From Deltaproteobacteria bacterium RIFOXYD12_FULL_56_24 (GTDB lineage: Bacteria; Desulfobacterota; Desulfobulbia; Desulfobulbales; Desulfurivibrionaceae): a stretch of DNA of 52,738 nucleotides. The translations under genes and the position numbers were made by a program. How positions within the stretch are numbered: the first letter of the stretch is position 1; each line of letters opens with the position of its first letter. The stretch lies in assembly GCA_001799285.1 (NCBI GenBank), contig MGTD01000014.1, positions 1-52,738 of the forward strand, read 5' to 3'. The notes under the pieces are model-generated. The model made no database searches. It saw only the letters and a list, made by a program, of their open reading frames with translations, and was not told where the DNA came from. Shown here in pieces: positions 1-52,738 of this stretch.

Positions 1-46
1 AGGGTATAAGTTTCGCTAGGCAGGCAAGCTGCCAAGCTCAGCTATA
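1..46. repeat. Palindromic intergenic repeat, partial copy (AGGGTATAAGTTTCG family)
   Basis: Begins AGGGTATAAGTTTCG and continues through an imperfect inverted repeat (gcaggcaagctgcc core). The same sequence recurs at 14157-14208, 22754-22814 and 46654-46709. It runs directly into a partial copy of the 154-bp element at 46-122, so two repeat families are fused here. The window edge may cut it. Confidence 0.6.
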
Positions 47-122
47 AGCGGGACGGCGATGCGTACTTTTGTACGTGAGCCGGACTGATTGCCGCAAGAT
101 GTGGTGCCCTGTGATCGCTTAC
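46..122 (+). mobile_element. 154-bp MITE, truncated copy A (right half)
   Basis: Matches the right half of the 154-bp element seen complete at 23856-24009, 39981-40134 and 41755-41908: the central GCGTACTTTTGTACGT hairpin tip, the GCCGCAAGATGTGGTGCCC arm and the end GTGATCGCTTAC at 111-122. The left half is missing and replaced by the repeat at 1-46. From 123 to 264 I see no gene. Confidence 0.8.
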
Positions 123-264
123 CTTTGATGATCTTCTCGCTCCACTGATTGAGGCTTTGGCCCCGACACAGTGGGACGGCCGACAAAAGCTAACCAAGCC
201 GCAATGTTAGTTTAAAACCACATCTGAAAACCCCACCTTGCAATCAATCAGGCACCACTATCCA

Positions 265-304
265 CAAAAAAATCCGGCGGCCCGGAATACTCCGAACCGC
301 CGGA
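265..304 (-). terminator. Rho-independent terminator after flgE
   Basis: On the minus strand an 8-bp GC-rich stem (TCCGGCGG at 297-304 pairing with CCGCCGGA at 273-280, plus further internal pairing) is followed by a run of T (plus-strand A run 266-272). It lies 31 bases after the flgE stop and closes the fliK-flgD-flgE transcript. Confidence 0.85.
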
Positions 305-334
305 TCAGGTTAACTGCCTGAGCTGAAAAATACC

Positions 335-3253
335 TTACCGCTTAAGGTTGATCAGGTCCTGCAACATCTCATCGGTTGAGGTGATGATCTTGGAGTTAGC
401 CTGAAAACCACGTTGAGTGGTGATCAACTTGACAAACTCCTGTCCCAGGTCCACATTGGACTGCTCAAGGGAGTTTGGCGAGATCGTCCCCAAACCGTTG
501 GTTCCCGGAGGCCCGGTGATGGGAGCGCCGGAGGCGGTAGTCCCCCTAAAGATATTACCGCCCTCCTTGCTGAGTCCTGCCAGATTGTTGAAACTGGCCA
601 GAGCAACCTGTGCCCTTTCCAATACCTGGCCGTTAGAATAGTTACCGGTAATAACTCCGCTGGTATCTACTGATACAGACTGGAGAAAACCAGCGGCAAA
701 TCCGTCCTGATCCTGAAAGATGGTAGTGGAGCTGTTGGCATATTGGGTGGTGGACAAGGCTTCAGCGCTAAAATTGATGCTTTCCGTACCCCCCACCCGG
801 CTGCCATCTTCGCCACTGGTATCAGCTGCAATAGTATTGAAGGTTGTGGCGCCAAAAGGGGTTGCGCCGGAGGCGACACCAGCATAATTCACAGAAGTAA
901 TTTCCAGAAAACTGTGATACCCGGTAGTGGCAATTTCGTCGGCCCGTCGATCGGTAAGCACCAAACGACCTGCCCCATCAATAGAGGCCTCGGCATCAAA
1001 CTGTGCTTCCAGCCAGGAAAGCAGATCCTGCATTGAAGGCGTACTATTAGCCACTGTAAGAGGAGAACCATAGCTGGTACCCGCCGTAAAAGTCGCGGCT
1101 ACTGCGGTATTATCTCCTCGCAGCCCGGTAAAAACAAGAGTATCTCCAGAGGCAAGGGCATTACCTGCAGCATCATACACACTGGTCAGGGGTGTGCTTG
1201 CGTTGATCGGCGTTGAACCGAGCGCTGTGGTCACAGCCCGGTCCGTGGAAATCACCTGTTGTTTTGCAGTGGTGACATTGAGTTGTGTATCATTAGCTGT
1301 AACCGAAACCGTTGTGGCACCAAATGCGTCAAGATCAGCACCAAGCGGTAATGATCCGCTCCCACCACTGGCGGTAATTTCCACCGCCAGACTGGTGCCA
1401 CCAGTTCTGTCCCCTATACTGATACGTCCGGTCGAACCCAGGGTAACAGGAACAAAGGCATCGGCAACAGGAGAAGACGCCGAGGCCGAGCCATCGGCGT
1501 ACAGATCCGAGAGGAAATCCAACAGATTCTGCACCGTGCTGGTGGCACCGACAGTGAAGATGGTACCGGCGCCGGCCGCAAAAGCCGTACCATCAACCGC
1601 AGTGCCAGAAAATTGAAAGGTATCGCCATTGGCGATTTGCACAGGGACGCCAGCATTATCATACAAAGTATTTAACAGTGCCGCCGGATTGGAAGCGGGC
1701 GTGCTTAAAGCATCGCTGGCAAAAAAATTCGCTCCCGCATTGCCGGAAATAACCGCTGTGACATTACTCGTAGTTGCGACTCCACCAAAGGGATTCACCC
1801 CATCCCCACCCGAAAAAGTGAAGGTGGTTAAAGCCAGGCCACTTGGGCCGCCAGTACCATCGGTCATCTTGATCCGGCCCGCCGCATCAATAGTACAGGT
1901 AACGCCAAAGGCTGCATCCATTTTATCCAGCAAATCCTGTATTTTGTCGCCAGCAACCATGATATACTGATTAGCGCTGTCGGCAGGATCTACATAGGAT
2001 CCATCATGCTTGTAGCCGCCAAAACTGACAATATCTCCAGGTGCCGTTAGATCAACCAGTGTTCCGTTACTATTATACACCGAACTCCAAAGAGTTTCTT
2101 TGGTAATGGGCGTTGAGGTGCCCACACTGGCATAGGCTGCTCCGTCACTAACCAGGACCTGAGGAACCGGGGTGCTTTGTCCGCTGAACGTGGCTCCAAG
2201 ATTAAGGGCGATCGCCTGGTTTGTTGAGGCTCCGGTGAAATTTGCGGCGAAAGAATAATACTGATCCGTATTGCTCAGAGAAAGTCGATTGGTGCTCTGG
2301 CCCGGGTCCACCACCCCATCAGGCGGCACGTTCCAGGCCGAGATATTACTGATCGCACCAGAAGTAGAAAAGTCAATCTTTCCATACAGCAGAGCGCCAG
2401 CCCCTTTGTGGGTCTGGTAACTGTATGTGGTGTCAGGAGTGTAGATTGAGGCCTCGTCGTTGCTGCCGTCCAGAATTCCCGAAGCATCGCGGCCGGTGCT
2501 CAGTACCCGCTGGTCTTCAGCTGGTGCACAAGTCACGAGAAACTCCCACTGATTATCCTTGGTGGTGCGATCAAAATAGACAGTAAGATCATGACTCGCA
2601 CCTACGGAATCATAAACCTTGATAGCTGTAGTATACTCATAGGCATTAGAAGAAATCGGTGCAGTAGCCACCGTCAGCGCGGCGTTGGTGCCATCCCAGG
2701 CGTCATATAAATTAAGCTCACTGGTTTCATTGGCTTTCCGGGAATCAAGGTTGGCAATAACCTGAGCACTGGCGGTCTGGACTGGCGGCGTGGTTTTACC
2801 AAGATTGATGTCACCGATGGTGCCCTGCCTTTCGCCAGAGGCAGAGTCCAAGGTCCATCCCTGGACAAAGTTCCCGGTTGGATTGACCAGATAACCCTCC
2901 TTATCAAAACGAAATTCCCCGGCACGGGTGTACATATCCGCCTCAGCGCTGCCCGAAGCCCGCAGCATGAAAAAGCCCTGACCGCCAATAGCCAGATCAG
3001 TGGCAGTGGAGGTGGACTCAAATGAGCCCTGGGCGAAAATGCCGTCAATGGTGGTCATCGTAACCCCGCGTCCAACCTGGGCCGTACCGGCAGCGGTAGC
3101 CACGCTTTGCGTCAGGACATCCTGAAAAGTAGCCCGACTTGACTTAAAGGCGATGGTGTTGACGTTAGAAACGTTATCACCCAAAACGCTCATGGCGTTG
3201 CCCATGGTACTGAGACCACTGATACTTGCATATAACGAACTTGAAACGCCCAT
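335..3253 (-). CDS. flgE: Flagellar hook protein FlgE, enlarged
   Basis: Structural subunit of the flagellar hook, exported by the flagellar type III system and polymerised outside the cell. The N-terminus (SSSLYASISGLSTMGNAMSV, then LGDNVSNVNTIAFKSSR) and the C-terminus (QEFVKLITTQRGFQANSKII, DEMLQDLINLKR) are the conserved rod/hook/filament helices. At 972 aa it is more than twice the common size of about 400 aa. The excess includes three related segments of about 115-130 aa near residues 379-491, 518-648 and 680-804. Each has a VYDxxG opening, a DxxxxxLLxxL helix, an IDxxGRixxxDxxGG strand and a PFGxxT end, resembling hook IN-type domains. The start has a strong AGGAGGT site. Last gene of fliK-flgD-flgE. 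Confidence 0.95.
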   Translation of the reverse strand: MGVSSSLYASISGLSTMGNAMSVLGDNVSNVNTIAFKSSRATFQDVLTQSVATAAGTAQVGRGVTMTTIDGIFAQGSFESTSTATDLAIGGQGFFMLRASGSAEADMYTRAGEFRFDKEGYLVNPTGNFVQGWTLDSASGERQGTIGDINLGKTTPPVQTASAQVIANLDSRKANETSELNLYDAWDGTNAALTVATAPISSNAYEYTTAIKVYDSVGASHDLTVYFDRTTKDNQWEFLVTCAPAEDQRVLSTGRDASGILDGSNDEASIYTPDTTYSYQTHKGAGALLYGKIDFSTSGAISNISAWNVPPDGVVDPGQSTNRLSLSNTDQYYSFAANFTGASTNQAIALNLGATFSGQSTPVPQVLVSDGAAYASVGTSTPITKETLWSSVYNSNGTLVDLTAPGDIVSFGGYKHDGSYVDPADSANQYIMVAGDKIQDLLDKMDAAFGVTCTIDAAGRIKMTDGTGGPSGLALTTFTFSGGDGVNPFGGVATTSNVTAVISGNAGANFFASDALSTPASNPAALLNTLYDNAGVPVQIANGDTFQFSGTAVDGTAFAAGAGTIFTVGATSTVQNLLDFLSDLYADGSASASSPVADAFVPVTLGSTGRISIGDRTGGTSLAVEITASGGSGSLPLGADLDAFGATTVSVTANDTQLNVTTAKQQVISTDRAVTTALGSTPINASTPLTSVYDAAGNALASGDTLVFTGLRGDNTAVAATFTAGTSYGSPLTVANSTPSMQDLLSWLEAQFDAEASIDGAGRLVLTDRRADEIATTGYHSFLEITSVNYAGVASGATPFGATTFNTIAADTSGEDGSRVGGTESINFSAEALSTTQYANSSTTIFQDQDGFAAGFLQSVSVDTSGVITGNYSNGQVLERAQVALASFNNLAGLSKEGGNIFRGTTASGAPITGPPGTNGLGTISPNSLEQSNVDLGQEFVKLITTQRGFQANSKIITSTDEMLQDLINLKR

Positions 3254-3290
3254 ACTCTACCTCCTGTTATCCTGCTCTTTGAGTTTTTTT

Positions 3291-3394
3291 GTTGAAGTCG
3301 CCAAAAGCCGCGCTTACAACAGTGGCTATCTTGCCACTCTTTCAATTTGGGTTACGGACCTGTGTCATCGTTTTCTTTTTACAAGACCATCATC
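3291..3394 (+). repeat. About 100-bp interspersed repeat with terminal hairpin, copy 1
   Basis: Fills most of the flgD-flgE gap. It opens with a degenerate inverted repeat (gttgaagtcg ... cgcttacaac). Towards 3394 it carries blocks shared with 33352-33452 and 31865-31962 in the opposite orientation: GTTACGGACCTGTG, TTTCTTTTTAC and AGACCATCAT. No protein is encoded. It lies inside the flgD-flgE transcript, so it would be an RNA hairpin between the two genes. Confidence 0.6.
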
Positions 3395-3406
3395 TTTTTC
3401 CCGGCA

Positions 3407-4075
3407 TCACTGAACCACCAGGATATCGGCAACATTCATCACTATTGATTTATCCACGGTTACCTGGGCCTTGCCACCGTCAAAATTCACCCCGGTAACC
3501 AGGCCGGTTGAACGGTAATCCACATCAACTTTCTGCCCCAAGGCATTTATGGCAACCACGTTGTAGGTGTACTGACCATCAGGAACCACGGTGCCGCTGG
3601 GCGTTGTCGCATCCCAACTCAACTCTTGCAAGCCGGAGGCGACATAACCCAACTCAACGGTGTCTACCATCTTGCCCGCCGCGTCATAAATCTCCACTCG
3701 GCAGGAATCGGCGGCGTCAGCCAGGGTGTATTTGGTAGTGGAAACCTTCCCCTCCACCACGCCCATGGTGTTGCCGGTCCCCTGCACCTCCTTGCCGATC
3801 AGGGTCAGAAGCTGGAGGTTGTTCTGGGAGACCTGATAGCCGAGCAGTTTTTCCAGATTGTCGGACATCTTCATGGTTGCTTCCATGTTGGAAAACTGGG
3901 CGAGCTGCGAGGCCATGTCCGTGCTGTCCATGGGTTCCAGTGGATCCTGGTGCTGCATCTGGGTAATGAACAGGGTCATGAAATCGTTGCGATCCAGGGT
4001 GCTCTTGCCCACCGTCTTCATGGTCGTGGTATCTTGGATCGGCAGAGTCGAACTGGTGCCAGCCGTGGTAGTCAT
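3407..4075 (-). CDS. flgD: Flagellar hook assembly scaffold FlgD
   Basis: Hook cap protein needed for FlgE polymerisation; it leaves the finished hook. The N-terminal FlgD motif is clear (LDRNDFMTLFITQMQHQDPL, then EPMDSTDMASQLAQFSNME). The C-terminal half carries the FlgD Ig-like/TUDOR region (AGKMVDTVELG, WDATTPSGTVVPDGQYTYNV). I start at the ATG at 4075 (222 aa), which has a GAGAGGGA site. An in-frame ATG at 4135 would add 20 residues translated from a palindromic repeat (4098-4127) and is less likely. It lies between fliK and flgE on one transcript. Confidence 0.93.
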   Translation of the reverse strand: MTTTAGTSSTLPIQDTTTMKTVGKSTLDRNDFMTLFITQMQHQDPLEPMDSTDMASQLAQFSNMEATMKMSDNLEKLLGYQVSQNNLQLLTLIGKEVQGTGNTMGVVEGKVSTTKYTLADAADSCRVEIYDAAGKMVDTVELGYVASGLQELSWDATTPSGTVVPDGQYTYNVVAINALGQKVDVDYRSTGLVTGVNFDGGKAQVTVDKSIVMNVADILVVQ

Positions 4076-4097
4076 TGTCTTTTCCCTCTCTCGTTTT

Positions 4098-4127
4098 GTT
4101 GAAATCGCAAAAAGACGCGATTTCAAC
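4098..4127. repeat. Perfect 11-bp inverted repeat between fliK and flgD
   Basis: GTTGAAATCGC at 4098-4108 is mirrored by GCGATTTCAAC at 4117-4127 with an 8-base loop. The same hairpin is the end module of the repeats at 31865-31962 and 33352-33452 and, degenerate, at 3291. It sits just upstream of the flgD ribosome binding site, so it would form a hairpin in the fliK-flgD mRNA. No T run follows on the minus strand, so it is not a typical terminator. Confidence 0.7.
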
Positions 4128-4140
4128 GGGATCACTTTTT

Positions 4141-7100
4141 TCAGGCAAACAGATCAACGCCGTTTGCGCGGCCATTTCCGGGCTGAACCCGCTGATAAAG
4201 AATATCCTCGGGCAGGTCCGCCAAAGTAGCCCGACGCCGGCCTGCGCTCTTTTCCTGCGAAGCCGCCTGAAACTGCTGCCAGGCTTCGTTGCCCCTGTTA
4301 TCCCTGTTCAGGGACACCATGCAATCGCCAAGGGTAAAGCCCTGCTTTTCCATGTTTTCCCTGAACTGATCCAGGTTGCTTTCCAGCACCTCTTTCACCC
4401 TGGAATTCTCCATGACAAAAGAAACCGCCACCTGATTATCGCGCACCGTCATCTCCACCTTGACCTCGCCCAATTCCTTGGGATAGAGCGTGAGAACCAG
4501 ATGATGCTCCTGGTTGCGCAACCCCTGAAGCACACCCTGGGATAGCTGGGCGAAACCCTGCTGCTGGAGGGTGTGGGGAAGATTAGGAATATGAACAAAG
4601 GGTCTGACCGCCTGGCTTGAAACTGCGGCCACAGCCTCACCCTTGGCCGCTGTTGCGGACACACTTTGCAAGGTACTGTTTTCAGCAAAAAGCTCTCCGC
4701 TGGTTCCGGTTTTCTTGGCAGGCTCCCCAGCCGCCAGTGCATCACTGCCTTCAACATGTAATTGCCCTGTTTCCGGCGCTACGGCAGCCACAGCCACCTT
4801 CTCTGTTCCGGCACCACTTTCCTGCGCTGAGCCAAAATCTTTTTTCTCCATTACCGCTCCGACAGCAACGGAACCAGGACTTACCTTGACCTTGGCGAGA
4901 TTAACGGTTTCCATAAGCTCTTCAAAAACAGCACCCAGATTTCCCTGAGCAGCGGTAGACGGGCGCGGGATATTTGTTTCAACCCCGATCCGGGACAACT
5001 CCGCTTGTAGATCATTAAGAAAAGCAAGCGGATCCGCCTGCAGCCGGTTGGCCTTCACCTCGCGCACACCCTGGGCCAGCATATTTTTCAGGAGGGCCAG
5101 GGCAGGCACCACCGGCATGTCGGAATCGGCAGGAACGTTCTGCAACCGCCCGTCTTCCACCGCGGTGAGGTCTTTGATTTTTACCCCTGTCAGCCCCAGC
5201 AGCAAGTCTGCCACTTTTTGCAGATCAAGGGTGTTGTTTCCCTGAACAATCGCCTCGCTGACCCTGCTCACCTCCGTGGTAAGGTCGGTAATTCTTTCCT
5301 CTGTCAGCCTCTGCACCAGACCGGCCATTTCTCGCGGATCAAAGGTGTTGTCTCCCCGGGTCGCCGCCTCGCTGAGTCTGCTGACCTCAGTGGCCGGCAC
5401 GCCAAGGCGCTCAAGCAGAAGCTGAAGATGCTGCAAATCGGGCTCGGAAGCCGACGGTGCGGCGGGCACAGCCATAATTCCTTTTCCGGCGATATTTTCC
5501 TGCCAGTACCCCAGGTCATTTTTCTCCATCACCAACTCGGCAACGGCGTAACCCTGATTCATCTGGACCTTGGCCAAATCAACGATATTCGAGAGCTTTT
5601 CTAAAACAGCAACCAATTCGCCCTGAACAGCGGAAGACGGACGCGGATCGGTTGTTTCAAGACCGGACCTGGATAACACCTCATGGAGATCAGCCAGAAA
5701 GGCAAGCGGATCCGCCTGCAACCGGTTAGCCTTCACCTCACGCACGCCCTGGTTCAGCATATTCTGCAAGCGGTCCAGAATATGGGTCAATGCCGGGGCA
5801 GACTCTACAAAGCCCTCAACAACCGGCCCCTGTTCCACCTCAGCCGCCTCAAACTCCGTGATTGTTATTCCGGTCAGGCTCTGCAGCAGACCAACGACTT
5901 TTTGCAAATCAACGATATTGTCTCCACGCAGCGCGGCATTGCTAATCTTGCGCACTTCCGAGAAAAGATCGGTAATTTTTTCCTCTGTCGCGCTCTGCAA
6001 CAGGCTGGCCATCTTGTGCAGATCAGCAGGATTAACTCCCCGCGCTGGAGCTTCTGTTGTTTCAACCAGCTCCGGGTCAAGACCGGCAATTTTTTCCTCT
6101 GTCAGCCTCGGCATAAACCCGGTCAACTTTTGCAGGTCAATGGCATTGCCGGCAAACAGCGCCGTCTCACCGGCCTCGCCAGCCTTAGTGGTAAGGCGAG
6201 CAATGATTCCCTCGGTCAACCCCTGCAGCAGCTCAAACACTTCGCGTGAAGCAAAGGCGTTATCCGCCCCTGCCGTTGCCTCGCTGATTCTGTCCGCCTC
6301 AAAATCCGGCACTCCGGAACGCTCAAGCAAGCGGCGAAGAAGTGAGCGGTCACTCTCCAGCGCTGCCGCGGGCTGTTCTCCATCTGCAACGAAATTTTCC
6401 TGCCAGTACCCCTGATCCTTCCCTTCTATAATCGAATTGGCCGCGGAGTAATCGCGAGACGAATGGACCTCGCCGGGATCAACGCTTTCCATGAGCTTTT
6501 CAAAAATAGCGACCACCGCCCCCTGGACAGCGGAAGAAAGCTGCGGGCCAGCGGTTTCAAAACCGGACCTGACCAGGACTTCATGAAGATCGGTCAAAAA
6601 TGCGATGGGGTCGGCCTGCAGTTGATTGGCCTTAATCTCTTGAACCGCTTGGCCAAGAATGTCTTTAAGGCGGCCCAGGGTGATGGTTACCGGCGGGCCG
6701 GACTCCACTAAACCTTCGATAACCGGCAGCCGCTCGGGCAACAGAGCCCGCTGCAACTGCCCCGACACCCCGGCGGCGGCAAGAAGGTCCTGCAACTGCT
6801 CGGTTTCCAGCGGACTCAAGTCGGTGATTCTTTCCCCGGATATCCCCTGCACCAACTCAGCCAGCTTTTTCAGATCAAAGCTGTTATCGCCCCGCACCGT
6901 AGCCTGGGTTATCTTCTCGACCTCGGCCACCGGCACCCCAAGGCGCTCAAGGATGATCTGCACCAAGGGCAGATCGGTTTCCGGGGCAGTTATCGGCGCC
7001 TCACTCTGCAACCCCTGGAAATGACGCGAAAAAGACGCAAGAAGATCAGCCAGGGGCAGATTGCCTTCCTGATTCTTGACCTTGGCGAACAAGCCGGCGA

Positions 7101-7452
7101 GCTGGCTCTCGTTCATGCCCGCGTCTTTGGCCATCTGCTGCATGAGTTGCGGAGAAGGCGCAGGAAAAGCCCACTCTCCGGCGCCAAGTTTCTTTTCTTC
7201 GGATGCCGCCTTAAGATCCTGAACAAACTGGGCCAGCAAGGCGGCGACATTGGTTGTCGCCAGAGGCTCTTCAGGCCCGGCGGCAGGAGCGGCCTTGCCC
7301 TGCTCCATGCCGAACAGCGCACCTTTGCTCTGACTTTCCGTGCTCAGCTTACCTTCCATATAATCGGAAAAATTAGTGGCGATTTTTTTGCCGTTCACAG
7401 TCTGCACCTGAACAGCGGCCACAGCCTTGGGCGCCTGCAGTATGGGAATCAT
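4141..7452 (-). CDS. fliK: Flagellar hook-length control protein FliK, with internal repeats
   Basis: Secreted molecular ruler that sets hook length and triggers the export switch at FlhB. The last 160 residues hold the FliK C-terminal domain (LRNQEHHLVLTLYPKELGEV, then VKVEMTVRDNQVAVSFVMEN). The remaining ~900 residues are repetitive. A long unit with the motif VKANRLQADPLAFLxDLHEV recurs three times (near residues 290-345, 590-645 and 815-870, numbered from the upstream GTG). A ~35-residue unit of the form ISEAxxxGDNxFDLxKxAxL recurs about five times. I prefer the ATG at 7452 (1103 aa): an upstream GTG at 7512 is only about 11 bases from the predicted sigma-54 start point. The ribosome site at 7452 is weak, so the start is uncertain. 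Confidence 0.88.
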   Translation of the reverse strand: MIPILQAPKAVAAVQVQTVNGKKIATNFSDYMEGKLSTESQSKGALFGMEQGKAAPAAGPEEPLATTNVAALLAQFVQDLKAASEEKKLGAGEWAFPAPSPQLMQQMAKDAGMNESQLAGLFAKVKNQEGNLPLADLLASFSRHFQGLQSEAPITAPETDLPLVQIILERLGVPVAEVEKITQATVRGDNSFDLKKLAELVQGISGERITDLSPLETEQLQDLLAAAGVSGQLQRALLPERLPVIEGLVESGPPVTITLGRLKDILGQAVQEIKANQLQADPIAFLTDLHEVLVRSGFETAGPQLSSAVQGAVVAIFEKLMESVDPGEVHSSRDYSAANSIIEGKDQGYWQENFVADGEQPAAALESDRSLLRRLLERSGVPDFEADRISEATAGADNAFASREVFELLQGLTEGIIARLTTKAGEAGETALFAGNAIDLQKLTGFMPRLTEEKIAGLDPELVETTEAPARGVNPADLHKMASLLQSATEEKITDLFSEVRKISNAALRGDNIVDLQKVVGLLQSLTGITITEFEAAEVEQGPVVEGFVESAPALTHILDRLQNMLNQGVREVKANRLQADPLAFLADLHEVLSRSGLETTDPRPSSAVQGELVAVLEKLSNIVDLAKVQMNQGYAVAELVMEKNDLGYWQENIAGKGIMAVPAAPSASEPDLQHLQLLLERLGVPATEVSRLSEAATRGDNTFDPREMAGLVQRLTEERITDLTTEVSRVSEAIVQGNNTLDLQKVADLLLGLTGVKIKDLTAVEDGRLQNVPADSDMPVVPALALLKNMLAQGVREVKANRLQADPLAFLNDLQAELSRIGVETNIPRPSTAAQGNLGAVFEELMETVNLAKVKVSPGSVAVGAVMEKKDFGSAQESGAGTEKVAVAAVAPETGQLHVEGSDALAAGEPAKKTGTSGELFAENSTLQSVSATAAKGEAVAAVSSQAVRPFVHIPNLPHTLQQQGFAQLSQGVLQGLRNQEHHLVLTLYPKELGEVKVEMTVRDNQVAVSFVMENSRVKEVLESNLDQFRENMEKQGFTLGDCMVSLNRDNRGNEAWQQFQAASQEKSAGRRRATLADLPEDILYQRVQPGNGRANGVDLFA

Positions 7453-7534
7453 TATTGCGTCCACAAAAAACCTCTCGGAAATAGTTTTGCTCTGGTTCTG
7501 CGCCGGACTCACCTACGCTTGCCAATCCCAATAA

Positions 7535-7549
7535 GCAAAAGGTATGCCA
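7535..7549 (-). promoter_or_regulatory. Sigma-54-type promoter for fliK-flgD-flgE
   Basis: The minus strand reads TGGCAT-N5-TTGC, with GG and GC separated by exactly 10 bases as in -24/-12 promoters. It lies 86 bp upstream of the chosen fliK ATG and downstream of the motE terminator, so fliK-flgD-flgE is probably a separate late transcript. The same architecture precedes flgB. Confidence 0.75.
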
Positions 7550-7794
7550 AACGATAAAACTAACAGCCAACAACTAAAAATAACAACGAGAAAACAGTTA
7601 GTTAATTGTTGCCTACCGACACAAGCAAGCAGCCGCAAAGCATCCGCAAAATGGAGAAGCAGGAAAAGAATTCCTCATAAAAACCCTGGCCATGAACAAG
7701 GAAGCCTGGTTGGGCAAGAATTACCGGGGGCAGATCGGATGAATAAAAAAAACCTGATTAGCGCTTTCAAATAACATCGAAGCCAATGAAGCGA

Positions 7795-7950
7795 GTTTCG
7801 GCCAGGGGAATGTTTTCTCCGGTATCGGCTGCGTCGCCCAGCCCATGGCCGGGCCGGGCAGCAGACGTCTCGGAGGCGAACAGGATGTCCGCCGATTGTC
7901 AATTGTCGGCAGCAGTGCCGACCATGAGGAGAACATCCCCTGACCGAAAC
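7795..7950. repeat. Long imperfect inverted repeat (about 38-bp arms) in the fliK-motE gap
   Basis: Left arm 7795-7832 (GTTTCGGCCAGGGG...GGCTGC) is mirrored by 7912-7950 (GCAGTGCCG...CCCCTGACCGAAAC). Mismatches are mostly GU-compatible. The 79-bp centre contains a second hairpin (GCCGA ... TCGGC). No convincing gene lies in 7550-8002; small ORFs here are by-products of the palindrome. It could be an uncharacterised MITE or a structured RNA. Confidence 0.55.
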
Positions 7951-8002
7951 GGTTACTTGTTGACAAACCGCCGCCGCAGGCGGTGTGGGATGCTAATCAG
8001 GC

Positions 8003-8037
8003 AAAAAAAAGCCCCTCCGGTCAAACACCGAAGGGGC
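8003..8037 (-). terminator. Rho-independent terminator after motE
   Basis: On the minus strand GCCCCTTCGG (8037-8028) pairs with CCGGAGGGGC (8020-8011), a near-perfect 10-bp stem, followed by eight T (8010-8003). It lies 26 bases past the motE stop and ends the flgB-to-motE transcript. Confidence 0.92.
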
Positions 8038-8062
8038 AAAAAACAAAGCCTTGACGCACTGC

Positions 8063-8557
8063 TCAGGGCAGCCCCAGAAGCCTGCTCACCCGTACCGCCT
8101 TGTCCTGCGCCAGCTTGGGAATGATCTTCGCCACAGCATCCGTTTTCATGGCTCGCAAGATCTCCACCGCCTCGACATCTTCCATCTTATCAAGCAAGGG
8201 AGCCACCTTGGATGGGCTCATGGCGCTGTAAATCTTGATCAGATTTTTAAATTGTTGATCCTTACCCTTCACCGCCCCACCTAGCTGGCCCTTGAGTTCT
8301 TCCTGCAGGGCATTGAGCTTGGTAAACTTTTCATCCACCTCTTTATTCAGGGCGGAGAGCTCCTTCTCCTTTTCGGCCAGGGCCTTTTCCTTGGCGGCCA
8401 CCGCATCTTCCCGCTCCTTTAGCCCGGCGGAAACGGCAATATCCTGGGGGGTGAGCTTGATCGGGGGTTTTTCCTCGGTAAAAGCCGGGATGGTTATGGC
8501 CAGGATCAAGAGCACGATGAGGATTTTAATGAGGTGCCTGATGTTGCGTTTTTTCAT
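8063..8557 (-). CDS. MotE-like flagellar motor chaperone
   Basis: 164 aa. The N-terminus is basic with one membrane segment (IRHLIKILIVLLILAITIPA). It is followed by a coiled coil rich in E/K (around residues 45-95, EKEKELSALNKEVDEKFTKL) and a C-terminal MgtE_N-like domain (IYSAMSPSKVAPLLDKMEDV, AVEILRAMKTDAVAKIIPKL). This layout matches MotE-family proteins that stabilise MotC or flagellar motor parts in the periplasm. It is the last gene of the flgB operon, a position where MotE-like genes occur in Desulfobacterota. The symbol is withheld because the family is defined by architecture more than sequence. Confidence 0.8.
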   Translation of the reverse strand: MKKRNIRHLIKILIVLLILAITIPAFTEEKPPIKLTPQDIAVSAGLKEREDAVAAKEKALAEKEKELSALNKEVDEKFTKLNALQEELKGQLGGAVKGKDQQFKNLIKIYSAMSPSKVAPLLDKMEDVEAVEILRAMKTDAVAKIIPKLAQDKAVRVSRLLGLP

Positions 8558-8611
8558 GATCTCGTCCGGGGGGTAGCGTAACCCATGCCCCTGCTTAGTA
8601 GCCCTTACGCA

Positions 8612-8688
8612 GTAACTATCCAGCTCAATGCCGGAAATGACTCAAACCACCAAACCGTAACTATTCAGCAGTGCTGCTGAATAGTTAC
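8612..8688. repeat. GTAACTATYCAGC-family palindromic repeat
   Basis: Two GTAACTATCCAGC-type motifs. The second forms a near-perfect hairpin: 15-bp arms 8657-8671 and 8674-8688 around a TG loop. The whole stretch, including CCGGAAATGA, is repeated inverted at about 22825-22888 between ftsE and ftsX. It separates motE from fliJ. Confidence 0.75.
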
Positions 8689-8694
8689 CAAGGC

Positions 8695-9144
8695 CTAGTG
8701 AAGATTACCCTTGCGGCCAAAACGAAGCACCATCTGCTCGTCCGCCTCATTCTGCTCTTTCTTCAAGCCGGCCAGCAGAAATTTCTGGTAATCCCGCTCT
8801 TTGGCCTTTTCCATCACCTTTTTATCCTGCACCTTGCAGGCCAGCTCTTCCCTGGCCTGCACAACAGCCCCTTGCCCGACATCAACTATGGCTTGCCCAG
8901 TTTCGATCTCCTGCTCCTTGCGAAAGATGCCTTCAACATAAAAAGCAAAGATTGGGGCCGACATCTGCCGCTGCTTTCTTTCTTCAAACTCGGCAATCAG
9001 TTCCTGCCTCTGCTGCCTGAGCGCGGCAAGCTTCAGCTTCTGCTCCTCAAGAAGCGCAAGCACCTTAGCCAGCTTCTGCTGGGCAAGCTCTTCCAGATTC
9101 CGCCGCAGGCCAAGAACCGTTTCAAGCTTAAAATGATAGGCCAT
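8695..9144 (-). CDS. fliJ: Flagellar export protein FliJ
   Basis: 149 aa, almost entirely a predicted coiled coil: FKLETVLGLRRNLEELAQQK, then repeated LxxLxxQxxxL heptads and a basic C-terminus. FliJ is the stalk-like component of the export ATPase complex; it fits inside the FliI hexamer and links it to FlhA. Size and N-terminal motif fit FliJ, and it directly follows fliI with a 37-bp gap. Sequence conservation in this family is low, so the identification rests partly on position. Confidence 0.88.
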   Translation of the reverse strand: MAYHFKLETVLGLRRNLEELAQQKLAKVLALLEEQKLKLAALRQQRQELIAEFEERKQRQMSAPIFAFYVEGIFRKEQEIETGQAIVDVGQGAVVQAREELACKVQDKKVMEKAKERDYQKFLLAGLKKEQNEADEQMVLRFGRKGNLH

Positions 9145-9181
9145 TACCCACTTCCCTCATTTAAACTGTACCCGAAGCTCT

Positions 9182-10495
9182 TTAGGAGCCTGCAAAAATC
9201 GCCGCCAGCTGCCGGGCGCTTTCGGCAAAGGAAACCTTTTCCTCCACCGGCTGCTTGAGATAGCCGTTCAACCGGTCGATCATGGCAATGGCGTTGTCGA
9301 TTTTCGGGTTGCTGCCCTTGGCATAGGCCCCGATATTGATCAGGTCTTCCGAGCGGCGGTAGGTGGCCATGACCTCCAGAAATTTATGGGCAACGCGCAC
9401 CTGATCTTTGGGCACCACATCGGTCATGCAGCGGCTGACACTGCCCATGACCTCAATGGACGGATAATGGCCCTGGCTGGCCAGATCACGGCTCAGGATA
9501 ATATGGCCGTCCACGATGGAGCGCACTGCATCGGCGATAGGCTCGTTCATATCGTCACCCTCCACCAGCACCGTGTAGATACCGGTGATACTCCCCTTGC
9601 CCATGCAGGTTCCTGCCCGTTCCAGCAACTTGGGGAGCTGGCCGAACACCGAGGGGGTGTAGCCGCGCGAGGTGGGCGGCTCGCCGATGGCCAGGCCGAC
9701 CTCCCGGCTGGACATGGCAAAACGAGTAACGGAATCCATCATCAGGATCACGTCGCGGCCCTTGTCGCGGAAAAATTCGGAGATAGCCGTGGCCAGATAG
9801 GCCCCGCGCATCCGCACCAGGGGCGGCTGATCCGAGGTGGCCACCACCACCACGGAACGGGCCAGCCCCACGGGGCCCAGATCCCGCTCGATAAAATCCT
9901 TCAACTCCCGGCCCCGCTCACCGATCAGGGCGATAACGCTGATGTCTGCGGCCGTATGCCTGGCGATCATGCCTAGCAGGGTGGACTTCCCCACCCCGGA
10001 ACCGGCGAGAATCCCGATGCGCTGCCCCTTACCCAGGGTCAGCAGGCCGTTGATTGCCCGCACCCCCACGTCCACCGGCTTAAGGATGCGCTCCCGCTCC
10101 ATGGGATTTAAGGGCTCGGCATAAAGAGGATAGAGAGCCTCAGGCCGCAGCGGGCCCTTGCCGTCCATGGGATTGCCCAAACCGTCAATAACCCGGCCCA
10201 ACAGGGACTCGGCCACTGGCACCCCGGCCTGTCCACCCACCAACCGAATGGCGCTACCCGGTTCAACCCCGCGCATCTCGCCCAGGGGCATGAGCAGCAC
10301 CCTGCCTTCCCGAAAACCGACCACTTCGGCCAGTACCATGCTCTTACCCTTGAAAACCGAAACCTCGCAGATGCTGCCCACCGGAATCCCGGGGCCCAGG
10401 CTCTCCAGAACCATGCCGATGACCTGGTTCACCCGGCCGCCCACGCTGACGAGCGAGGTATCCTGGGCAACCTGAAGGCAGTGGGAAAGATTCAT
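9182..10495 (-). CDS. fliI: Flagellum-specific ATPase FliI
   Basis: 437 aa, full length. Export ATPase related to the F1 beta subunit. The Walker A motif is GILAGSGVGKSTLL near residue 170, followed by the ERGRELKDFIERDLG block, Walker B-like DVILMMDSVTRFA, and EPPTSRGYTPSVFGQLPKLL, all diagnostic of FliI/type III ATPases. It powers export with FliH and FliJ. The upstream gap to fliH contains a 107-bp palindromic repeat. Confidence 0.97.
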   Translation of the reverse strand: MNLSHCLQVAQDTSLVSVGGRVNQVIGMVLESLGPGIPVGSICEVSVFKGKSMVLAEVVGFREGRVLLMPLGEMRGVEPGSAIRLVGGQAGVPVAESLLGRVIDGLGNPMDGKGPLRPEALYPLYAEPLNPMERERILKPVDVGVRAINGLLTLGKGQRIGILAGSGVGKSTLLGMIARHTAADISVIALIGERGRELKDFIERDLGPVGLARSVVVVATSDQPPLVRMRGAYLATAISEFFRDKGRDVILMMDSVTRFAMSSREVGLAIGEPPTSRGYTPSVFGQLPKLLERAGTCMGKGSITGIYTVLVEGDDMNEPIADAVRSIVDGHIILSRDLASQGHYPSIEVMGSVSRCMTDVVPKDQVRVAHKFLEVMATYRRSEDLINIGAYAKGSNPKIDNAIAMIDRLNGYLKQPVEEKVSFAESARQLAAIFAGS

Positions 10496-10583
10496 GGAGT
10501 CATCATCCTTGAGCTATAAGCATCAGCAGTATCAGCGTAACTGGGCCTGCTTGGAGCCCAAAAAACAAAGTAAACTACGAAAC

Positions 10584-10690
10584 GTAACTGTTCAGCAGTG
10601 CCGCAGATGCTAGGAAGAGGCCTGCGAAGTGTGCTAGTGCACATAAGCCAGGCCGATGACAACGCAGGTGCGGTGCTGCTGGACAGTTAC
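10584..10690. repeat. 107-bp palindromic element between fliH and fliI
   Basis: Ends are 22-bp inverted repeats (GTAACTGTTCAGCAGTGCCG at 10584 and its mirror ending GACAGTTAC at 10690) differing only by transitions. The interior (GCCGATGACAACGCAG, GGAAGAGGCCTGCGAAGTG) is shared with 48572-48680. The right end supplies the fliH stop codon: TAA at 10687-10689 is part of the terminal GTAAC. Confidence 0.75.
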
Positions 10691-11415
10691 GCATCCGCGG
10701 CCATCGCCGCGTGAAAGGCCTGTTCGACCGCGGCATCCAACCTTGCCTTGCAATTTTCCAAGGTGGCGTCGATCTCGCCAAAATCCGTTTTCAGGAAACA
10801 GCCGCCCGCGGCAATATTCGGGTCCTCGACAAGTTGAATCCGGTTCTTGCCCTCGATCAGGCGGGAATTCTCCAGGCTCGCCTTTTTCAGCCGCGCGAAG
10901 TCATCACCATGCAGATGAATACGCACCGTGGAATTTTCCACCACAAATTCCATGGCCTTTTTGAGACAGGCCTGAATAACCAGGGGATTAACGGAAACCT
11001 CGTGGTACACCAGCCGGTCCACCATGGTGGTGATCAGGGCAAGCATACTCTCCTCATGCTGCCGAAGAAGCGCTTCTTGCTCCCCATCCAGGGCGGCAAA
11101 CAACGCGGCAAACTCTTTCAGCCGCTCCTCGTACTGAGCCAACCCCGCCGCTTTGCCCGCCGCCTCACCCCTGGCCAGACCATCGGCATAGGCCTCCTGC
11201 CTGAGGCTTTCCGCCTGCTCCCTGGCTTGGCGAATAATCGCCGCGGCTTCCTCCCTGGCAATTTCCTGCGGCGGCCTGGTCTTGGCAATCTTTTTAGCTT
11301 CGACGCTGCCAGGCTTGGCCTGCCAGAAATCCTCAAAGGAGAGAAACTCTTCCGTTTCCATACTCGGCGCAGTCTGGACCACACTATCCTGCTGTATTTT
11401 GATGACTTTAGACAA
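10687..11415 (-). CDS. fliH: Flagellar assembly protein FliH
   Basis: Regulator and stator-like partner of the FliI ATPase. A long A/E/R-rich coiled coil (REEAAAIIRQAREQAESLRQ, QEAYADGLARGEAAGKAAGL) precedes the conserved FliH C-terminal domain (LALITTMVDRLVYHEVSVNP, VRIHLHGDDF, GGCFLKTDFGEIDATLENCK). I start at a TTG at 11415 (242 aa), which overlaps the fliG stop by 8 bases and has a GAGG site 6 bases upstream. Longer in-frame versions would run deep into fliG and show fliG-shadow composition. The TAA stop comes from the adjacent palindromic repeat. Confidence 0.9.
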   Translation of the reverse strand: MSKVIKIQQDSVVQTAPSMETEEFLSFEDFWQAKPGSVEAKKIAKTRPPQEIAREEAAAIIRQAREQAESLRQEAYADGLARGEAAGKAAGLAQYEERLKEFAALFAALDGEQEALLRQHEESMLALITTMVDRLVYHEVSVNPLVIQACLKKAMEFVVENSTVRIHLHGDDFARLKKASLENSRLIEGKNRIQLVEDPNIAAGGCFLKTDFGEIDATLENCKARLDAAVEQAFHAAMAADA

Positions 11416-12430
11416 ATTCGTCCTCGCCGCCACCACCGCTCGTGAGCTGGATCTTGCCTTCCTGCTCCAGCCGCTTGGCAATCTTGAGTATGGACTGCTG
11501 GGCTGCCTCGACATCCTTTATCCGGGTCGGTCCCATGATTTCCATATCTTCCTTGAGCATTTCCACCGCCCGTGAAGACATGCAGCCAAACACCTTGGTC
11601 CTGAGTTCCTCGGAAGCGACCTTGAGGGCCAATTTCAGATCATCGGTGCTTACCTCCTTGAGGATTGCCTGAACACCCCGATCATCCACACCCATAAGAT
11701 CTTCAAAGACAAACATGAGCCGGCGGATTTCATCGGCCAGGGTTTCGCGCTGTTCCTCAATCCCTTCGAGAATGGAGGCCTCCAGCCCCCGATCGGCATT
11801 GTTCAGAATTTCCGCCACGGCCGCAACCCCGCCAAGACGCTGGCCCTCCATGCCCTCAACGGAAAGCAGCTCGTCCTGCAACACCCGGTCCACATCCACC
11901 AGGATCTCAGGGCTTACCTTGTCGAGTTCCGCCATGCGCATCATGACTTCCACCTGCACATCCTCATTGAACTCCATGATGACATGCGCCGCCTGGGTCG
12001 GCTCCAGCACGGAGAGGACCAGGGCCACGGTCTGGGGATGTTCGTTACGCAGGAAGTTGACCAGCACCTTGGGCTCGAGCTTTCTCGCCTTCTGAAAAAG
12101 GGTCAACTTCCAGTCTGAACGGATCTCATCCAGCATTTCGCGGGCCTTGTCGCCGGTCATTGCCCGCCTCAACGCGGATTCCAGCAGCTCATTACCGGAA
12201 AGAAAGATATCGGAGTCACCACTGTCGGACTTGAACTCATTGACCAGGGCGGTCAGATCAGCTTTATCGACCTTGTCGATCCTGGCCATCTGCCGGCCAA
12301 CCTGCTTGATATCATCCGGCTCGAGTCTCTGGAAAACCTGGGAGGCGAATTCCTCCCCCACCGTAAGCAGAAAGACTGCCGCTTTCTCCGGCCCGGTGAG
12401 GGATTCGCCGCTTTCTTTTTTTTTGCTCAT
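11408..12430 (-). CDS. fliG: Flagellar motor switch protein FliG
   Basis: 340 aa. Rotor protein on the cytoplasmic face of the MS ring that interacts with FliF, FliM and the stator. The N-terminal domain reads LTGPEKAAVFLLTVGEEFAS. The middle EHPQ motif is RNEHPQTVALVLS. The C-terminal torque domain includes LADEIRRLMFVFEDLMGVDD, GVQAILKEVSTDDLKLALK and FGCMSSRAVEMLKEDMEIMG with the charged residues expected for stator contact. It starts three bases after fliF and overlaps fliH. Confidence 0.97.
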   Translation of the reverse strand: MSKKKESGESLTGPEKAAVFLLTVGEEFASQVFQRLEPDDIKQVGRQMARIDKVDKADLTALVNEFKSDSGDSDIFLSGNELLESALRRAMTGDKAREMLDEIRSDWKLTLFQKARKLEPKVLVNFLRNEHPQTVALVLSVLEPTQAAHVIMEFNEDVQVEVMMRMAELDKVSPEILVDVDRVLQDELLSVEGMEGQRLGGVAAVAEILNNADRGLEASILEGIEEQRETLADEIRRLMFVFEDLMGVDDRGVQAILKEVSTDDLKLALKVASEELRTKVFGCMSSRAVEMLKEDMEIMGPTRIKDVEAAQQSILKIAKRLEQEGKIQLTSGGGGEDEFV

Positions 12431-12433
12431 GGA

Positions 12434-14041
12434 TTACGCCTCTTCCCGCAGCCAGCGGCGCACCAGGTCCGCAGCCCGGTCAGGATCGCTCTGGGCCAGA
12501 CGGTAGATCCGCTCCTGATCGGTTAGTCCACGGGGAGCGAGGGAGAGATCCTCCTCCTCGGCGGCGATCCCGCCTATTGCGGCACCATGACCGCCAAGCC
12601 TGGGCACGGCGCCGCCAGTGCGGGTCTCCATCGGCCGGGAGGCGAGAATTTTCATAAACGGCTTGACGATAAAGAGGAGCACCATAACCGCGACCAGCAG
12701 ATAAACCAGGGGCATGGTCAGCCATTCCGCAATAACCCTATATTTTTCCATGGCATCCTCTTCCGGCTCCGGCACGGAGGAGAGGGCAAAAGGCAGGCTC
12801 GCCACTTCCACCTGATCGCCCCGCTCTTCATTATAGCCGATGGCATTCTTGACCAGCTTGTCCAGGTGAGCCATTTCCTCAGAGCTTCGCGGCTGATATT
12901 TTAGACTTGTCTTTCCATCCTTGTCAACGCTCTTTTCGTAGGAGCCATCGACCATAACCGCGATGGACAGTTTCTTGACAGACCCGCCCTTTTCCTGGGT
13001 GTGCTTGGTCTGCTTGCTGATCTCGTAATTCCTGGTAACATTGTTACGGCTACCCCCGGCTGCACTGATTCCTTCCCCCCCCTCCCCGGCAAAAGTGGCC
13101 AACTCACCCTTGACCCCAGGAATTCCTTCAGGACTGGCGCCGCCACCCTGACCTTCCATGAGCATCTGCTCGCTGCGTACCACCTGGCCTTCGGGATCAA
13201 AGCTCTCCTCTGTCCGCTCAACTTTGTTGAAATCTATTTCTGCGGTAACCCGCGCCCTGGCCCGGTTTACGCCAACCACCTCCTCCAGCATGGTTTCCAC
13301 CTTCTGCCGCAGGGTATCTTCAATCTTTACCTGGTACTCCAGCTGGTTGCCGGTGAGCACCCCCTCACCATCAGCCTGTTTCCGGTAGAGCAGACGACCA
13401 GTTGTGTCAACTAGGGTAATATTATCGGTGGCAAGCCCAGGGACCGCGCTGGCCACCAGATTGACGATGCTCTGAATCTCATGCTGATTCAGTTTTTCCC
13501 GACCGCGCAACTTAACACTGATCGAGGCGGTGGGGGGCTTTTCATCCTCGATGAATACCGATTCCTTGGGCGTGGCGATATGAACCCTGGCCTCAACAAC
13601 CTGCTGAAAATTTCTGATGGTGCGTGCCAGCTCACCCTGCAGGGCCCGCTGATAGTTCAAGCGCTGAACAAAATCGGTCTGGCCGAAATTCGTCTGATTG
13701 AAGATCTCAAAACCAACCCCGCCTCCCCTGGGCAACCCATCGCCGGCCAAGGTCAATCTGACCTCATACACCTGCGAAGCCGGAACCAGAATGGCCCCGC
13801 CATCCGCGGACAATTTGTATGGAATGCGCTGGTCCTTGAGTTTGGTCAGGACCTCGCCGGCATCTTCCTGGTTCAACCCGGAAAAAAGAACCTTGTAGGA
13901 GGTTTCCTTCCCGGTGCTGGTCAGACTGATCAGGCCGCCAACCACCACGGCGATCACCACGACTCCGAGTATTTTCTGGGTCATGCTCAGACTCTTGGCA
14001 ATAGCAGCGATCTGCTCAAGCATTTCTTTTGGGGTAGCCAT
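12434..14041 (-). CDS. fliF: Flagellar MS-ring protein FliF
   Basis: 535 aa, normal length. Inner-membrane ring that seeds the basal body. One membrane segment lies near residues 21-42 (LGVVVIAVVVGGLISL) and a second near 435-455 (LVYLLVAVMVLLFIVKPFMK). Between them are ring-building domains (NQEDAGEVLTKLKDQRIPYK, YQRALQGELARTIRNFQQVV, ARVHIATPKESVF) and the YscJ/FliF motif. The C-terminal tail (DPDRAADLVRRWLREE) is the FliG-binding helix. Confidence 0.97.
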   Translation of the reverse strand: MATPKEMLEQIAAIAKSLSMTQKILGVVVIAVVVGGLISLTSTGKETSYKVLFSGLNQEDAGEVLTKLKDQRIPYKLSADGGAILVPASQVYEVRLTLAGDGLPRGGGVGFEIFNQTNFGQTDFVQRLNYQRALQGELARTIRNFQQVVEARVHIATPKESVFIEDEKPPTASISVKLRGREKLNQHEIQSIVNLVASAVPGLATDNITLVDTTGRLLYRKQADGEGVLTGNQLEYQVKIEDTLRQKVETMLEEVVGVNRARARVTAEIDFNKVERTEESFDPEGQVVRSEQMLMEGQGGGASPEGIPGVKGELATFAGEGGEGISAAGGSRNNVTRNYEISKQTKHTQEKGGSVKKLSIAVMVDGSYEKSVDKDGKTSLKYQPRSSEEMAHLDKLVKNAIGYNEERGDQVEVASLPFALSSVPEPEEDAMEKYRVIAEWLTMPLVYLLVAVMVLLFIVKPFMKILASRPMETRTGGAVPRLGGHGAAIGGIAAEEEDLSLAPRGLTDQERIYRLAQSDPDRAADLVRRWLREEA

Positions 14042-14073
14042 GTTCTTTTGTTCCTTTCTCTAAGCTTTTCAGT

Positions 14074-14217
14074 AGTAACTGTTAGGCCATCGTAAATAAA
14101 TAACTGTTACATTCTCATATCGTAAGCGGCATAAGGGGCCGTAATAAAATAGATAAAGCTGAGTTGAGCAGCTTGTCTGCTCAAACGAAACTTATGTCCT
14201 CTGGGTGAAAGAATGTA
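14074..14217. repeat. Composite palindromic repeat between fliE and fliF
   Basis: Contains a GTAACTGTTA motif, a 9-bp inverted pair TTACATTCT (from 14107) / AGAATGTAA, and a copy of the AGGGTATAAGTTTCG-family palindrome in reverse (14157-14208; TTGAGCAG-cttgt-CTGCTCAA hairpin). CGGCATAAGGGGCCGTAAT resembles part of 30115-30197. No gene is present. It lies inside the flgB-motE transcript. Confidence 0.6.
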
Positions 14218-14238
14218 ATGGATATTTTTTAACGCCCC

Positions 14239-14538
14239 CTAAATCTGCATCCTCATAATTTCACGGTATGCGTCAAGGGCCTTCTGCTGCACCCGGGTCA
14301 TCAGCCGAAAAGAGATGCCCGATTTTTCCATGGCAATCATAGTTTCATGGATATTGGCATGTTCTCCAGAGGCCAACCCTTTCACCAGCAGATCAGCCTC
14401 CATGGCCTGGCTGTTCACCTCGGTAATCGAACGACTGAGAATCTCGGAAAAACCCGCGCCCGCAGCGCTTGGCGCGCCAGGGGACTTGAGCGGTGATGAT
14501 CCGGGCAGGCTGACCGGCTGCATGGTGATCTCTTTCAT
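14239..14538 (-). CDS. fliE: Flagellar hook-basal body complex protein FliE
   Basis: 99 aa. Small export substrate that joins the MS ring to the proximal rod. The FliE signature is present: FSEILSRSITEVNSQAMEAD, LASGEHANIHETMIAMEKSG and the C-terminus LMTRVQQKALDAYREIMRMQ. The start has a GGAGGT site. Gene order flgB-flgC-fliE is the standard early basal-body arrangement. Confidence 0.95.
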   Translation of the reverse strand: MKEITMQPVSLPGSSPLKSPGAPSAAGAGFSEILSRSITEVNSQAMEADLLVKGLASGEHANIHETMIAMEKSGISFRLMTRVQQKALDAYREIMRMQI

Positions 14539-14601
14539 CTGTATACCTCCAATTACTCATGGTTTTCTTGAAAAATAATCCTGCGGATCTCCTGCCTGCG
14601 A

Positions 14602-15039
14602 CTATCGGCCGATCTCCAAGGCCTTAAGCGCCATATTTTTGACAGCATCCAAGGCTGTGACATTGGCTTCATAGGAACGCCGGGCGCTCATCATGTCCAC
14701 CATCTGTTCAGCCACATTAACGTTGGGAAAACGAACTACGCCGTTGGCATCGGCATCCGGATGGGATGGATCAAAAACCTCTTTGAACGGCGCCTTGTCT
14801 TCCACGATCCTCACCACCTCGACCTTGCGGAGCCGATCGTTGGTGGAATTGAGCGTGTCCTGAAAATTAATCCCTTCCAGGGGTTTGGCCGCGAAAATCA
14901 CGGATTTGGCCTTGTACGGGCCACCCTCGATGGTCCGGGTGGTGTTGGCGTTGGCCAGGTTCATGGCCGCGATATTAAGCCGGGCCCTCTCCGCCTTAAG
15001 GGCGGAGCCGCTGATCTGCATGGCGGTTAAAGTATCCAT
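14602..15039 (-). CDS. flgC: Flagellar basal-body rod protein FlgC
   Basis: 145 aa. Proximal rod subunit. The N-terminus AMQISGSALKAERARLNIAA plus MNLANANTTRT is the rod-protein motif. The C-terminus VNVAEQMVDMMSARRSYEAN and VKNMALKALEIGR is the matching helix. It begins 3 bases after flgB, indicating translational coupling. Confidence 0.96.
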   Translation of the reverse strand: MDTLTAMQISGSALKAERARLNIAAMNLANANTTRTIEGGPYKAKSVIFAAKPLEGINFQDTLNSTNDRLRKVEVVRIVEDKAPFKEVFDPSHPDADANGVVRFPNVNVAEQMVDMMSARRSYEANVTALDAVKNMALKALEIGR

Positions 15040-15042
15040 TTA

Positions 15043-15429
15043 TTATTTGCCTCCCTCGTCAATGGCATAGCGCAGGCTATCAAATTTTTTCCCGATGGTC
15101 TTGGCAATCGTCTGAAACATCAGCTGATTTTCCGCCATCTTCACCATCTCCTGATCCAGGTCCACCGGTCTGTTCTCGTTGACCAACTCCCTGTTTTTAC
15201 CGGGTGCCATGGCATCAAGCTGTATATGCCCCTTATGGGTTCTCGCCAACTCCCCCTGGCCGCTCATCACACTCTGCATGACCTTGGCAAAATTAAAGTC
15301 CTGCCCTGTATACCCCGGGGTTTCCAGGTTTGCGACATTGGACTGGATAAGCCCCTGTCGCTCCTGGCGCAAGGTAAGCGCCTGGCGCATGGTTTCAATA
15401 TTGCCGTCGAACAATTTATTTATGGGCAT
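15043..15429 (-). CDS. flgB: Flagellar basal-body rod protein FlgB
   Basis: 128 aa. Proximal rod subunit and first gene of the large flagellar operon. Motifs: ALTLRQERQGLIQSNVANLE followed by TPGYTGQDFNFAKVM, and the C-terminal VKMAENQLMFQTIAKTIGKK. The start has a GGAGAA site. A sigma-54-type promoter lies 44 bp upstream. Confidence 0.96.
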   Translation of the reverse strand: MPINKLFDGNIETMRQALTLRQERQGLIQSNVANLETPGYTGQDFNFAKVMQSVMSGQGELARTHKGHIQLDAMAPGKNRELVNENRPVDLDQEMVKMAENQLMFQTIAKTIGKKFDSLRYAIDEGGK

Positions 15430-15472
15430 ACCATTCTCCTTTTCTTAACCAGACATCTTGCCTGATTGTCAT

Positions 15473-15487
15473 GCAAAGAAAATGCCA
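15473..15487 (-). promoter_or_regulatory. Sigma-54-type promoter for flgB operon
   Basis: The minus strand reads TGGCAT-N5-TTGC, with a 10-base GG-to-GC interval, 44 bases before the flgB ATG. It fits control by the adjacent FlrC/FlrA-type enhancer-binding proteins. The rest of the 254-bp gap to flrC shows no gene. Confidence 0.78.
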
Positions 15488-15683
15488 CCGGCTAATATTT
15501 TTTCCATAAACCTGCAACTTTCCCAAAAAATACTATTTTCATAAAAAGAAGGGGACGACAGAAAGGTATGCCGGAAGATACCAATTGTGATCTGGCGCGA
15601 AAATGATAGCTCAACTTACTGAAATAAGAGAATAAAACAGATAGTTGCCGAGAAGATTACCGCCACCGTCCAAGCCGGGATTT

Positions 15684-17132
15684 TTATTCGATCATCCCCT
15701 GGGAACGATATTCATGCAGCTTGTTGCGCAGGGTGCGGACACTGATTCCCAAAATCTCAGCCGCATGTGTCCGATTATTGTCGTTTGCCTGCAAGGCCTG
15801 CATGATCATTTGACGCTCAACTTCGCGCAAGGTCTGCGTTCCAATATCCATAGCCGCGGAAGTGTTTGCCGCTGCCACCACGGAAGGGCCGCAGGCCGGG
15901 GAAACAGCGGTTGCTGGTTCAAGCCGGAATGGCGGCTCTACATCATCCCAGAAATCCCACAGCTCAAGCTCCTGACCTTGGGCAAGAAGCGTGGCCCGTT
16001 CAATCAGATTCTCCATCTCCCGCACATTACCTGGCCAGTCATAACCGGCAAACCTGTCCCAGACCGCGGAAGAAGGCTTCTTTATCGGCTTGCCATATTG
16101 CCCGGCATACTTGCGCAGGAAAAAATCAACCAGCACCCCGACATCCTCCCTCCGCTCGCGCAGGGGGGGCAACTTAAGAGGGATGACGTTCAGGCGATAA
16201 TACAGATCTTGCCTGAAGGTTCCTTCATTCACCGCCTGCTCAAGGTCGCGGTTGGTGGTGGCCAGCACATGCACATCAATCTTGAAGGGGGTTCTGCCCC
16301 CCAACCGGTCCACCTCTTCCTCCTGAAGTACCCGCAAAAGTTTGGCCTGGAGGTGCAAAGGGATCTCCCCGATCTCATCCAGCAGCAGGGTCCCGCCATC
16401 AGCCAGCTCGAACTTCCCTTTCTTGGTGGCAATAGCCCCGGTAAAAGCCCCTTTCTCATGCCCGAAAAGCTCGCTTTCCAGAAGCCCTTCCGGCAGGGCG
16501 GCGCAGTTCAAAGCGACGAACGGCCCGTTTCGCCGATCGCTTTCCTGATGGATAAAACGGGCAAAAACCTCTTTACCAGTTCCGGACTCACCTAGAATGA
16601 GTACGGTGGCCTTGCTGGAGGCCACACTTCTGGCCCGAGTCATGAGCTGCAACAGCTTGGGGCTCTGACCGATGATCGGTTTTCCAAGGGCGACCGCTTC
16701 CCCTGTTTTTTGCGGTTCGAGCCGGGATATCGTTTGCTTCAACCTGCGTCCGAGGGCAAAAACCCTGGCCACCGTCTCCTCAATGACTTCCACCGGAAAC
16801 GGCTTTAAGAGATAATCAAAGGCCCCCTGCTTCATGGCCTCCACCGCCGTATCTACCGTGGCAAACCCCGTCATGATCACCACCGGCAGATCAGGATGCA
16901 GCGCCTTAATCTGCCGCAAAAGCTCCAGACCGTCCATGCCCGGCATCTTTATATCGGTAACCACCAACTCCGGCGGCTGCCTGGCAATCATTTCCAGAGC
17001 CATCCCCCCATTTTCCGCGACCGCAACTTCGTGCCCATTGCGGCTCAGCGCCTCAAAAAGGGCAACACGCATGTTCTGCTCGTCGTCTACAACCAGTATT
17101 TTATGGGTCTGTTCAGACATCGGCTCTGGCAT
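15684..17132 (-). CDS. flrC: Sigma-54-dependent response regulator, FlrC/FleR-like
   Basis: 482 aa NtrC-type activator. The receiver domain (1-120) has the acidic pocket (ILVVDDEQ), the phospho-acceptor Asp in VVTDIKMPGMDG and the Lys in LLKPFP. The AAA+ domain has Walker A GESGTGKE, a canonical GAFTGA loop and GGTLLLDEIGE. The C-terminal Fis-type HTH reads NNRTHAAEILGISVRTLRNK. Position beside flgB and after an FlrB-like kinase suggests it activates the sigma-54 flagellar promoters. The start may be this ATG or the one four codons later. It overlaps the kinase gene by 20 bases. The symbol is assigned from context. Confidence 0.88.
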   Translation of the reverse strand: MPEPMSEQTHKILVVDDEQNMRVALFEALSRNGHEVAVAENGGMALEMIARQPPELVVTDIKMPGMDGLELLRQIKALHPDLPVVIMTGFATVDTAVEAMKQGAFDYLLKPFPVEVIEETVARVFALGRRLKQTISRLEPQKTGEAVALGKPIIGQSPKLLQLMTRARSVASSKATVLILGESGTGKEVFARFIHQESDRRNGPFVALNCAALPEGLLESELFGHEKGAFTGAIATKKGKFELADGGTLLLDEIGEIPLHLQAKLLRVLQEEEVDRLGGRTPFKIDVHVLATTNRDLEQAVNEGTFRQDLYYRLNVIPLKLPPLRERREDVGVLVDFFLRKYAGQYGKPIKKPSSAVWDRFAGYDWPGNVREMENLIERATLLAQGQELELWDFWDDVEPPFRLEPATAVSPACGPSVVAAANTSAAMDIGTQTLREVERQMIMQALQANDNNRTHAAEILGISVRTLRNKLHEYRSQGMIE

Positions 17133-18249
17133 CTTTTTTCCGGCTGGTTCCTGTTCCCGCCCCGGACTCCGCCGGGAGCAGCACCCTGAAGGTGGCGCCC
17201 CGGCCCGGCTCGCTCTCTACCTCGATCAATCCGTGATGCGCCTCGGCAATAGCATGGCTGATAGCCAGCCCCAGGCCTCTATTCCTGCCCTTGGTCGAAA
17301 AAAATGGATCAAAAATCTTTTGCCTATTTTCCGGGGTAATTCCGGCCCCTTGGTCCTGCACCCTGATTTCCACCAGGGCACCATGCTCCCTGTCCGGCGG
17401 CAGGATTCTCAATCCCAGGGAGAACGTTCCGCCTGCCGGCATGCTTTCCATGGCATTCAGGCCAAGATTGAGCAGGAGCTGCCCCAGCAGAGTCTGGTCC
17501 CCTAAAAGATATGCCTGCTCCACCTCAATCCGGCTTTCCAGGAATATACCATGCTCTTCCGCCATTTCCCGAAGAGTTTCCATGTTTTTTTTGAGCAGCG
17601 CCACCATCTCCAGCACCTCCATCCGTGGCAACGGAAAGCCGGAAAAGGTCACAAAATTATCCAGCAGATGATGCATGGTTCGCACCGCCCCCAGCATCCG
17701 GGCCGCAACCCGTTCGTTGTCTGGGTCTCCGGCCAGCTCCCGCCGGAGAATTGAGGCATACAGCTCAAGACTGCCCAAGGGGTTCTTCAATTCCTGGCTC
17801 ATGGCCTCGGCCATCTCCTGCATGGCGGCAAAACGCTTGCTCCGATCAAGATGCATCTCCATCATGGCCGGGAAGGTCACATCTTCCAGGGAGAGAAAAA
17901 AACCGGCCACATCCAGAAATGGGCTCTGCAAATCATTACGATTGATGAGGATGCAGCGTTTTTCCGCCCCTTCGCGCAAAGCCTGCATCTCGCAGAGCAG
18001 ACTACCTCCGGAAGCGCTTAAGGCCGCAAGCTCATGCGTCAGACCGAACTTCTGGGAGAGCAACCCCCAGCAGGTTTTGTTCTGGAGAGAGCTTCCGGCC
18101 AAATCGAGAAGCTGGGCTGCTTTCCTGTTTGCCGCCAACAGGTTTCCCTGCCGGTCAGCAAGCAGAATCCCGCCCGGCAGACTTTCAAGCATGGCAAAAA
18201 AGAATTCCCGCAAATGCTCCGGAGTTTCAAAGGTCACCTGCGTCTTCAC
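17113..18249 (-). CDS. flrB: FlrB/FleS-like sensor kinase lacking the phospho-acceptor histidine
   Basis: 378 aa, apparently cytosolic. An N-terminal PAS-like region (ESLPGGILLADRQGNLLAAN) is followed by a dimerisation helix and an intact-looking ATPase domain: N box LLLNLGLNAMES, G1 VQDQGAGI, F box FDPFFSTKGRNRG, G2 GLGLAISHA. The H box reads AEAMSQELKNPLGSLELYAS: at residue 152 (codon 17794-17796, CAG) a Gln sits where the family has His (HE[IL]xNPLGS). Phosphotransfer through this site should not occur. GTG start overlapping the TPR gene stop, with a GAGGGG site. The rest is under no visible decay, so it may act as a non-phosphorylating partner of FlrC. Confidence 0.82.
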   Translation of the reverse strand: MKTQVTFETPEHLREFFFAMLESLPGGILLADRQGNLLAANRKAAQLLDLAGSSLQNKTCWGLLSQKFGLTHELAALSASGGSLLCEMQALREGAEKRCILINRNDLQSPFLDVAGFFLSLEDVTFPAMMEMHLDRSKRFAAMQEMAEAMSQELKNPLGSLELYASILRRELAGDPDNERVAARMLGAVRTMHHLLDNFVTFSGFPLPRMEVLEMVALLKKNMETLREMAEEHGIFLESRIEVEQAYLLGDQTLLGQLLLNLGLNAMESMPAGGTFSLGLRILPPDREHGALVEIRVQDQGAGITPENRQKIFDPFFSTKGRNRGLGLAISHAIAEAHHGLIEVESEPGRGATFRVLLPAESGAGTGTSRKKDARADV

Positions 18250-20315
18250 AGGACACCCCTCCTCGGTTTTTTTCTCAAATCGATCTCGATCTGGCTCAGG
18301 ATACTTTTCGCCTTTTTTTTGAGAAGCTCGCCCGGCCCGGCCTGCGCTTTCTGAAGATGCTCGCGTCCCTTCTCCATCTCCCCTGCCTTGCGGAACAGAT
18401 CACCCAATTGCAGGTTAATCTGCTGGGCGGCCTTGCTGTCCTTCGGCATCTCCTCGTCGACTCCGGCCAGGTAAACATCAATGACCAATTTACCGCCCTC
18501 GCCCTGCCCGACCAGCCCATCACCGAACTGTCTGTACCATCCCTGCGCTGCTTCAGGATCCAGCCATTGCTTCTGGCGAAAACAGGAAAGGACCTCCACC
18601 CCCTCGGCATACAAACCCAGGACCGTCAACATTCGAAGACGCGCTTCCGCATAAACCTTTATTTTTGCCGGGGCAGGCACAGCCTCCGTGGCTTTAACAT
18701 AGCAGGCAAGGGCCTCATTTTTTTTCCCGCGGGCTTCATTGAGCTTGCCGCTCAAATAATGGAATTCCCCCAGGTATTCAGTATCCCTATAGATTCCCAA
18801 GGCATAACGGATCACCCTGTCTGCGGCAGCCAGATTTTTCTGGAGAAGATAAACCCCGATCCGCCGGCCATAGAGATCAGCCTTGTCTTCATCGGTCAAG
18901 GGCAGGACCTGGGCCCGGAAATATACGACCGAGGCCTGATCAAGCAGAGACAATGCCTCAAGCGCCTGCCCGACCAGGTACAGGAACCGCCCATTGTCCA
19001 TGGAGCGGACATGGCGGTATTCGGCAACATACAACCGATAGAGCTTCTCGTATTCTTTCCGGGCCAAAAAACCTTCTCCGAGATAAAGCAGAATCCTGGC
19101 AGAAAAATTCTCCTTTTCCCCAGAGGTAATCCCGGGCTTGTCATGGCGCAGATAGTTCCTGCCAAGATCAGCTGCGCCTTCAGCATTGTTGCGGGCCTGA
19201 TACCGGAGGAACAGAGCACGCCTGGCATCTTGAGCAACAAGCTCGTCCGGATAAGCCTCTATCACCGCGATAAATGGCTTGTCTCCCTCCGGGTCGGCGA
19301 GATCAGAGAACTTTTTCCTCTTGTCCTCATCCCTTCCCGGATTATCCTGATATTCAGCGCGCCGAAATCTTGCCAGGACAGCAAATCGGTCATCGCGCGC
19401 CCCACCTTCAAGAATACGTTCATAGAGCTTCAGGGCTGTACTCCCATGCCCGCTACGCAAATAACTTTCCCCCAACTCAAAAAGAACCTCCATCTGGTCG
19501 GGAGGGTTCTCGGCCAGATTCAGATAATGAAACAGGGAGTCCCTGGCATCATCCTCCATGCCCACCCGAAGATAAACAAAGCCAAGCTTGCGCAACAGCT
19601 CTGAATTCTGGTGATGATATTCAGGATATTTTTCAAAAAGCGCGGCAAAGGTTTTCAAGGCTCCAACCGGATCATTGCTGGCGGCCAGGGCCTCGCCTAA
19701 CCCCATCAGAGCCATGGCCTCGATATCCTTATCTCCGGACTCGGAAACCTTCCTATAGATATCAAGGGCCTCGGCCACTTTTCCCGTGGCGAAAAGCGTG
19801 TCTGCTTGCGCGAGCCGCACCCGGTCCCCCAGAGGGGAATCAGGATAGCGCTTTAAAAAGAGCTTGAAATAAATGAGGGCTTCACGGTGGAAACGCATGC
19901 GGTAATGGGCGTATCCTACCTCGTAATACGCCTCGGCCGCTCTTTTTGCCTTGGGAAAATCAGCCCCATACCTGCGGAAAAGATCACGGACCCTGCCCCA
20001 CTCGGGATCTGCACTCTTTACCGCCAGCTGCTTCAAGCTTTGGGCTGCCTGCCAGAGCGCCTCTTCCGCCTGCTCCGTTTCGCGAAATTTATCATAGTAC
20101 CGCAGATATGCCGAGGCGGCCTTTGCCGGATCTCCAGTCTTCGCCGCCTTAACCGCCTCCTGCCATACCTCGGCCTGCCCGGTCTGCGGGGGAAGCACCG
20201 CGTCATCCTTGGCCCAGCCCGAATCCGGCAGAAACCCGCCCACGAAAAGGACAAAGCCGAAAACAATGAAGAGCGGCATGGCGGCAAGAGAATGAGATAA
20301 ATGGATGTTTTTCAT
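18246..20315 (-). CDS. Large secreted or membrane-anchored TPR protein
   Basis: 689 aa. An N-terminal hydrophobic segment (MPLFIVFGFVLFVGGFLPDS) looks like a signal peptide or anchor. The rest is tandem TPR-like helical pairs: AASAYLRYYDKFRETEQAEE, AYYEVGYAHYRMRFHREALI, YFKLFLKRYPDSPLGDRVRL, ALDIYRKVSESGDKDIEAMA and many more. The first repeats resemble YbgF/BamD-type periplasmic TPR proteins. It lies between the FlrA-like and FlrB-like genes and overlaps flrB, so it is probably cotranscribed with the flagellar regulators. A role in assembly or sensing in the envelope is possible, but I cannot name one. Confidence 0.8.
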   Translation of the reverse strand: MKNIHLSHSLAAMPLFIVFGFVLFVGGFLPDSGWAKDDAVLPPQTGQAEVWQEAVKAAKTGDPAKAASAYLRYYDKFRETEQAEEALWQAAQSLKQLAVKSADPEWGRVRDLFRRYGADFPKAKRAAEAYYEVGYAHYRMRFHREALIYFKLFLKRYPDSPLGDRVRLAQADTLFATGKVAEALDIYRKVSESGDKDIEAMALMGLGEALAASNDPVGALKTFAALFEKYPEYHHQNSELLRKLGFVYLRVGMEDDARDSLFHYLNLAENPPDQMEVLFELGESYLRSGHGSTALKLYERILEGGARDDRFAVLARFRRAEYQDNPGRDEDKRKKFSDLADPEGDKPFIAVIEAYPDELVAQDARRALFLRYQARNNAEGAADLGRNYLRHDKPGITSGEKENFSARILLYLGEGFLARKEYEKLYRLYVAEYRHVRSMDNGRFLYLVGQALEALSLLDQASVVYFRAQVLPLTDEDKADLYGRRIGVYLLQKNLAAADRVIRYALGIYRDTEYLGEFHYLSGKLNEARGKKNEALACYVKATEAVPAPAKIKVYAEARLRMLTVLGLYAEGVEVLSCFRQKQWLDPEAAQGWYRQFGDGLVGQGEGGKLVIDVYLAGVDEEMPKDSKAAQQINLQLGDLFRKAGEMEKGREHLQKAQAGPGELLKKKAKSILSQIEIDLRKKPRRGVL

Positions 20316-20396
20316 GATTTATTTCACAGGAATCCAGGCCAAACATTGCGGCCGTTTACCAAGCCACCCGCCGGGAAATAAGGACGCACCCTTTTT

Positions 20397-21788
20397 CTAC
20401 GCCTCGGCAGAAGAAGAAATCAACTTGAACCGCTTCATCTTCTCAATGAGGGTAGTCCGATTCACATTCAAGAGTTTGGCGGCTCTGTTCTTGACCCAGT
20501 CCGTCTGTTCAAGGGCTTGCAGGATCAAGCGTCTTTCAAAATCAGCCAGCACCTCATTGAGGAAAAAGCCCTGGGCGGGAAGTTCCTCAAATTGTTCAGC
20601 CGGGGCGGCGTCTCCAGCCTCAAGCAAGCGTTCCGGTAGATCAGCCATGGAAAGCACCTCGCTTCCCGCGAGAATCACCATGCGTTCCAGCATGTTTTCA
20701 AGCTCCCGGACATTGCCGGGCCAGGCGTAGCCGGCGAACCTGTTCATGACCTCTTCCGCCACGCCCTTGATCTTTTTCTTGCGAAGCCGATTAAACCTGG
20801 CCACGAAATGCTCGGCCAGCAGAGGAATATCCTGGCGTCTCTCCCGCAAGGGCGGCGCCTCGATGGGAATAACATTCAAACGGTAATAGAGATCTTCCCG
20901 AAAACGCCCGGCCTGAACCTCCTGTTCAAGGTTCCTGTTGGTCGCGGCAACTACACGAAAATCAGAGCTTATGGTTTTGGTGCCGCCGATCCTCTCAAAC
21001 TCTTTTTCCTGCAGAACCCGTAGCAGTTTCACCTGGAGCATGGGACTCATTTCCGAGATCTCATCCAGAAAGACTGTACCCCCATGAGCCAGCTCAAAAC
21101 GGCCAAGTCTGGTCCGAATCGCATGGGTAAATGCCCCCTTTTCATGCCCAAACAGCTCGCTTTCCAGCAGTTCTCCAGGGATAGCCCCGCAATTCACCGG
21201 CACAAAAGGACCAGAGCCTCTAACCCCTTCATAATGAAGGGCCTGCGCAATAAGTTCTTTGCCGGTGCCGGATTCGCCCCTTACCAGCACAGTGGTTTCC
21301 GCATCGCAGACTTTTTTGATCAGGGAAAAAACCTGCCGCATGACGCTGCTGTTGCCGATGATGGCGGCACACCCTTTTTCGGTTTTTGCCGAGGCCGGTT
21401 CAGCCGGCGAAATCCGGCGGCTCACCCCAGCCTTGTCCAAGGCGGTATCAAGACAGCTTTCGCTCACCGGCGCCTCCAGATAATCAACAGCCCCAGCCTG
21501 TAAGGCGGCAACAGCGTCCGTGACCGACGGCGCGCTTGCCGCCACGATAACCGCCACCGGGGAGGCCGCCGTCTGGAGACCAGCAAGGCAAGAGCCTTGG
21601 GACTGAAACGAGGACACCACCAGAAAAATCGCCTGGCACTGATTTTCCTCAAGCCAGCGCCGGGCTTCCGCCTCGGAACGGACCACGACCAGGGACAGGG
21701 ACAGGTCTTTTTTCTGCAGAGCTTTGACAAGCCCGGTTGAATCCCCGGAAGAATCGAGAAGTAGAATAAGCAAGGAATTGTGCGTCAT
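20397..21788 (-). CDS. flrA: Sigma-54 enhancer-binding protein, FlrA/FleQ-like
   Basis: 463 aa. The N-terminal ~120 residues resemble a receiver (LLILLLDSSGD, VDYLEAP) but the phospho-Asp position is replaced (AIFLVVSSFQ), as in FleQ/FlrA-type domains. The AAA+ domain has Walker A GESGTGKE (171-178) and GGTVFLDEISE. The sigma-54 contact loop reads GAFTHA (218-223) instead of GAFTGA. The C-terminal Fis-type HTH is KNRAAKLLNVNRTTLIEKMK. It has its own sigma-70-like promoter and heads the flrA-TPR-flrB-flrC set, consistent with a flagellar master regulator. The symbol is assigned by context. Confidence 0.82.
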   Translation of the reverse strand: MTHNSLLILLLDSSGDSTGLVKALQKKDLSLSLVVVRSEAEARRWLEENQCQAIFLVVSSFQSQGSCLAGLQTAASPVAVIVAASAPSVTDAVAALQAGAVDYLEAPVSESCLDTALDKAGVSRRISPAEPASAKTEKGCAAIIGNSSVMRQVFSLIKKVCDAETTVLVRGESGTGKELIAQALHYEGVRGSGPFVPVNCGAIPGELLESELFGHEKGAFTHAIRTRLGRFELAHGGTVFLDEISEMSPMLQVKLLRVLQEKEFERIGGTKTISSDFRVVAATNRNLEQEVQAGRFREDLYYRLNVIPIEAPPLRERRQDIPLLAEHFVARFNRLRKKKIKGVAEEVMNRFAGYAWPGNVRELENMLERMVILAGSEVLSMADLPERLLEAGDAAPAEQFEELPAQGFFLNEVLADFERRLILQALEQTDWVKNRAAKLLNVNRTTLIEKMKRFKLISSSAEA

Positions 21789-21844
21789 ATCACCATCATG
21801 AATTTCGCATTTTCTTTTAATGAATTTCGTATTTTATGTTCTTT

Positions 21845-21874
21845 TGTATACATTATTCACAAAAAAAGTGTCAA
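21845..21874 (-). promoter_or_regulatory. Sigma-70-type promoter for flrA
   Basis: The minus strand has TTGACA (21874-21869), an 18-base spacer and TATACA (21850-21845), placing the start about 48 bases before the flrA ATG. The surrounding 21789-21985 region, divergent to ftsE, is strongly AT-rich and carries a duplicated ATGAATTTCG motif (21799 and 21821 area) that may be an operator. Confidence 0.7.
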
Positions 21875-21985
21875 TTTTTTTTCACATGCTATATTTTGTC
21901 CATAATTATTAAAAAAACGGGCATTATCATGGCTTGGCCGCCATCCGTTAGGTACGCCCTTCGTCCGACTGAAAAAGGTTTCCGC

Positions 21986-22714
21986 ATGCCGAAAGACGCA
22001 ATCACTAATGAACCACTGATTGAGATGGTGAACGTCACCAAGATCTACCCGCCTGATGTTGCCGCTCTGCAAGACATTTCCCTGCGAATTTACAAGGGCG
22101 AAATCCTTTTTCTCACCGGTATGAGCGGGGCGGGTAAAACGACCCTGATCAAACTGGCCTGCTGCCTTGAAACACCCACCAGCGGCCGCATCGATGTGGC
22201 TGGCCGCGACCTTTCCCTGATCAGTCCGGCCGGCATCCAGCGCATGCGTCAAAAAATAGGCGTTGCCTACCAGGATTTTCGGTTGCTGGACAAACAGACC
22301 GTTTTCCAGAACATTTCCATGGCCATGGAGGTGACTTATGCAAGCACCAAGGCTATTCGGGAAAGAGTCGAAGAATTGCTGACCATGCTCAACCTTTCCG
22401 ACAAACGGGACAAACTTACCGGCGACCTCTCCCGCGGAGAACAGCAAAGAGTGGCCCTGGCGCGGGCCGCCGCCAACCGGCCAAGCCTGCTGCTGGCCGA
22501 CGAGCCAACCGGCAACCTTGACCTGACGACGACAAAGCTGGTCATCAATCTCTTCCGGCACTTAAACGAAGAACATGGTTCGACCATCGTGGTCGCCACC
22601 CATGATGAGTCGATTTACGCGGAAACGGAGCACCGGGTAGTAGCGCTCAGCAACGGGCATCTTTCCGACCATCCCCGCCGTACGCCACAACAGGGCGAAC
22701 TTTTTGAAGCATAG
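21986..22714 (+). CDS. ftsE: Cell division ATP-binding protein FtsE
   Basis: 242 aa from the ATG at 21986, which has an AAGG site; longer in-frame starts lack one. ABC ATPase of the FtsEX complex. Walker A is GMSGAGKTTLIKL, Q-loop VAYQDFRLLDK, signature LSRGEQQRVALARA, Walker B LLLADEPTGNLD, and the H-loop VVATHDE. FtsEX gates peptidoglycan hydrolases at the septum through EnvC, and ftsX and an envC-like gene follow. ftsE and ftsX usually overlap or nearly touch; here 238 bp of nested palindromes separate them. Confidence 0.95.
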   Translation: MPKDAITNEPLIEMVNVTKIYPPDVAALQDISLRIYKGEILFLTGMSGAGKTTLIKLACCLETPTSGRIDVAGRDLSLISPAGIQRMRQKIGVAYQDFRLLDKQTVFQNISMAMEVTYASTKAIRERVEELLTMLNLSDKRDKLTGDLSRGEQQRVALARAAANRPSLLLADEPTGNLDLTTTKLVINLFRHLNEEHGSTIVVATHDESIYAETEHRVVALSNGHLSDHPRRTPQQGELFEA

Positions 22715-22716
22715 CC

Positions 22717-22888
22717 GTAACTATCCAGCAGCACCGCATCTGCGTTGTTGCACCCAGAGGGTATAAGTTTCGTTTGAGCAGACAAGCTGCTCAAACGAAA
22801 CTTATACCCTCTGGTTTACACCAATGCTGGATAGTTACGATTTGGGTTGTTTTTGTTCATTTCCGGCCTTGAGCTGGATAGTTACGCA
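22717..22888. repeat. Nested palindromic repeats between ftsE and ftsX
   Basis: An outer pair GTAACTATCCAGCA (22717) / TGCTGGATAGTTAC (to 22838) encloses a perfect 28-bp inverted repeat (22754-22781 with 22787-22814, 5-base loop), the best copy of the AGGGTATAAGTTTCG family. A third motif, GCTGGATAGTTAC, ends near 22888. One element appears to have inserted inside another. In RNA it would form a very stable structure between the two coding regions. Confidence 0.85.
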
Positions 22889-22952
22889 TAGCCGCCGTTA
22901 ACGCCCGCACTTTCCGGGCGAAAGCGAATCCCTTGCCAAGGAGCCCCAGAAG

Positions 22953-23840
22953 ATGCACTTTCTGTCCTACATCTTGCGCCAAACCGGGAAAAATCTCCGC
23001 CAGACCTGGGGAACCCAACTCCTGACCCTACTGACCGTGACCCTGTCCGTGCTTCTCTTTGCCTTTTTCTTTCTCATCTACACCAACATGCTCAATGCCG
23101 GCAAAAGGCTTGGCGACGAGGTTCGCCTCATTGTCTATCTGGACCAGGAGATTACGGAACAGATGCGGCCGGAACTGGAAAAAAAGATCGGCGATTTCGG
23201 CCCGGTGGATAAGATTGTTTTTGTCTCCCGAAATGAGGCCTTTGCCAGGATGAGCGCCCAGCTGGGCCAGGAAAAGGATGTGTTAAACGACCTTGACCCA
23301 GACTTTCTCCCACCCTCCATCGAAGTGTATCCTCTAAAAAATCTGAAGGACCTCAGCAAGATCAGCCAGTTTTCCGACTTCCTCCTTACCCTGCCCCACG
23401 CGACCAAGGTTCAGTCCGGCAGCGATTGGCTCCGTCGCTTCGGCCACTTCACCAATCTTCTTCGTGTCGTGGTTTTCTTAAGCGGAAGCCTGCTCATTAT
23501 CAGCATGACCTTTATTGTTTCCTATACCCTCCGCCTCACCGTGCTTTCCAGGCAGAGCGAGCTGGAAATTCTCAAGCTACTTGGCGCCACCCGCGCCTAT
23601 ATTCGCCTGCCGCTTCTGCTCGAAGGCATGCTCCAGGGTTTTCTGGGTTCTAGCTTCGGCCTTGCCGCGCTGTACCTCCTCTATCAATCGATTGACAGCC
23701 ACTTCAGCAACCCGGGATTTCTGAAACTCTTTGATTTTGCTTTTTTTCCCGCAGAAATCACGGCCGCGATCCTGCTTGCCAGCATCGTTCTATGCACGGC
23801 CGGCAGCCTTTTCTCAATCCGCAGATTTATCCGCATCTGA
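22953..23840 (+). CDS. ftsX: Cell division permease FtsX
   Basis: 295 aa. Four membrane segments: near residues 20-43 (LLTLLTVTLSVLLFAFFFLI), 175-200 (VVVFLSGSLLIISMTFIVSY), about 225-245, and 265-285 (EITAAILLASIVLCTAGSLF). A periplasmic loop (residues ~45-165) contacts EnvC-type activators. The conserved LRLTVLSRQSELEILKLLGA motif, facing FtsE, follows TM2. It transmits FtsE ATP cycles to the hydrolase activator encoded next, 3 bases downstream. Confidence 0.95.
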   Translation: MHFLSYILRQTGKNLRQTWGTQLLTLLTVTLSVLLFAFFFLIYTNMLNAGKRLGDEVRLIVYLDQEITEQMRPELEKKIGDFGPVDKIVFVSRNEAFARMSAQLGQEKDVLNDLDPDFLPPSIEVYPLKNLKDLSKISQFSDFLLTLPHATKVQSGSDWLRRFGHFTNLLRVVVFLSGSLLIISMTFIVSYTLRLTVLSRQSELEILKLLGATRAYIRLPLLLEGMLQGFLGSSFGLAALYLLYQSIDSHFSNPGFLKLFDFAFFPAEITAAILLASIVLCTAGSLFSIRRFIRI

Positions 23841-23843
23841 CCC

Positions 23844-25289
23844 ATGACTTTTATTGTAACCAATCACGGGGTAAGCCCACAAAGGTCAAATAACCACGGA
23901 ACAAGCGGTCACAGGGTGCCGCAGGTTGCGGCAAGCGGGATGGCGATGCGTACTTTTGTACGTGAGCCGGACCGATCGCCGCAAGATGTGGTGCCCTGTG
24001 ATCGCTTACCTTTCATTTTTTGCCGCCCATACCTTACTGTCTGCATATTGGCTCTGACCCTGCCCCTATGCCTCGGCCAACGCCTTTGCTTGGCCGCGGA
24101 AACGCCCCGTCCGGACGCCAGGATCATCGAGGAGCAGAAAAAAATCCAACGTCTGAAAAAAGGCATCGAGGACCAGAGATTCAGAGTGCAGGCTACCAGA
24201 AAACAGGAAAGCTCCCTGCTAACCGAGTTGGAACGGCTGAACGGACATATCCAGAATGAAGGCGACAAGCTCATCCATCTAAATAAGAAACTAAGCAGAC
24301 ACGAGGAGCTCTTGACTGCCAAACAGGACGAGGTTACCAAGGCAAAAGAGGCCAAGGTACAGGCCGAACCCCATATTAAAAAACGGCTCAGTTCCTTTTA
24401 CCGGATGGGGAGGATCGGCGTAATGAATGTTGTCTTTTCCACCAGCGAGCTGCCTGATCTTCTTGCCTTTCGCGAGTATTTCAACATCTTGATCAACCGA
24501 GACCTCAGCGTTATTCGCCAATATCGGGAAAAAGTCGAGGCCCTTGAAAAAACGCGACTCAGCCTCAACCAGGAAAAACAAGCCCTGGTTGAAACCATCA
24601 CCAAGATCAAAAGCCAGGAAGAGCAGCTGGCCGCCACTCGAGAGGAAAGAATCCGCTTGCTGCAAAAAGTTAAAACCGAGAAAAAACTTTACCAGATGGC
24701 ACTTACCGAACTCGAAGGAGCGGCAAACAGGCTGACCAATACCCTTGAGCAACTCAAGGCCGAAGCAGCCAAAGCCCGCGAGAAGGAAGTCTCCCCGAAG
24801 GAGTTACGCCCTGCCGCTGCTAAGAAATCCCCCCAGGACAATCTCGGTTTTGCCAAACAGAAAGGCCGTCTCACTCCGCCGGCGTTGGGCACGGTTACAA
24901 CCCTGTTCGGGAAGAACGTCCAAAAGGAATTCGGCATCGCCACCTTTGCCAACGGCATTGACATAAAGACAATGCCGGGCACCAAAGTCACCGCCATTTA
25001 CGATGGCAAGGTGATCTATGCCAAATTCCTGCGCGGCTATGGCAACCTGCTTATCATTGACCATGGCCAGCAATATCTAAGTATTGTTTCCCGCGCCGCG
25101 AAGTTTTTCAAAGAGGAAGGCGACACAGTTGCCAGGGATGAAGTGGTTGGAATAATGAGCGAGCAGGAAGGCTTGCTGGGAGAAGGGCTCCATTTCGAGA
25201 TCCGCCATGGAACAACGCCGGAAAACCCTTTAAAATGGGTGAACAACGCCAAGCTCACCATCAAGACCACCATAAAAAAGCCCCGCTGA
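23844..25289 (+). CDS. envC: EnvC-like murein hydrolase activator, N-terminus interrupted by an in-frame MITE
   Basis: 481 aa. A long coiled coil (residues ~95-310, IEEQKKIQRLKKGIEDQRFR ...) is followed by a LytM domain (residues ~345-470). The zinc ligands look degenerate: FANGIDIK where active enzymes have HxxxD, and GEGLHFEIRHG lacking the first His of HxH. This fits a non-catalytic EnvC-type activator working with FtsEX. Codons 5-58 are the 154-bp element plus one 8-bp target repeat, inserted in frame after MTFI. Removing them restores MTFIFCRPYLTVCILALTLP, a normal signal peptide. As it stands the hydrophobic core starts about 60 residues in. Internal ATGs in the element (GMAMRT) or a GTG could be used instead. 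Confidence 0.85.
   Translation: MTFIVTNHGVSPQRSNNHGTSGHRVPQVAASGMAMRTFVREPDRSPQDVVPCDRLPFIFCRPYLTVCILALTLPLCLGQRLCLAAETPRPDARIIEEQKKIQRLKKGIEDQRFRVQATRKQESSLLTELERLNGHIQNEGDKLIHLNKKLSRHEELLTAKQDEVTKAKEAKVQAEPHIKKRLSSFYRMGRIGVMNVVFSTSELPDLLAFREYFNILINRDLSVIRQYREKVEALEKTRLSLNQEKQALVETITKIKSQEEQLAATREERIRLLQKVKTEKKLYQMALTELEGAANRLTNTLEQLKAEAAKAREKEVSPKELRPAAAKKSPQDNLGFAKQKGRLTPPALGTVTTLFGKNVQKEFGIATFANGIDIKTMPGTKVTAIYDGKVIYAKFLRGYGNLLIIDHGQQYLSIVSRAAKFFKEEGDTVARDEVVGIMSEQEGLLGEGLHFEIRHGTTPENPLKWVNNAKLTIKTTIKKPR
23856..24009 (+). mobile_element. 154-bp MITE, copy B, in frame inside envC
   Basis: Complete copy. Ends are GTAACCAATCACGGGG and (reverse) GTAAGCGATCACAGGG. Flanking direct repeats are CTTTTATT (23848-23855) and CTTTCATT (24010-24017), 8 bp with one difference. 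The right two thirds (from 23903) fold as one long hairpin: AAGCGGTCACAGGGTGCCGCA pairs with the right end, then TTGCGGC with GCCGCAA, with GCGTAC-tttt-GTACGT at the tip. Confidence 0.93.
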
Positions 25290-25317
25290 TCTTCGCCTTG
25301 CCGGTACAGACAAATCG

Positions 25318-25346
25318 TTGTTTCCCGGCTAAAAACATGCTATTAT
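25318..25346 (+). promoter_or_regulatory. Sigma-70-type promoter for ctpA
   Basis: TTGTTT (25318-25323), 17-base spacer, TATTAT (25341-25346), about 70 bases before the ctpA ATG. The ATG itself has an AAGGA site. Confidence 0.6.
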
Positions 25347-25415
25347 AATAAAAGTTTTTCTCATCTTTAAATATCAGACAAACCTCATTTGGCATTTTCC
25401 GGTTAAGGACCAGTT

Positions 25416-26801
25416 ATGAAAAGCTCGACAAAACGGTCGGTTATAAAAATTTTGGTTGTCTCCTTCTGTGTCGCCGCCGGTTCGTTGCTGCTGGCCTGGA
25501 ATTACTCAACCGTCACCGCGAAAACTCAGGACACCTACGAAAGCCTGGAAACCTTTTCCAACGTGCTCAATCTGGTTCAGGAGAATTATGTTGAGGAAGT
25601 GGACAGCCGGAAGGCCATCGAAGGGGCGATCAAGGGTATGCTCAACACCCTGGACCCTCACTCTTCCTACATGAAGCCTGATGATTACAAGGAATTGCAG
25701 GTAGAAACCCAAGGGAGCTTTAGCGGCATCGGCATAGAAATAACCATGAAGGACAATATCCTCACGGTTGTCTCTCCCATCGAAGGAACACCGGCCTTTG
25801 CCAAAGGGCTCAAAGCAGGCGATAAAATCGTCAAGATCGGCAATGAGCCGACCAAGGACATGAGCCTCATGGATGCGGTAAAACGACTTCGGGGGACGAA
25901 AGGCTCAGAAGTGACGATCTCTATCCATCGCAAGGGCTGGCCCGACATCAAGGAGATCACCCTGGTTCGCGATATCATTCCCATCCACAGCGTAAAATCA
26001 AAATTGCTGGAACCGGGATATTCCTACCTCCGCATCATTAACTTCCAGGCACACACCACGACTGATTTCAAAAAAGCGCTTACCGACCTGGAAAAACAAG
26101 GGAAGATAAAGGGACTCGTCATCGATCTGCGCAATAACCCGGGTGGGCTTCTCGACCAGTCCATAAAGATTGCCGACATCTTCATCGACGAGGGCGTGAT
26201 TGTTTCCACCAAAGGCCGGATCAAGGAACAAAACTCCATCTTTTATGCCCACAACAACAAAGGCGACAAGTACAATTTCCCCTTGGTGGTGCTGGTGAAC
26301 GAAGGCAGCGCCAGCGCCTCGGAAATCGTGGCCGGCGCCCTGCAGGATCACAAGAAAGCGGTGATCATCGGCGCCCAGACCTTTGGCAAGGGCTCTGTGC
26401 AGACAATCATCCCCATGGAAAGCGGGGCGGGCCTCAGATTGACCACGGCCAGATACTACACCCCCAGTGGCCGTTCGATCCAAGCTACCGGCATTACTCC
26501 GGACATCATCGTCCCTTCCCCCACGACCTTGTCAGTCGAAAGTGACGCCAAAGAGGAAGAGTCGGACAAAAAGCCGAAATACCTGCGGGAAAAAGATCTA
26601 AAGCGTCACATCGGCAATGGTCTTAAGGAAGAAGCGCCCCAAAAAGAGGAGCGACCTAAGACCGAGGAGAAACCTAAGCCGCAGGAACAACCCGCCCCGG
26701 AGGCAAAAGAGACGCAGCAGCCCGAGGATCTGAGCAAGGATCAGCAGCTGAATACCGCCCTCACGCTGCTTAAAGGCTTGAATGTTTTAGGCAAGAAGTA
26801 G
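25416..26801 (+). CDS. ctpA: C-terminal processing peptidase (S41 family)
   Basis: 461 aa periplasmic serine protease. An N-terminal membrane/signal segment (ILVVSFCVAAGSLLLAW) precedes the S41 N-terminal helix region, a PDZ domain (residues ~100-180, GSFSGIGIEITMKDNILTVV) and the catalytic domain. The Ser-Lys dyad is visible in NEGSASASEIVAGAL (Ser) and AQTFGKGSVQT (Lys). The last ~80 residues are a low-complexity K/E/P tail. CtpA-type proteases process peptidoglycan hydrolases or their regulators. Placement after ftsE-ftsX-envC is conserved in many Proteobacteria and Desulfobacterota and suggests a joint role in cell-wall splitting. Confidence 0.93.
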   Translation: MKSSTKRSVIKILVVSFCVAAGSLLLAWNYSTVTAKTQDTYESLETFSNVLNLVQENYVEEVDSRKAIEGAIKGMLNTLDPHSSYMKPDDYKELQVETQGSFSGIGIEITMKDNILTVVSPIEGTPAFAKGLKAGDKIVKIGNEPTKDMSLMDAVKRLRGTKGSEVTISIHRKGWPDIKEITLVRDIIPIHSVKSKLLEPGYSYLRIINFQAHTTTDFKKALTDLEKQGKIKGLVIDLRNNPGGLLDQSIKIADIFIDEGVIVSTKGRIKEQNSIFYAHNNKGDKYNFPLVVLVNEGSASASEIVAGALQDHKKAVIIGAQTFGKGSVQTIIPMESGAGLRLTTARYYTPSGRSIQATGITPDIIVPSPTTLSVESDAKEEESDKKPKYLREKDLKRHIGNGLKEEAPQKEERPKTEEKPKPQEQPAPEAKETQQPEDLSKDQQLNTALTLLKGLNVLGKK

Positions 26802-26871
26802 AGTAACTATCCCGCTTAAGGCCGGAAACGAAAAATACCTGACGCAGCCTGCATGGCTGACAATTGACCAT

Positions 26872-26903
26872 AAAAAAGGAGAGGCTCAGGCCTCTTCTTT
26901 TTT
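26872..26903. terminator. Bidirectional terminator between ctpA and fumarase
   Basis: Stem GGAGAGGC (26878-26885) pairs with GCCTCTTC (26890-26897), loop TCAG. It is flanked by a T run on the plus strand (26898-26903) and an A run (26872-26877), so it can end both ctpA and the convergent fumarase transcript. Confidence 0.85.
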
Positions 26904-27492
26904 ATTTCTTAACCCGGCTTGCCCCGGCAACCATCTCATAATAGTCACGGCCTTCCAGGTCATTTATCACCACAGCGGGGAAGTTTTCCACCTCGAAACG
27001 AAACAGCGCCTCCGGCCCGGCCTCGGCGAAGGCAACCAGCTCTGCCTTCTTAACGCATCCGGACAAAAACGCCCCGGCCCCGCCAATGGCGGCGAGATAC
27101 ACTGCGCCATGGGCGAGCATCGCTTTGCACACCTCGGCCCCACGGGCTCCCTTGCCCATGGTCGCCGCCAGCCCCAAGGCAAGCAACTGCGGGGTGTAGC
27201 TGTCCATCCGGTAGCTGGTGGTGGGGCCGGCCGCGCCAATCACCCTCCCTGGCCGGGCTGGACTGGGACCGACATAATAGAGCAACTGACCAGCAAGATC
27301 CACCGGCAGCTCCTTTCCCTCATCCAGCAGAGCGCATAGCCGACGATGGGTCTGATCCCGGCCGGTGTACAGAGTCCCTCGCAGGCTCACCAGCTGGCCG
27401 GCCTTGAGAGAGGCCGGCGCCTCCGAGGAAAAAGGCACCCGTACCTCTGGCAGGTTGGCAAAAAAAGCAGGTTCACCGCGCAGTAACGACAT
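26902..27492 (-). CDS. Fumarate hydratase class I, beta (C-terminal) subunit
   Basis: 196 aa. Interconverts fumarate and malate together with the alpha subunit encoded upstream. Family motifs: LRGTLYTGRDQTHRRLCALL, VGPSPARPGRVIGAAGPTTS, YRMDSYTPQLLALGLAATMG and KGARGAEVCKAM. Two-subunit class I fumarases (and the related tartrate dehydratases) are typical of anaerobes. In this organism the neighbouring alpha subunit shows the same type. The ribosome site GAGGA lies between the start and a 154-bp MITE that separates the two subunit genes. Confidence 0.9.
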   Translation of the reverse strand: MSLLRGEPAFFANLPEVRVPFSSEAPASLKAGQLVSLRGTLYTGRDQTHRRLCALLDEGKELPVDLAGQLLYYVGPSPARPGRVIGAAGPTTSYRMDSYTPQLLALGLAATMGKGARGAEVCKAMLAHGAVYLAAIGGAGAFLSGCVKKAELVAFAEAGPEALFRFEVENFPAVVINDLEGRDYYEMVAGASRVKK

Positions 27493-27521
27493 AATCGATC
27501 AGTCCTCGGCTTTCAGTCTTC

Positions 27522-27675
27522 GCAAGCGATCACAGGGCACCACATCTTGCGGCGATCGGTCCGGCTCACGGACAAAAGTACGCATCGCCGTCCCGCTTGC
27601 CGCAACCTGCGGCACCCTGTGACCGCTTATTCTGTGGTTATTTGAACTCTTGGGGCATACCCCGTGATCCGTTAC
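27522..27675 (-). mobile_element. 154-bp MITE, copy C, between fumarase alpha and beta
   Basis: Complete copy in reverse orientation: GCAAGCGATCACAGGG at 27522 and CCCCGTGATCCGTTAC ending 27675. It is bounded by a perfect 8-bp direct repeat CAGTCTTC (27514-27521 and 27676-27683). It lies within the probable alpha-beta transcript. Confidence 0.95.
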
Positions 27676-27702
27676 CAGTCTTCAGCTGTCAGCCTTTTGT
27701 TT

Positions 27703-28539
27703 TCACAAGACGATTTCCTTATGCCGATGGGCATGGCACTGGATATTAATTGCCACCGGCAGGCTGGCGATATGACAGGGGAAAACCTCCATCTGCACGG
27801 CCAGGGCCGTGGTGATCCCGCCAAAGCCGTGCACCCCCTGGCCCTGAGCATTGATCTCCCGCAACAGCCTCTCTTCAAGCGCGGCCACATCCGGGCGCGC
27901 ACTTATCTCGCCCACCGGACGAAGCAGGGCTTTTTTGGCCAGCAGGGCCGCCATTTCAAAGGAACCGCCAAGGCCAACCCCGACAATCATCGGCGGACAG
28001 GGATTCGGACCTGCGGCCACCACTTTTTCGATCACGTAGCGGACCATCCCTTCCGTGCCGGCGGCAGGGGGCAGCATAACCAGGCTGCTCATGTTCTCGC
28101 TGCCGCAGCCCTTGGGCAAAAAGCGGATGGTGAGACGGTCGCCGGCCACCAGTTCCAGATGCACCACGGCCGGGGTGTTGGTCCCGGTATTTATGCGGGT
28201 CAGGGGATCACAGACCGATTTGCGCAGGTAGCCTTCCTCATAGCCAAGCCGCACCCCCTCCTGCACCGCTTCGTATAAATCACCCAAGATATGGAGATCC
28301 TGGCCGAGTTCAAGAAAGAGGATGCCGGTGCCGGTATCCTGACACACCGGAATCCGCTCCCGGCTGGCGATATCGGCATTGGTAAGAAGAAGGTCCAGGA
28401 TATTCCCGGCGAGCTCCCCGGTTTCCCGGTCCCGCGCCGCAACCAGGGCATCCAGGATATCCGGCTCCAGATCATAGGCCGCGGCAATGGCAAGATCACG
28501 AACGGCCTGGCGAATCTCGTTGCTGTCTATCTCGCGCAT
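27703..28539 (-). CDS. Fumarate hydratase class I, alpha (N-terminal) subunit
   Basis: 278 aa, carries the [4Fe-4S] cluster. The three cluster cysteines are visible in [28 protein letters not shown] and [15 protein letters not shown]. The end, [20 protein letters not shown], is the normal C-terminus, so the gene is intact. Tartrate dehydratase is an alternative in this family, but the split alpha/beta order and sulfate-reducer-like context favour fumarase. It starts 14 bases after the PilZ-like gene and is probably cotranscribed with panB and that gene. Confidence 0.9.
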
Positions 28540-28553
28540 GGTTCAGAAAACAC

Positions 28554-29144
28554 TCAAGGGTTTAGCCTGCGGTTGCGCAGAACCAGACTCTGTTGCTTGA
28601 AGGTATGCTGGATGATTTTTTCCCGGTCTTCATCAAGAATGAAAACAAACACCATAGCGACCCGGAAGCCACCGCCGGATTCTTCCTCTTCCAGTGCCGA
28701 ATCGCAGGCAATGACCTTACCGAAGGAATAAACATAGGTATAGGCGGGGAGCAGGACAACATGAATCTCCATAATCTCATCTAGTTTGGCCGGGGCATCA
28801 GTCCAGAAAGCAATGCCATTAGCGCTGAGATTGGCCTTGCGCATGATCAGGGCATCCAAGGGACTCTCCCCCCCCCTGACCTGCTTCAGCAACATGTTCA
28901 TTTTGTTGTCCAGATGTTGCAAGAAATTCGCCAGGTCCGCATCCCGCTCCCGCAAGTTGGCCAGGGCGCCCTGAGCGCCGATGAACATCTGAATATCGGT
29001 AAGGCCCTCCTGGTTATATGGAGAAATACCCTGCTGAAAATCGTTGGCAACAGCCTGCATTTTTTCCGCGGAAACCGGATTAATTGCCAACATCACCCTG
29101 TCCGTAACCCGAACCGACTGTCTGCGATTTAAAGACTCCGTCAT
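28554..29144 (-). CDS. PilZ-like domain protein
   Basis: 196 aa from the ATG at 29144; an upstream in-frame ATG would overlap the panB terminus and lacks support. It starts NRRQSVRVTDRVMLAI, a PilZ-type RxxxR opening, has a helical middle, then a beta-rich C-terminal half (KANLSANGIAFWTDAPAKLD, EIHVVLLPAYTYVYSFGKVI, GFRVAMVFVFI) resembling the PilZ N-x-S-x2-G-[IL] strand region. It may bind cyclic di-GMP, which suits a genome with GGDEF and HD-GYP proteins nearby. The second PilZ motif is only partly recognisable. Confidence 0.7.
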   Translation of the reverse strand: MTESLNRRQSVRVTDRVMLAINPVSAEKMQAVANDFQQGISPYNQEGLTDIQMFIGAQGALANLRERDADLANFLQHLDNKMNMLLKQVRGGESPLDALIMRKANLSANGIAFWTDAPAKLDEIMEIHVVLLPAYTYVYSFGKVIACDSALEEEESGGGFRVAMVFVFILDEDREKIIQHTFKQQSLVLRNRRLNP

Positions 29145-29210
29145 CTCTGCCCCCGCTCCGTCAAATGAAATCCCTTGAAACAACTCGAAAACATCGGTGA
29201 GAAAACCGAA

Positions 29211-30059
29211 TCACCCCTTGCCCTGCCTAAGGAGATCTTCAACCTCACCTTGCATGACAAAACTATGTTCAGCATCCGGATACAGCCCGCCCTTGACCTC
29301 ATCCCGAAAAGCGGTGATGGCCCCGGCGATCTGGGGGGCAAGCTTCGCGTATTGTTTAACGAAACTTGGCACGAATTTCTCAAACATGCCCAACAGATCA
29401 TGGCTGACCAGCACCTGACCGTCGCACTGCGGTCCGGCCCCGATGCCGATGGTGGGGATCGAAATACTTGCGGTGATGGCGGCGGCCAACTTGTCGGGGA
29501 GGCACTCCAGCACCAGAGCAAAAGCTCCGGCTTCGGCCAGCCCCTTGGCCTCGGCCAGCAGCCGCCGGGCCGAATCGACGTCGCGGCCCTGCACCTTATA
29601 TCCACCCAGTGCTCCGGCAGTCTGCGGAGTCAGACCGATATGGCCCATTACCGGGATCCCGGCCCGGACCATAGCTGCTACCGTATTGCAGATCTCCAGA
29701 CCGCCCTCCAGCTTCACTGCGTCGCAGCCCGCCTCTTTCAGGAAACGGCCGCCGTTGCTGATGGCCTCCCGCTGGTCAACCTGGTAGGAAAGGAAAGGCA
29801 TGTCGCCGACCAGCAATGCCCGCTCCACCCCGTGCTTTACCGCCCGGGCATGGTGCAGCATCTCCTCCATGGTCACCGGCACCGTGGACTCATAACCCAG
29901 AACCACCATGCCCAGGGAATCGCCGACCAGAACGATCTCCACCCCGCTACGGTCAAGGAAGCGGGCAAAGCCGGCGTCATAGGCCGTCAGCATGACGATC
30001 TTGTCCCCGGTCCCCTTCACGTCGATGATATCCCGGACTGTCAGTTTTTTCCCGATCAT
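29211..30059 (-). CDS. panB: 3-methyl-2-oxobutanoate hydroxymethyltransferase
   Basis: 282 aa. First enzyme of pantothenate synthesis: transfers a hydroxymethyl group from methylene-tetrahydrofolate to alpha-ketoisovalerate. Motifs: MLTAYDAGFARFLDRSGVEI, VLVGDSLGMVVLGYESTVPV (metal-binding Asp), ALLVGDMPFLSYQ, AVKLEGG, IPVMGHIGLTPQ and ISIPTIGIGAGPQCDGQVLV. I start at the ATG at 30059 with an AAGGATAGG site, rather than 11 codons upstream. panC is not in the window. Confidence 0.96.
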   Translation of the reverse strand: MIGKKLTVRDIIDVKGTGDKIVMLTAYDAGFARFLDRSGVEIVLVGDSLGMVVLGYESTVPVTMEEMLHHARAVKHGVERALLVGDMPFLSYQVDQREAISNGGRFLKEAGCDAVKLEGGLEICNTVAAMVRAGIPVMGHIGLTPQTAGALGGYKVQGRDVDSARRLLAEAKGLAEAGAFALVLECLPDKLAAAITASISIPTIGIGAGPQCDGQVLVSHDLLGMFEKFVPSFVKQYAKLAPQIAGAITAFRDEVKGGLYPDAEHSFVMQGEVEDLLRQGKG

Positions 30060-30114
30060 ACGTCCTATCCTTGTTTCCCTTACCTGCCACATTTAAGCCG
30101 TCGAGCAAAAATAA

Positions 30115-30197
30115 CTTGAACAATCAGTATCACGGCGACGGCATAAGGAGCCATAATGGTAATGGTAATTTGTTCAAGCTATTTCTGCACGGCTCCT
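30115..30197. repeat. Intergenic inverted repeats between ruvB and panB
   Basis: CTTGAACAA (30115-30123) is mirrored by TTGTTCAAG (30170-30178), and AGGAGCC (30146-30152) by GGCTCCT (30191-30197). CGGCATAAGGAGCC resembles CGGCATAAGGGGCC at 14128. The right end reaches the ruvB stop codon. Confidence 0.5.
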
Positions 30198-31245
30198 AAA
30201 AAGGCAGGGAGGCAGACTCGCCGTTGCCGGATTCCGCCTCCTGTTTTCTGGTAAAGGTTCTGCCGAAATGGGCATACGCCGCCTGGGTCGCCATCCGGCC
30301 CCTGGGGGTGCGCATCAGGAGCCCCATCTGGATGAGAAAGGGCTCGTAGACATCCTCCAGGGTGGTCTTCTCCTCGCAGGCCATAGTGGCCAGGGTTTCC
30401 AGACCGATGGGCCCCCCCTGGAACTTGTCGATGATGGTAAGGAGAATCCGCCGGTCCATCTCGTCCAGCCCTTCCTGGTCCACGCCCAACATGTTCAGGG
30501 CCTCGTCCGCCACCTGGGCCGTGATGCTGCCTTGGGCCTTGACCTCGGCAAAATCCCGCAGCCGTTTGAGCAGACGGTTGGCGATCCTCGGGGTGCCCCG
30601 GGAACGGCGGCCGATCTCCAGGGCGCCGCCCTCGTCCATGGGCACGCCCAGAAGGCTGGCCGAGCGTTTGACAATGGTCACCAGCTCGTCGGGGGTATAA
30701 AAATCAAGACGCAGCACCATGCCGAAGCGATCCCGCAAGGGCGGGGTCAACAGGCCGGTGCGGGTGGTCGCCCCCACCAGGGTGAAGCGCGGCAGATCCA
30801 TCTTGACGCTGCGCGCCCCCGGCCCCTGGCCGATGATCAAGTCCAGCTGATAATCCTCCATGGCCGGGTAGAGAATCTCTTCGACCACATGGTTGAGGCG
30901 GTGGATCTCATCGATGAAAAGCACATCGCCTTCCTGAAGGCTGGTGAGGATGGCGGCCAGATCCCCGGCCCGTTCGATCACCGGCCCGGAGGTAACCCGG
31001 ATGTTGGCGCCCATCTCGTTGGCGATGACGTAGGCTAAGGTAGTCTTACCCAGCCCCGGGAAACCGTGCAACAGGACATGGTCCAAGGCCTCGCCCCTGG
31101 CTTGCGCGGCCTTGAGGGCAATGCCGAGGTTGCTCTTCAGCTGCTCCTGGCCGATGTACTGGTCAAGCAACTTGGGCCGAAGCGCATGATCAACAGGCTC
31201 GACCAGATCGGCCACCGGAGACACCAACCGTTCTTCGTGATTCAC
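30196..31245 (-). CDS. ruvB: Holliday junction branch migration helicase RuvB
   Basis: 349 aa. AAA+ motor of the RuvAB complex. Walker A is [17 protein letters not shown], Walker [21 protein letters not shown]-type ([12 protein letters not shown]), sensor 1 [20 protein letters not shown], and the arginine-finger and winged-helix region ([37 protein letters not shown]) are intact. It overlaps ruvA by 4 bases. Confidence 0.98.
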
Positions 31246-31859
31246 ACCAGGGCCCTCAAGGTTTGCCGGAGCAGCTCTTCAAGCCGCATGGCAGCGAAGG
31301 CCGCAGCCCCGGCCTGCTGCCGGACCACCGCCAGCGCCTCCCTGGCCCTAACCGCAGGATAGCCGAGATTGAGCAAGGCGGAGATCGCATCGTGGACCCG
31401 CTCGTCTTCGCCGGGGAGGGTAAGGGCAGGAGAACAGGCTGCGAGCGCCTCGGGCACGAACTGTACCTTGTCTTTCAGCTCCAGACAAAGCCGCTCCGCG
31501 GTTTTCTTGCCCACCCCGGGCAGCCGGGTAAGGCGGGCCAGATCGTCGTGCAGGATGGCCCGGGCCAGCTCCGCCGGAGAGATGCCGGCCAGGATATGCA
31601 TAGCCAGCTTCGGCCCTATCCCGGAGACGGTGTTCAGCAGCAGGAACATCTCCTTTTCCGTGGACTCAAGAAAGCCGAAGAGATTGAAGGCATCCTCGCG
31701 CACCACCGTCTGAATGTGAAGAAAAACCTCCTCCCCTACCCCCGGCAACCGTGCCTGCCCGCTCTGGGGGAAAAAAACCTCGTACCCCACCCCGCCCACA
31801 TCGACGATAAGGGATTCGGGTAATTTCTGAAAAAGCGTTCCTCGCAGGCAGGCAATCAT
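31242..31859 (-). CDS. ruvA: Holliday junction branch migration protein RuvA
   Basis: 205 aa. Tetrameric junction-binding partner of RuvB. The N-terminal OB fold ([20 protein letters not shown]) is followed by the HhH motifs ([40 protein letters not shown]) and the C-terminal RuvB-binding domain ([20 protein letters not shown]). A family-2 repeat begins 5 bases upstream of the ATG, leaving only a weak ribosome site (GAG). Confidence 0.97.
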
Positions 31860-31864
31860 GATGA

Positions 31865-31962
31865 ACTCGCAAAAAAAGAAAAAAGGTCACATGTCCGTAA
31901 CACAAAATCAAAGAATTCCCAAGCAACAACCGTGGTAATCGCGGCTTGTTGCGATTTCAACA
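31865..31962 (-). repeat. About 100-bp interspersed repeat with terminal hairpin, copy 2
   Basis: Shares ACAT/CAGGTCCGTAACACAAAATCAAAG-like and TAATCGCGGCT...TTGCGATTTCAAC blocks with 33352-33452 and 3291-3394. The right end is the hairpin module seen alone at 4098-4127. It lies directly before ruvA. Confidence 0.65.
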
Positions 31963-32006
31963 ATCATGATGTTGTCTATTATGAAAGAATTTTAGCAAGA
32001 AGAGAA

Positions 32007-32045
32007 GTAAAAAGCTGACAGCCGTAAGCTTATAGCTGTCAGCTT
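32007..32045 (-). terminator. Terminator after ruvC
   Basis: The 11-bp inverted repeat AAGCTGACAGC (32012-32022) / GCTGTCAGCTT (32035-32045) is followed on the minus strand by TTTTTA. It is embedded in a low-complexity AAGCTTTAAGC stretch. This suggests yebC-ruvC is separated from ruvA-ruvB. Confidence 0.7.
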
Positions 32046-32058
32046 TAAGCTTTAAGCC

Positions 32059-32568
32059 TTACGCCTTAAGCTTATAATTGGCCCGACAGATGGCCACGGC
32101 CAGGGCATCGGCCGCATCATGGCTGGGCGAGGCGGCAAGCTTGAGCAAAACCCGGACCATCTGCTGCACCTGCTCTTTCGGCGCCTGACCATAGCCGGTC
32201 ACCGCCTGTTTTACTGCGCGGGGACTGTATTCCTCCAGAAGCAGGCCATGCTGCCGGGTGGCCAGAATGAGTACTCCGCGGGCGTGGCCCAGCTTTAGGG
32301 CCGAGCGGGGATTGATGGCGGTGAAGATATCCTCAATCCCGGCGAGCTGCGGTTGATAGGCCCCAATAACCTCGCGGATGCCTTCGTAGATCTCTTCCAG
32401 CCGCTCGGGAAAGGGCTTTTTTTCCGAGGTCCGGATCACCCCGCAGGTGACAAAGGTAAGGGCGTGACCCTGGTGGTCGATCACCCCGTAGCCGGTGGCG
32501 CGCGAACCGGGATCGATCCCGAGGATGCGGGTTATTTCCGCCCCGGCCTTGGCTTTGCCCTGGGTCAT
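32059..32568 (-). CDS. ruvC: Crossover junction endodeoxyribonuclease RuvC
   Basis: 169 aa resolvase that cuts Holliday junctions moved by RuvAB. Acidic catalytic residues sit in RILGIDPGSRATGYGVID, LAGIEDIFTAINPRSALKLG and the C-terminal SHDAADALAVAICRA. The last few codons (YKLKA) run into the AAGCTTAAGGC low-complexity repeat, so the exact C-terminus may have been reshaped by it. Confidence 0.97.
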   Translation of the reverse strand: MTQGKAKAGAEITRILGIDPGSRATGYGVIDHQGHALTFVTCGVIRTSEKKPFPERLEEIYEGIREVIGAYQPQLAGIEDIFTAINPRSALKLGHARGVLILATRQHGLLLEEYSPRAVKQAVTGYGQAPKEQVQQMVRVLLKLAASPSHDAADALAVAICRANYKLKA

Positions 32569-32570
32569 GC

Positions 32571-33320
32571 TCAGGAAATTTTTTCCATCAACTCATCGGG
32601 GATATCAAAGTTGGCATGCACTTTCTGCACGTCATCAAAATCCTCCAGATTGTCGATGAGCTTCATCAACGAGATGGCCGTTTTTTCTTCGGCTACCTCA
32701 ACGATATTCTTGGGGATCATGGAGATTGAGGCCTCGACAAAGGGAACCCCGGCCTTCTCCAGGGCCTCCCGCACCGGGTTGAAATCCTCAACCGCGGTCA
32801 GAACCTGGAAGATATCTCCATCATCTACCATATCCTCGGCGCCTGCCTCCAGAGCAAGCTCCAGGAGCTTTTCCTCATCCATAGTCCCCTTTTCCACCAG
32901 GAGGGAGCCTTTTTTGTCAAACATGTAGGAAACGCAGCCGGTCTCGCCCATATTGCCGCCGGACTTGCCGAAGAAGAAGCGCACCTCGCCCACGGTCCGG
33001 TTCCGGTTGTCGGTAAGGCAGTCAACCAGAATAGCCACCCCGCCCGGCCCGTAGCCTTCGTAGGTGATTTCCTCGTAGTTCACTCCTTCCAGCCCGCCGA
33101 TCCCCTTCTTAATGGCTCGATCGATATTGTCCTTGGGCATGTTCACGGCGCGGGCCGAAATAATGCCGGCGCGCAGCCGGGGATTGGCCTCGGGGTCGCC
33201 GCCGCCCATGCGGGCAGCCACGGCTATTTCCTTGGTGAGCTTGGTGAACATCTTGCCTCGCTTAGCGTCCTGGGCGCCTTTGCGATGTTTGGTGTTAGCC
33301 CATTTTGAATGTCCGGACAT
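32571..33320 (-). CDS. yebC: YebC/PmpR family regulatory protein
   Basis: 249 aa. Start [20 protein letters not shown] is invariant in the family. [36 protein letters not shown] and [20 protein letters not shown] follow. YebC proteins act as transcription regulators and/or ribosome-associated factors that help translate proline-rich stretches. The gene commonly precedes ruvC. The start has an AGGAG site. Confidence 0.97.
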
Positions 33321-33351
33321 GATTTTTCTCCTGAAAATTAAAAATTAAAAA

Positions 33352-33452
33352 TGATGGTCTCGTAAAAAGGAAAAACGCCACAGGTCCGAGACACAAAGTC
33401 AAATGGTTAAGCAGCGACAACCGTTGTAATCGCGGCTTTTTGCGATTACAAT
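33352..33452 (-). repeat. About 100-bp interspersed repeat with terminal hairpin, copy 3
   Basis: Reads GATGGTCTCGTAAAAAGG, CACAGGTCCGAGACACAAAG, GTTGTAATCGCGGCTTTTTG and CGATTACAA. The last two form the hairpin. Copies are at 3291-3394 (inverted) and 31865-31962. It is preceded by an AAAATTAAAAATTAAAAAT simple repeat (33333-33352). Confidence 0.7.
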
Positions 33453-33540
33453 AAAAATGAAAAGTGGGAGGTCACTCTGGTCAGCAGAAGACACCATGAA
33501 TGTGCCTTCCATACTCCATAAACAGCTCACTCTGCATTCT

Positions 33541-34152
33541 TCATTCTGCATTCTGCATTTTCCTAAATCCCATCCCCAGCACAAAAACCTCACGGCTTTC
33601 CGGACGGGAACTTTTCGGCTTTACGATCCTGGTCAAGTTAAAATGGGGGCGAACCTCATCCACAAAGGCCTTGAAATCCTCACCCTCAAACACCTTGCAA
33701 TAAAAATTGCCGCCCAGACGCAACATCTCCTGGGCAATTTCAAGAACCCGCCGGGAAAGATCCAGCGAGTGTTGCTGATCAGACCATTTATTGCCGGTGG
33801 TGCGCGGAGCCATATCGCTGATGATCACCGCAAATTCCGGGCAGATGGAGCGTACCCGATCAAGCACCTCGGCGGTCATGATGTCGCCGTGGAGAAAGGA
33901 AAACCTGGCACTGTTGCCCTTAGTGTTGATCTGCCCGAAGTTGAGATCAACACCAACCACCAATCCCTGCGGGCCAACGGCCTGGGCCGCATACATGGAC
34001 CAGCTCCCCGGCTGACAGCCAAGGTCAAGCACCGTGTCGCCATTTTTCAGCAGCCCATGCTTCTGTTGAGCCTCCTGCAGCTTATACACCGAACGGGCGG
34101 GATAGCCTTCCTTTTTGGCCTTTTTGAAATAGTGATCCTGAACTTCTTTCAC
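33541..34152 (-). CDS. rlmE: 23S rRNA (uridine-2'-O)-methyltransferase RlmE
   Basis: 203 aa SAM-dependent methyltransferase (FtsJ/RrmJ fold) that modifies U2552 of 23S rRNA. Motifs: YFKKAKKEGYPARSVYKLQE (catalytic Lys region), VLDLGCQPGSWSMYAAQ (SAM motif I), VIISDMAPRTTGNKWSDQQH (motif with catalytic Asp), GGNFYCKVFEGEDFKAF and VKPKSSRPESREVFVLGMGF. The final residues RKMQNAE are read from a GCAGAATGCAGAATGAAG simple repeat. GTG start. Confidence 0.94.
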   Translation of the reverse strand: MKEVQDHYFKKAKKEGYPARSVYKLQEAQQKHGLLKNGDTVLDLGCQPGSWSMYAAQAVGPQGLVVGVDLNFGQINTKGNSARFSFLHGDIMTAEVLDRVRSICPEFAVIISDMAPRTTGNKWSDQQHSLDLSRRVLEIAQEMLRLGGNFYCKVFEGEDFKAFVDEVRPHFNLTRIVKPKSSRPESREVFVLGMGFRKMQNAE

Positions 34153-34594
34153 AGGACTGCCGCCTTGGTTGGGATCTGGACGATTATAAAAAATATCGCT
34201 GAAAAACGGTTATATTTAGCCTTTTTATCGTTTCTTGACAAGCATAATCCCCGCCGCCAAGCCGGGCTGCTTCTTCCGGCTCAAAGCCAGCCTCAACCTG
34301 TAAGGCTACGGTTTTTCTCCTTGAACTGGTAGCGGCGGCCAGGTACTCTGACAAGAAAATATGGAACATAATGCGCACATTCGTACCTCCCCTGCTTAAA
34401 AAGACGAACATGAAAGGAACTATTAAACTGGACAGCGTTTTTCATCAGCCCCCCGCGCCTGCCCTAAGCCTTGCACCTGAAGCCTTTTATTCCGTAAGGT
34501 TGCAAAGTTCACACTGCAGGTGGCTACTCTGTGCCGTCGAACCGGCAAACTTTCATTCTCCGCCGGCAACACCCGGATATGCCATAAGGAAATT
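34153..34594. other. Divergent intergenic region without recognised gene
   Basis: Lies between rlmE and the diguanylate cyclase. Short ORFs here have no ribosome site or family resemblance. I compared the stretch by eye with the cyclic di-GMP riboswitch core and did not find it. Small inverted repeats near 34505-34580 (GTTGCAAAGTT, CGAACCGGCAAAC) may structure the leader of the downstream gene. Confidence 0.4.
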
Positions 34595-36232
34595 ATGACC
34601 ATCAAGGCCCGGATAATTATGATCGGCATTTTGGCAGTCGCTGGCCTTTGCCTGTTGCTGTTCGACCGCTATACACATGAGTTTGCCCATTATCGGCAAC
34701 AACAGCAGGTGATGTCAGCGGTAACCTCAACCAAAGGATTCTCTTCTCTGATCCACGAGCTGCAGAAAGAGCGCGGGATAACCGCCGGTTTTCTGGCTAC
34801 CCCTTCGCCGGAGCAACGCATGAGGCTGCGCAAGCAGCAGGCGCACACCGATCTTGAAGTTGCCGCCATGACCGAAAAGAAGGCGCGACTCGAACAATTG
34901 CTGGACCATTTGCCGGGGTTGCGGGCACAGATTATTGCCGGGACGATGGAGCATCTGAAAGCGCACCAGGCTTATTCCAGCCTGATCCAAGAGCTGCTCG
35001 ATCAGGTCGGACACCTGGCCCGGCTGTCGGACGATACCTTACTCAACGACGATCTGGTTGCCCATGTCCAGTTGATGTTCGTCAAGGAGTATCTGGGCCG
35101 AGTCCGAGCCAAGATCAACCATGCCCTGAGAACGGAGGCAGACGATGGTGAGATGGCAATGGAAGTGGCCCGCCTGCAAGCCGTTTTTGCTGAATACGAA
35201 CGGCAGTTCCGGCGTAATGCCGCCGCCGAAGCCCTGGCCGAATACGACCGAAGTTTCCACGGACCTGATATTGACAAGGTTTTGCAGACCATGCGGGCAG
35301 CGGCCCGGGACGAGCTTGCACGCGACGAAACCTCCGCGGATGAGTGGTTTAGACTGGCGACCATGGCCATCGACCGGCTCAAGGAGGTGGAAGACCGATC
35401 CCTGGCGCTGACCGTTGCCAAAAATGACATTTTTCTCCGTACCCTGCGGCAAAGACTGCTGATTTATACTATCGGGGTATTGTTGCTCGGCGGCCTGACC
35501 CTGATACTGGTAACTCACACGGTGCGAGGCATATTACGCGCCTTGGGCCATATGCTGACAGAAATCGGCCTTATCAGCGAACAGCAGGATTTCAGCCGGC
35601 GAATCCCGTTGCGCACGCGCGACGAAATCGGCATCATTACCCGGGCCTTTAACGAGCTGCTGGGGATCGCCGAGCAGCTTTTAAAGGACAAGGATCGTCA
35701 GGCAGGCACCGATCACCTTACCGGGATTATGAACCGTCGTCGGTTCACGGAATTCCTGAACCGGGAAATGGCCCGCCGCCAGCGGCATGCCGAGCCGCTT
35801 TCCCTGATCATGTTCGATATAGATCATTTCAAGCGCGTCAACGATGTGTACGGCCATGAGATCGGAGATCTGGTCCTCAGGGAGATGGCGCAACTGGTGA
35901 GCAGCGCGGTTCGGCGCACCGACATTCTGGCTCGCTGGGGCGGAGAGGAGTTCGTGATTCTGCTGCCGGGCACCACCGGCGAGGCAGCAACTGGATTTGC
36001 AGAAAAATTACGGGCCTCTATCGAAAGCCACGATTTTCCCCAAGTAGGCCGGGCCACCGCAAGTTTTGGGGTGGCCTCCCTGGAGGAGAAGGAAACCGAC
36101 GGGGCAACCCTGATCAAACACGCCGATCAAGCCATGTACACTGCAAAACAAGACGGCAGGAACCGGGTTGTCAATCAGTGGTCTGACTACCCGTCCTGCC
36201 GGATATGGGAAAAGCCTGATCCTTTGCTCTAA
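34595..36232 (+). CDS. Membrane diguanylate cyclase with NIT-like sensor, HAMP and GGDEF
   Basis: 545 aa from the ATG at 34595, which has an AAGGA site; the in-frame start 25 codons upstream is less likely. TM1 (IIMIGILAVAGLCLLLF) is followed by a periplasmic helical domain resembling nitrate/nitrite-sensing NIT domains (GFSSLIHELQKERGITAGFL, RAKINHALR). TM2 lies near residues 310-330, then HAMP (FSRRIPLRTRDEIGIITRAF) and GGDEF. The active site is intact (RWGGEEFVILLPG) and an RxxD inhibitory site (RRTD) sits five residues upstream. It should make cyclic di-GMP in response to a periplasmic ligand. It ends with a 4-base overlap against the convergent DUF3187-like gene. Confidence 0.88.
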   Translation: MTIKARIIMIGILAVAGLCLLLFDRYTHEFAHYRQQQQVMSAVTSTKGFSSLIHELQKERGITAGFLATPSPEQRMRLRKQQAHTDLEVAAMTEKKARLEQLLDHLPGLRAQIIAGTMEHLKAHQAYSSLIQELLDQVGHLARLSDDTLLNDDLVAHVQLMFVKEYLGRVRAKINHALRTEADDGEMAMEVARLQAVFAEYERQFRRNAAAEALAEYDRSFHGPDIDKVLQTMRAAARDELARDETSADEWFRLATMAIDRLKEVEDRSLALTVAKNDIFLRTLRQRLLIYTIGVLLLGGLTLILVTHTVRGILRALGHMLTEIGLISEQQDFSRRIPLRTRDEIGIITRAFNELLGIAEQLLKDKDRQAGTDHLTGIMNRRRFTEFLNREMARRQRHAEPLSLIMFDIDHFKRVNDVYGHEIGDLVLREMAQLVSSAVRRTDILARWGGEEFVILLPGTTGEAATGFAEKLRASIESHDFPQVGRATASFGVASLEEKETDGATLIKHADQAMYTAKQDGRNRVVNQWSDYPSCRIWEKPDPLL

Positions 36233-37320
36233 AACAGGCCGCGCAGAGAAACATTAAAGGTCACATCCGGAGAGGCATCGACGCTGATATCTTCAGAAAC
36301 GGCAATATCAAGCAGCAAATTATCGGTAATCCCGACGGTGCCGCCCAACAGCAATTGGGTGGCGAAATGGCCCAACTGGGTGAGTTCACTATCGTAAAAG
36401 CCGGTGTGGCCGTCCAGCTGCAGTTTCAGGGCCAGCCTGGAAAGTGGTTGCCATCCTAAGCCCACCGTGCCGAAACCAACGATATGCCGCTGCCGGTCGG
36501 GGATAACATCTCCCTCGGTCATCAAAAGCGCACCCAAAGTGCCAAACCCGGTAATCCGCGCGGCGGCAAATGTCTGCCGGTCTTCACCGCTCAACCGCAA
36601 AGAAAAATCTGTACTCCCGCTGCCCAGAAGATCCGAGGCCGATCCGGTGGGAACCTTGAGTGCCGCCCGCAAGGCTAATCGCCGGGAATTCCCACCATCG
36701 TTCCAAAGCGGCATGGCGGCGGATAGCAACACATCGCCAATTCCCGAAGCAGATCCGGCTACGGAAACCAGATTCGTGCCGTTGTCGGTGTACGCATAGG
36801 CCAAGTCGTCATTTGGCGCGGTATCCCGGCCGCCTTGGGGCAGACCTAAGGTGTCGTGGTAATCGGCAATAAAATCGTTGAGATAATCGCGTCCGTGATA
36901 TACGTGGGGGAGATCAATCCCGACTTCCAGGTCTTTCCTCAGACCGTAACGTATTGCCACAACCGAGCGATAGGTTTCCCCCTTGATCCCGATGTGTTCC
37001 CCTTGGGCTGCATCACTCGTAAAATTGCTGGCAACATCAAAGACCAGCCGCGCTTCCGTGCGGCCCTCCGGAGTGAGTTTTGCGCCTTCCACCGCCGGAA
37101 GACCAAAAATCTGAACAAACGGATTCAGATTGCGACTGTAGAATGGTTGGACCAGTTCTGCTGCGGCCGCAATTGGCACTAGACCAAAACAGATTAAAAT
37201 CATGCCGGCAAAAGCACCAAACATCAGTCGAGCCGGAGAAAACCGCCTCCGAAGCCGAACCATGGGCGAAAATCCGAACAAATTCCTGCACTCCACAATA
37301 CCGATTGTTGCCTCTTTCAT
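36229..37320 (-). CDS. Outer-membrane beta-barrel protein, DUF3187-like
   Basis: 363 aa from the ATG at 37320, which has the best ribosome site (GGAG). A signal peptide core (LMFGAFAGMILICFGLVPIA, ending AAAAEL) follows an unusually long basic N-region, so an ATG at 37263 is also possible. The mature part has alternating beta-strand character with aromatic ends (YRSVVAIRYGLRKDLEVGID, LKVPTGSASDLLGSGSTDFS, LLLGGTVGITDNLLLDIAVS), typical of DUF3187 porin-like proteins. An in-frame ATG at 37431 would prepend a second signal-like peptide. Function unknown; probably an outer-membrane protein. Confidence 0.7.
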   Translation of the reverse strand: MKEATIGIVECRNLFGFSPMVRLRRRFSPARLMFGAFAGMILICFGLVPIAAAAELVQPFYSRNLNPFVQIFGLPAVEGAKLTPEGRTEARLVFDVASNFTSDAAQGEHIGIKGETYRSVVAIRYGLRKDLEVGIDLPHVYHGRDYLNDFIADYHDTLGLPQGGRDTAPNDDLAYAYTDNGTNLVSVAGSASGIGDVLLSAAMPLWNDGGNSRRLALRAALKVPTGSASDLLGSGSTDFSLRLSGEDRQTFAAARITGFGTLGALLMTEGDVIPDRQRHIVGFGTVGLGWQPLSRLALKLQLDGHTGFYDSELTQLGHFATQLLLGGTVGITDNLLLDIAVSEDISVDASPDVTFNVSLRGLF

Positions 37321-37610
37321 ATCTTTACTCTCCTTTTTTCTCTGCGCAAAACTTCCCTTCTGTCTCCCCATACCAACAAACAAAGAGCCAGGCAACCCGA
37401 TGATCCATACCCATGCAAGCACTTTTTTCATCTTAATAGTTACTATGTACTTAAGGGATTGGATCTAAATATTTCAACAGAAAATAATAGTCAAGGGCAG
37501 ACTTGGTAATCCGTCAGCAGGCCTCTCCCTAAGATTGTCAGAGTATATTCCATAAATGGCCGAAACTTTCGAATTAAAATGGACGGGATCAGAGACCGAC
37601 GGGAGATGGC

Positions 37611-38693
37611 TCAGTCAAGGTTGAGATTTTTCACATGGCGCTCGTAACTGCCGAGATAAATTTCCGCCAGGGTTTGAAAGGCGGCGATGATCAGGGGGCC
37701 GTAGATGATGCCGAGAAGGCCGAAGGCGCTCAATCCTCCGATGACCCCGAGAAAAGCCAGGAGGATATGCATCCTGACCCGGTCGCCCACCATCTTCGCT
37801 TTCAGGAAGTACTCAATGAAAACCGTAATAACCGCGTAGAGGACCATGAGGATGACCGCCCCGGCCACATCACCCTTGAGGCCGAGGAACAGGGCGGAGG
37901 GAACCAGAACCAGGCCGATGCCGACGATGGGCAGAAAGGCCAGCACCGCCATGATCAGCCCCCAGAGCACCGGCGGCCCCAAGGAAAATACGGCAAAGAT
38001 GATGCCGCCCAACACCCCTTGGAATAACGAGCAGATGCCGTTGCTGATCAGCACCGCATCGGTGATCTCATCGAACTTGGCGAACAGCCGCCTCCCCTGA
38101 TCTTCGGGCAGGGGGGAGAGCCGGAAAATATAGGTGAGCAGCCGGTCATGCTCAATCAGCAGGTAGAAGATGATAAGAAGCATCATCAGGAAGCTGAAAA
38201 AGAAGAGCATGATATTGGCCGCCCAGCCGCTCGCCTGGTTGTACAGGAAAACCCCGGTCACCCGGGCCAGTTCGGTGAAGGCCCGGCTGATGTCTTCCGC
38301 GTCCAGGGGAAACCCCAAGTCGGCGATGGTCTCCAGCAGTTGCACAAACAGCGGGCTTTCCTGAAAGGCGCGGAGTTTGAGGGCAAGATTAACGCCCGAG
38401 CCCCGGCCCCATTCATAAAGGTGCTGGACTTCCTGGCCCAACGAGGTGGCAAGGAAGACCAGGGGGATAAAAACCAGCAGCATCACCAGGACACAGGTCA
38501 AAAACGAGGCTAAATAATCCGGCAGCTTGCGGTTGAGCAGCTTGTAAGTCGGCAGGAAAACGCTGGTCAGCAGGTAGGAGAGGATCAGGATGGAGAGAAA
38601 AGGCCAGAACATCCACCCGACCAAGAAGATCGAGGCAAGAAAGAGGATCAGAAAATAGCGCAGCACCATCGGGGATGGCGGTTTTTCTTGCAT
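37611..38693 (-). CDS. AI-2E family transporter
   Basis: 360 aa from the ATG at 38693. About eight membrane segments (YFLILFLASIFLVGWMFWPF, ILILSYLLTSVFLPTYKLL, FLTCVLVMLLVFIPLVFLAT, IMLFFFSFLMMLLIIFYLLI, LAFLGVIGGLSAFGLLGIIY). The family signature region is SNGICSLFQGVLGGIIFAVF with LPIVGIGLVLVPSALFLGLK. The family (PF01594) covers putative AI-2 exporters and Na+/H+ antiporter-like permeases, and the substrate here cannot be told from sequence. 37321-37610 upstream of the DUF3187-like gene holds no other gene I can support. Confidence 0.9.
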   Translation of the reverse strand: MQEKPPSPMVLRYFLILFLASIFLVGWMFWPFLSILILSYLLTSVFLPTYKLLNRKLPDYLASFLTCVLVMLLVFIPLVFLATSLGQEVQHLYEWGRGSGVNLALKLRAFQESPLFVQLLETIADLGFPLDAEDISRAFTELARVTGVFLYNQASGWAANIMLFFFSFLMMLLIIFYLLIEHDRLLTYIFRLSPLPEDQGRRLFAKFDEITDAVLISNGICSLFQGVLGGIIFAVFSLGPPVLWGLIMAVLAFLPIVGIGLVLVPSALFLGLKGDVAGAVILMVLYAVITVFIEYFLKAKMVGDRVRMHILLAFLGVIGGLSAFGLLGIIYGPLIIAAFQTLAEIYLGSYERHVKNLNLD

Positions 38694-38812
38694 GGGGTTA
38701 CCCTGTTGGTTGATAAGCGTCACGAAACGAGCGGATTGAGCCGATCCAGATCCGGATAATGACTATTATTTTACTCTACCCAAGGATGTCTTGCTCTGCC
38801 AAGAGAAATAAC

Positions 38813-38883
38813 GTAAGCGATCACAGGGCACTACATCTTGCGGCGATCGGTCCGGCTCAAGTACCAAAATACGCATCGCCGGC
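38813..38883 (-). mobile_element. 154-bp MITE, truncated copy D
   Basis: Starts GTAAGCGATCACAGGGCACT and matches the right half of the element in reverse orientation up to about ATACGCATCGCC. The left half is missing. It lies in the 255-bp divergent gap between the AI-2E transporter and the metallophosphoesterase. Confidence 0.85.
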
Positions 38884-38948
38884 CGAGAAAGTTTATAACC
38901 CGCATTTCCTGACATCGCATTTGCAAATCAACCCTGGAATGAAAAAGC

Positions 38949-40247
38949 ATGACCCCTTTTCTGCTGGTTTATCTGTCGGTCTATACCCTTCTCCACTACT
39001 ATGCTTTCCGCAAGATCAGGGCCGCCTTTCTGCCCGGCAAAAAGATCAGGCTCGGCATCACCCTGTTCATGGCAGCCATGATCGCTGCGCCGATCATGGT
39101 CCGGATGGCCGAGAGAGCCGGGATTGAAACAGGCGCCAGGTTCTGGGCCTATGCAAGCTTCAGCTGGATGGGGCTGCTTTTCCTTTTCCTGACCCTGACC
39201 GGAACGGTTGATCTGATCCGCCTTGCCATCCTGGCTGCGGAAAAAATCCGGCAACAAAAATTTACCCAGGCAAGGGTGTCGCCGCGGCAGCTGTTTGCCG
39301 CACAGGCGATAGTGGTGGTTGCCCTTTACGGATACGGCCTGTTCGAAGCAACGGATATCCGCCAGGAACATATTGAGATTATCAGCCCAAAAATCACCGA
39401 AAAAACCGGCAGGATACGTATTGCCCAGATCTCGGATGTGCATTTGGGACTCCTTGTCCGGGAGAGCAGGCTCAAGAAGATTCTTGCCGAAATCCGCAAG
39501 GCAAAACCCGATATTCTGGTGTCCACCGGCGATCTGGTTGATGGCCAACCCAGTCATCTCAATAGAGAAGCCAGGTTACTGGCGGCGCTCAATCCGCCGC
39601 TGGGCAAGATCGCCATCACCGGCAACCATGAGTTCTACGCCGGCCTGCAGGTTGCCTCGGCTTTTATGGAAACTTCCGGATTCACTCTTCTGCGCCAACA
39701 GGGAATGGCGGTCGGCGGCATCAATTTTGTAGGGGTTGACGACCCTGTAGTAAAAAACTTTGCCCGGAAAACATCAGGGGCGGAACACGAAATTCTTTCT
39801 GCCCAAGCCAAGGAAAACTTCACGGTTCTGCTCAAGCACCGACCCGAGATCAACCCGTACAGTTCGAGGCTTTTTGATCTCCAGCTTTCCGGCCACACCC
39901 ACAAGGGCCAGATATTCCCCTTCAACCTGTTCACCTGGTTTTTTTATCCCCAGCGGGCCGGTCAGCTCACCAGCCTGAACGTAGCCGATCACGGGAAAAC
40001 CCCACAAAGGTCAAATAACCACGGAACAAGCGGTCACATGGTGCCGCAGCTTGCGGCAAGCGGGACGGCGATGCGTACTTTTGTACGTGATCCGGACCGA
40101 TCGCCGCGAGATGTGGTGCCATGTGATCGCTTACCCCTGAACAGCGGTTTTCTCTACCTGAGCCGAGGCACCGGTACATGGGGGCCACCCATCCGCTTCC
40201 TGGCGCCGCCGGAGGTTACCATCATCGATCTGTTGCATGGGGAATGA
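38949..40247 (+). CDS. Membrane metallophosphoesterase with an in-frame MITE-derived insertion
   Basis: 432 aa. Three or four N-terminal membrane segments (residues ~1-20, 35-55, 70-92, 112-130) precede a calcineurin-like phosphoesterase domain: RIAQISDVHLGLL (Asp, His), DILVSTGDLVDGQP, IAITGNHEFYAG (Asn, His), FTVLLKHRP and LQLSGHTHKGQIFP. The C-terminal motif FLYLSRGTGTWGPPIRFLAP is typical of YkuE-like enzymes. Residues ~345-398 are translated from the 154-bp element plus one target repeat, placed between the metal-binding GHTHKGQ block and the YLSRGTGTWG motif. Without it the protein would be 378 aa, a usual length. All metal ligands are present, so activity may survive if the 54-residue loop is tolerated. 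Confidence 0.88.
   Translation: MTPFLLVYLSVYTLLHYYAFRKIRAAFLPGKKIRLGITLFMAAMIAAPIMVRMAERAGIETGARFWAYASFSWMGLLFLFLTLTGTVDLIRLAILAAEKIRQQKFTQARVSPRQLFAAQAIVVVALYGYGLFEATDIRQEHIEIISPKITEKTGRIRIAQISDVHLGLLVRESRLKKILAEIRKAKPDILVSTGDLVDGQPSHLNREARLLAALNPPLGKIAITGNHEFYAGLQVASAFMETSGFTLLRQQGMAVGGINFVGVDDPVVKNFARKTSGAEHEILSAQAKENFTVLLKHRPEINPYSSRLFDLQLSGHTHKGQIFPFNLFTWFFYPQRAGQLTSLNVADHGKTPQRSNNHGTSGHMVPQLAASGTAMRTFVRDPDRSPRDVVPCDRLPLNSGFLYLSRGTGTWGPPIRFLAPPEVTIIDLLHGE
39981..40134 (+). mobile_element. 154-bp MITE, copy E, in frame inside the metallophosphoesterase
   Basis: Complete copy: GTAGCCGATCACGGG at the left, GTGATCGCTTAC at the right. It is flanked by GCCTGAAC (39973-39980) and CCCTGAAC (40135-40142), 8 bp with one difference. 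Read in the same frame as copy B, with no stop: HGKTPQRSNNHGTSGH here, HGVSPQRSNNHGTSGH in envC. Confidence 0.93.
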
Positions 40248-40492
40248 AGAAAGATACTGCTCGGCACTTTTTAAGTAATGGCAGAATTTCACACAAAAAA
40301 ATTGACACTACCATGGGCGTGGATTAACTATGATTCAATGGTCTTCAGCAAGGGACTAACCCTAGCCAACAACAGTTTCCGCGGGAAAAGTGACCACATG
40401 GCCTTTAAATTTTGCAACCCTGTCTTTCGCCGACCATGTTGTGTTGCAATGCGTTTGAGGATACCCCCCATTTTTGTCTCAATCGTGTGGTA

Positions 40493-41713
40493 ATGACTAC
40501 AAATCCCTTCCCCCCTCTCTTTGAGAACCGGGCCAAATATACGGGAAAAATCCTTACCGGACCGTATAGTCCCTCGTTGAAAAAAAAGCTTTTTGCTTCC
40601 ATTTCCCATTTTGCTGCCTTGGAAAAGGCAAGAACGCCGATAATTCCCTATATTGCGGCCTGGCTGCCGGATGGCGGTCATATCTGGTATGAATATGCCG
40701 GAGCAAGGTTGCAGGAATTACTGGGTTTCCACACCACGGAAGTGGCTAGCGCTCTTCGCGACAACATCCTCACCCGTTGCCTGTACCGGATCCAGAGAAA
40801 CCCTCCCGCGATCGACAAAATTGTTCGTGACAAGGCCCAGATTGAACGATTAAGGGAAGCCATACGCCGCATGGCGGAACGGGGCGGAGGGGTTGATGCC
40901 GTATACAAGTTCGATGTAAACGGCAGCCCGCTGTGGCTCAAGGATCTGGCCAGAATCGAGATCCACGGCCGGGATCGAATCGTCCTTTCCTATGGGACAA
41001 TGATTGACGTTACCAAGGAGATGCAGCTGGAAGAAACGCTGGTCGAAGTAAAAGGCGAGCTGGAATTCCACAAGGAAAATCTAGAGTCCCTGGTTGAGGA
41101 ACGTACCCGGGAGCTAAAAAAGTCCCAGCTGGATGTTCTTGCCCGCTTGACGCAGGCGGCCGCTTTCCGTGATGGCGACACCGGTGCCCACCTGAAAAGG
41201 TTAAGCCTGTATTGCACGGTCCTCGGCCCTTCATGCGGGTTGAGCAGAAACGCCAACGATGTGCTGTTCCATGCAGTACCGATGCATGATGTGGGGAAGC
41301 TGGGCATAGCGGATTCGATTCTGCAAAAACAGGGGCCGCTCTCGACTGATGAGTTTGAGATCATAAAAACCCATTGTCAACTGGGCTCGGATTTGTTGAG
41401 CGAAGGCAAGTCAAATCTGTTGCAGGTAGCACAGGCCATCGCTCTTACCCACCATGAACGGTGGGATGGCTCCGGCTATCCCCAGGGGCTGGTGAGCCGG
41501 CAAATTCCTTTGGCCAGCCGCATCACTTCGGTTTGTGATGTCTTCGATGCGCTTACCTCTGAGCGGCCATACAAAAAGGCTTGGCATTTTGAGGATGCAG
41601 TGGATGAAATCCGGCGGCTGCGCGAAAAACATTTTGACCCAACTGTTGTTGATGCTTTTGTGAAAAATATTCCGCGCATAAAAAAGGTTTACCTGGAAAC
41701 CCCTCAGGGCTAG
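40493..41713 (+). CDS. HD-GYP phosphodiesterase with N-terminal PAS-like region
   Basis: 406 aa from the ATG at 40493; GTG codons just upstream are also possible and the ribosome site is weak. The N-terminal half has PAS-like features (HIWYEYAGARLQELLGFHTT, GSPLWLKDLARIEIHGRDRI). A coiled-coil linker (ELEFHKENLESLVEERTREL) joins it to an HD-GYP domain: GDTGAHLKRLSLY, AVPMHDVGKLGIADSILQK, ALTHHERWDGSGYPQGL. It should hydrolyse cyclic di-GMP. No membrane segment. A 154-bp MITE follows 41 bases after the stop. The gap 40248-40492 has no other gene. Confidence 0.87.
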   Translation: MTTNPFPPLFENRAKYTGKILTGPYSPSLKKKLFASISHFAALEKARTPIIPYIAAWLPDGGHIWYEYAGARLQELLGFHTTEVASALRDNILTRCLYRIQRNPPAIDKIVRDKAQIERLREAIRRMAERGGGVDAVYKFDVNGSPLWLKDLARIEIHGRDRIVLSYGTMIDVTKEMQLEETLVEVKGELEFHKENLESLVEERTRELKKSQLDVLARLTQAAAFRDGDTGAHLKRLSLYCTVLGPSCGLSRNANDVLFHAVPMHDVGKLGIADSILQKQGPLSTDEFEIIKTHCQLGSDLLSEGKSNLLQVAQAIALTHHERWDGSGYPQGLVSRQIPLASRITSVCDVFDALTSERPYKKAWHFEDAVDEIRRLREKHFDPTVVDAFVKNIPRIKKVYLETPQG

Positions 41714-41754
41714 GCCTGCCAGCCCGGATGACCAGCGCCTGAACCATTGCTCCC

Positions 41755-41908
41755 GTAAATGATCACGGGGCAACCTCACAAAGGCCAAATAACCAAGGAA
41801 CAAGCGGTCGCAGGGTGCCGCAGATTGCGGCAAGCGGGACGGCGATGCGTACTTTTGTACGTGAGCCGGACCGATCGTCGCAAGATGTGGTGCCCTGTGA
41901 TCGCTTAC
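41755..41908 (+). mobile_element. 154-bp MITE, copy F, upstream of the selenoprotein gene
   Basis: Complete copy: GTAAATGATCACGGGG to GTGATCGCTTAC, bounded by a perfect 8-bp direct repeat TTGCTCCC (41747-41754 and 41909-41916). It ends 28 bases before the ATG of the [2Fe-2S] candidate selenoprotein, so any promoter further upstream must read through its long hairpin. Confidence 0.96.
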
Positions 41909-41936
41909 TTGCTCCCCCCTATCCCGGAAGGTTTTC

Positions 41937-42161
41937 ATGCCCCGTCTGATCTGTTACTGTTTTGGCCATACCGATGAAGATCTGCGCCGGGATGTCCGGG
42001 AACACGGCCGTTCGCTGATTATGGAGCGCATTGTCTCGACGAAAAAAGCGGGCCAATGCCGATGCGCGGAGAAAAACCCTGCCGGGCGCTGATGCCTGGC
42101 CGAGGTCCGCCAGGTGGTGGACGCAGCGTTGGAAGACACTTCCGCCAAGGAAAATCGCTGA
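41937..42161 (+). CDS. BFD/CopZ-like [2Fe-2S] protein, candidate selenoprotein (TGA at codon 52)
   Basis: 74 aa if TGA 42090-42092 is read as selenocysteine. The start has a GGAAGG site. It begins MPRLICYCFGHTDEDLRRDV, with a CxC pair at residues 6 and 8, then HGRSLIMERI, KKAGQCRCAEKNPAGR (second CxC at 41 and 43), U52, CLAEVRQVVDAALED and a TGA stop at 42159-42161. This is the pattern of BFD-like [2Fe-2S] domains found in CopZ-type metallochaperones, whose corresponding end usually reads NPxGxCCLG; here the first Cys of CC is TGA. Coding continues in frame beyond the TGA with family-like sequence. The final stop overlaps the tauE start (TGATG), and the tauE ribosome site AAGGA is inside the extension. 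A SECIS-like hairpin follows the TGA. It lacks the N-terminal zinc domain of full CopZ. Function is probably redox or metal delivery linked to the permease. Confidence 0.8.
42105..42122 (+). promoter_or_regulatory. SECIS-like hairpin downstream of TGA 42090
   Basis: GTCCGCC (42105-42111) pairs with GGTGGAC (42116-42122), 7 bp including one G-U, around an AGGT loop. The GGT begins 21 bases after the TGA. Bacterial SECIS elements are short stem-loops about 16-37 bases after the UGA with G/U in the apical loop; the E. coli fdhF loop is AGGUCU. A competing hairpin CCTGGC...GCCAGG also overlaps. Confidence 0.65.
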
Positions 42162-43111
42162 TGTATTTCCCTGTTGCCGATCTCGAGGTCAGCCCGCTGG
42201 TCCCGCCGCTGGTTGCTTTTGCCATCTCTTTTTTCACCTCCATGGGCGGGGTGAGCGGGGCCTTTCTGCTCCTGCCCTTTCAGGTCAGCGTCCTCGGCTT
42301 CACCAGTCCGGCGGTCAGCTCCACCAACCAGCTGTTCAATATCGTCGCCATTCCCAGCGGCGTATATCGCTACCTCAAGGAAGGGCGGATGCTCTGGCCC
42401 CTGACCTGGGTGGTGATCATCGGTACCCTGCCAGGGGTGCTGGTCGGGGCCATCGTCCGAATCAAATACCTGCCCGACCCCAAAAACTTCAAGCTCTTTG
42501 CCGGGCTGGTTCTCCTGTATATGGGCGGCAGATTATTAAATGATCTGGCCTTCCCAAAAAAGACGAACGGACCCACGACCGAGGAACGGTTTCATCAGCG
42601 GGGCAAAAAACAGCCCCGGACAACCGGCAGCGAAGCCGCCTTCTGCGAGCATCTGGCCTGCGTCACGGTCCGGCAATGGACCCCAACCCGGATCGTCTAC
42701 GATTTTTACGGGGAAACCTTCACCGTCAACGCAGTAGGCCTCATGGCCTTAAGCCTCGTGGTCGGCATGGTGGGCGGGGTGTACGGCATCGGCGGCGGGG
42801 CGATCATCGCCCCGTTTCTCGTCAGCTTCTTTGGGATGCCGGTCTATGCCGTGGCCGGAGCGTCCCTGATGGGAACCTTCGTCACCTCGGTAGCCGGGGT
42901 GGCCTTTTACCAGATCCTGGCCCCCTACTACCCCGGCATGGTCATCGCCCCGGACTGGCTGCTGGGTTTTCTCTTCGGGATCGGCGGCTTCGCGGGCATG
43001 TACTGCGGGGCGCGGCTGCAAAAATTCGTGCCGGCCAAGTTCATCAAATGGATCCTGGTGGTCTGCCTGCTGTTCACGGCAGGCAAGTATATCTGGTCTT
43101 TCCTCTTTTAG
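42161..43111 (+). CDS. TauE/SafE family permease
   Basis: 316 aa from the ATG at 42161, which has AAGGA 9 bases upstream and overlaps the preceding stop. A longer ORF start at 42056 is out of frame with the selenoprotein and should be dropped. About eight membrane segments: LVAFAISFFTSMGGVSGAFL, VVIIGTLPGVLVGAIVRI, LMALSLVVGMVGGVYGIGGG, LMGTFVTSVAGVAFYQILAP, WLLGFLFGIGGFAGMYCGAR and WILVVCLLFTAGKYIWSFLF. A ~60-residue soluble loop sits in the middle. The family exports sulfite, organosulfonates or other anions. Translational coupling to the [2Fe-2S] protein suggests a shared substrate or redox step. Converges on the next gene with a 19-bp gap. Confidence 0.9.
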   Translation: MYFPVADLEVSPLVPPLVAFAISFFTSMGGVSGAFLLLPFQVSVLGFTSPAVSSTNQLFNIVAIPSGVYRYLKEGRMLWPLTWVVIIGTLPGVLVGAIVRIKYLPDPKNFKLFAGLVLLYMGGRLLNDLAFPKKTNGPTTEERFHQRGKKQPRTTGSEAAFCEHLACVTVRQWTPTRIVYDFYGETFTVNAVGLMALSLVVGMVGGVYGIGGGAIIAPFLVSFFGMPVYAVAGASLMGTFVTSVAGVAFYQILAPYYPGMVIAPDWLLGFLFGIGGFAGMYCGARLQKFVPAKFIKWILVVCLLFTAGKYIWSFLF

Positions 43112-43130
43112 GCGCGGTTACGCTGCCCGG

Positions 43131-43967
43131 TTAGACGGAAAAAATCAGGCGATTCTGCCAGTTTACCATCTCAGGTACGCCCCCAGCAGGCTGCTCTGCC
43201 ATCCCCTCAAGCAGACGAAGACTGGCAATCCCATGCCAGGAAGAGTCAAGAAAAGGGGCGGCTCTCTGGCTCCGGCCAAAGCCGCCTCTGCCGGTCTGGC
43301 AGCTCATGACAAATGCTCTGGCGCTTTCCAAATCAACGGGCCTGGCGCCCAGAAGGCTCAGGGCCGCCAGCGCGGCATGGCAGTTCTCAATGAACGAGGT
43401 GGTCCCAGGGAAAAAGCCGAAGCCGCCATCACCATTCTGCGAGCGCTGAAGCCAGGCAAGCAGCTCCCCGGCGTCCGCAACCGGTTGGCCAGCCATCCCT
43501 TTCACGAAGAGATACCTCGCCGCATCTTCCACCGCGCAAGTGGCAGGCAGCAGCAAAGAGCGCCCGGAGTCCCGATAATCCGGCTCCTCCCCGAGAATCT
43601 CCCGGAAAATCCTGCTCACATAATAACCGGCGGCAAGGGAAGTGTCCCGGGCCAAACGGGCAACGAGATGGGCGCGCACCCGCTCCCCAGCCAAGGCCAG
43701 TCCGCAGACCCGGCAGGTAAGCAGCAGGCGGAAGGTGGTCTCGATCCCCAGCCAGGGCACAGCCAACATCCGGGCGAGATATTCGGCCAGGGCAGGCTCT
43801 GTTTGCGGGGTAGGCACCTCTTCGCCAAGCACCAGCCGAATGGCCACGGCCTGAAAGGTGTCCTGGATGGTGGCGGGCAGCCGCGGCGTGGCGCCATAGC
43901 CGCCCGTGTCCTTGCGTCGCTTGAGTACGAATTCCAAGAGTGCGTCATAATCAACCTGACGTACCAT
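43131..43967 (-). CDS. Prenyltransferase/squalene-cyclase-fold repeat protein
   Basis: 278 aa. Three alpha-alpha barrel repeats with the DGGFG-type turn: LKRRKDTGGYGATPRLPATI, LLAWLQRSQNGDGGFGFFPG and FVMSCQTGRGGFGRSQRAAP. This is the signature of protein prenyltransferase beta subunits and terpene cyclases. It is short for either enzyme, lacks a DxDD motif, and the Zn ligands of prenyltransferases are not obvious. Bacterial proteins of this type are of unknown function. The start has a GGAGGGGG site. It may be cotranscribed with nothing else here, since DUF190 ends 32 bases upstream. Confidence 0.75.
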   Translation of the reverse strand: MVRQVDYDALLEFVLKRRKDTGGYGATPRLPATIQDTFQAVAIRLVLGEEVPTPQTEPALAEYLARMLAVPWLGIETTFRLLLTCRVCGLALAGERVRAHLVARLARDTSLAAGYYVSRIFREILGEEPDYRDSGRSLLLPATCAVEDAARYLFVKGMAGQPVADAGELLAWLQRSQNGDGGFGFFPGTTSFIENCHAALAALSLLGARPVDLESARAFVMSCQTGRGGFGRSQRAAPFLDSSWHGIASLRLLEGMAEQPAGGVPEMVNWQNRLIFSV

Positions 43968-43999
43968 TTCCCCCTCCTTTTCGGCGGAACCTCAAACCA

Positions 44000-44341
44000 T
44001 CATTTCGTTTCCTTGTTCCGGTAGGAGATCACCCGAACCTTTTCCAGGGTAACCAGCCCCTCGCCGATCATGGCGTCCAGGTCAGGGAGGAAGGCGGCGA
44101 TCCGTTCCGGTGCATCGACGATCTCGATAACCAGCGGTAGATCTTCCGAGAGCCGCAGGATCTTGGCCGTATGGATGCGGCTGTTCCTGCCGAACCCCAT
44201 GATGCCCCGAGTGACGGTGGCCCCGGCCAGGCCGCGCTTCCGGGCCTCTTCGACAATGATTTCGTACAACGGCCGCTGGCCGAGCTTGGAGGTTTCGCCG
44301 ATGAAGATGCGGAGCAGTTCCGCTTCCGAGGGGAGGTCCAT
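44000..44341 (-). CDS. DUF190 family protein, next to fluoride channel
   Basis: 113 aa. PII-like ferredoxin fold of the DUF190 family: ELLRIFIGETSKLGQRPLYE, IVEEARKRGLAGATVTRGIM, GFGRNSRIHTAKILRLSEDL and LPLVIEIVDAPERIAAFLPD. DUF190 genes are often beside crcB/fluC, and the following gene here is fluC. It is thought to act in fluoride resistance, possibly as a regulator. AGGAG ribosome site, 22 bp after fluC. Confidence 0.9.
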   Translation of the reverse strand: MDLPSEAELLRIFIGETSKLGQRPLYEIIVEEARKRGLAGATVTRGIMGFGRNSRIHTAKILRLSEDLPLVIEIVDAPERIAAFLPDLDAMIGEGLVTLEKVRVISYRNKETK

Positions 44342-44363
44342 AGCCGTGTCTCCTTTTTTCTTC

Positions 44364-44741
44364 TTAAATCAACCTGCCCAATGCCATCCCCAGAAAAAAC
44401 AGCACCAACCCCACTCCGTTCTGCAGCAGCATATTGCCCAGTCCGTACCAATGTTCGCCGTCGGCAAAAAGATGCCCACTCTCGGCGACAAAGGTGGAAA
44501 AGGTGGTGAAGGCGCCCATGAAGCCGGTGAGCAGGATGATGCGCAACTCGCCGGAGACGACAAAACGCTCGCTGGTCAGGGTCCAGACCAGGCCGAAGAG
44601 CAGGCAGCCCAAGGCGTTCACCGAAAAGGTTCCCCAGGGAAAACTTGCCCCGGCCACCCTCTGCACCAGACCGGCCAAACCGTAGCGGGCCAAGGTGCCG
44701 CAAGCCCCGGCCGCGGCAAGATAGATTATTTTTTGCAGCAT
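44364..44741 (-). CDS. fluC: Fluoride ion channel FluC (CrcB)
   Basis: 125 aa from the ATG at 44741 with an AAGGAG site; upstream in-frame starts lie inside rsmI. Four membrane helices. The family motifs are GACGTLARYGLAG (GGxxGxxxRY type), FPWGTFSVNALGCLLFGLVW (Asn of the pore), and GFMGAFTTFSTFVAES (TFSTF break and Phe box). It forms a dimeric fluoride exporter. I looked for a fluoride riboswitch upstream but the 5-bp spacing to rsmI leaves no room. Confidence 0.96.
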   Translation of the reverse strand: MLQKIIYLAAAGACGTLARYGLAGLVQRVAGASFPWGTFSVNALGCLLFGLVWTLTSERFVVSGELRIILLTGFMGAFTTFSTFVAESGHLFADGEHWYGLGNMLLQNGVGLVLFFLGMALGRLI

Positions 44742-44745
44742 CCGC

Positions 44746-45633
44746 TTACTCCTTCCAAATCGCCAGGGCCTTCTGATATACTTCCGAGCGGGACAGATCC
44801 AGATCCTTGGCAATGCTCGCCACCGCATCTTTCAGGCTGACCCCGGCCTGCCCCCGATACCAGCGCAGCAGATCCTCAAGATTATCGGGCCGCACTGAGG
44901 CAGAGGCGCGCAACCCTGCGATGAGCACCACGAATTCGCCCTTGATTGCCTCCCGGTCCTTAAGTCCGGCCAGCAGGTCCGCCAGCTCCCCGGAGCTGAT
45001 CTCCTCATGCATCTTGGTCAATTCCCTGCCGATCACCGCCCGCCGCTCCCCCAGCTCCGCCAGGCAATCGCCAAGGCTGGCGATGATCCGCCGGGGCGAC
45101 TCGTAAAAAACTATGGGGTGGGCATCGTTTTTGAGGCTTCGCAGCAGTTTGCGCCGCTCCGCCCCCTTGGCCGGGAGAAATCCCAGAAAAAGATGGGAAG
45201 GCTCGCTCAGGCCGGCAACGCTGAGGATGGTGGCCAGGGCGGAAGCCCCGGGCACCGGCACCACGGTAATGCCTTGCGCCTGGGCGCTTTGCACCAGAAT
45301 CCCGCCCGGATCGGAGATCCCCGGCGTGCCGGCATCGGAAACCAGGGCCACCTGCTGCCCGGCAAGCAGCAGGGCCACAATCTCCTGAGCCCGGCTCGCC
45401 TCCTTTTCCTTATAGTAACTGAGCAACGGGGTATGGATATCGAAATGGCTGAGGAGTTTTCTGGTATGCCGGGTATCCTCGGCGGCGATCAGATCCACCT
45501 CCCGGAGGATGCGCAGGGCCCGAAGGGTGATATCTTCCAGATTGCCGATGGGAGTGGCTACCACATAAAGGGTGCCAGGCTTGCCGCTGCCACCCGCAGC
45601 AGCCTTGCTCTCCTTGCCTTTGGCCTGCCTCAT
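44746..45633 (-). CDS. rsmI: 16S rRNA (cytidine-2'-O)-methyltransferase RsmI
   Basis: 295 aa from the ATG at 45633, which overlaps the preceding stop as ATGA; longer starts intrude on the kinase gene. SAM-dependent tetrapyrrole-methylase-fold enzyme that modifies C1402 of 16S rRNA. Motifs: GTLYVVATPIGNLEDITLRA, DLIAAEDTRHTRKLLSHFDI, QVALVSDAGTPGISDPG, VVPVPGASALATILSVAGL, FLGFLPAKGAERRK and FYESPRRI. The C-terminal ~50 residues form an HTH-like tail (GVSLKDAVASIAKDLDLSRS). Confidence 0.96.
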   Translation of the reverse strand: MRQAKGKESKAAAGGSGKPGTLYVVATPIGNLEDITLRALRILREVDLIAAEDTRHTRKLLSHFDIHTPLLSYYKEKEASRAQEIVALLLAGQQVALVSDAGTPGISDPGGILVQSAQAQGITVVPVPGASALATILSVAGLSEPSHLFLGFLPAKGAERRKLLRSLKNDAHPIVFYESPRRIIASLGDCLAELGERRAVIGRELTKMHEEISSGELADLLAGLKDREAIKGEFVVLIAGLRASASVRPDNLEDLLRWYRGQAGVSLKDAVASIAKDLDLSRSEVYQKALAIWKE

Positions 45634-46415
45634 GCCTGCATGGCCTCGGGAGGAACAAACAGGCGGAAACTGGTGCGGCCAGGGCTGCTCTCGCAGGAGA
45701 TCTCCCCGCCGCAACGGGTAATGAGCTTCTTCGCGAGATACAGGCCAAGGCCGGGATGCCCTTCCCTCGTGGAATTAAACGGCTCGTAGAGGTGCGCCGC
45801 CGCTTCGGGAGCCAGCCCTGGGCCATTGTCCTGTACCCGCACACCGATGCCCTCGCCTTCCCTGGTTGATTCGACCACGATCTCAGCTTCTTCCGCCCCT
45901 TGCACGGCATCCAGGGCATTGCTCAGCAGGATATACATAATCTGATGCAGCTCCAGCTGAAAACGCGCCAAGGCCGGGAGCCCTTCGGCCATGGTTATCA
46001 CCTTGTGCACCTTGTGTTTGAAAATCGAAGCGGCAGTCATGAACTCCACCTCGGTCTCGATAACGGAATTAACCGTATAAGGGGCGCCGCCGGCAAGCTT
46101 CTTAAATTCAGGCAACAGCGCGGTCCGCTGCAAAATCTGCTGACTCTGCCGCACCTTGTCCTGCATCTGGGCAAGAGCCTCTCCCCGGCTGACGAGAAGA
46201 CCTTGCAGGGTCTCCAACTCCGGCGTTGTCCCGGCCTGGCGCATCTGCGCCAGCACCACCATGGCCTTGTCCAGCATCATTGCCGAGAGATCCGTGTGCA
46301 GGGAAAAAACCTGGATGACCCCGCCGAGATTATGGATTATCCCCCGGAACATCCGTCCCACCGCGGCATCCTGACTCTGGGCCAGATATGCCTCTTCCCA
46401 TTTTTCTGCCTGCAT
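45630..46415 (-). CDS. Soluble sensor histidine kinase
   Basis: 261 aa from the ATG at 46415 with a GGAGGGG site. The N-terminal H box is MFRGIIHNLGGVIQVFSLHT with His present, followed by coiled-coil helices and an HATPase domain: MYILLSNALDAVQ (N box), VQDNGPGLAP (G1), EPFNSTREGHPGLGLYLAKK (F/G2). No membrane segment and no receiver partner nearby, so its input and output are unknown. It is coupled to rsmI by an ATGA overlap, although a functional link is not evident. Confidence 0.85.
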   Translation of the reverse strand: MQAEKWEEAYLAQSQDAAVGRMFRGIIHNLGGVIQVFSLHTDLSAMMLDKAMVVLAQMRQAGTTPELETLQGLLVSRGEALAQMQDKVRQSQQILQRTALLPEFKKLAGGAPYTVNSVIETEVEFMTAASIFKHKVHKVITMAEGLPALARFQLELHQIMYILLSNALDAVQGAEEAEIVVESTREGEGIGVRVQDNGPGLAPEAAAHLYEPFNSTREGHPGLGLYLAKKLITRCGGEISCESSPGRTSFRLFVPPEAMQA

Positions 46416-46653
46416 TGCCCCTCCAATACGCAAGAATAGCGGGCCAAACCAGCTGGCCTCCCTGTACAGCTTACCCGGAATGGGGGTAAAAAATCCAGGC
46501 TATTTCGATCCCGCTTAAAAACAGACAGTCAGCCTCTGTTGGCTTCGGCAGGGATCTCCTGGACAAGAGTGCTACCCCTTTGGCATTTCAGCTTGAGAGT
46601 TTGCGGCAATGAAAAAAACAGGGGGACCAAAACCTGCGCGGCGGGGGCCTGAG

Positions 46654-46709
46654 AGCTATAGCCGAGTTGTGCAGCTTGTCTGTGCAAACGAACTTATACC
46701 CTTTGGGTG
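46654..46709. repeat. Palindromic repeat copy (AGGGTATAAGTTTCG family) in a 323-bp gap
   Basis: AGCTATAGCCGAGTTGTGCA, then GCTTGTCTGTGCAAACGAAC, TTATACCCTTTGGGTG: same order as 14157-14208 and 22786-22814. It marks the left edge of the accessory region. I see no gene in 46416-46738. Confidence 0.65.
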
Positions 46710-46738
46710 TATCGTTCAGACCGACAACTTCCTTTATT

Positions 46739-47422
46739 TCAGGTTTCTATAGACAGTTGTAGCTTATTTAGACACAATTCGTTCACGATATATTCAATGT
46801 ACGCTTTGATAAAGATAATGACCCCGATCATTTCAAAAGATTCTTCGAGCGGTTCAAATACCCGATAATTAAAATCTGGGATCTTATAAGCGTATTTGAC
46901 AAAACCCTCGCCTGTCTCTATACCCATAGCTCCCAGGACAAAGATAACTCCAGAGATTATAAACAGATTTCTCGTACGTTTCGGCAATCTTGTCAGGAAT
47001 TTCAGATAAGACAGGGCAAATACTATCAAGGCAAGGCCATAAGGGATTTTCCAAGGGAACCAAAGCGGTCCATTTTTGTTAAAAACTCCTTCGAGGGTGT
47101 TCCCTATTGTCTCATGTATGGAACTGAATTCATCTACCGATAAAAAAAGAAATATCAGTGAGAGCCAGAGCCAATAATTGCGATCGTTTTCTTTCGTTTG
47201 GTTTTTTACATGCCAGATAAACGCAAGCAACAGTGAACTGTAAAGAAGCAGTAATACTGAAAACATAGTCGGGATATTTCCCTCTTTGCCGAGATCAAAC
47301 AAAGCTATGTCGTTGCCCAAGAAAATCTCAGACAAAACACTAAGATAATGAGCGACAACAAGACAAAGGGTGATCGCGACAAAAACCTGGGTCTGCTTTT
47401 TGTTGGATATAGTTATTTCCAC
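46739..47422 (-). CDS. Low-GC multi-pass membrane protein of unknown function
   Basis: 227 aa, GTG start with a GGAG site. About six membrane segments: VFVAITLCLVVAHYLSVLSE, MFSVLLLLYSSLLLAFIWHV, YWLWLSLIFLFLSVDEFSSI, GLALIVFALSYLKFL, LFIISGVIFVLGAMGIETGE and FEMIGVIIFIKAYIEYIV. The DEFSSIHE motif between helices 3 and 4 and the EPLEESFEM motif near the end are charged and could be catalytic or metal-binding. The gene is clearly more AT-rich than its neighbours, which points to recent transfer. I do not recognise the family with confidence. Confidence 0.7.
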   Translation of the reverse strand: MEITISNKKQTQVFVAITLCLVVAHYLSVLSEIFLGNDIALFDLGKEGNIPTMFSVLLLLYSSLLLAFIWHVKNQTKENDRNYWLWLSLIFLFLSVDEFSSIHETIGNTLEGVFNKNGPLWFPWKIPYGLALIVFALSYLKFLTRLPKRTRNLFIISGVIFVLGAMGIETGEGFVKYAYKIPDFNYRVFEPLEESFEMIGVIIFIKAYIEYIVNELCLNKLQLSIET

Positions 47423-47469
47423 AGTTTGGCTCCGCTTGTTTGTGATTTCCTACAAGGTAACCCATCCGC

Positions 47470-48542
47470 TCAGGCGAATTCTTCGCCAAACAAGAGTGAC
47501 CAGGCGCTTCGGTATGCCACTTGATGTTGCGTCGCAGTCGGCAGGCGCTTCAAAAAATCTCTGTGTTTTTGATCGTATTCGATAATTCGGTCAAAACGGT
47601 CTCCGCCCAAATCCAAGGCCGACAAAAATCGCTGCGGATAGGCGACAATAAGGTCGAGCCATTCAGGATGAAGACTGCCATCGTCTGCCCAGACCCGCGC
47701 ATGCCGCTGGCCACTCAGGGGGTATTCGCGAATTTGCGTCGCCAAACGCGGTATCAAAATACAAGTTCGGGAAACGTTTGAGCAAGGCCTCGACATACCC
47801 CGGCGTATAGAGTGGGGCGCGTTCAATATAGCGGATCTGGGCCAGATGACACCAGATCACCCTGGCCTTTGGATACTGGACAAGCATGTTTTCGGACGGG
47901 GCCAGCAGTTCATCTTCCACCTCGTAATGAATCTGGAACGGAACGCCTGTTTTTTCACTCAGGCTAAACACGCGGTGGCCTATCGGCCCATCAAGATGGA
48001 GGTGGACGTCACGGTCCATTTCATTGCGTTTTACCTGTCTGGGCGAAGGGTAGTGGCGAAATTCAAACTCGCCCAGAAGCATGATTTTCTTTGCCCTGAC
48101 CGCGGCTTCCTGAGCATCGAGAAATTCGTCCGCAGCCTCTGTCAAGGCCGGGGGTTGCCCGCCATTGCCCACGGGGATGAAACGATCCGGATACCTGGCG
48201 AGCAATCGTTCCGACAAGTTATCGAACCGAACGCCTTCCCCGAACTGCCACTTGCCGATATCCGCGGAAAGCGCCATCAGCCCGATATTAAGCCGATCCA
48301 TGCTTTTCGCGACGGAATCGATGTCCAGCTTTCGGGAATTGCATGAACTCTCTATATCGACAAAGGGTAACTCGCCGGCGGCGAGAATTTTTTTCAACCG
48401 CTGCGCATACCCCGCCCGCAACTGCGAAAAATCGACGATATTTTGCGCGCCCCCGGTCCTTGGAAGACCGGCGACAAAAGGCAGCGCGCACAACATTTTG
48501 ATCAGGCAGCGTCATTTTGATCAGGCAGCGTCTAGTAAGCAT
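47470..48542 (-). pseudogene. Amidohydrolase-like metal-dependent hydrolase, broken by two frameshifts
   Basis: Start ATG at 48542 with an AGGAG site. The reading frame is lost at an exact 19-bp tandem duplication (48494-48512, 48513-48531). Removing one copy restores MLTRRCLIKMLCALPFVAGL, a plausible twin-arginine-like or Sec signal peptide. The main body (48496 down to about 47730) reads as an amidohydrolase/TIM-barrel protein: ARYPDRFIPVGNGG, IMLLGEFEFRHYPS, VPFQIHYEVEDELL, ARVIWCHLAQIRYIERAPL and FPNLYFDTAFGD. The second shift lies near 47725-47740, after which another frame carries the expected end (ARVWADDGSLHPEWLDLIVA, YPQRFLSALDLGGDRFDRII). Each shift could also be a sequencing error, but two in one gene suggest decay. 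Confidence 0.8.
48494..48531. repeat. Exact 19-bp tandem duplication in the amidohydrolase signal peptide
   Basis: The unit CATTTTGATCAGGCAGCGT occurs twice head to tail. Because 19 is not a multiple of 3 it shifts the frame of the gene. Confidence 0.95.
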
Positions 48543-48571
48543 GGCGAACTCCTTTCACTGAAGGATATACG

Positions 48572-48680
48572 GAGAAGGCCGCAGCTGCCGGGAAGAGGTT
48601 TGCAAAGTGGCCATTGCACACGAGCAGGCCGATGACAGCAGCGTAGCGGCGGCGCAGATGTGGCCCTGCTGGATAGTTAG
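48572..48680. repeat. Second copy of the 107-bp palindromic element
   Basis: Shares GGAAGAGG, GCCGATGACA and CTGCTGGAtAGTTA with 10584-10690, in the same orientation. The left end is degraded (GGCCGCAGCTGCC instead of the GTAACTGTTCAGCAG end). It lies between mazF and the broken amidohydrolase; 48543-48717 has no gene. Confidence 0.65.
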
Positions 48681-48717
48681 CAAAGCAACGGCGTGAGGCC
48701 TCCTTGGTGGAGGGGCG

Positions 48718-49059
48718 TCAGCCGAGTTTCAGCAGTGATTTGATCTTGGATCTGATTTCGGCCATTTCGACCATGGTGGCCGCCCCCTTGCGCTCGGCCT
48801 GACGGGCTTGCCAATCGAGGCTTTTGACCTGATCGGCGAGGGCGGCTCCGGTCGCACCAGCCCCGGAAAGCACCACCTCAAAGGGGTAGCCCTTGATTTG
48901 CTTGGTCACCGGTACGCAGACCACCAGACCAGCGCGGCTGTTATATGCCTTGGGACTGAGGACCACGGCTGGACGTCGACCGGCCTGTTCGTGGCCGCTC
49001 TGGGGGGTAAAATTCAGCCAGATGATATCTGCCTCGTCGGGGACATATGAAGCAGCCAT
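48718..49059 (-). CDS. mazF: MazF-type endoribonuclease toxin
   Basis: 113 aa. PemK/MazF fold: YVPDEADIIWLNFTPQSGHE, QAGRRPAVVLSPKAYNSRAG, LVVCVPVTKQIKGYPFEVVL, ALADQVKSLDWQARQAERKG. MazF toxins cut mRNA at short sequences when the antitoxin is lost. The catalytic Arg and Thr positions (GRRPAVVLS, PVTKQIKG) are present. The start overlaps the mazE stop (TGATG), the usual antitoxin-toxin coupling. Confidence 0.94.
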   Translation of the reverse strand: MAASYVPDEADIIWLNFTPQSGHEQAGRRPAVVLSPKAYNSRAGLVVCVPVTKQIKGYPFEVVLSGAGATGAALADQVKSLDWQARQAERKGAATMVEMAEIRSKIKSLLKLG

Positions 49060-49301
49060 CAGAGGACTTCCTGCCCTTGGGGCGCACCGAAATCTGTTTC
49101 CGAATGGCGATTCTCCGGGGTAATTCCCGACAGGAGAGCGTCCAGATCGTAGTCGGGTGCAACCGGTTCAATGATGACCCGTCCGTGGTCGGCACGGACC
49201 TGCACCGACTGATTCAAGAAAAGGTGCGCCGATTCCATAACCGCGGCCGGAATACGCACCGCCGGGCTGTTGCCCCATTTTTTGACAAGTTGAACGGCCA
49301 T
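49059..49301 (-). CDS. mazE: MazE-type antitoxin
   Basis: 80 aa. The N-terminal SpoVT/AbrB-like swapped-hairpin domain (MAVQLVKKWGNSPAVRIPAA, LNQSVQVRADHGRVIIEPV) binds DNA. The acidic, disordered tail (YDLDALLSGITPENRHSETD) wraps the MazF dimer. First gene of the pair, with a clear sigma-70-like promoter 47 bp upstream. Confidence 0.94.
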   Translation of the reverse strand: MAVQLVKKWGNSPAVRIPAAVMESAHLFLNQSVQVRADHGRVIIEPVAPDYDLDALLSGITPENRHSETDFGAPQGQEVL

Positions 49302-49347
49302 AACTGTTACCCCTCATCTTCTGTAGAAACGATTGTTGATACAAAAA

Positions 49348-49376
49348 AGTATAGTCAGTATATCCGTTGGTTTCAA
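49348..49376 (-). promoter_or_regulatory. Sigma-70-type promoter for mazEF with repeated AGTATA operator-like motif
   Basis: The minus strand has TTGAAA (49376-49371), 17-base spacer, TATACT (49353-49348). AGTATA-gtc-AGTATA (49348-49362, plus strand) overlaps the -10, a likely MazE autoregulation site. Confidence 0.7.
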
Positions 49377-49567
49377 CCTGTTTTTCTGGGTATTTCCACG
49401 TTAGCGGGAATCGAGCGGGAATTGGGCTCCGTCCCCATTTTGCGCAAAAATGGGGCTTTATTTCAATGTCAATTTTTTCTTCAGAGAACCAGTTGTTTTT
49501 TGTTGCGTGCGGAAGTCCTTTCCTGGGTTTCAAAACATCGCTGCAAACTGATTGAGGAGTGGAAAAA

Positions 49568-50017
49568 ATGGCATCCATGAAACGTCCCCGTCTGGCAACC
49601 GTCACCGCCTTGCCCGGATTTATCCTCTCCCTGTGCTTTATTGATGGTAGCCGTTATAACGTCAGTCTGGCCGAAGATGTCGTCAAGCTGCCAGGCCTCA
49701 AACCATTGCAGGATGACGACATATTTGCCGGCGTGGTCATCGCCGACGGCGGCTGGGTGGTGGAGTGGCCTGCCTTTGATATCCAGATCGGTACCGACAC
49801 CCTGTGGCTTGATGCCCAGGCACAAACAGCTAAGGACCCGGCAACCCGCGAATTTCTGGCCTGGCGTTCCAGAAACGGTTTGTCCCTGTCCTTGGCAGCC
49901 TCGGCCATTGGCCTTACCACCCGCACGGTCAGCGCCTACGGCACCGGCAAACGCCCCGTGCCTCGGTATATCGTCCTGGCCTGTAAAGGCTGGGAGGCTG
50001 AACACCAGCATCGTTGA
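49568..50017 (+). CDS. DUF2442-HTH protein
   Basis: 149 aa from the ATG at 49568, with GAGGAG upstream; the GTG at 49559 is too close to it. The N-terminal half is DUF2442-like (FILSLCFIDGSRYNVSLAED, FAGVVIADGGWVVEWPAFDI). The C-terminal half is a helix-turn-helix (REFLAWRSRNGLSLSLAASA, IGLTTRTVSAYGTGKRPVPR). Such proteins sit beside toxin-antitoxin and RelE-like loci and are presumed regulators. The HTH half and ~110 bp beyond the stop are duplicated at 51056-51346. Confidence 0.8.
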   Translation: MASMKRPRLATVTALPGFILSLCFIDGSRYNVSLAEDVVKLPGLKPLQDDDIFAGVVIADGGWVVEWPAFDIQIGTDTLWLDAQAQTAKDPATREFLAWRSRNGLSLSLAASAIGLTTRTVSAYGTGKRPVPRYIVLACKGWEAEHQHR

Positions 50018-50129
50018 GGTTATCCAGCCTTTTGGCTACCCCCCACCCTCTCTTGATGGTCGTGCTCTTGATCGTGTAGGCGCAGATCATGGTAGCAAAA
50101 AAAGCTGATTTTCTAGACCCCACTTTGAC
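49847..50129 (+). repeat. Direct repeat, left copy, flanking phd-vapC
   Basis: From CGCGAATTTCTGGCC to CCCCACTTTGAC. It covers the HTH end of the DUF2442 gene and downstream DNA (CTCTTGATGGTCGTGCTC, AAAAAAAGCTGATTTTCTAG). Very close to 51056-51346, differing by a few substitutions and two small indels. Confidence 0.92.
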
Positions 50130-50189
50130 CACGTCCACATCGACAAAGTTTCGAAATTCAGCTTGCTTTTTGTTGGTCGTTTTACTAGG

Positions 50190-50205
50190 ATGACCACATG
50201 GTCAT
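50190..50205 (+). promoter_or_regulatory. Operator-like palindrome upstream of phd-vapC
   Basis: ATGACCA-CA-TGGTCAT, a perfect 7-bp inverted repeat 29 bases before the antitoxin ATG, suited to autorepression by the Phd-type antitoxin. Confidence 0.6.
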
Positions 50206-50233
50206 TTGCTAATTGATGAGGAGGGTGATTGTA

Positions 50234-50464
50234 ATGCAAACGGTCCCGGTTGTCGAAGCCAAGGCACGTTTTTCCGCAATGTTGGCGGCGGTTGAGGGTG
50301 GTGAGGAGGTGGCGATTACCCGCCGCGGCAAGATCGTAGCCCGGCTGGTGCCGGTTCGCCCACGCAGCGCGGCCGATCTGTTCCGCTCCATCTCGACAGG
50401 TGACGACCTCGATCTGGCTGTGCCGGAAGACCGCCTGCCCGAACCGGTTACGGAGTGGGACTAA
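50234..50464 (+). CDS. Phd/YefM-family antitoxin
   Basis: 76 aa from the ATG at 50234 with a GGAGG site. The N-terminal Phd/YefM DNA-binding domain reads VPVVEAKARFSAMLAAVEGG, EEVAITRRGKIVARLVPV. The C-terminal tail (LFRSISTGDDLDLAVPEDRL) neutralises the toxin. It is 7 bases from the vapC start. Confidence 0.92.
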   Translation: MQTVPVVEAKARFSAMLAAVEGGEEVAITRRGKIVARLVPVRPRSAADLFRSISTGDDLDLAVPEDRLPEPVTEWD

Positions 50465-50471
50465 AAACCCA

Positions 50472-50873
50472 ATGCGTTACCTCCTCGACACCAACATCCT
50501 CATCGCTGCCCTGAAGCAAAACGAGGCCGTCCTTGCCCGGATGGAATTGGTTGCGGTATCGGACCTGATCCTCTCGCCGGTGGTTTTAGGTGAACTGGAA
50601 ACCGGAGTACAAAAAAGCCGGTGGCAGGAACAGAATCGTTTCAGGCTCGACACCGTGATCGCCGAACTGCCCCAGGAACCGCTGAACGCGGGGACCAGCG
50701 TCGAATACGGTCGCCTGCGAGCCGCGCTTGAAAAAGGAGGAGTTCCCATCGGCGCGAACGACCTCTGGATCGCCGCCCAGGCGCTACAACTGGGCGCGAT
50801 TCTGGTCACCGACAACCTAGGCGAATTTTCTCGGGTAACTGGCCTTGTCATCGAAAATTGGCTGCGAGGATAA
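50472..50873 (+). CDS. vapC: VapC-type PIN-domain ribonuclease toxin
   Basis: 133 aa. PIN-domain acidic residues are visible: MRYLLDTNILIAAL (Asp), LSPVVLGELETG (Glu), PIGANDLWIAAQAL (Asp) and ILVTDNLGEFSRV (Asp). VapC toxins typically cut tRNA or rRNA. Partnered with the Phd-type antitoxin just upstream. The ATG at 50472 is preferred over an ORF start at 50400, which lies inside the antitoxin. Confidence 0.94.
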   Translation: MRYLLDTNILIAALKQNEAVLARMELVAVSDLILSPVVLGELETGVQKSRWQEQNRFRLDTVIAELPQEPLNAGTSVEYGRLRAALEKGGVPIGANDLWIAAQALQLGAILVTDNLGEFSRVTGLVIENWLRG

Positions 50874-51055
50874 CCGAATAATCTCAAGGGAACATCGCGG
50901 GGCTTTTGCCCGAATCATGCAGCCAAAAAGCAAGATGTCAAGACCCGGTTTCACCACCGCTGCGGTAAAGATCGTAGCCCGTTTGGCGCCGATGCGATGT
51001 GGGCGCTCTTGTCAACCCCTGTTTTTCACCAAAGACATCAACGTCCATCTCTCTG

Positions 51056-51226
51056 CGCGAATTTCTGGCCTGGCGTTCTAGAAACGGTTTATCCCTGTCC
51101 TTGGCAGCCTCGGCCATTGGCCTTACCCCCCGCACAATCAGCGCCGACGGCACCGGCAAACGCCCCGTGCCTCGGTATATCGTCCTGGCCTGTAAAGGCT
51201 GGGAGGCTGAACACCAGCATCGTTGA
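51056..51226 (+). pseudogene. Truncated duplicate of the DUF2442-HTH gene
   Basis: Only the HTH-encoding end is present (REFLAWRSRNGLSLSLAASA, IGLTPRTISADGTGKRPVPR, YIVLACKGWEAEHQHR). It is joined upstream to unrelated sequence; an ORF from 50999 reads through but lacks the DUF2442 half. Part of the right direct repeat. Confidence 0.8.
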
Positions 51227-51346
51227 GGTTATCCTGCCTTTTGGCTACCCCCCACCCTCTCTTGATGGTCGTGCTCTTGATCGTGTAGGCGCGCAGATCA
51301 CGGTAGCAAAAAAAGCTGATTTTCTAGACTTGACCCCACTTTTGAC
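51056..51346 (+). repeat. Direct repeat, right copy, flanking phd-vapC and cutting uppP
   Basis: Matches 49847-50129. Its right end (TTGACCCCACTTTTGAC) coincides with the point where the uppP reading frame loses family resemblance, so the repeat end is a junction. 50874-51055 holds degraded sequence, including a KIVARLAP stretch like the antitoxin. Confidence 0.92.
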
Positions 51347-51531
51347 GGGTAAAGCCCCAGCACCGCCAGGATCGCCCCGCCCTGGATGCAAACCGCATAG
51401 GCCCCGGCGGCCTGATCGGCCGGGATATCAAGAAGCCGCTGGGTCAGGATCAGATGGCCGGTGGAGCTGACCGGCAGATACTCGGTCACCCCTTCGACAA
51501 TTCCCAACAGCATGGCCTGCCACCAATCCAT
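51298..51531 (-). pseudogene. uppP: Undecaprenyl-diphosphatase N-terminal fragment (truncated)
   Basis: ATG at 51531 with AGGAG 8 bases upstream. The first ~61 residues are clear UppP (BacA): [52 protein letters not shown]. The motif region [14 protein letters not shown] is intact. It then changes to [16 protein letters not shown], read from the direct repeat at 51056-51346, and stops. The remaining ~200 residues are not found in the window. The cell should need another UppP or PAP2 phosphatase. Confidence 0.92.
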
Positions 51532-51651
51532 CGTCAATGCTCCTGTCGCAAAAAATTAACACAATACGTTACCCATTCGGATAGGGCGATAAAATTTATT
51601 GTCTATCCATGATGATGGAGAAAAGTATAGGCAGAGGAGCCTCTTGCCGCA

Positions 51652-52515
51652 TCATGACTTATCCAGGTCCACCGTGGGAAGGCGGGTGATGTGGTTACGG
51701 ATCTGGACGAATCTGAGCGGATCGACCGGTCGGTTGCGGTAGTGGATTTCATAGTGGAGATGGGTGCCGGTGCTTCTGCCCGAGTTGCCCATCAGTCCGA
51801 TGGTCTGTCCTCTGGTTACCCGGTCGCCGGTAGCGACCAGCCTTTTCTGCAGATGATAGTAACGGGTGCGGAAGACCTTGCCGTGCTCGATCTCAATGAA
51901 GTTGCCGCATTCTTCATTGCAGCCATGTTCCGACACCACTCCGTCGGCCGGAGCGCTGATTTTCTCGCCATCTCTGCCTTTGATGTCGAGACCGCCATGG
52001 AAGGCCGGTTTTTGATTGATGGGGTCGAGCCGGTTGCCATACGTCGAGCTGACGATTCCCCGGGCGGGTGGGCCCAAAGGAACGGAGCAGACCGCGGTTA
52101 TACAGCGATCCATTTCCAAGGTGAGATCCTGGTAAGAATCCTTCGCCGGTTTGCGGAACGGGCCGCCGGCGCCGTTCGTGCTTCGTTTCATTTTGAGGGC
52201 CACTCCCACCTTGTTCAGAATGGACTCGATGAGTCGGCTTCGCTTCTTGAGTTCGGTCATGGAGGAGTTGACCTGGGCCTGCTGATCACGAATTCGTTGA
52301 TTGAGGGACTTGCTTGCGGCAAGCTCGGACTCAAGAGATGTGATTTGCCGGCGCTGGGCAAGGTAGCGGTCGGAGAAAAACCAGCCGCTGATGATGCCGC
52401 CGACAAGGAGGAAAAAAACAGCGGCCAGGGCGTATCGCGACCTTCTGCCGGCAAGAAAGAATGGTCGGCTTTTGCCACGTGCCCCGGTGATGATGCGGTG
52501 TAGCTGTTCGTGCAT
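51652..52515 (-). CDS. M23 family peptidoglycan endopeptidase, membrane anchored
   Basis: 287 aa. AGGAG ribosome site. One N-terminal membrane segment (YALAAVFFLLVGGIISGWFF), a coiled coil (RRQITSLESELAASKSLNQR ... MTELKKRSRLI) and a C-terminal LytM domain with intact zinc site: FHGGLDIKGRDG (HxxxD) and THLHYEIHYRNRP (HxH). It should cut peptide cross-links in the periplasm, unlike the degenerate EnvC-like protein in this window. Resembles DipM/MepM-type enzymes with a coiled-coil spacer. No operon partner is evident. Confidence 0.9.
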   Translation of the reverse strand: MHEQLHRIITGARGKSRPFFLAGRRSRYALAAVFFLLVGGIISGWFFSDRYLAQRRQITSLESELAASKSLNQRIRDQQAQVNSSMTELKKRSRLIESILNKVGVALKMKRSTNGAGGPFRKPAKDSYQDLTLEMDRCITAVCSVPLGPPARGIVSSTYGNRLDPINQKPAFHGGLDIKGRDGEKISAPADGVVSEHGCNEECGNFIEIEHGKVFRTRYYHLQKRLVATGDRVTRGQTIGLMGNSGRSTGTHLHYEIHYRNRPVDPLRFVQIRNHITRLPTVDLDKS

Positions 52516-52576
52516 GCAGTAGAGTCTCCTTTATATTGTGCTGAAACCGATCTGGGAGGAATGGCTTCGCCTTCAG

Positions 52577-52738
52577 TCATGGTTTATGTCCCCGTAGCAG
52601 ATAAAACCTTTTGTTTTCGTCCAGCTTGAGGAAGTGGGCGGTAATCGTGTTCGGCACTTGTGCCCAGCGCTCCTTTTCAACAACCACATAGGAGCTTCCG
52701 TCATCAATAAGGAGCTGTTCCAACTCCGGCAGAGTTTC
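52577..52738 (-). CDS. C-terminal end of an unidentified protein (partial)
   Basis: An open frame enters from the right edge and stops at TGA 52577-52579 (53 codons): ETLPELEQLLIDDGSSYVVV, EKERWAQVPNTITAHFLKLD, ENKRFYLLRGHKP. The composition resembles the soluble tail of a multi-pass glycosyltransferase-like protein, but this is a guess. Its start is outside the window. Confidence 0.5.
   Translation of the reverse strand, partial: ETLPELEQLLIDDGSSYVVVEKERWAQVPNTITAHFLKLDENKRFYLLRGHKP

Follow-up and report, generated by a model that had tools for sequence, protein, structure and literature searches.

A predicted selenocysteine-containing BFD/CopZ-like [2Fe-2S] protein encoded next to a TauE/SafE-type permease gene in Desulfobulbales

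We identified in a 52,738-nucleotide stretch of DNA from Deltaproteobacteria bacterium RIFOXYD12_FULL_56_24 (hereafter, the window) a gene on the forward strand (41937-42161) for a stand-alone, 74-residue BFD/CopZ-like [2Fe-2S] domain with a predicted selenocysteine (Sec) at residue 52. Our preferred reading, to which we assign a probability of about 0.75, is that the product is a cytosolic selenoprotein with the [2Fe-2S] fold of BFD and the CopZ N-terminal region, and that it acts with a membrane permease. A first-pass annotation had proposed the gene as a candidate selenoprotein, a proposal now supported by the presence of the decoding machinery in the genome, by homologs that continue past the UGA and by a SECIS hairpin with covariation.

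Domain architecture and candidate cluster ligands

The gene is preceded by a Shine-Dalgarno-like site, GGAAGG (41926-41931), read directly from the sequence 5 nt 5' of the ATG, and its homologs carry GGAGG or GGAGGA at the same spacing. Translated with TGA as U, 41937-42161 yields MPRLICYCFGHTDEDLRRDVREHGRSLIMERIVSTKKAGQCRCAEKNPAGRUCLAEVRQVVDAALEDTSAKENR, with five residues ahead of the first CxC and 21 beyond the UC pair. It carries CYC near the N-terminus, CRC at residues 41-43, NPAGR, U52-C53 and a tail that the fold model predicts to be helical. The in-frame UGA (42090-42092) lies in the GRUC motif (G50-R51-U52-C53), matching GxUC, and is followed by 22 further codons before a second TGA (42159-42161), which is the actual stop. 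Thus, the reading frame first annotated here, with a good ribosome site, a CxC...CxC...NPxGR pattern running into TGA and a read-through to a later stop, held up in each of these respects.

Several lines of evidence make a BFD-like [2Fe-2S] fold very probable. The only Pfam match of the product was to Fer2_BFD (E 7.6e-4), at 20.2 bits and below the cut-off of 26, and the Cys-form model NF047645 (CopZ_Nterm_CC) matched it with 55 bits (E 9.5e-15). A fold model built from 35 Sec-type sequences, with C substituted for U, had a pLDDT of 88.8, and its best structural match was Pseudomonas aeruginosa Bfd (Z 5.5-5.9 over 52-53 residues, rmsd 2.1-2.4 A); the next match, an unrelated structure, had a Z of 4.2. 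Bfd shares the fold and the CxC start with the window protein. Bfd ends, however, in CxxC, where the window protein has an insert and ends in UC, so that the Bfd ligand set (CxC...CxxC) is replaced by an invariant CxC...CxC...UC; no link to bacterioferritin was noticed. Sequence comparison found a single relative of solved structure, the CopZ of Archaeoglobus fulgidus (AfCopZ, 2hu9; E 5e-4), which shares CYC...C...NPxGRCC and is, with NF047645, the closest Cys relative. The window protein corresponds to its [2Fe-2S] part only and lacks both the N-terminal (zinc) domain and the HMA copper domain that characterize CopZ as a copper chaperone.

Six chalcogen residues are invariant (C6, C8, C41, C43, U52 and C53), where four would suffice for a [2Fe-2S] cluster. 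In the alignment to 2hu9, C6, C8, C43, U52 and C53 fall on C75, C77, C109, C118 and C119 (residue numbers as counted along this alignment), and C41, an extra Cys, has no counterpart. We favor C6, C8, C43 and C53 as the cluster ligands, because C53 and the LAEV that follows resemble the last ligand and subsequent helix of Bfd-type domains. This assignment would leave U52 and C41 uncoordinated, close to the cluster. The first-pass annotation suggested instead that a Sec ligand could alter the cluster or its redox chemistry; in this reading, Sec52 would itself be one of the four ligands and tune the potential or the stability of the cluster. The invariance of U52 is consistent with this suggestion, as is its alignment with the first residue of the C118-C119 pair of AfCopZ, either of which could ligate. 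Weighing against it are the Bfd-type pattern around C53, the two surplus chalcogens and the fact that, in a second described form of the family, Sec is the other member of the pair. We therefore regard a ligating Sec52 as a serious possibility but not the probable one.

Most of the Cys-containing relatives have a different architecture. Scanning named genomes with a pattern that specified C at the Sec position, and could thus return Cys forms only, identified 80 relatives in Nitrospira, Acidobacteria, Methanoperedens, Neomarinimicrobiota, Planctomycetota and other groups, all with CC by construction. The residues left free in the pattern were nonetheless conserved, with CxC in 80/80 and C41 in 79/80. 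These relatives from other phyla place the UGA at the first Cys of the CC pair, as had been proposed. Most of them are longer, with an N-terminal part positioned where NF047645 has one, whereas the Sec forms close to that of the window have no part other than the [2Fe-2S] domain.

Gene neighborhood and a proposed permease link

The selenoprotein gene is followed on the same strand by tauE (42161-43111), a TauE/SafE-type permease gene (PF01925, E 2.7e-37) whose start overlaps the selenoprotein stop by one base (TGATG). The last base of the stop is also the first of the permease start codon, so that a ribosome site serving tauE must fall within the extension that follows the UGA, in agreement with the earlier placement of such a site there. 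The same arrangement, with tauE directly downstream and on the same strand, is found in 13 of the 14 loci of the genus and in five of the six loci of a second genus from another family of the order. The permeases of these two genera are 79-100% identical to the TauE of the window; at 66-69% identity, TauE-type permeases also follow the selenoprotein in loci L203, L206, L208, L215 and L216. A third family has tauE close downstream.

Other transport genes adjoin the selenoprotein elsewhere. At nine loci representing four families (f91, f69, f3 and f113), an ArsP_1 permease gene is located directly upstream on the same strand, and several of these loci carry a low-molecular-weight ArsC gene before and an ArsE-type thioredoxin-like protein gene after; in most, at least one of the two is close by. 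This ArsC is an arsenate reductase of the thioredoxin type. The same-strand order ArsP-Sec-TauE-Trx recurs among the loci, and in some (L022, L028, L032, L034, L035, L037 and also L020) a chromate transporter gene is located upstream at a distance of a few hundred bases. By association, these neighbors suggest a shared theme, the transport and redox processing of oxyanions of sulfur, arsenic and chromium, and make it reasonably likely that the selenoprotein shares a pathway with transport of the TauE/ArsP type. The link is not universal, as neither TauE nor ArsP adjoins the gene in many relatives, and many have none of the neighbors listed here. Near the Cys forms we saw no TauE, ArsP, ArsC or chromate-related genes, the only such neighbor being a thioredoxin in three of them.

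The product could alternatively be a plain electron-transfer ferredoxin, comparable to Bfd in its service to bacterioferritin, with the permease genes as merely co-regulated neighbors. That Bfd is the nearest solved fold and that so many relatives lack an adjoining permease gene both fit such a role. Yet an electron carrier has no need for the invariant extra C41/U52 pair, nor does simple co-regulation sit well with the recurrence of the ArsP-Sec-TauE-Trx order, and we consider the plain ferredoxin unlikely.

Other features were noted around the gene pair. A gene for a prenyltransferase-toroid-like protein (43131-43967, minus strand), a relative of which matches PF00432, adjoins the pair at 15 of the 60 loci, other families included. 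Just upstream of the selenoprotein gene is a copy (41795-41910) of an interspersed repeat of about 112 bases that forms one long hairpin (z -5.4). The window has six copies (at 41795-41910, 64, 23898-24009, 27524-27632, 38846 and 40023-40134), and the genome carries the repeat in at least about 40 places at 94-100% identity (best 40 of 236 candidates scored). Beside the selenoprotein gene of one relative (L020, 156-422) is a short ORF that by eye resembles an IS200/REP-associated tyrosine transposase; a transposase of this type is a possible agent for such repeats. A PADLOC search returned no match.

Decoding of the in-frame UGA

The UGA at 42090-42092 is almost certainly decoded as Sec, a prediction that draws on the gene content of the source genome and on comparison of homologs. 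The genome (G000; 3.04 Mb, 95% complete) encodes selA (609 bits), selB (359 bits), selD (386 bits) and a tRNA-Sec with anticodon TCA (70 bits), all above their curated cut-offs, so that the search for selA, selB, selC and selD recommended in the first-pass annotation recovered the full set. The selD gene (L233, G000:C7:155886-156809) contains an in-frame TGA of its own, and the selenophosphate synthetase of this organism is probably itself a selenoprotein. The co-occurrence of selB with the gene across genomes adds little, because almost every genome of the phylum has selB (372 of 395, or 94%, the same share as in the order); 18 of the 42 genomes with Cys forms also passed the selB cut-off. 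Five metagenome-assembled genomes (MAGs) with the TGA form gave no selB match (84-94% complete, candidates scored in part). A tRNA-Sec was found in two of the five, and the other three (G118, G090 and G146) had a match to neither among the candidates scored. We tentatively attribute these absences to incompleteness or partial scoring.

The protein was matched in 119 of the 194 genomes of the same order, with a TGA inside nearly all strong matches. As a fair test of the residue at this position, we took 90 loci of the order and searched them with a motif that permitted C or U at the pair: all 89 loci that gave a motif match read U-C and none read CC. (A separate alignment of 89 homologs used a pattern that required U, and its U is by construction.) Four more distant homologs were likewise U-C. 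Of the 395 genomes sampled across the phylum, 60 had a match (E 1e-8); 58 of these contained the in-frame TGA and two did not. The recommended search for U or C at this position thus returned only Sec forms among the motif-matched loci of the order, and the TGA form in nearly all matching genomes of the phylum. One relative (L079) has the motif GCUC (GCUCL), in which a Cys directly ahead of the Sec makes a C-U-C triplet.

The stretch after the UGA is conserved across homologs as C, L, A, D/E, V, R, Q/R, V and V, which bears out the earlier impression that the extension keeps family-like residues. Between the UGA and the hairpin described below, variation at third codon positions reached 0.55 per codon pair, against 0.18 and 0.13 at the first and second positions; inside the hairpin it fell to 0.24. 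Both alternative frames are interrupted within 45 nt, one in 64 and the other in 37 of the 89 sequences. This pattern of variation, together with the stops in the other frames, indicates that the region after the UGA is translated in the Sec frame. A true stop at the UGA, giving a 51-residue protein whose downstream conservation stems from the tauE leader or from an overlapping frame, is consequently very improbable. An overlapping frame is indeed open into tauE in the window (42056-43111), but the identical extension is conserved in relatives without tauE, no homolog read ends at the TGA, and the Cys homologs run on through the equivalent position.

The context of the UGA also includes a hairpin at 42105-42122 (GUCCGCC-AGGU-GGUGGAC), which has 7 bp and the loop AGGU and begins 12 nt downstream of the UGA. 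Bacterial SECIS elements have a GU in the apical loop at about 11 nt from the UGA. The hairpin of the window agrees with them in spacing and in loop. Among 88 distinct sequences, standard pairs occupy 95% of the hairpin pair cells, compared to 33-66% when one side is slid out of register. Synonymous shuffling of the codons, repeated 500 times under the codon usage of the family itself, lowered the share to 65% (sd 1.4, maximum 69%). Complete stems fell from 60 observed to two in the shuffles, and loops with GGU, of which 75 were observed, to 41. The pair 42107-42120 shows a compensatory change, being C-G in 55 sequences and U-A in 27. The pairing therefore exceeds what coding constraint imposes. 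The isolated hairpin folds at -11.0 kcal/mol, although it is visible only through the alignment and not in single-sequence folding of the 56 nt after the UGA. That fold proposed an alternative stem (z 0.05), which we rejected; its best registers keep 62-82% of the pair cells, compared to the 95% of the SECIS. An Rfam search gave no match at the gathering threshold. A sequencing error, a pseudogene or the reading of UGA as a different amino acid can be dismissed as extremely improbable, given that 89 homologs from many assemblies share the identical TGA, that TGA also terminates this ORF and that both tRNA-Sec and SECIS are present.

Relationship to described families and implications

The first-pass annotation knew of no selenocysteine form of this [2Fe-2S] domain, but such a form is already described. 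Bacterial selenoprotein lists include a "(2Fe-2S)-binding protein (copper chaperone CopZ family) form 1" (cd10141) (PMC9312934, 2022; PMC13188914, 2026), for which the 2026 review gives the motif GxUC (PMC13188914). The window protein shares with form 1, as the lists describe it (example WP_245779778.1), the domain family, the motif and a Sec in place of the first Cys of the CC pair; it is a member of a listed family and not a new kind of selenoprotein. The review texts, as far as they were covered, describe neither the SECIS nor the operon of form 1. Listed beside it is form 2 (Csac_0668), with a CU motif (PMC9312934, PMC13188914), which NCBIfam names as the Sec form NF045877 (Csac_0668 / CopZ_Nterm_CU). 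This is also a BFD/CopZ-domain selenoprotein, but it is longer (a 161-position model) and has its Sec at the second position, the reverse of the U-C order of the window protein, which scored 35.5 bits against it, far under the curated cut-off of 190, and thus falls outside that model. Both reviews credit these forms to Zhang and Gladyshev (2008), in the main text of which (PMC2398784) the terms CopZ, copper chaperone, 2Fe-2S and BFD are all absent.

The literature we examined contained no description of the tauE-overlap or ArsP operon setting of the gene. A search for selenoproteins associated with TauE or BFD-like proteins found none in a literature covered in part, and the operon may already be described. 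The 2026 review does report that, of the predicted selenoproteins that are transporter subunits or associated proteins, most are implicated in metal or metalloid resistance, in a passage that does not mention the CopZ-family form (PMC13188914).

The preferred reading of a permease-associated selenoprotein would operate as follows. SelA, SelB, SelD and tRNA-Sec very probably decode the UGA under the direction of the SECIS hairpin, and C6, C8, C43 and C53 would ligate the [2Fe-2S] cluster in the manner of Bfd and CopZ. Beside the cluster, U52, possibly with C41, would present a reactive selenolate able to bind a soft metal(loid) or to use the electron of the cluster to reduce a substrate, either a thiol or an oxyanion. 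The permease partner would be TauE in the window, and ArsP plus TauE in the arsenic-type operons found elsewhere. That the selenolate acts on a metalloid or sulfur substrate is a tentative proposal. More speculative still, and in our opinion doubtful, is that the stand-alone Sec form serves as the dedicated partner of TauE/ArsP-type permeases, reducing or capturing arsenic or sulfur species beside the cluster and passing them to the exporter, as part of a detoxification module not yet described.

The interest of the family centers on its operon setting and on the role of Sec at or beside the [2Fe-2S] cluster. Its genes are common in this order, yet standard gene callers truncate them at the UGA, as anticipated from the sequence of the window; with a defined SECIS and an invariant set of six residues, they become easy to annotate. 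The product is, furthermore, a small, testable protein with a selenolate predicted at or beside the cluster. Should the operon link prove functional, it would add a selenium-dependent step to the handling of arsenic, sulfite or chromate.
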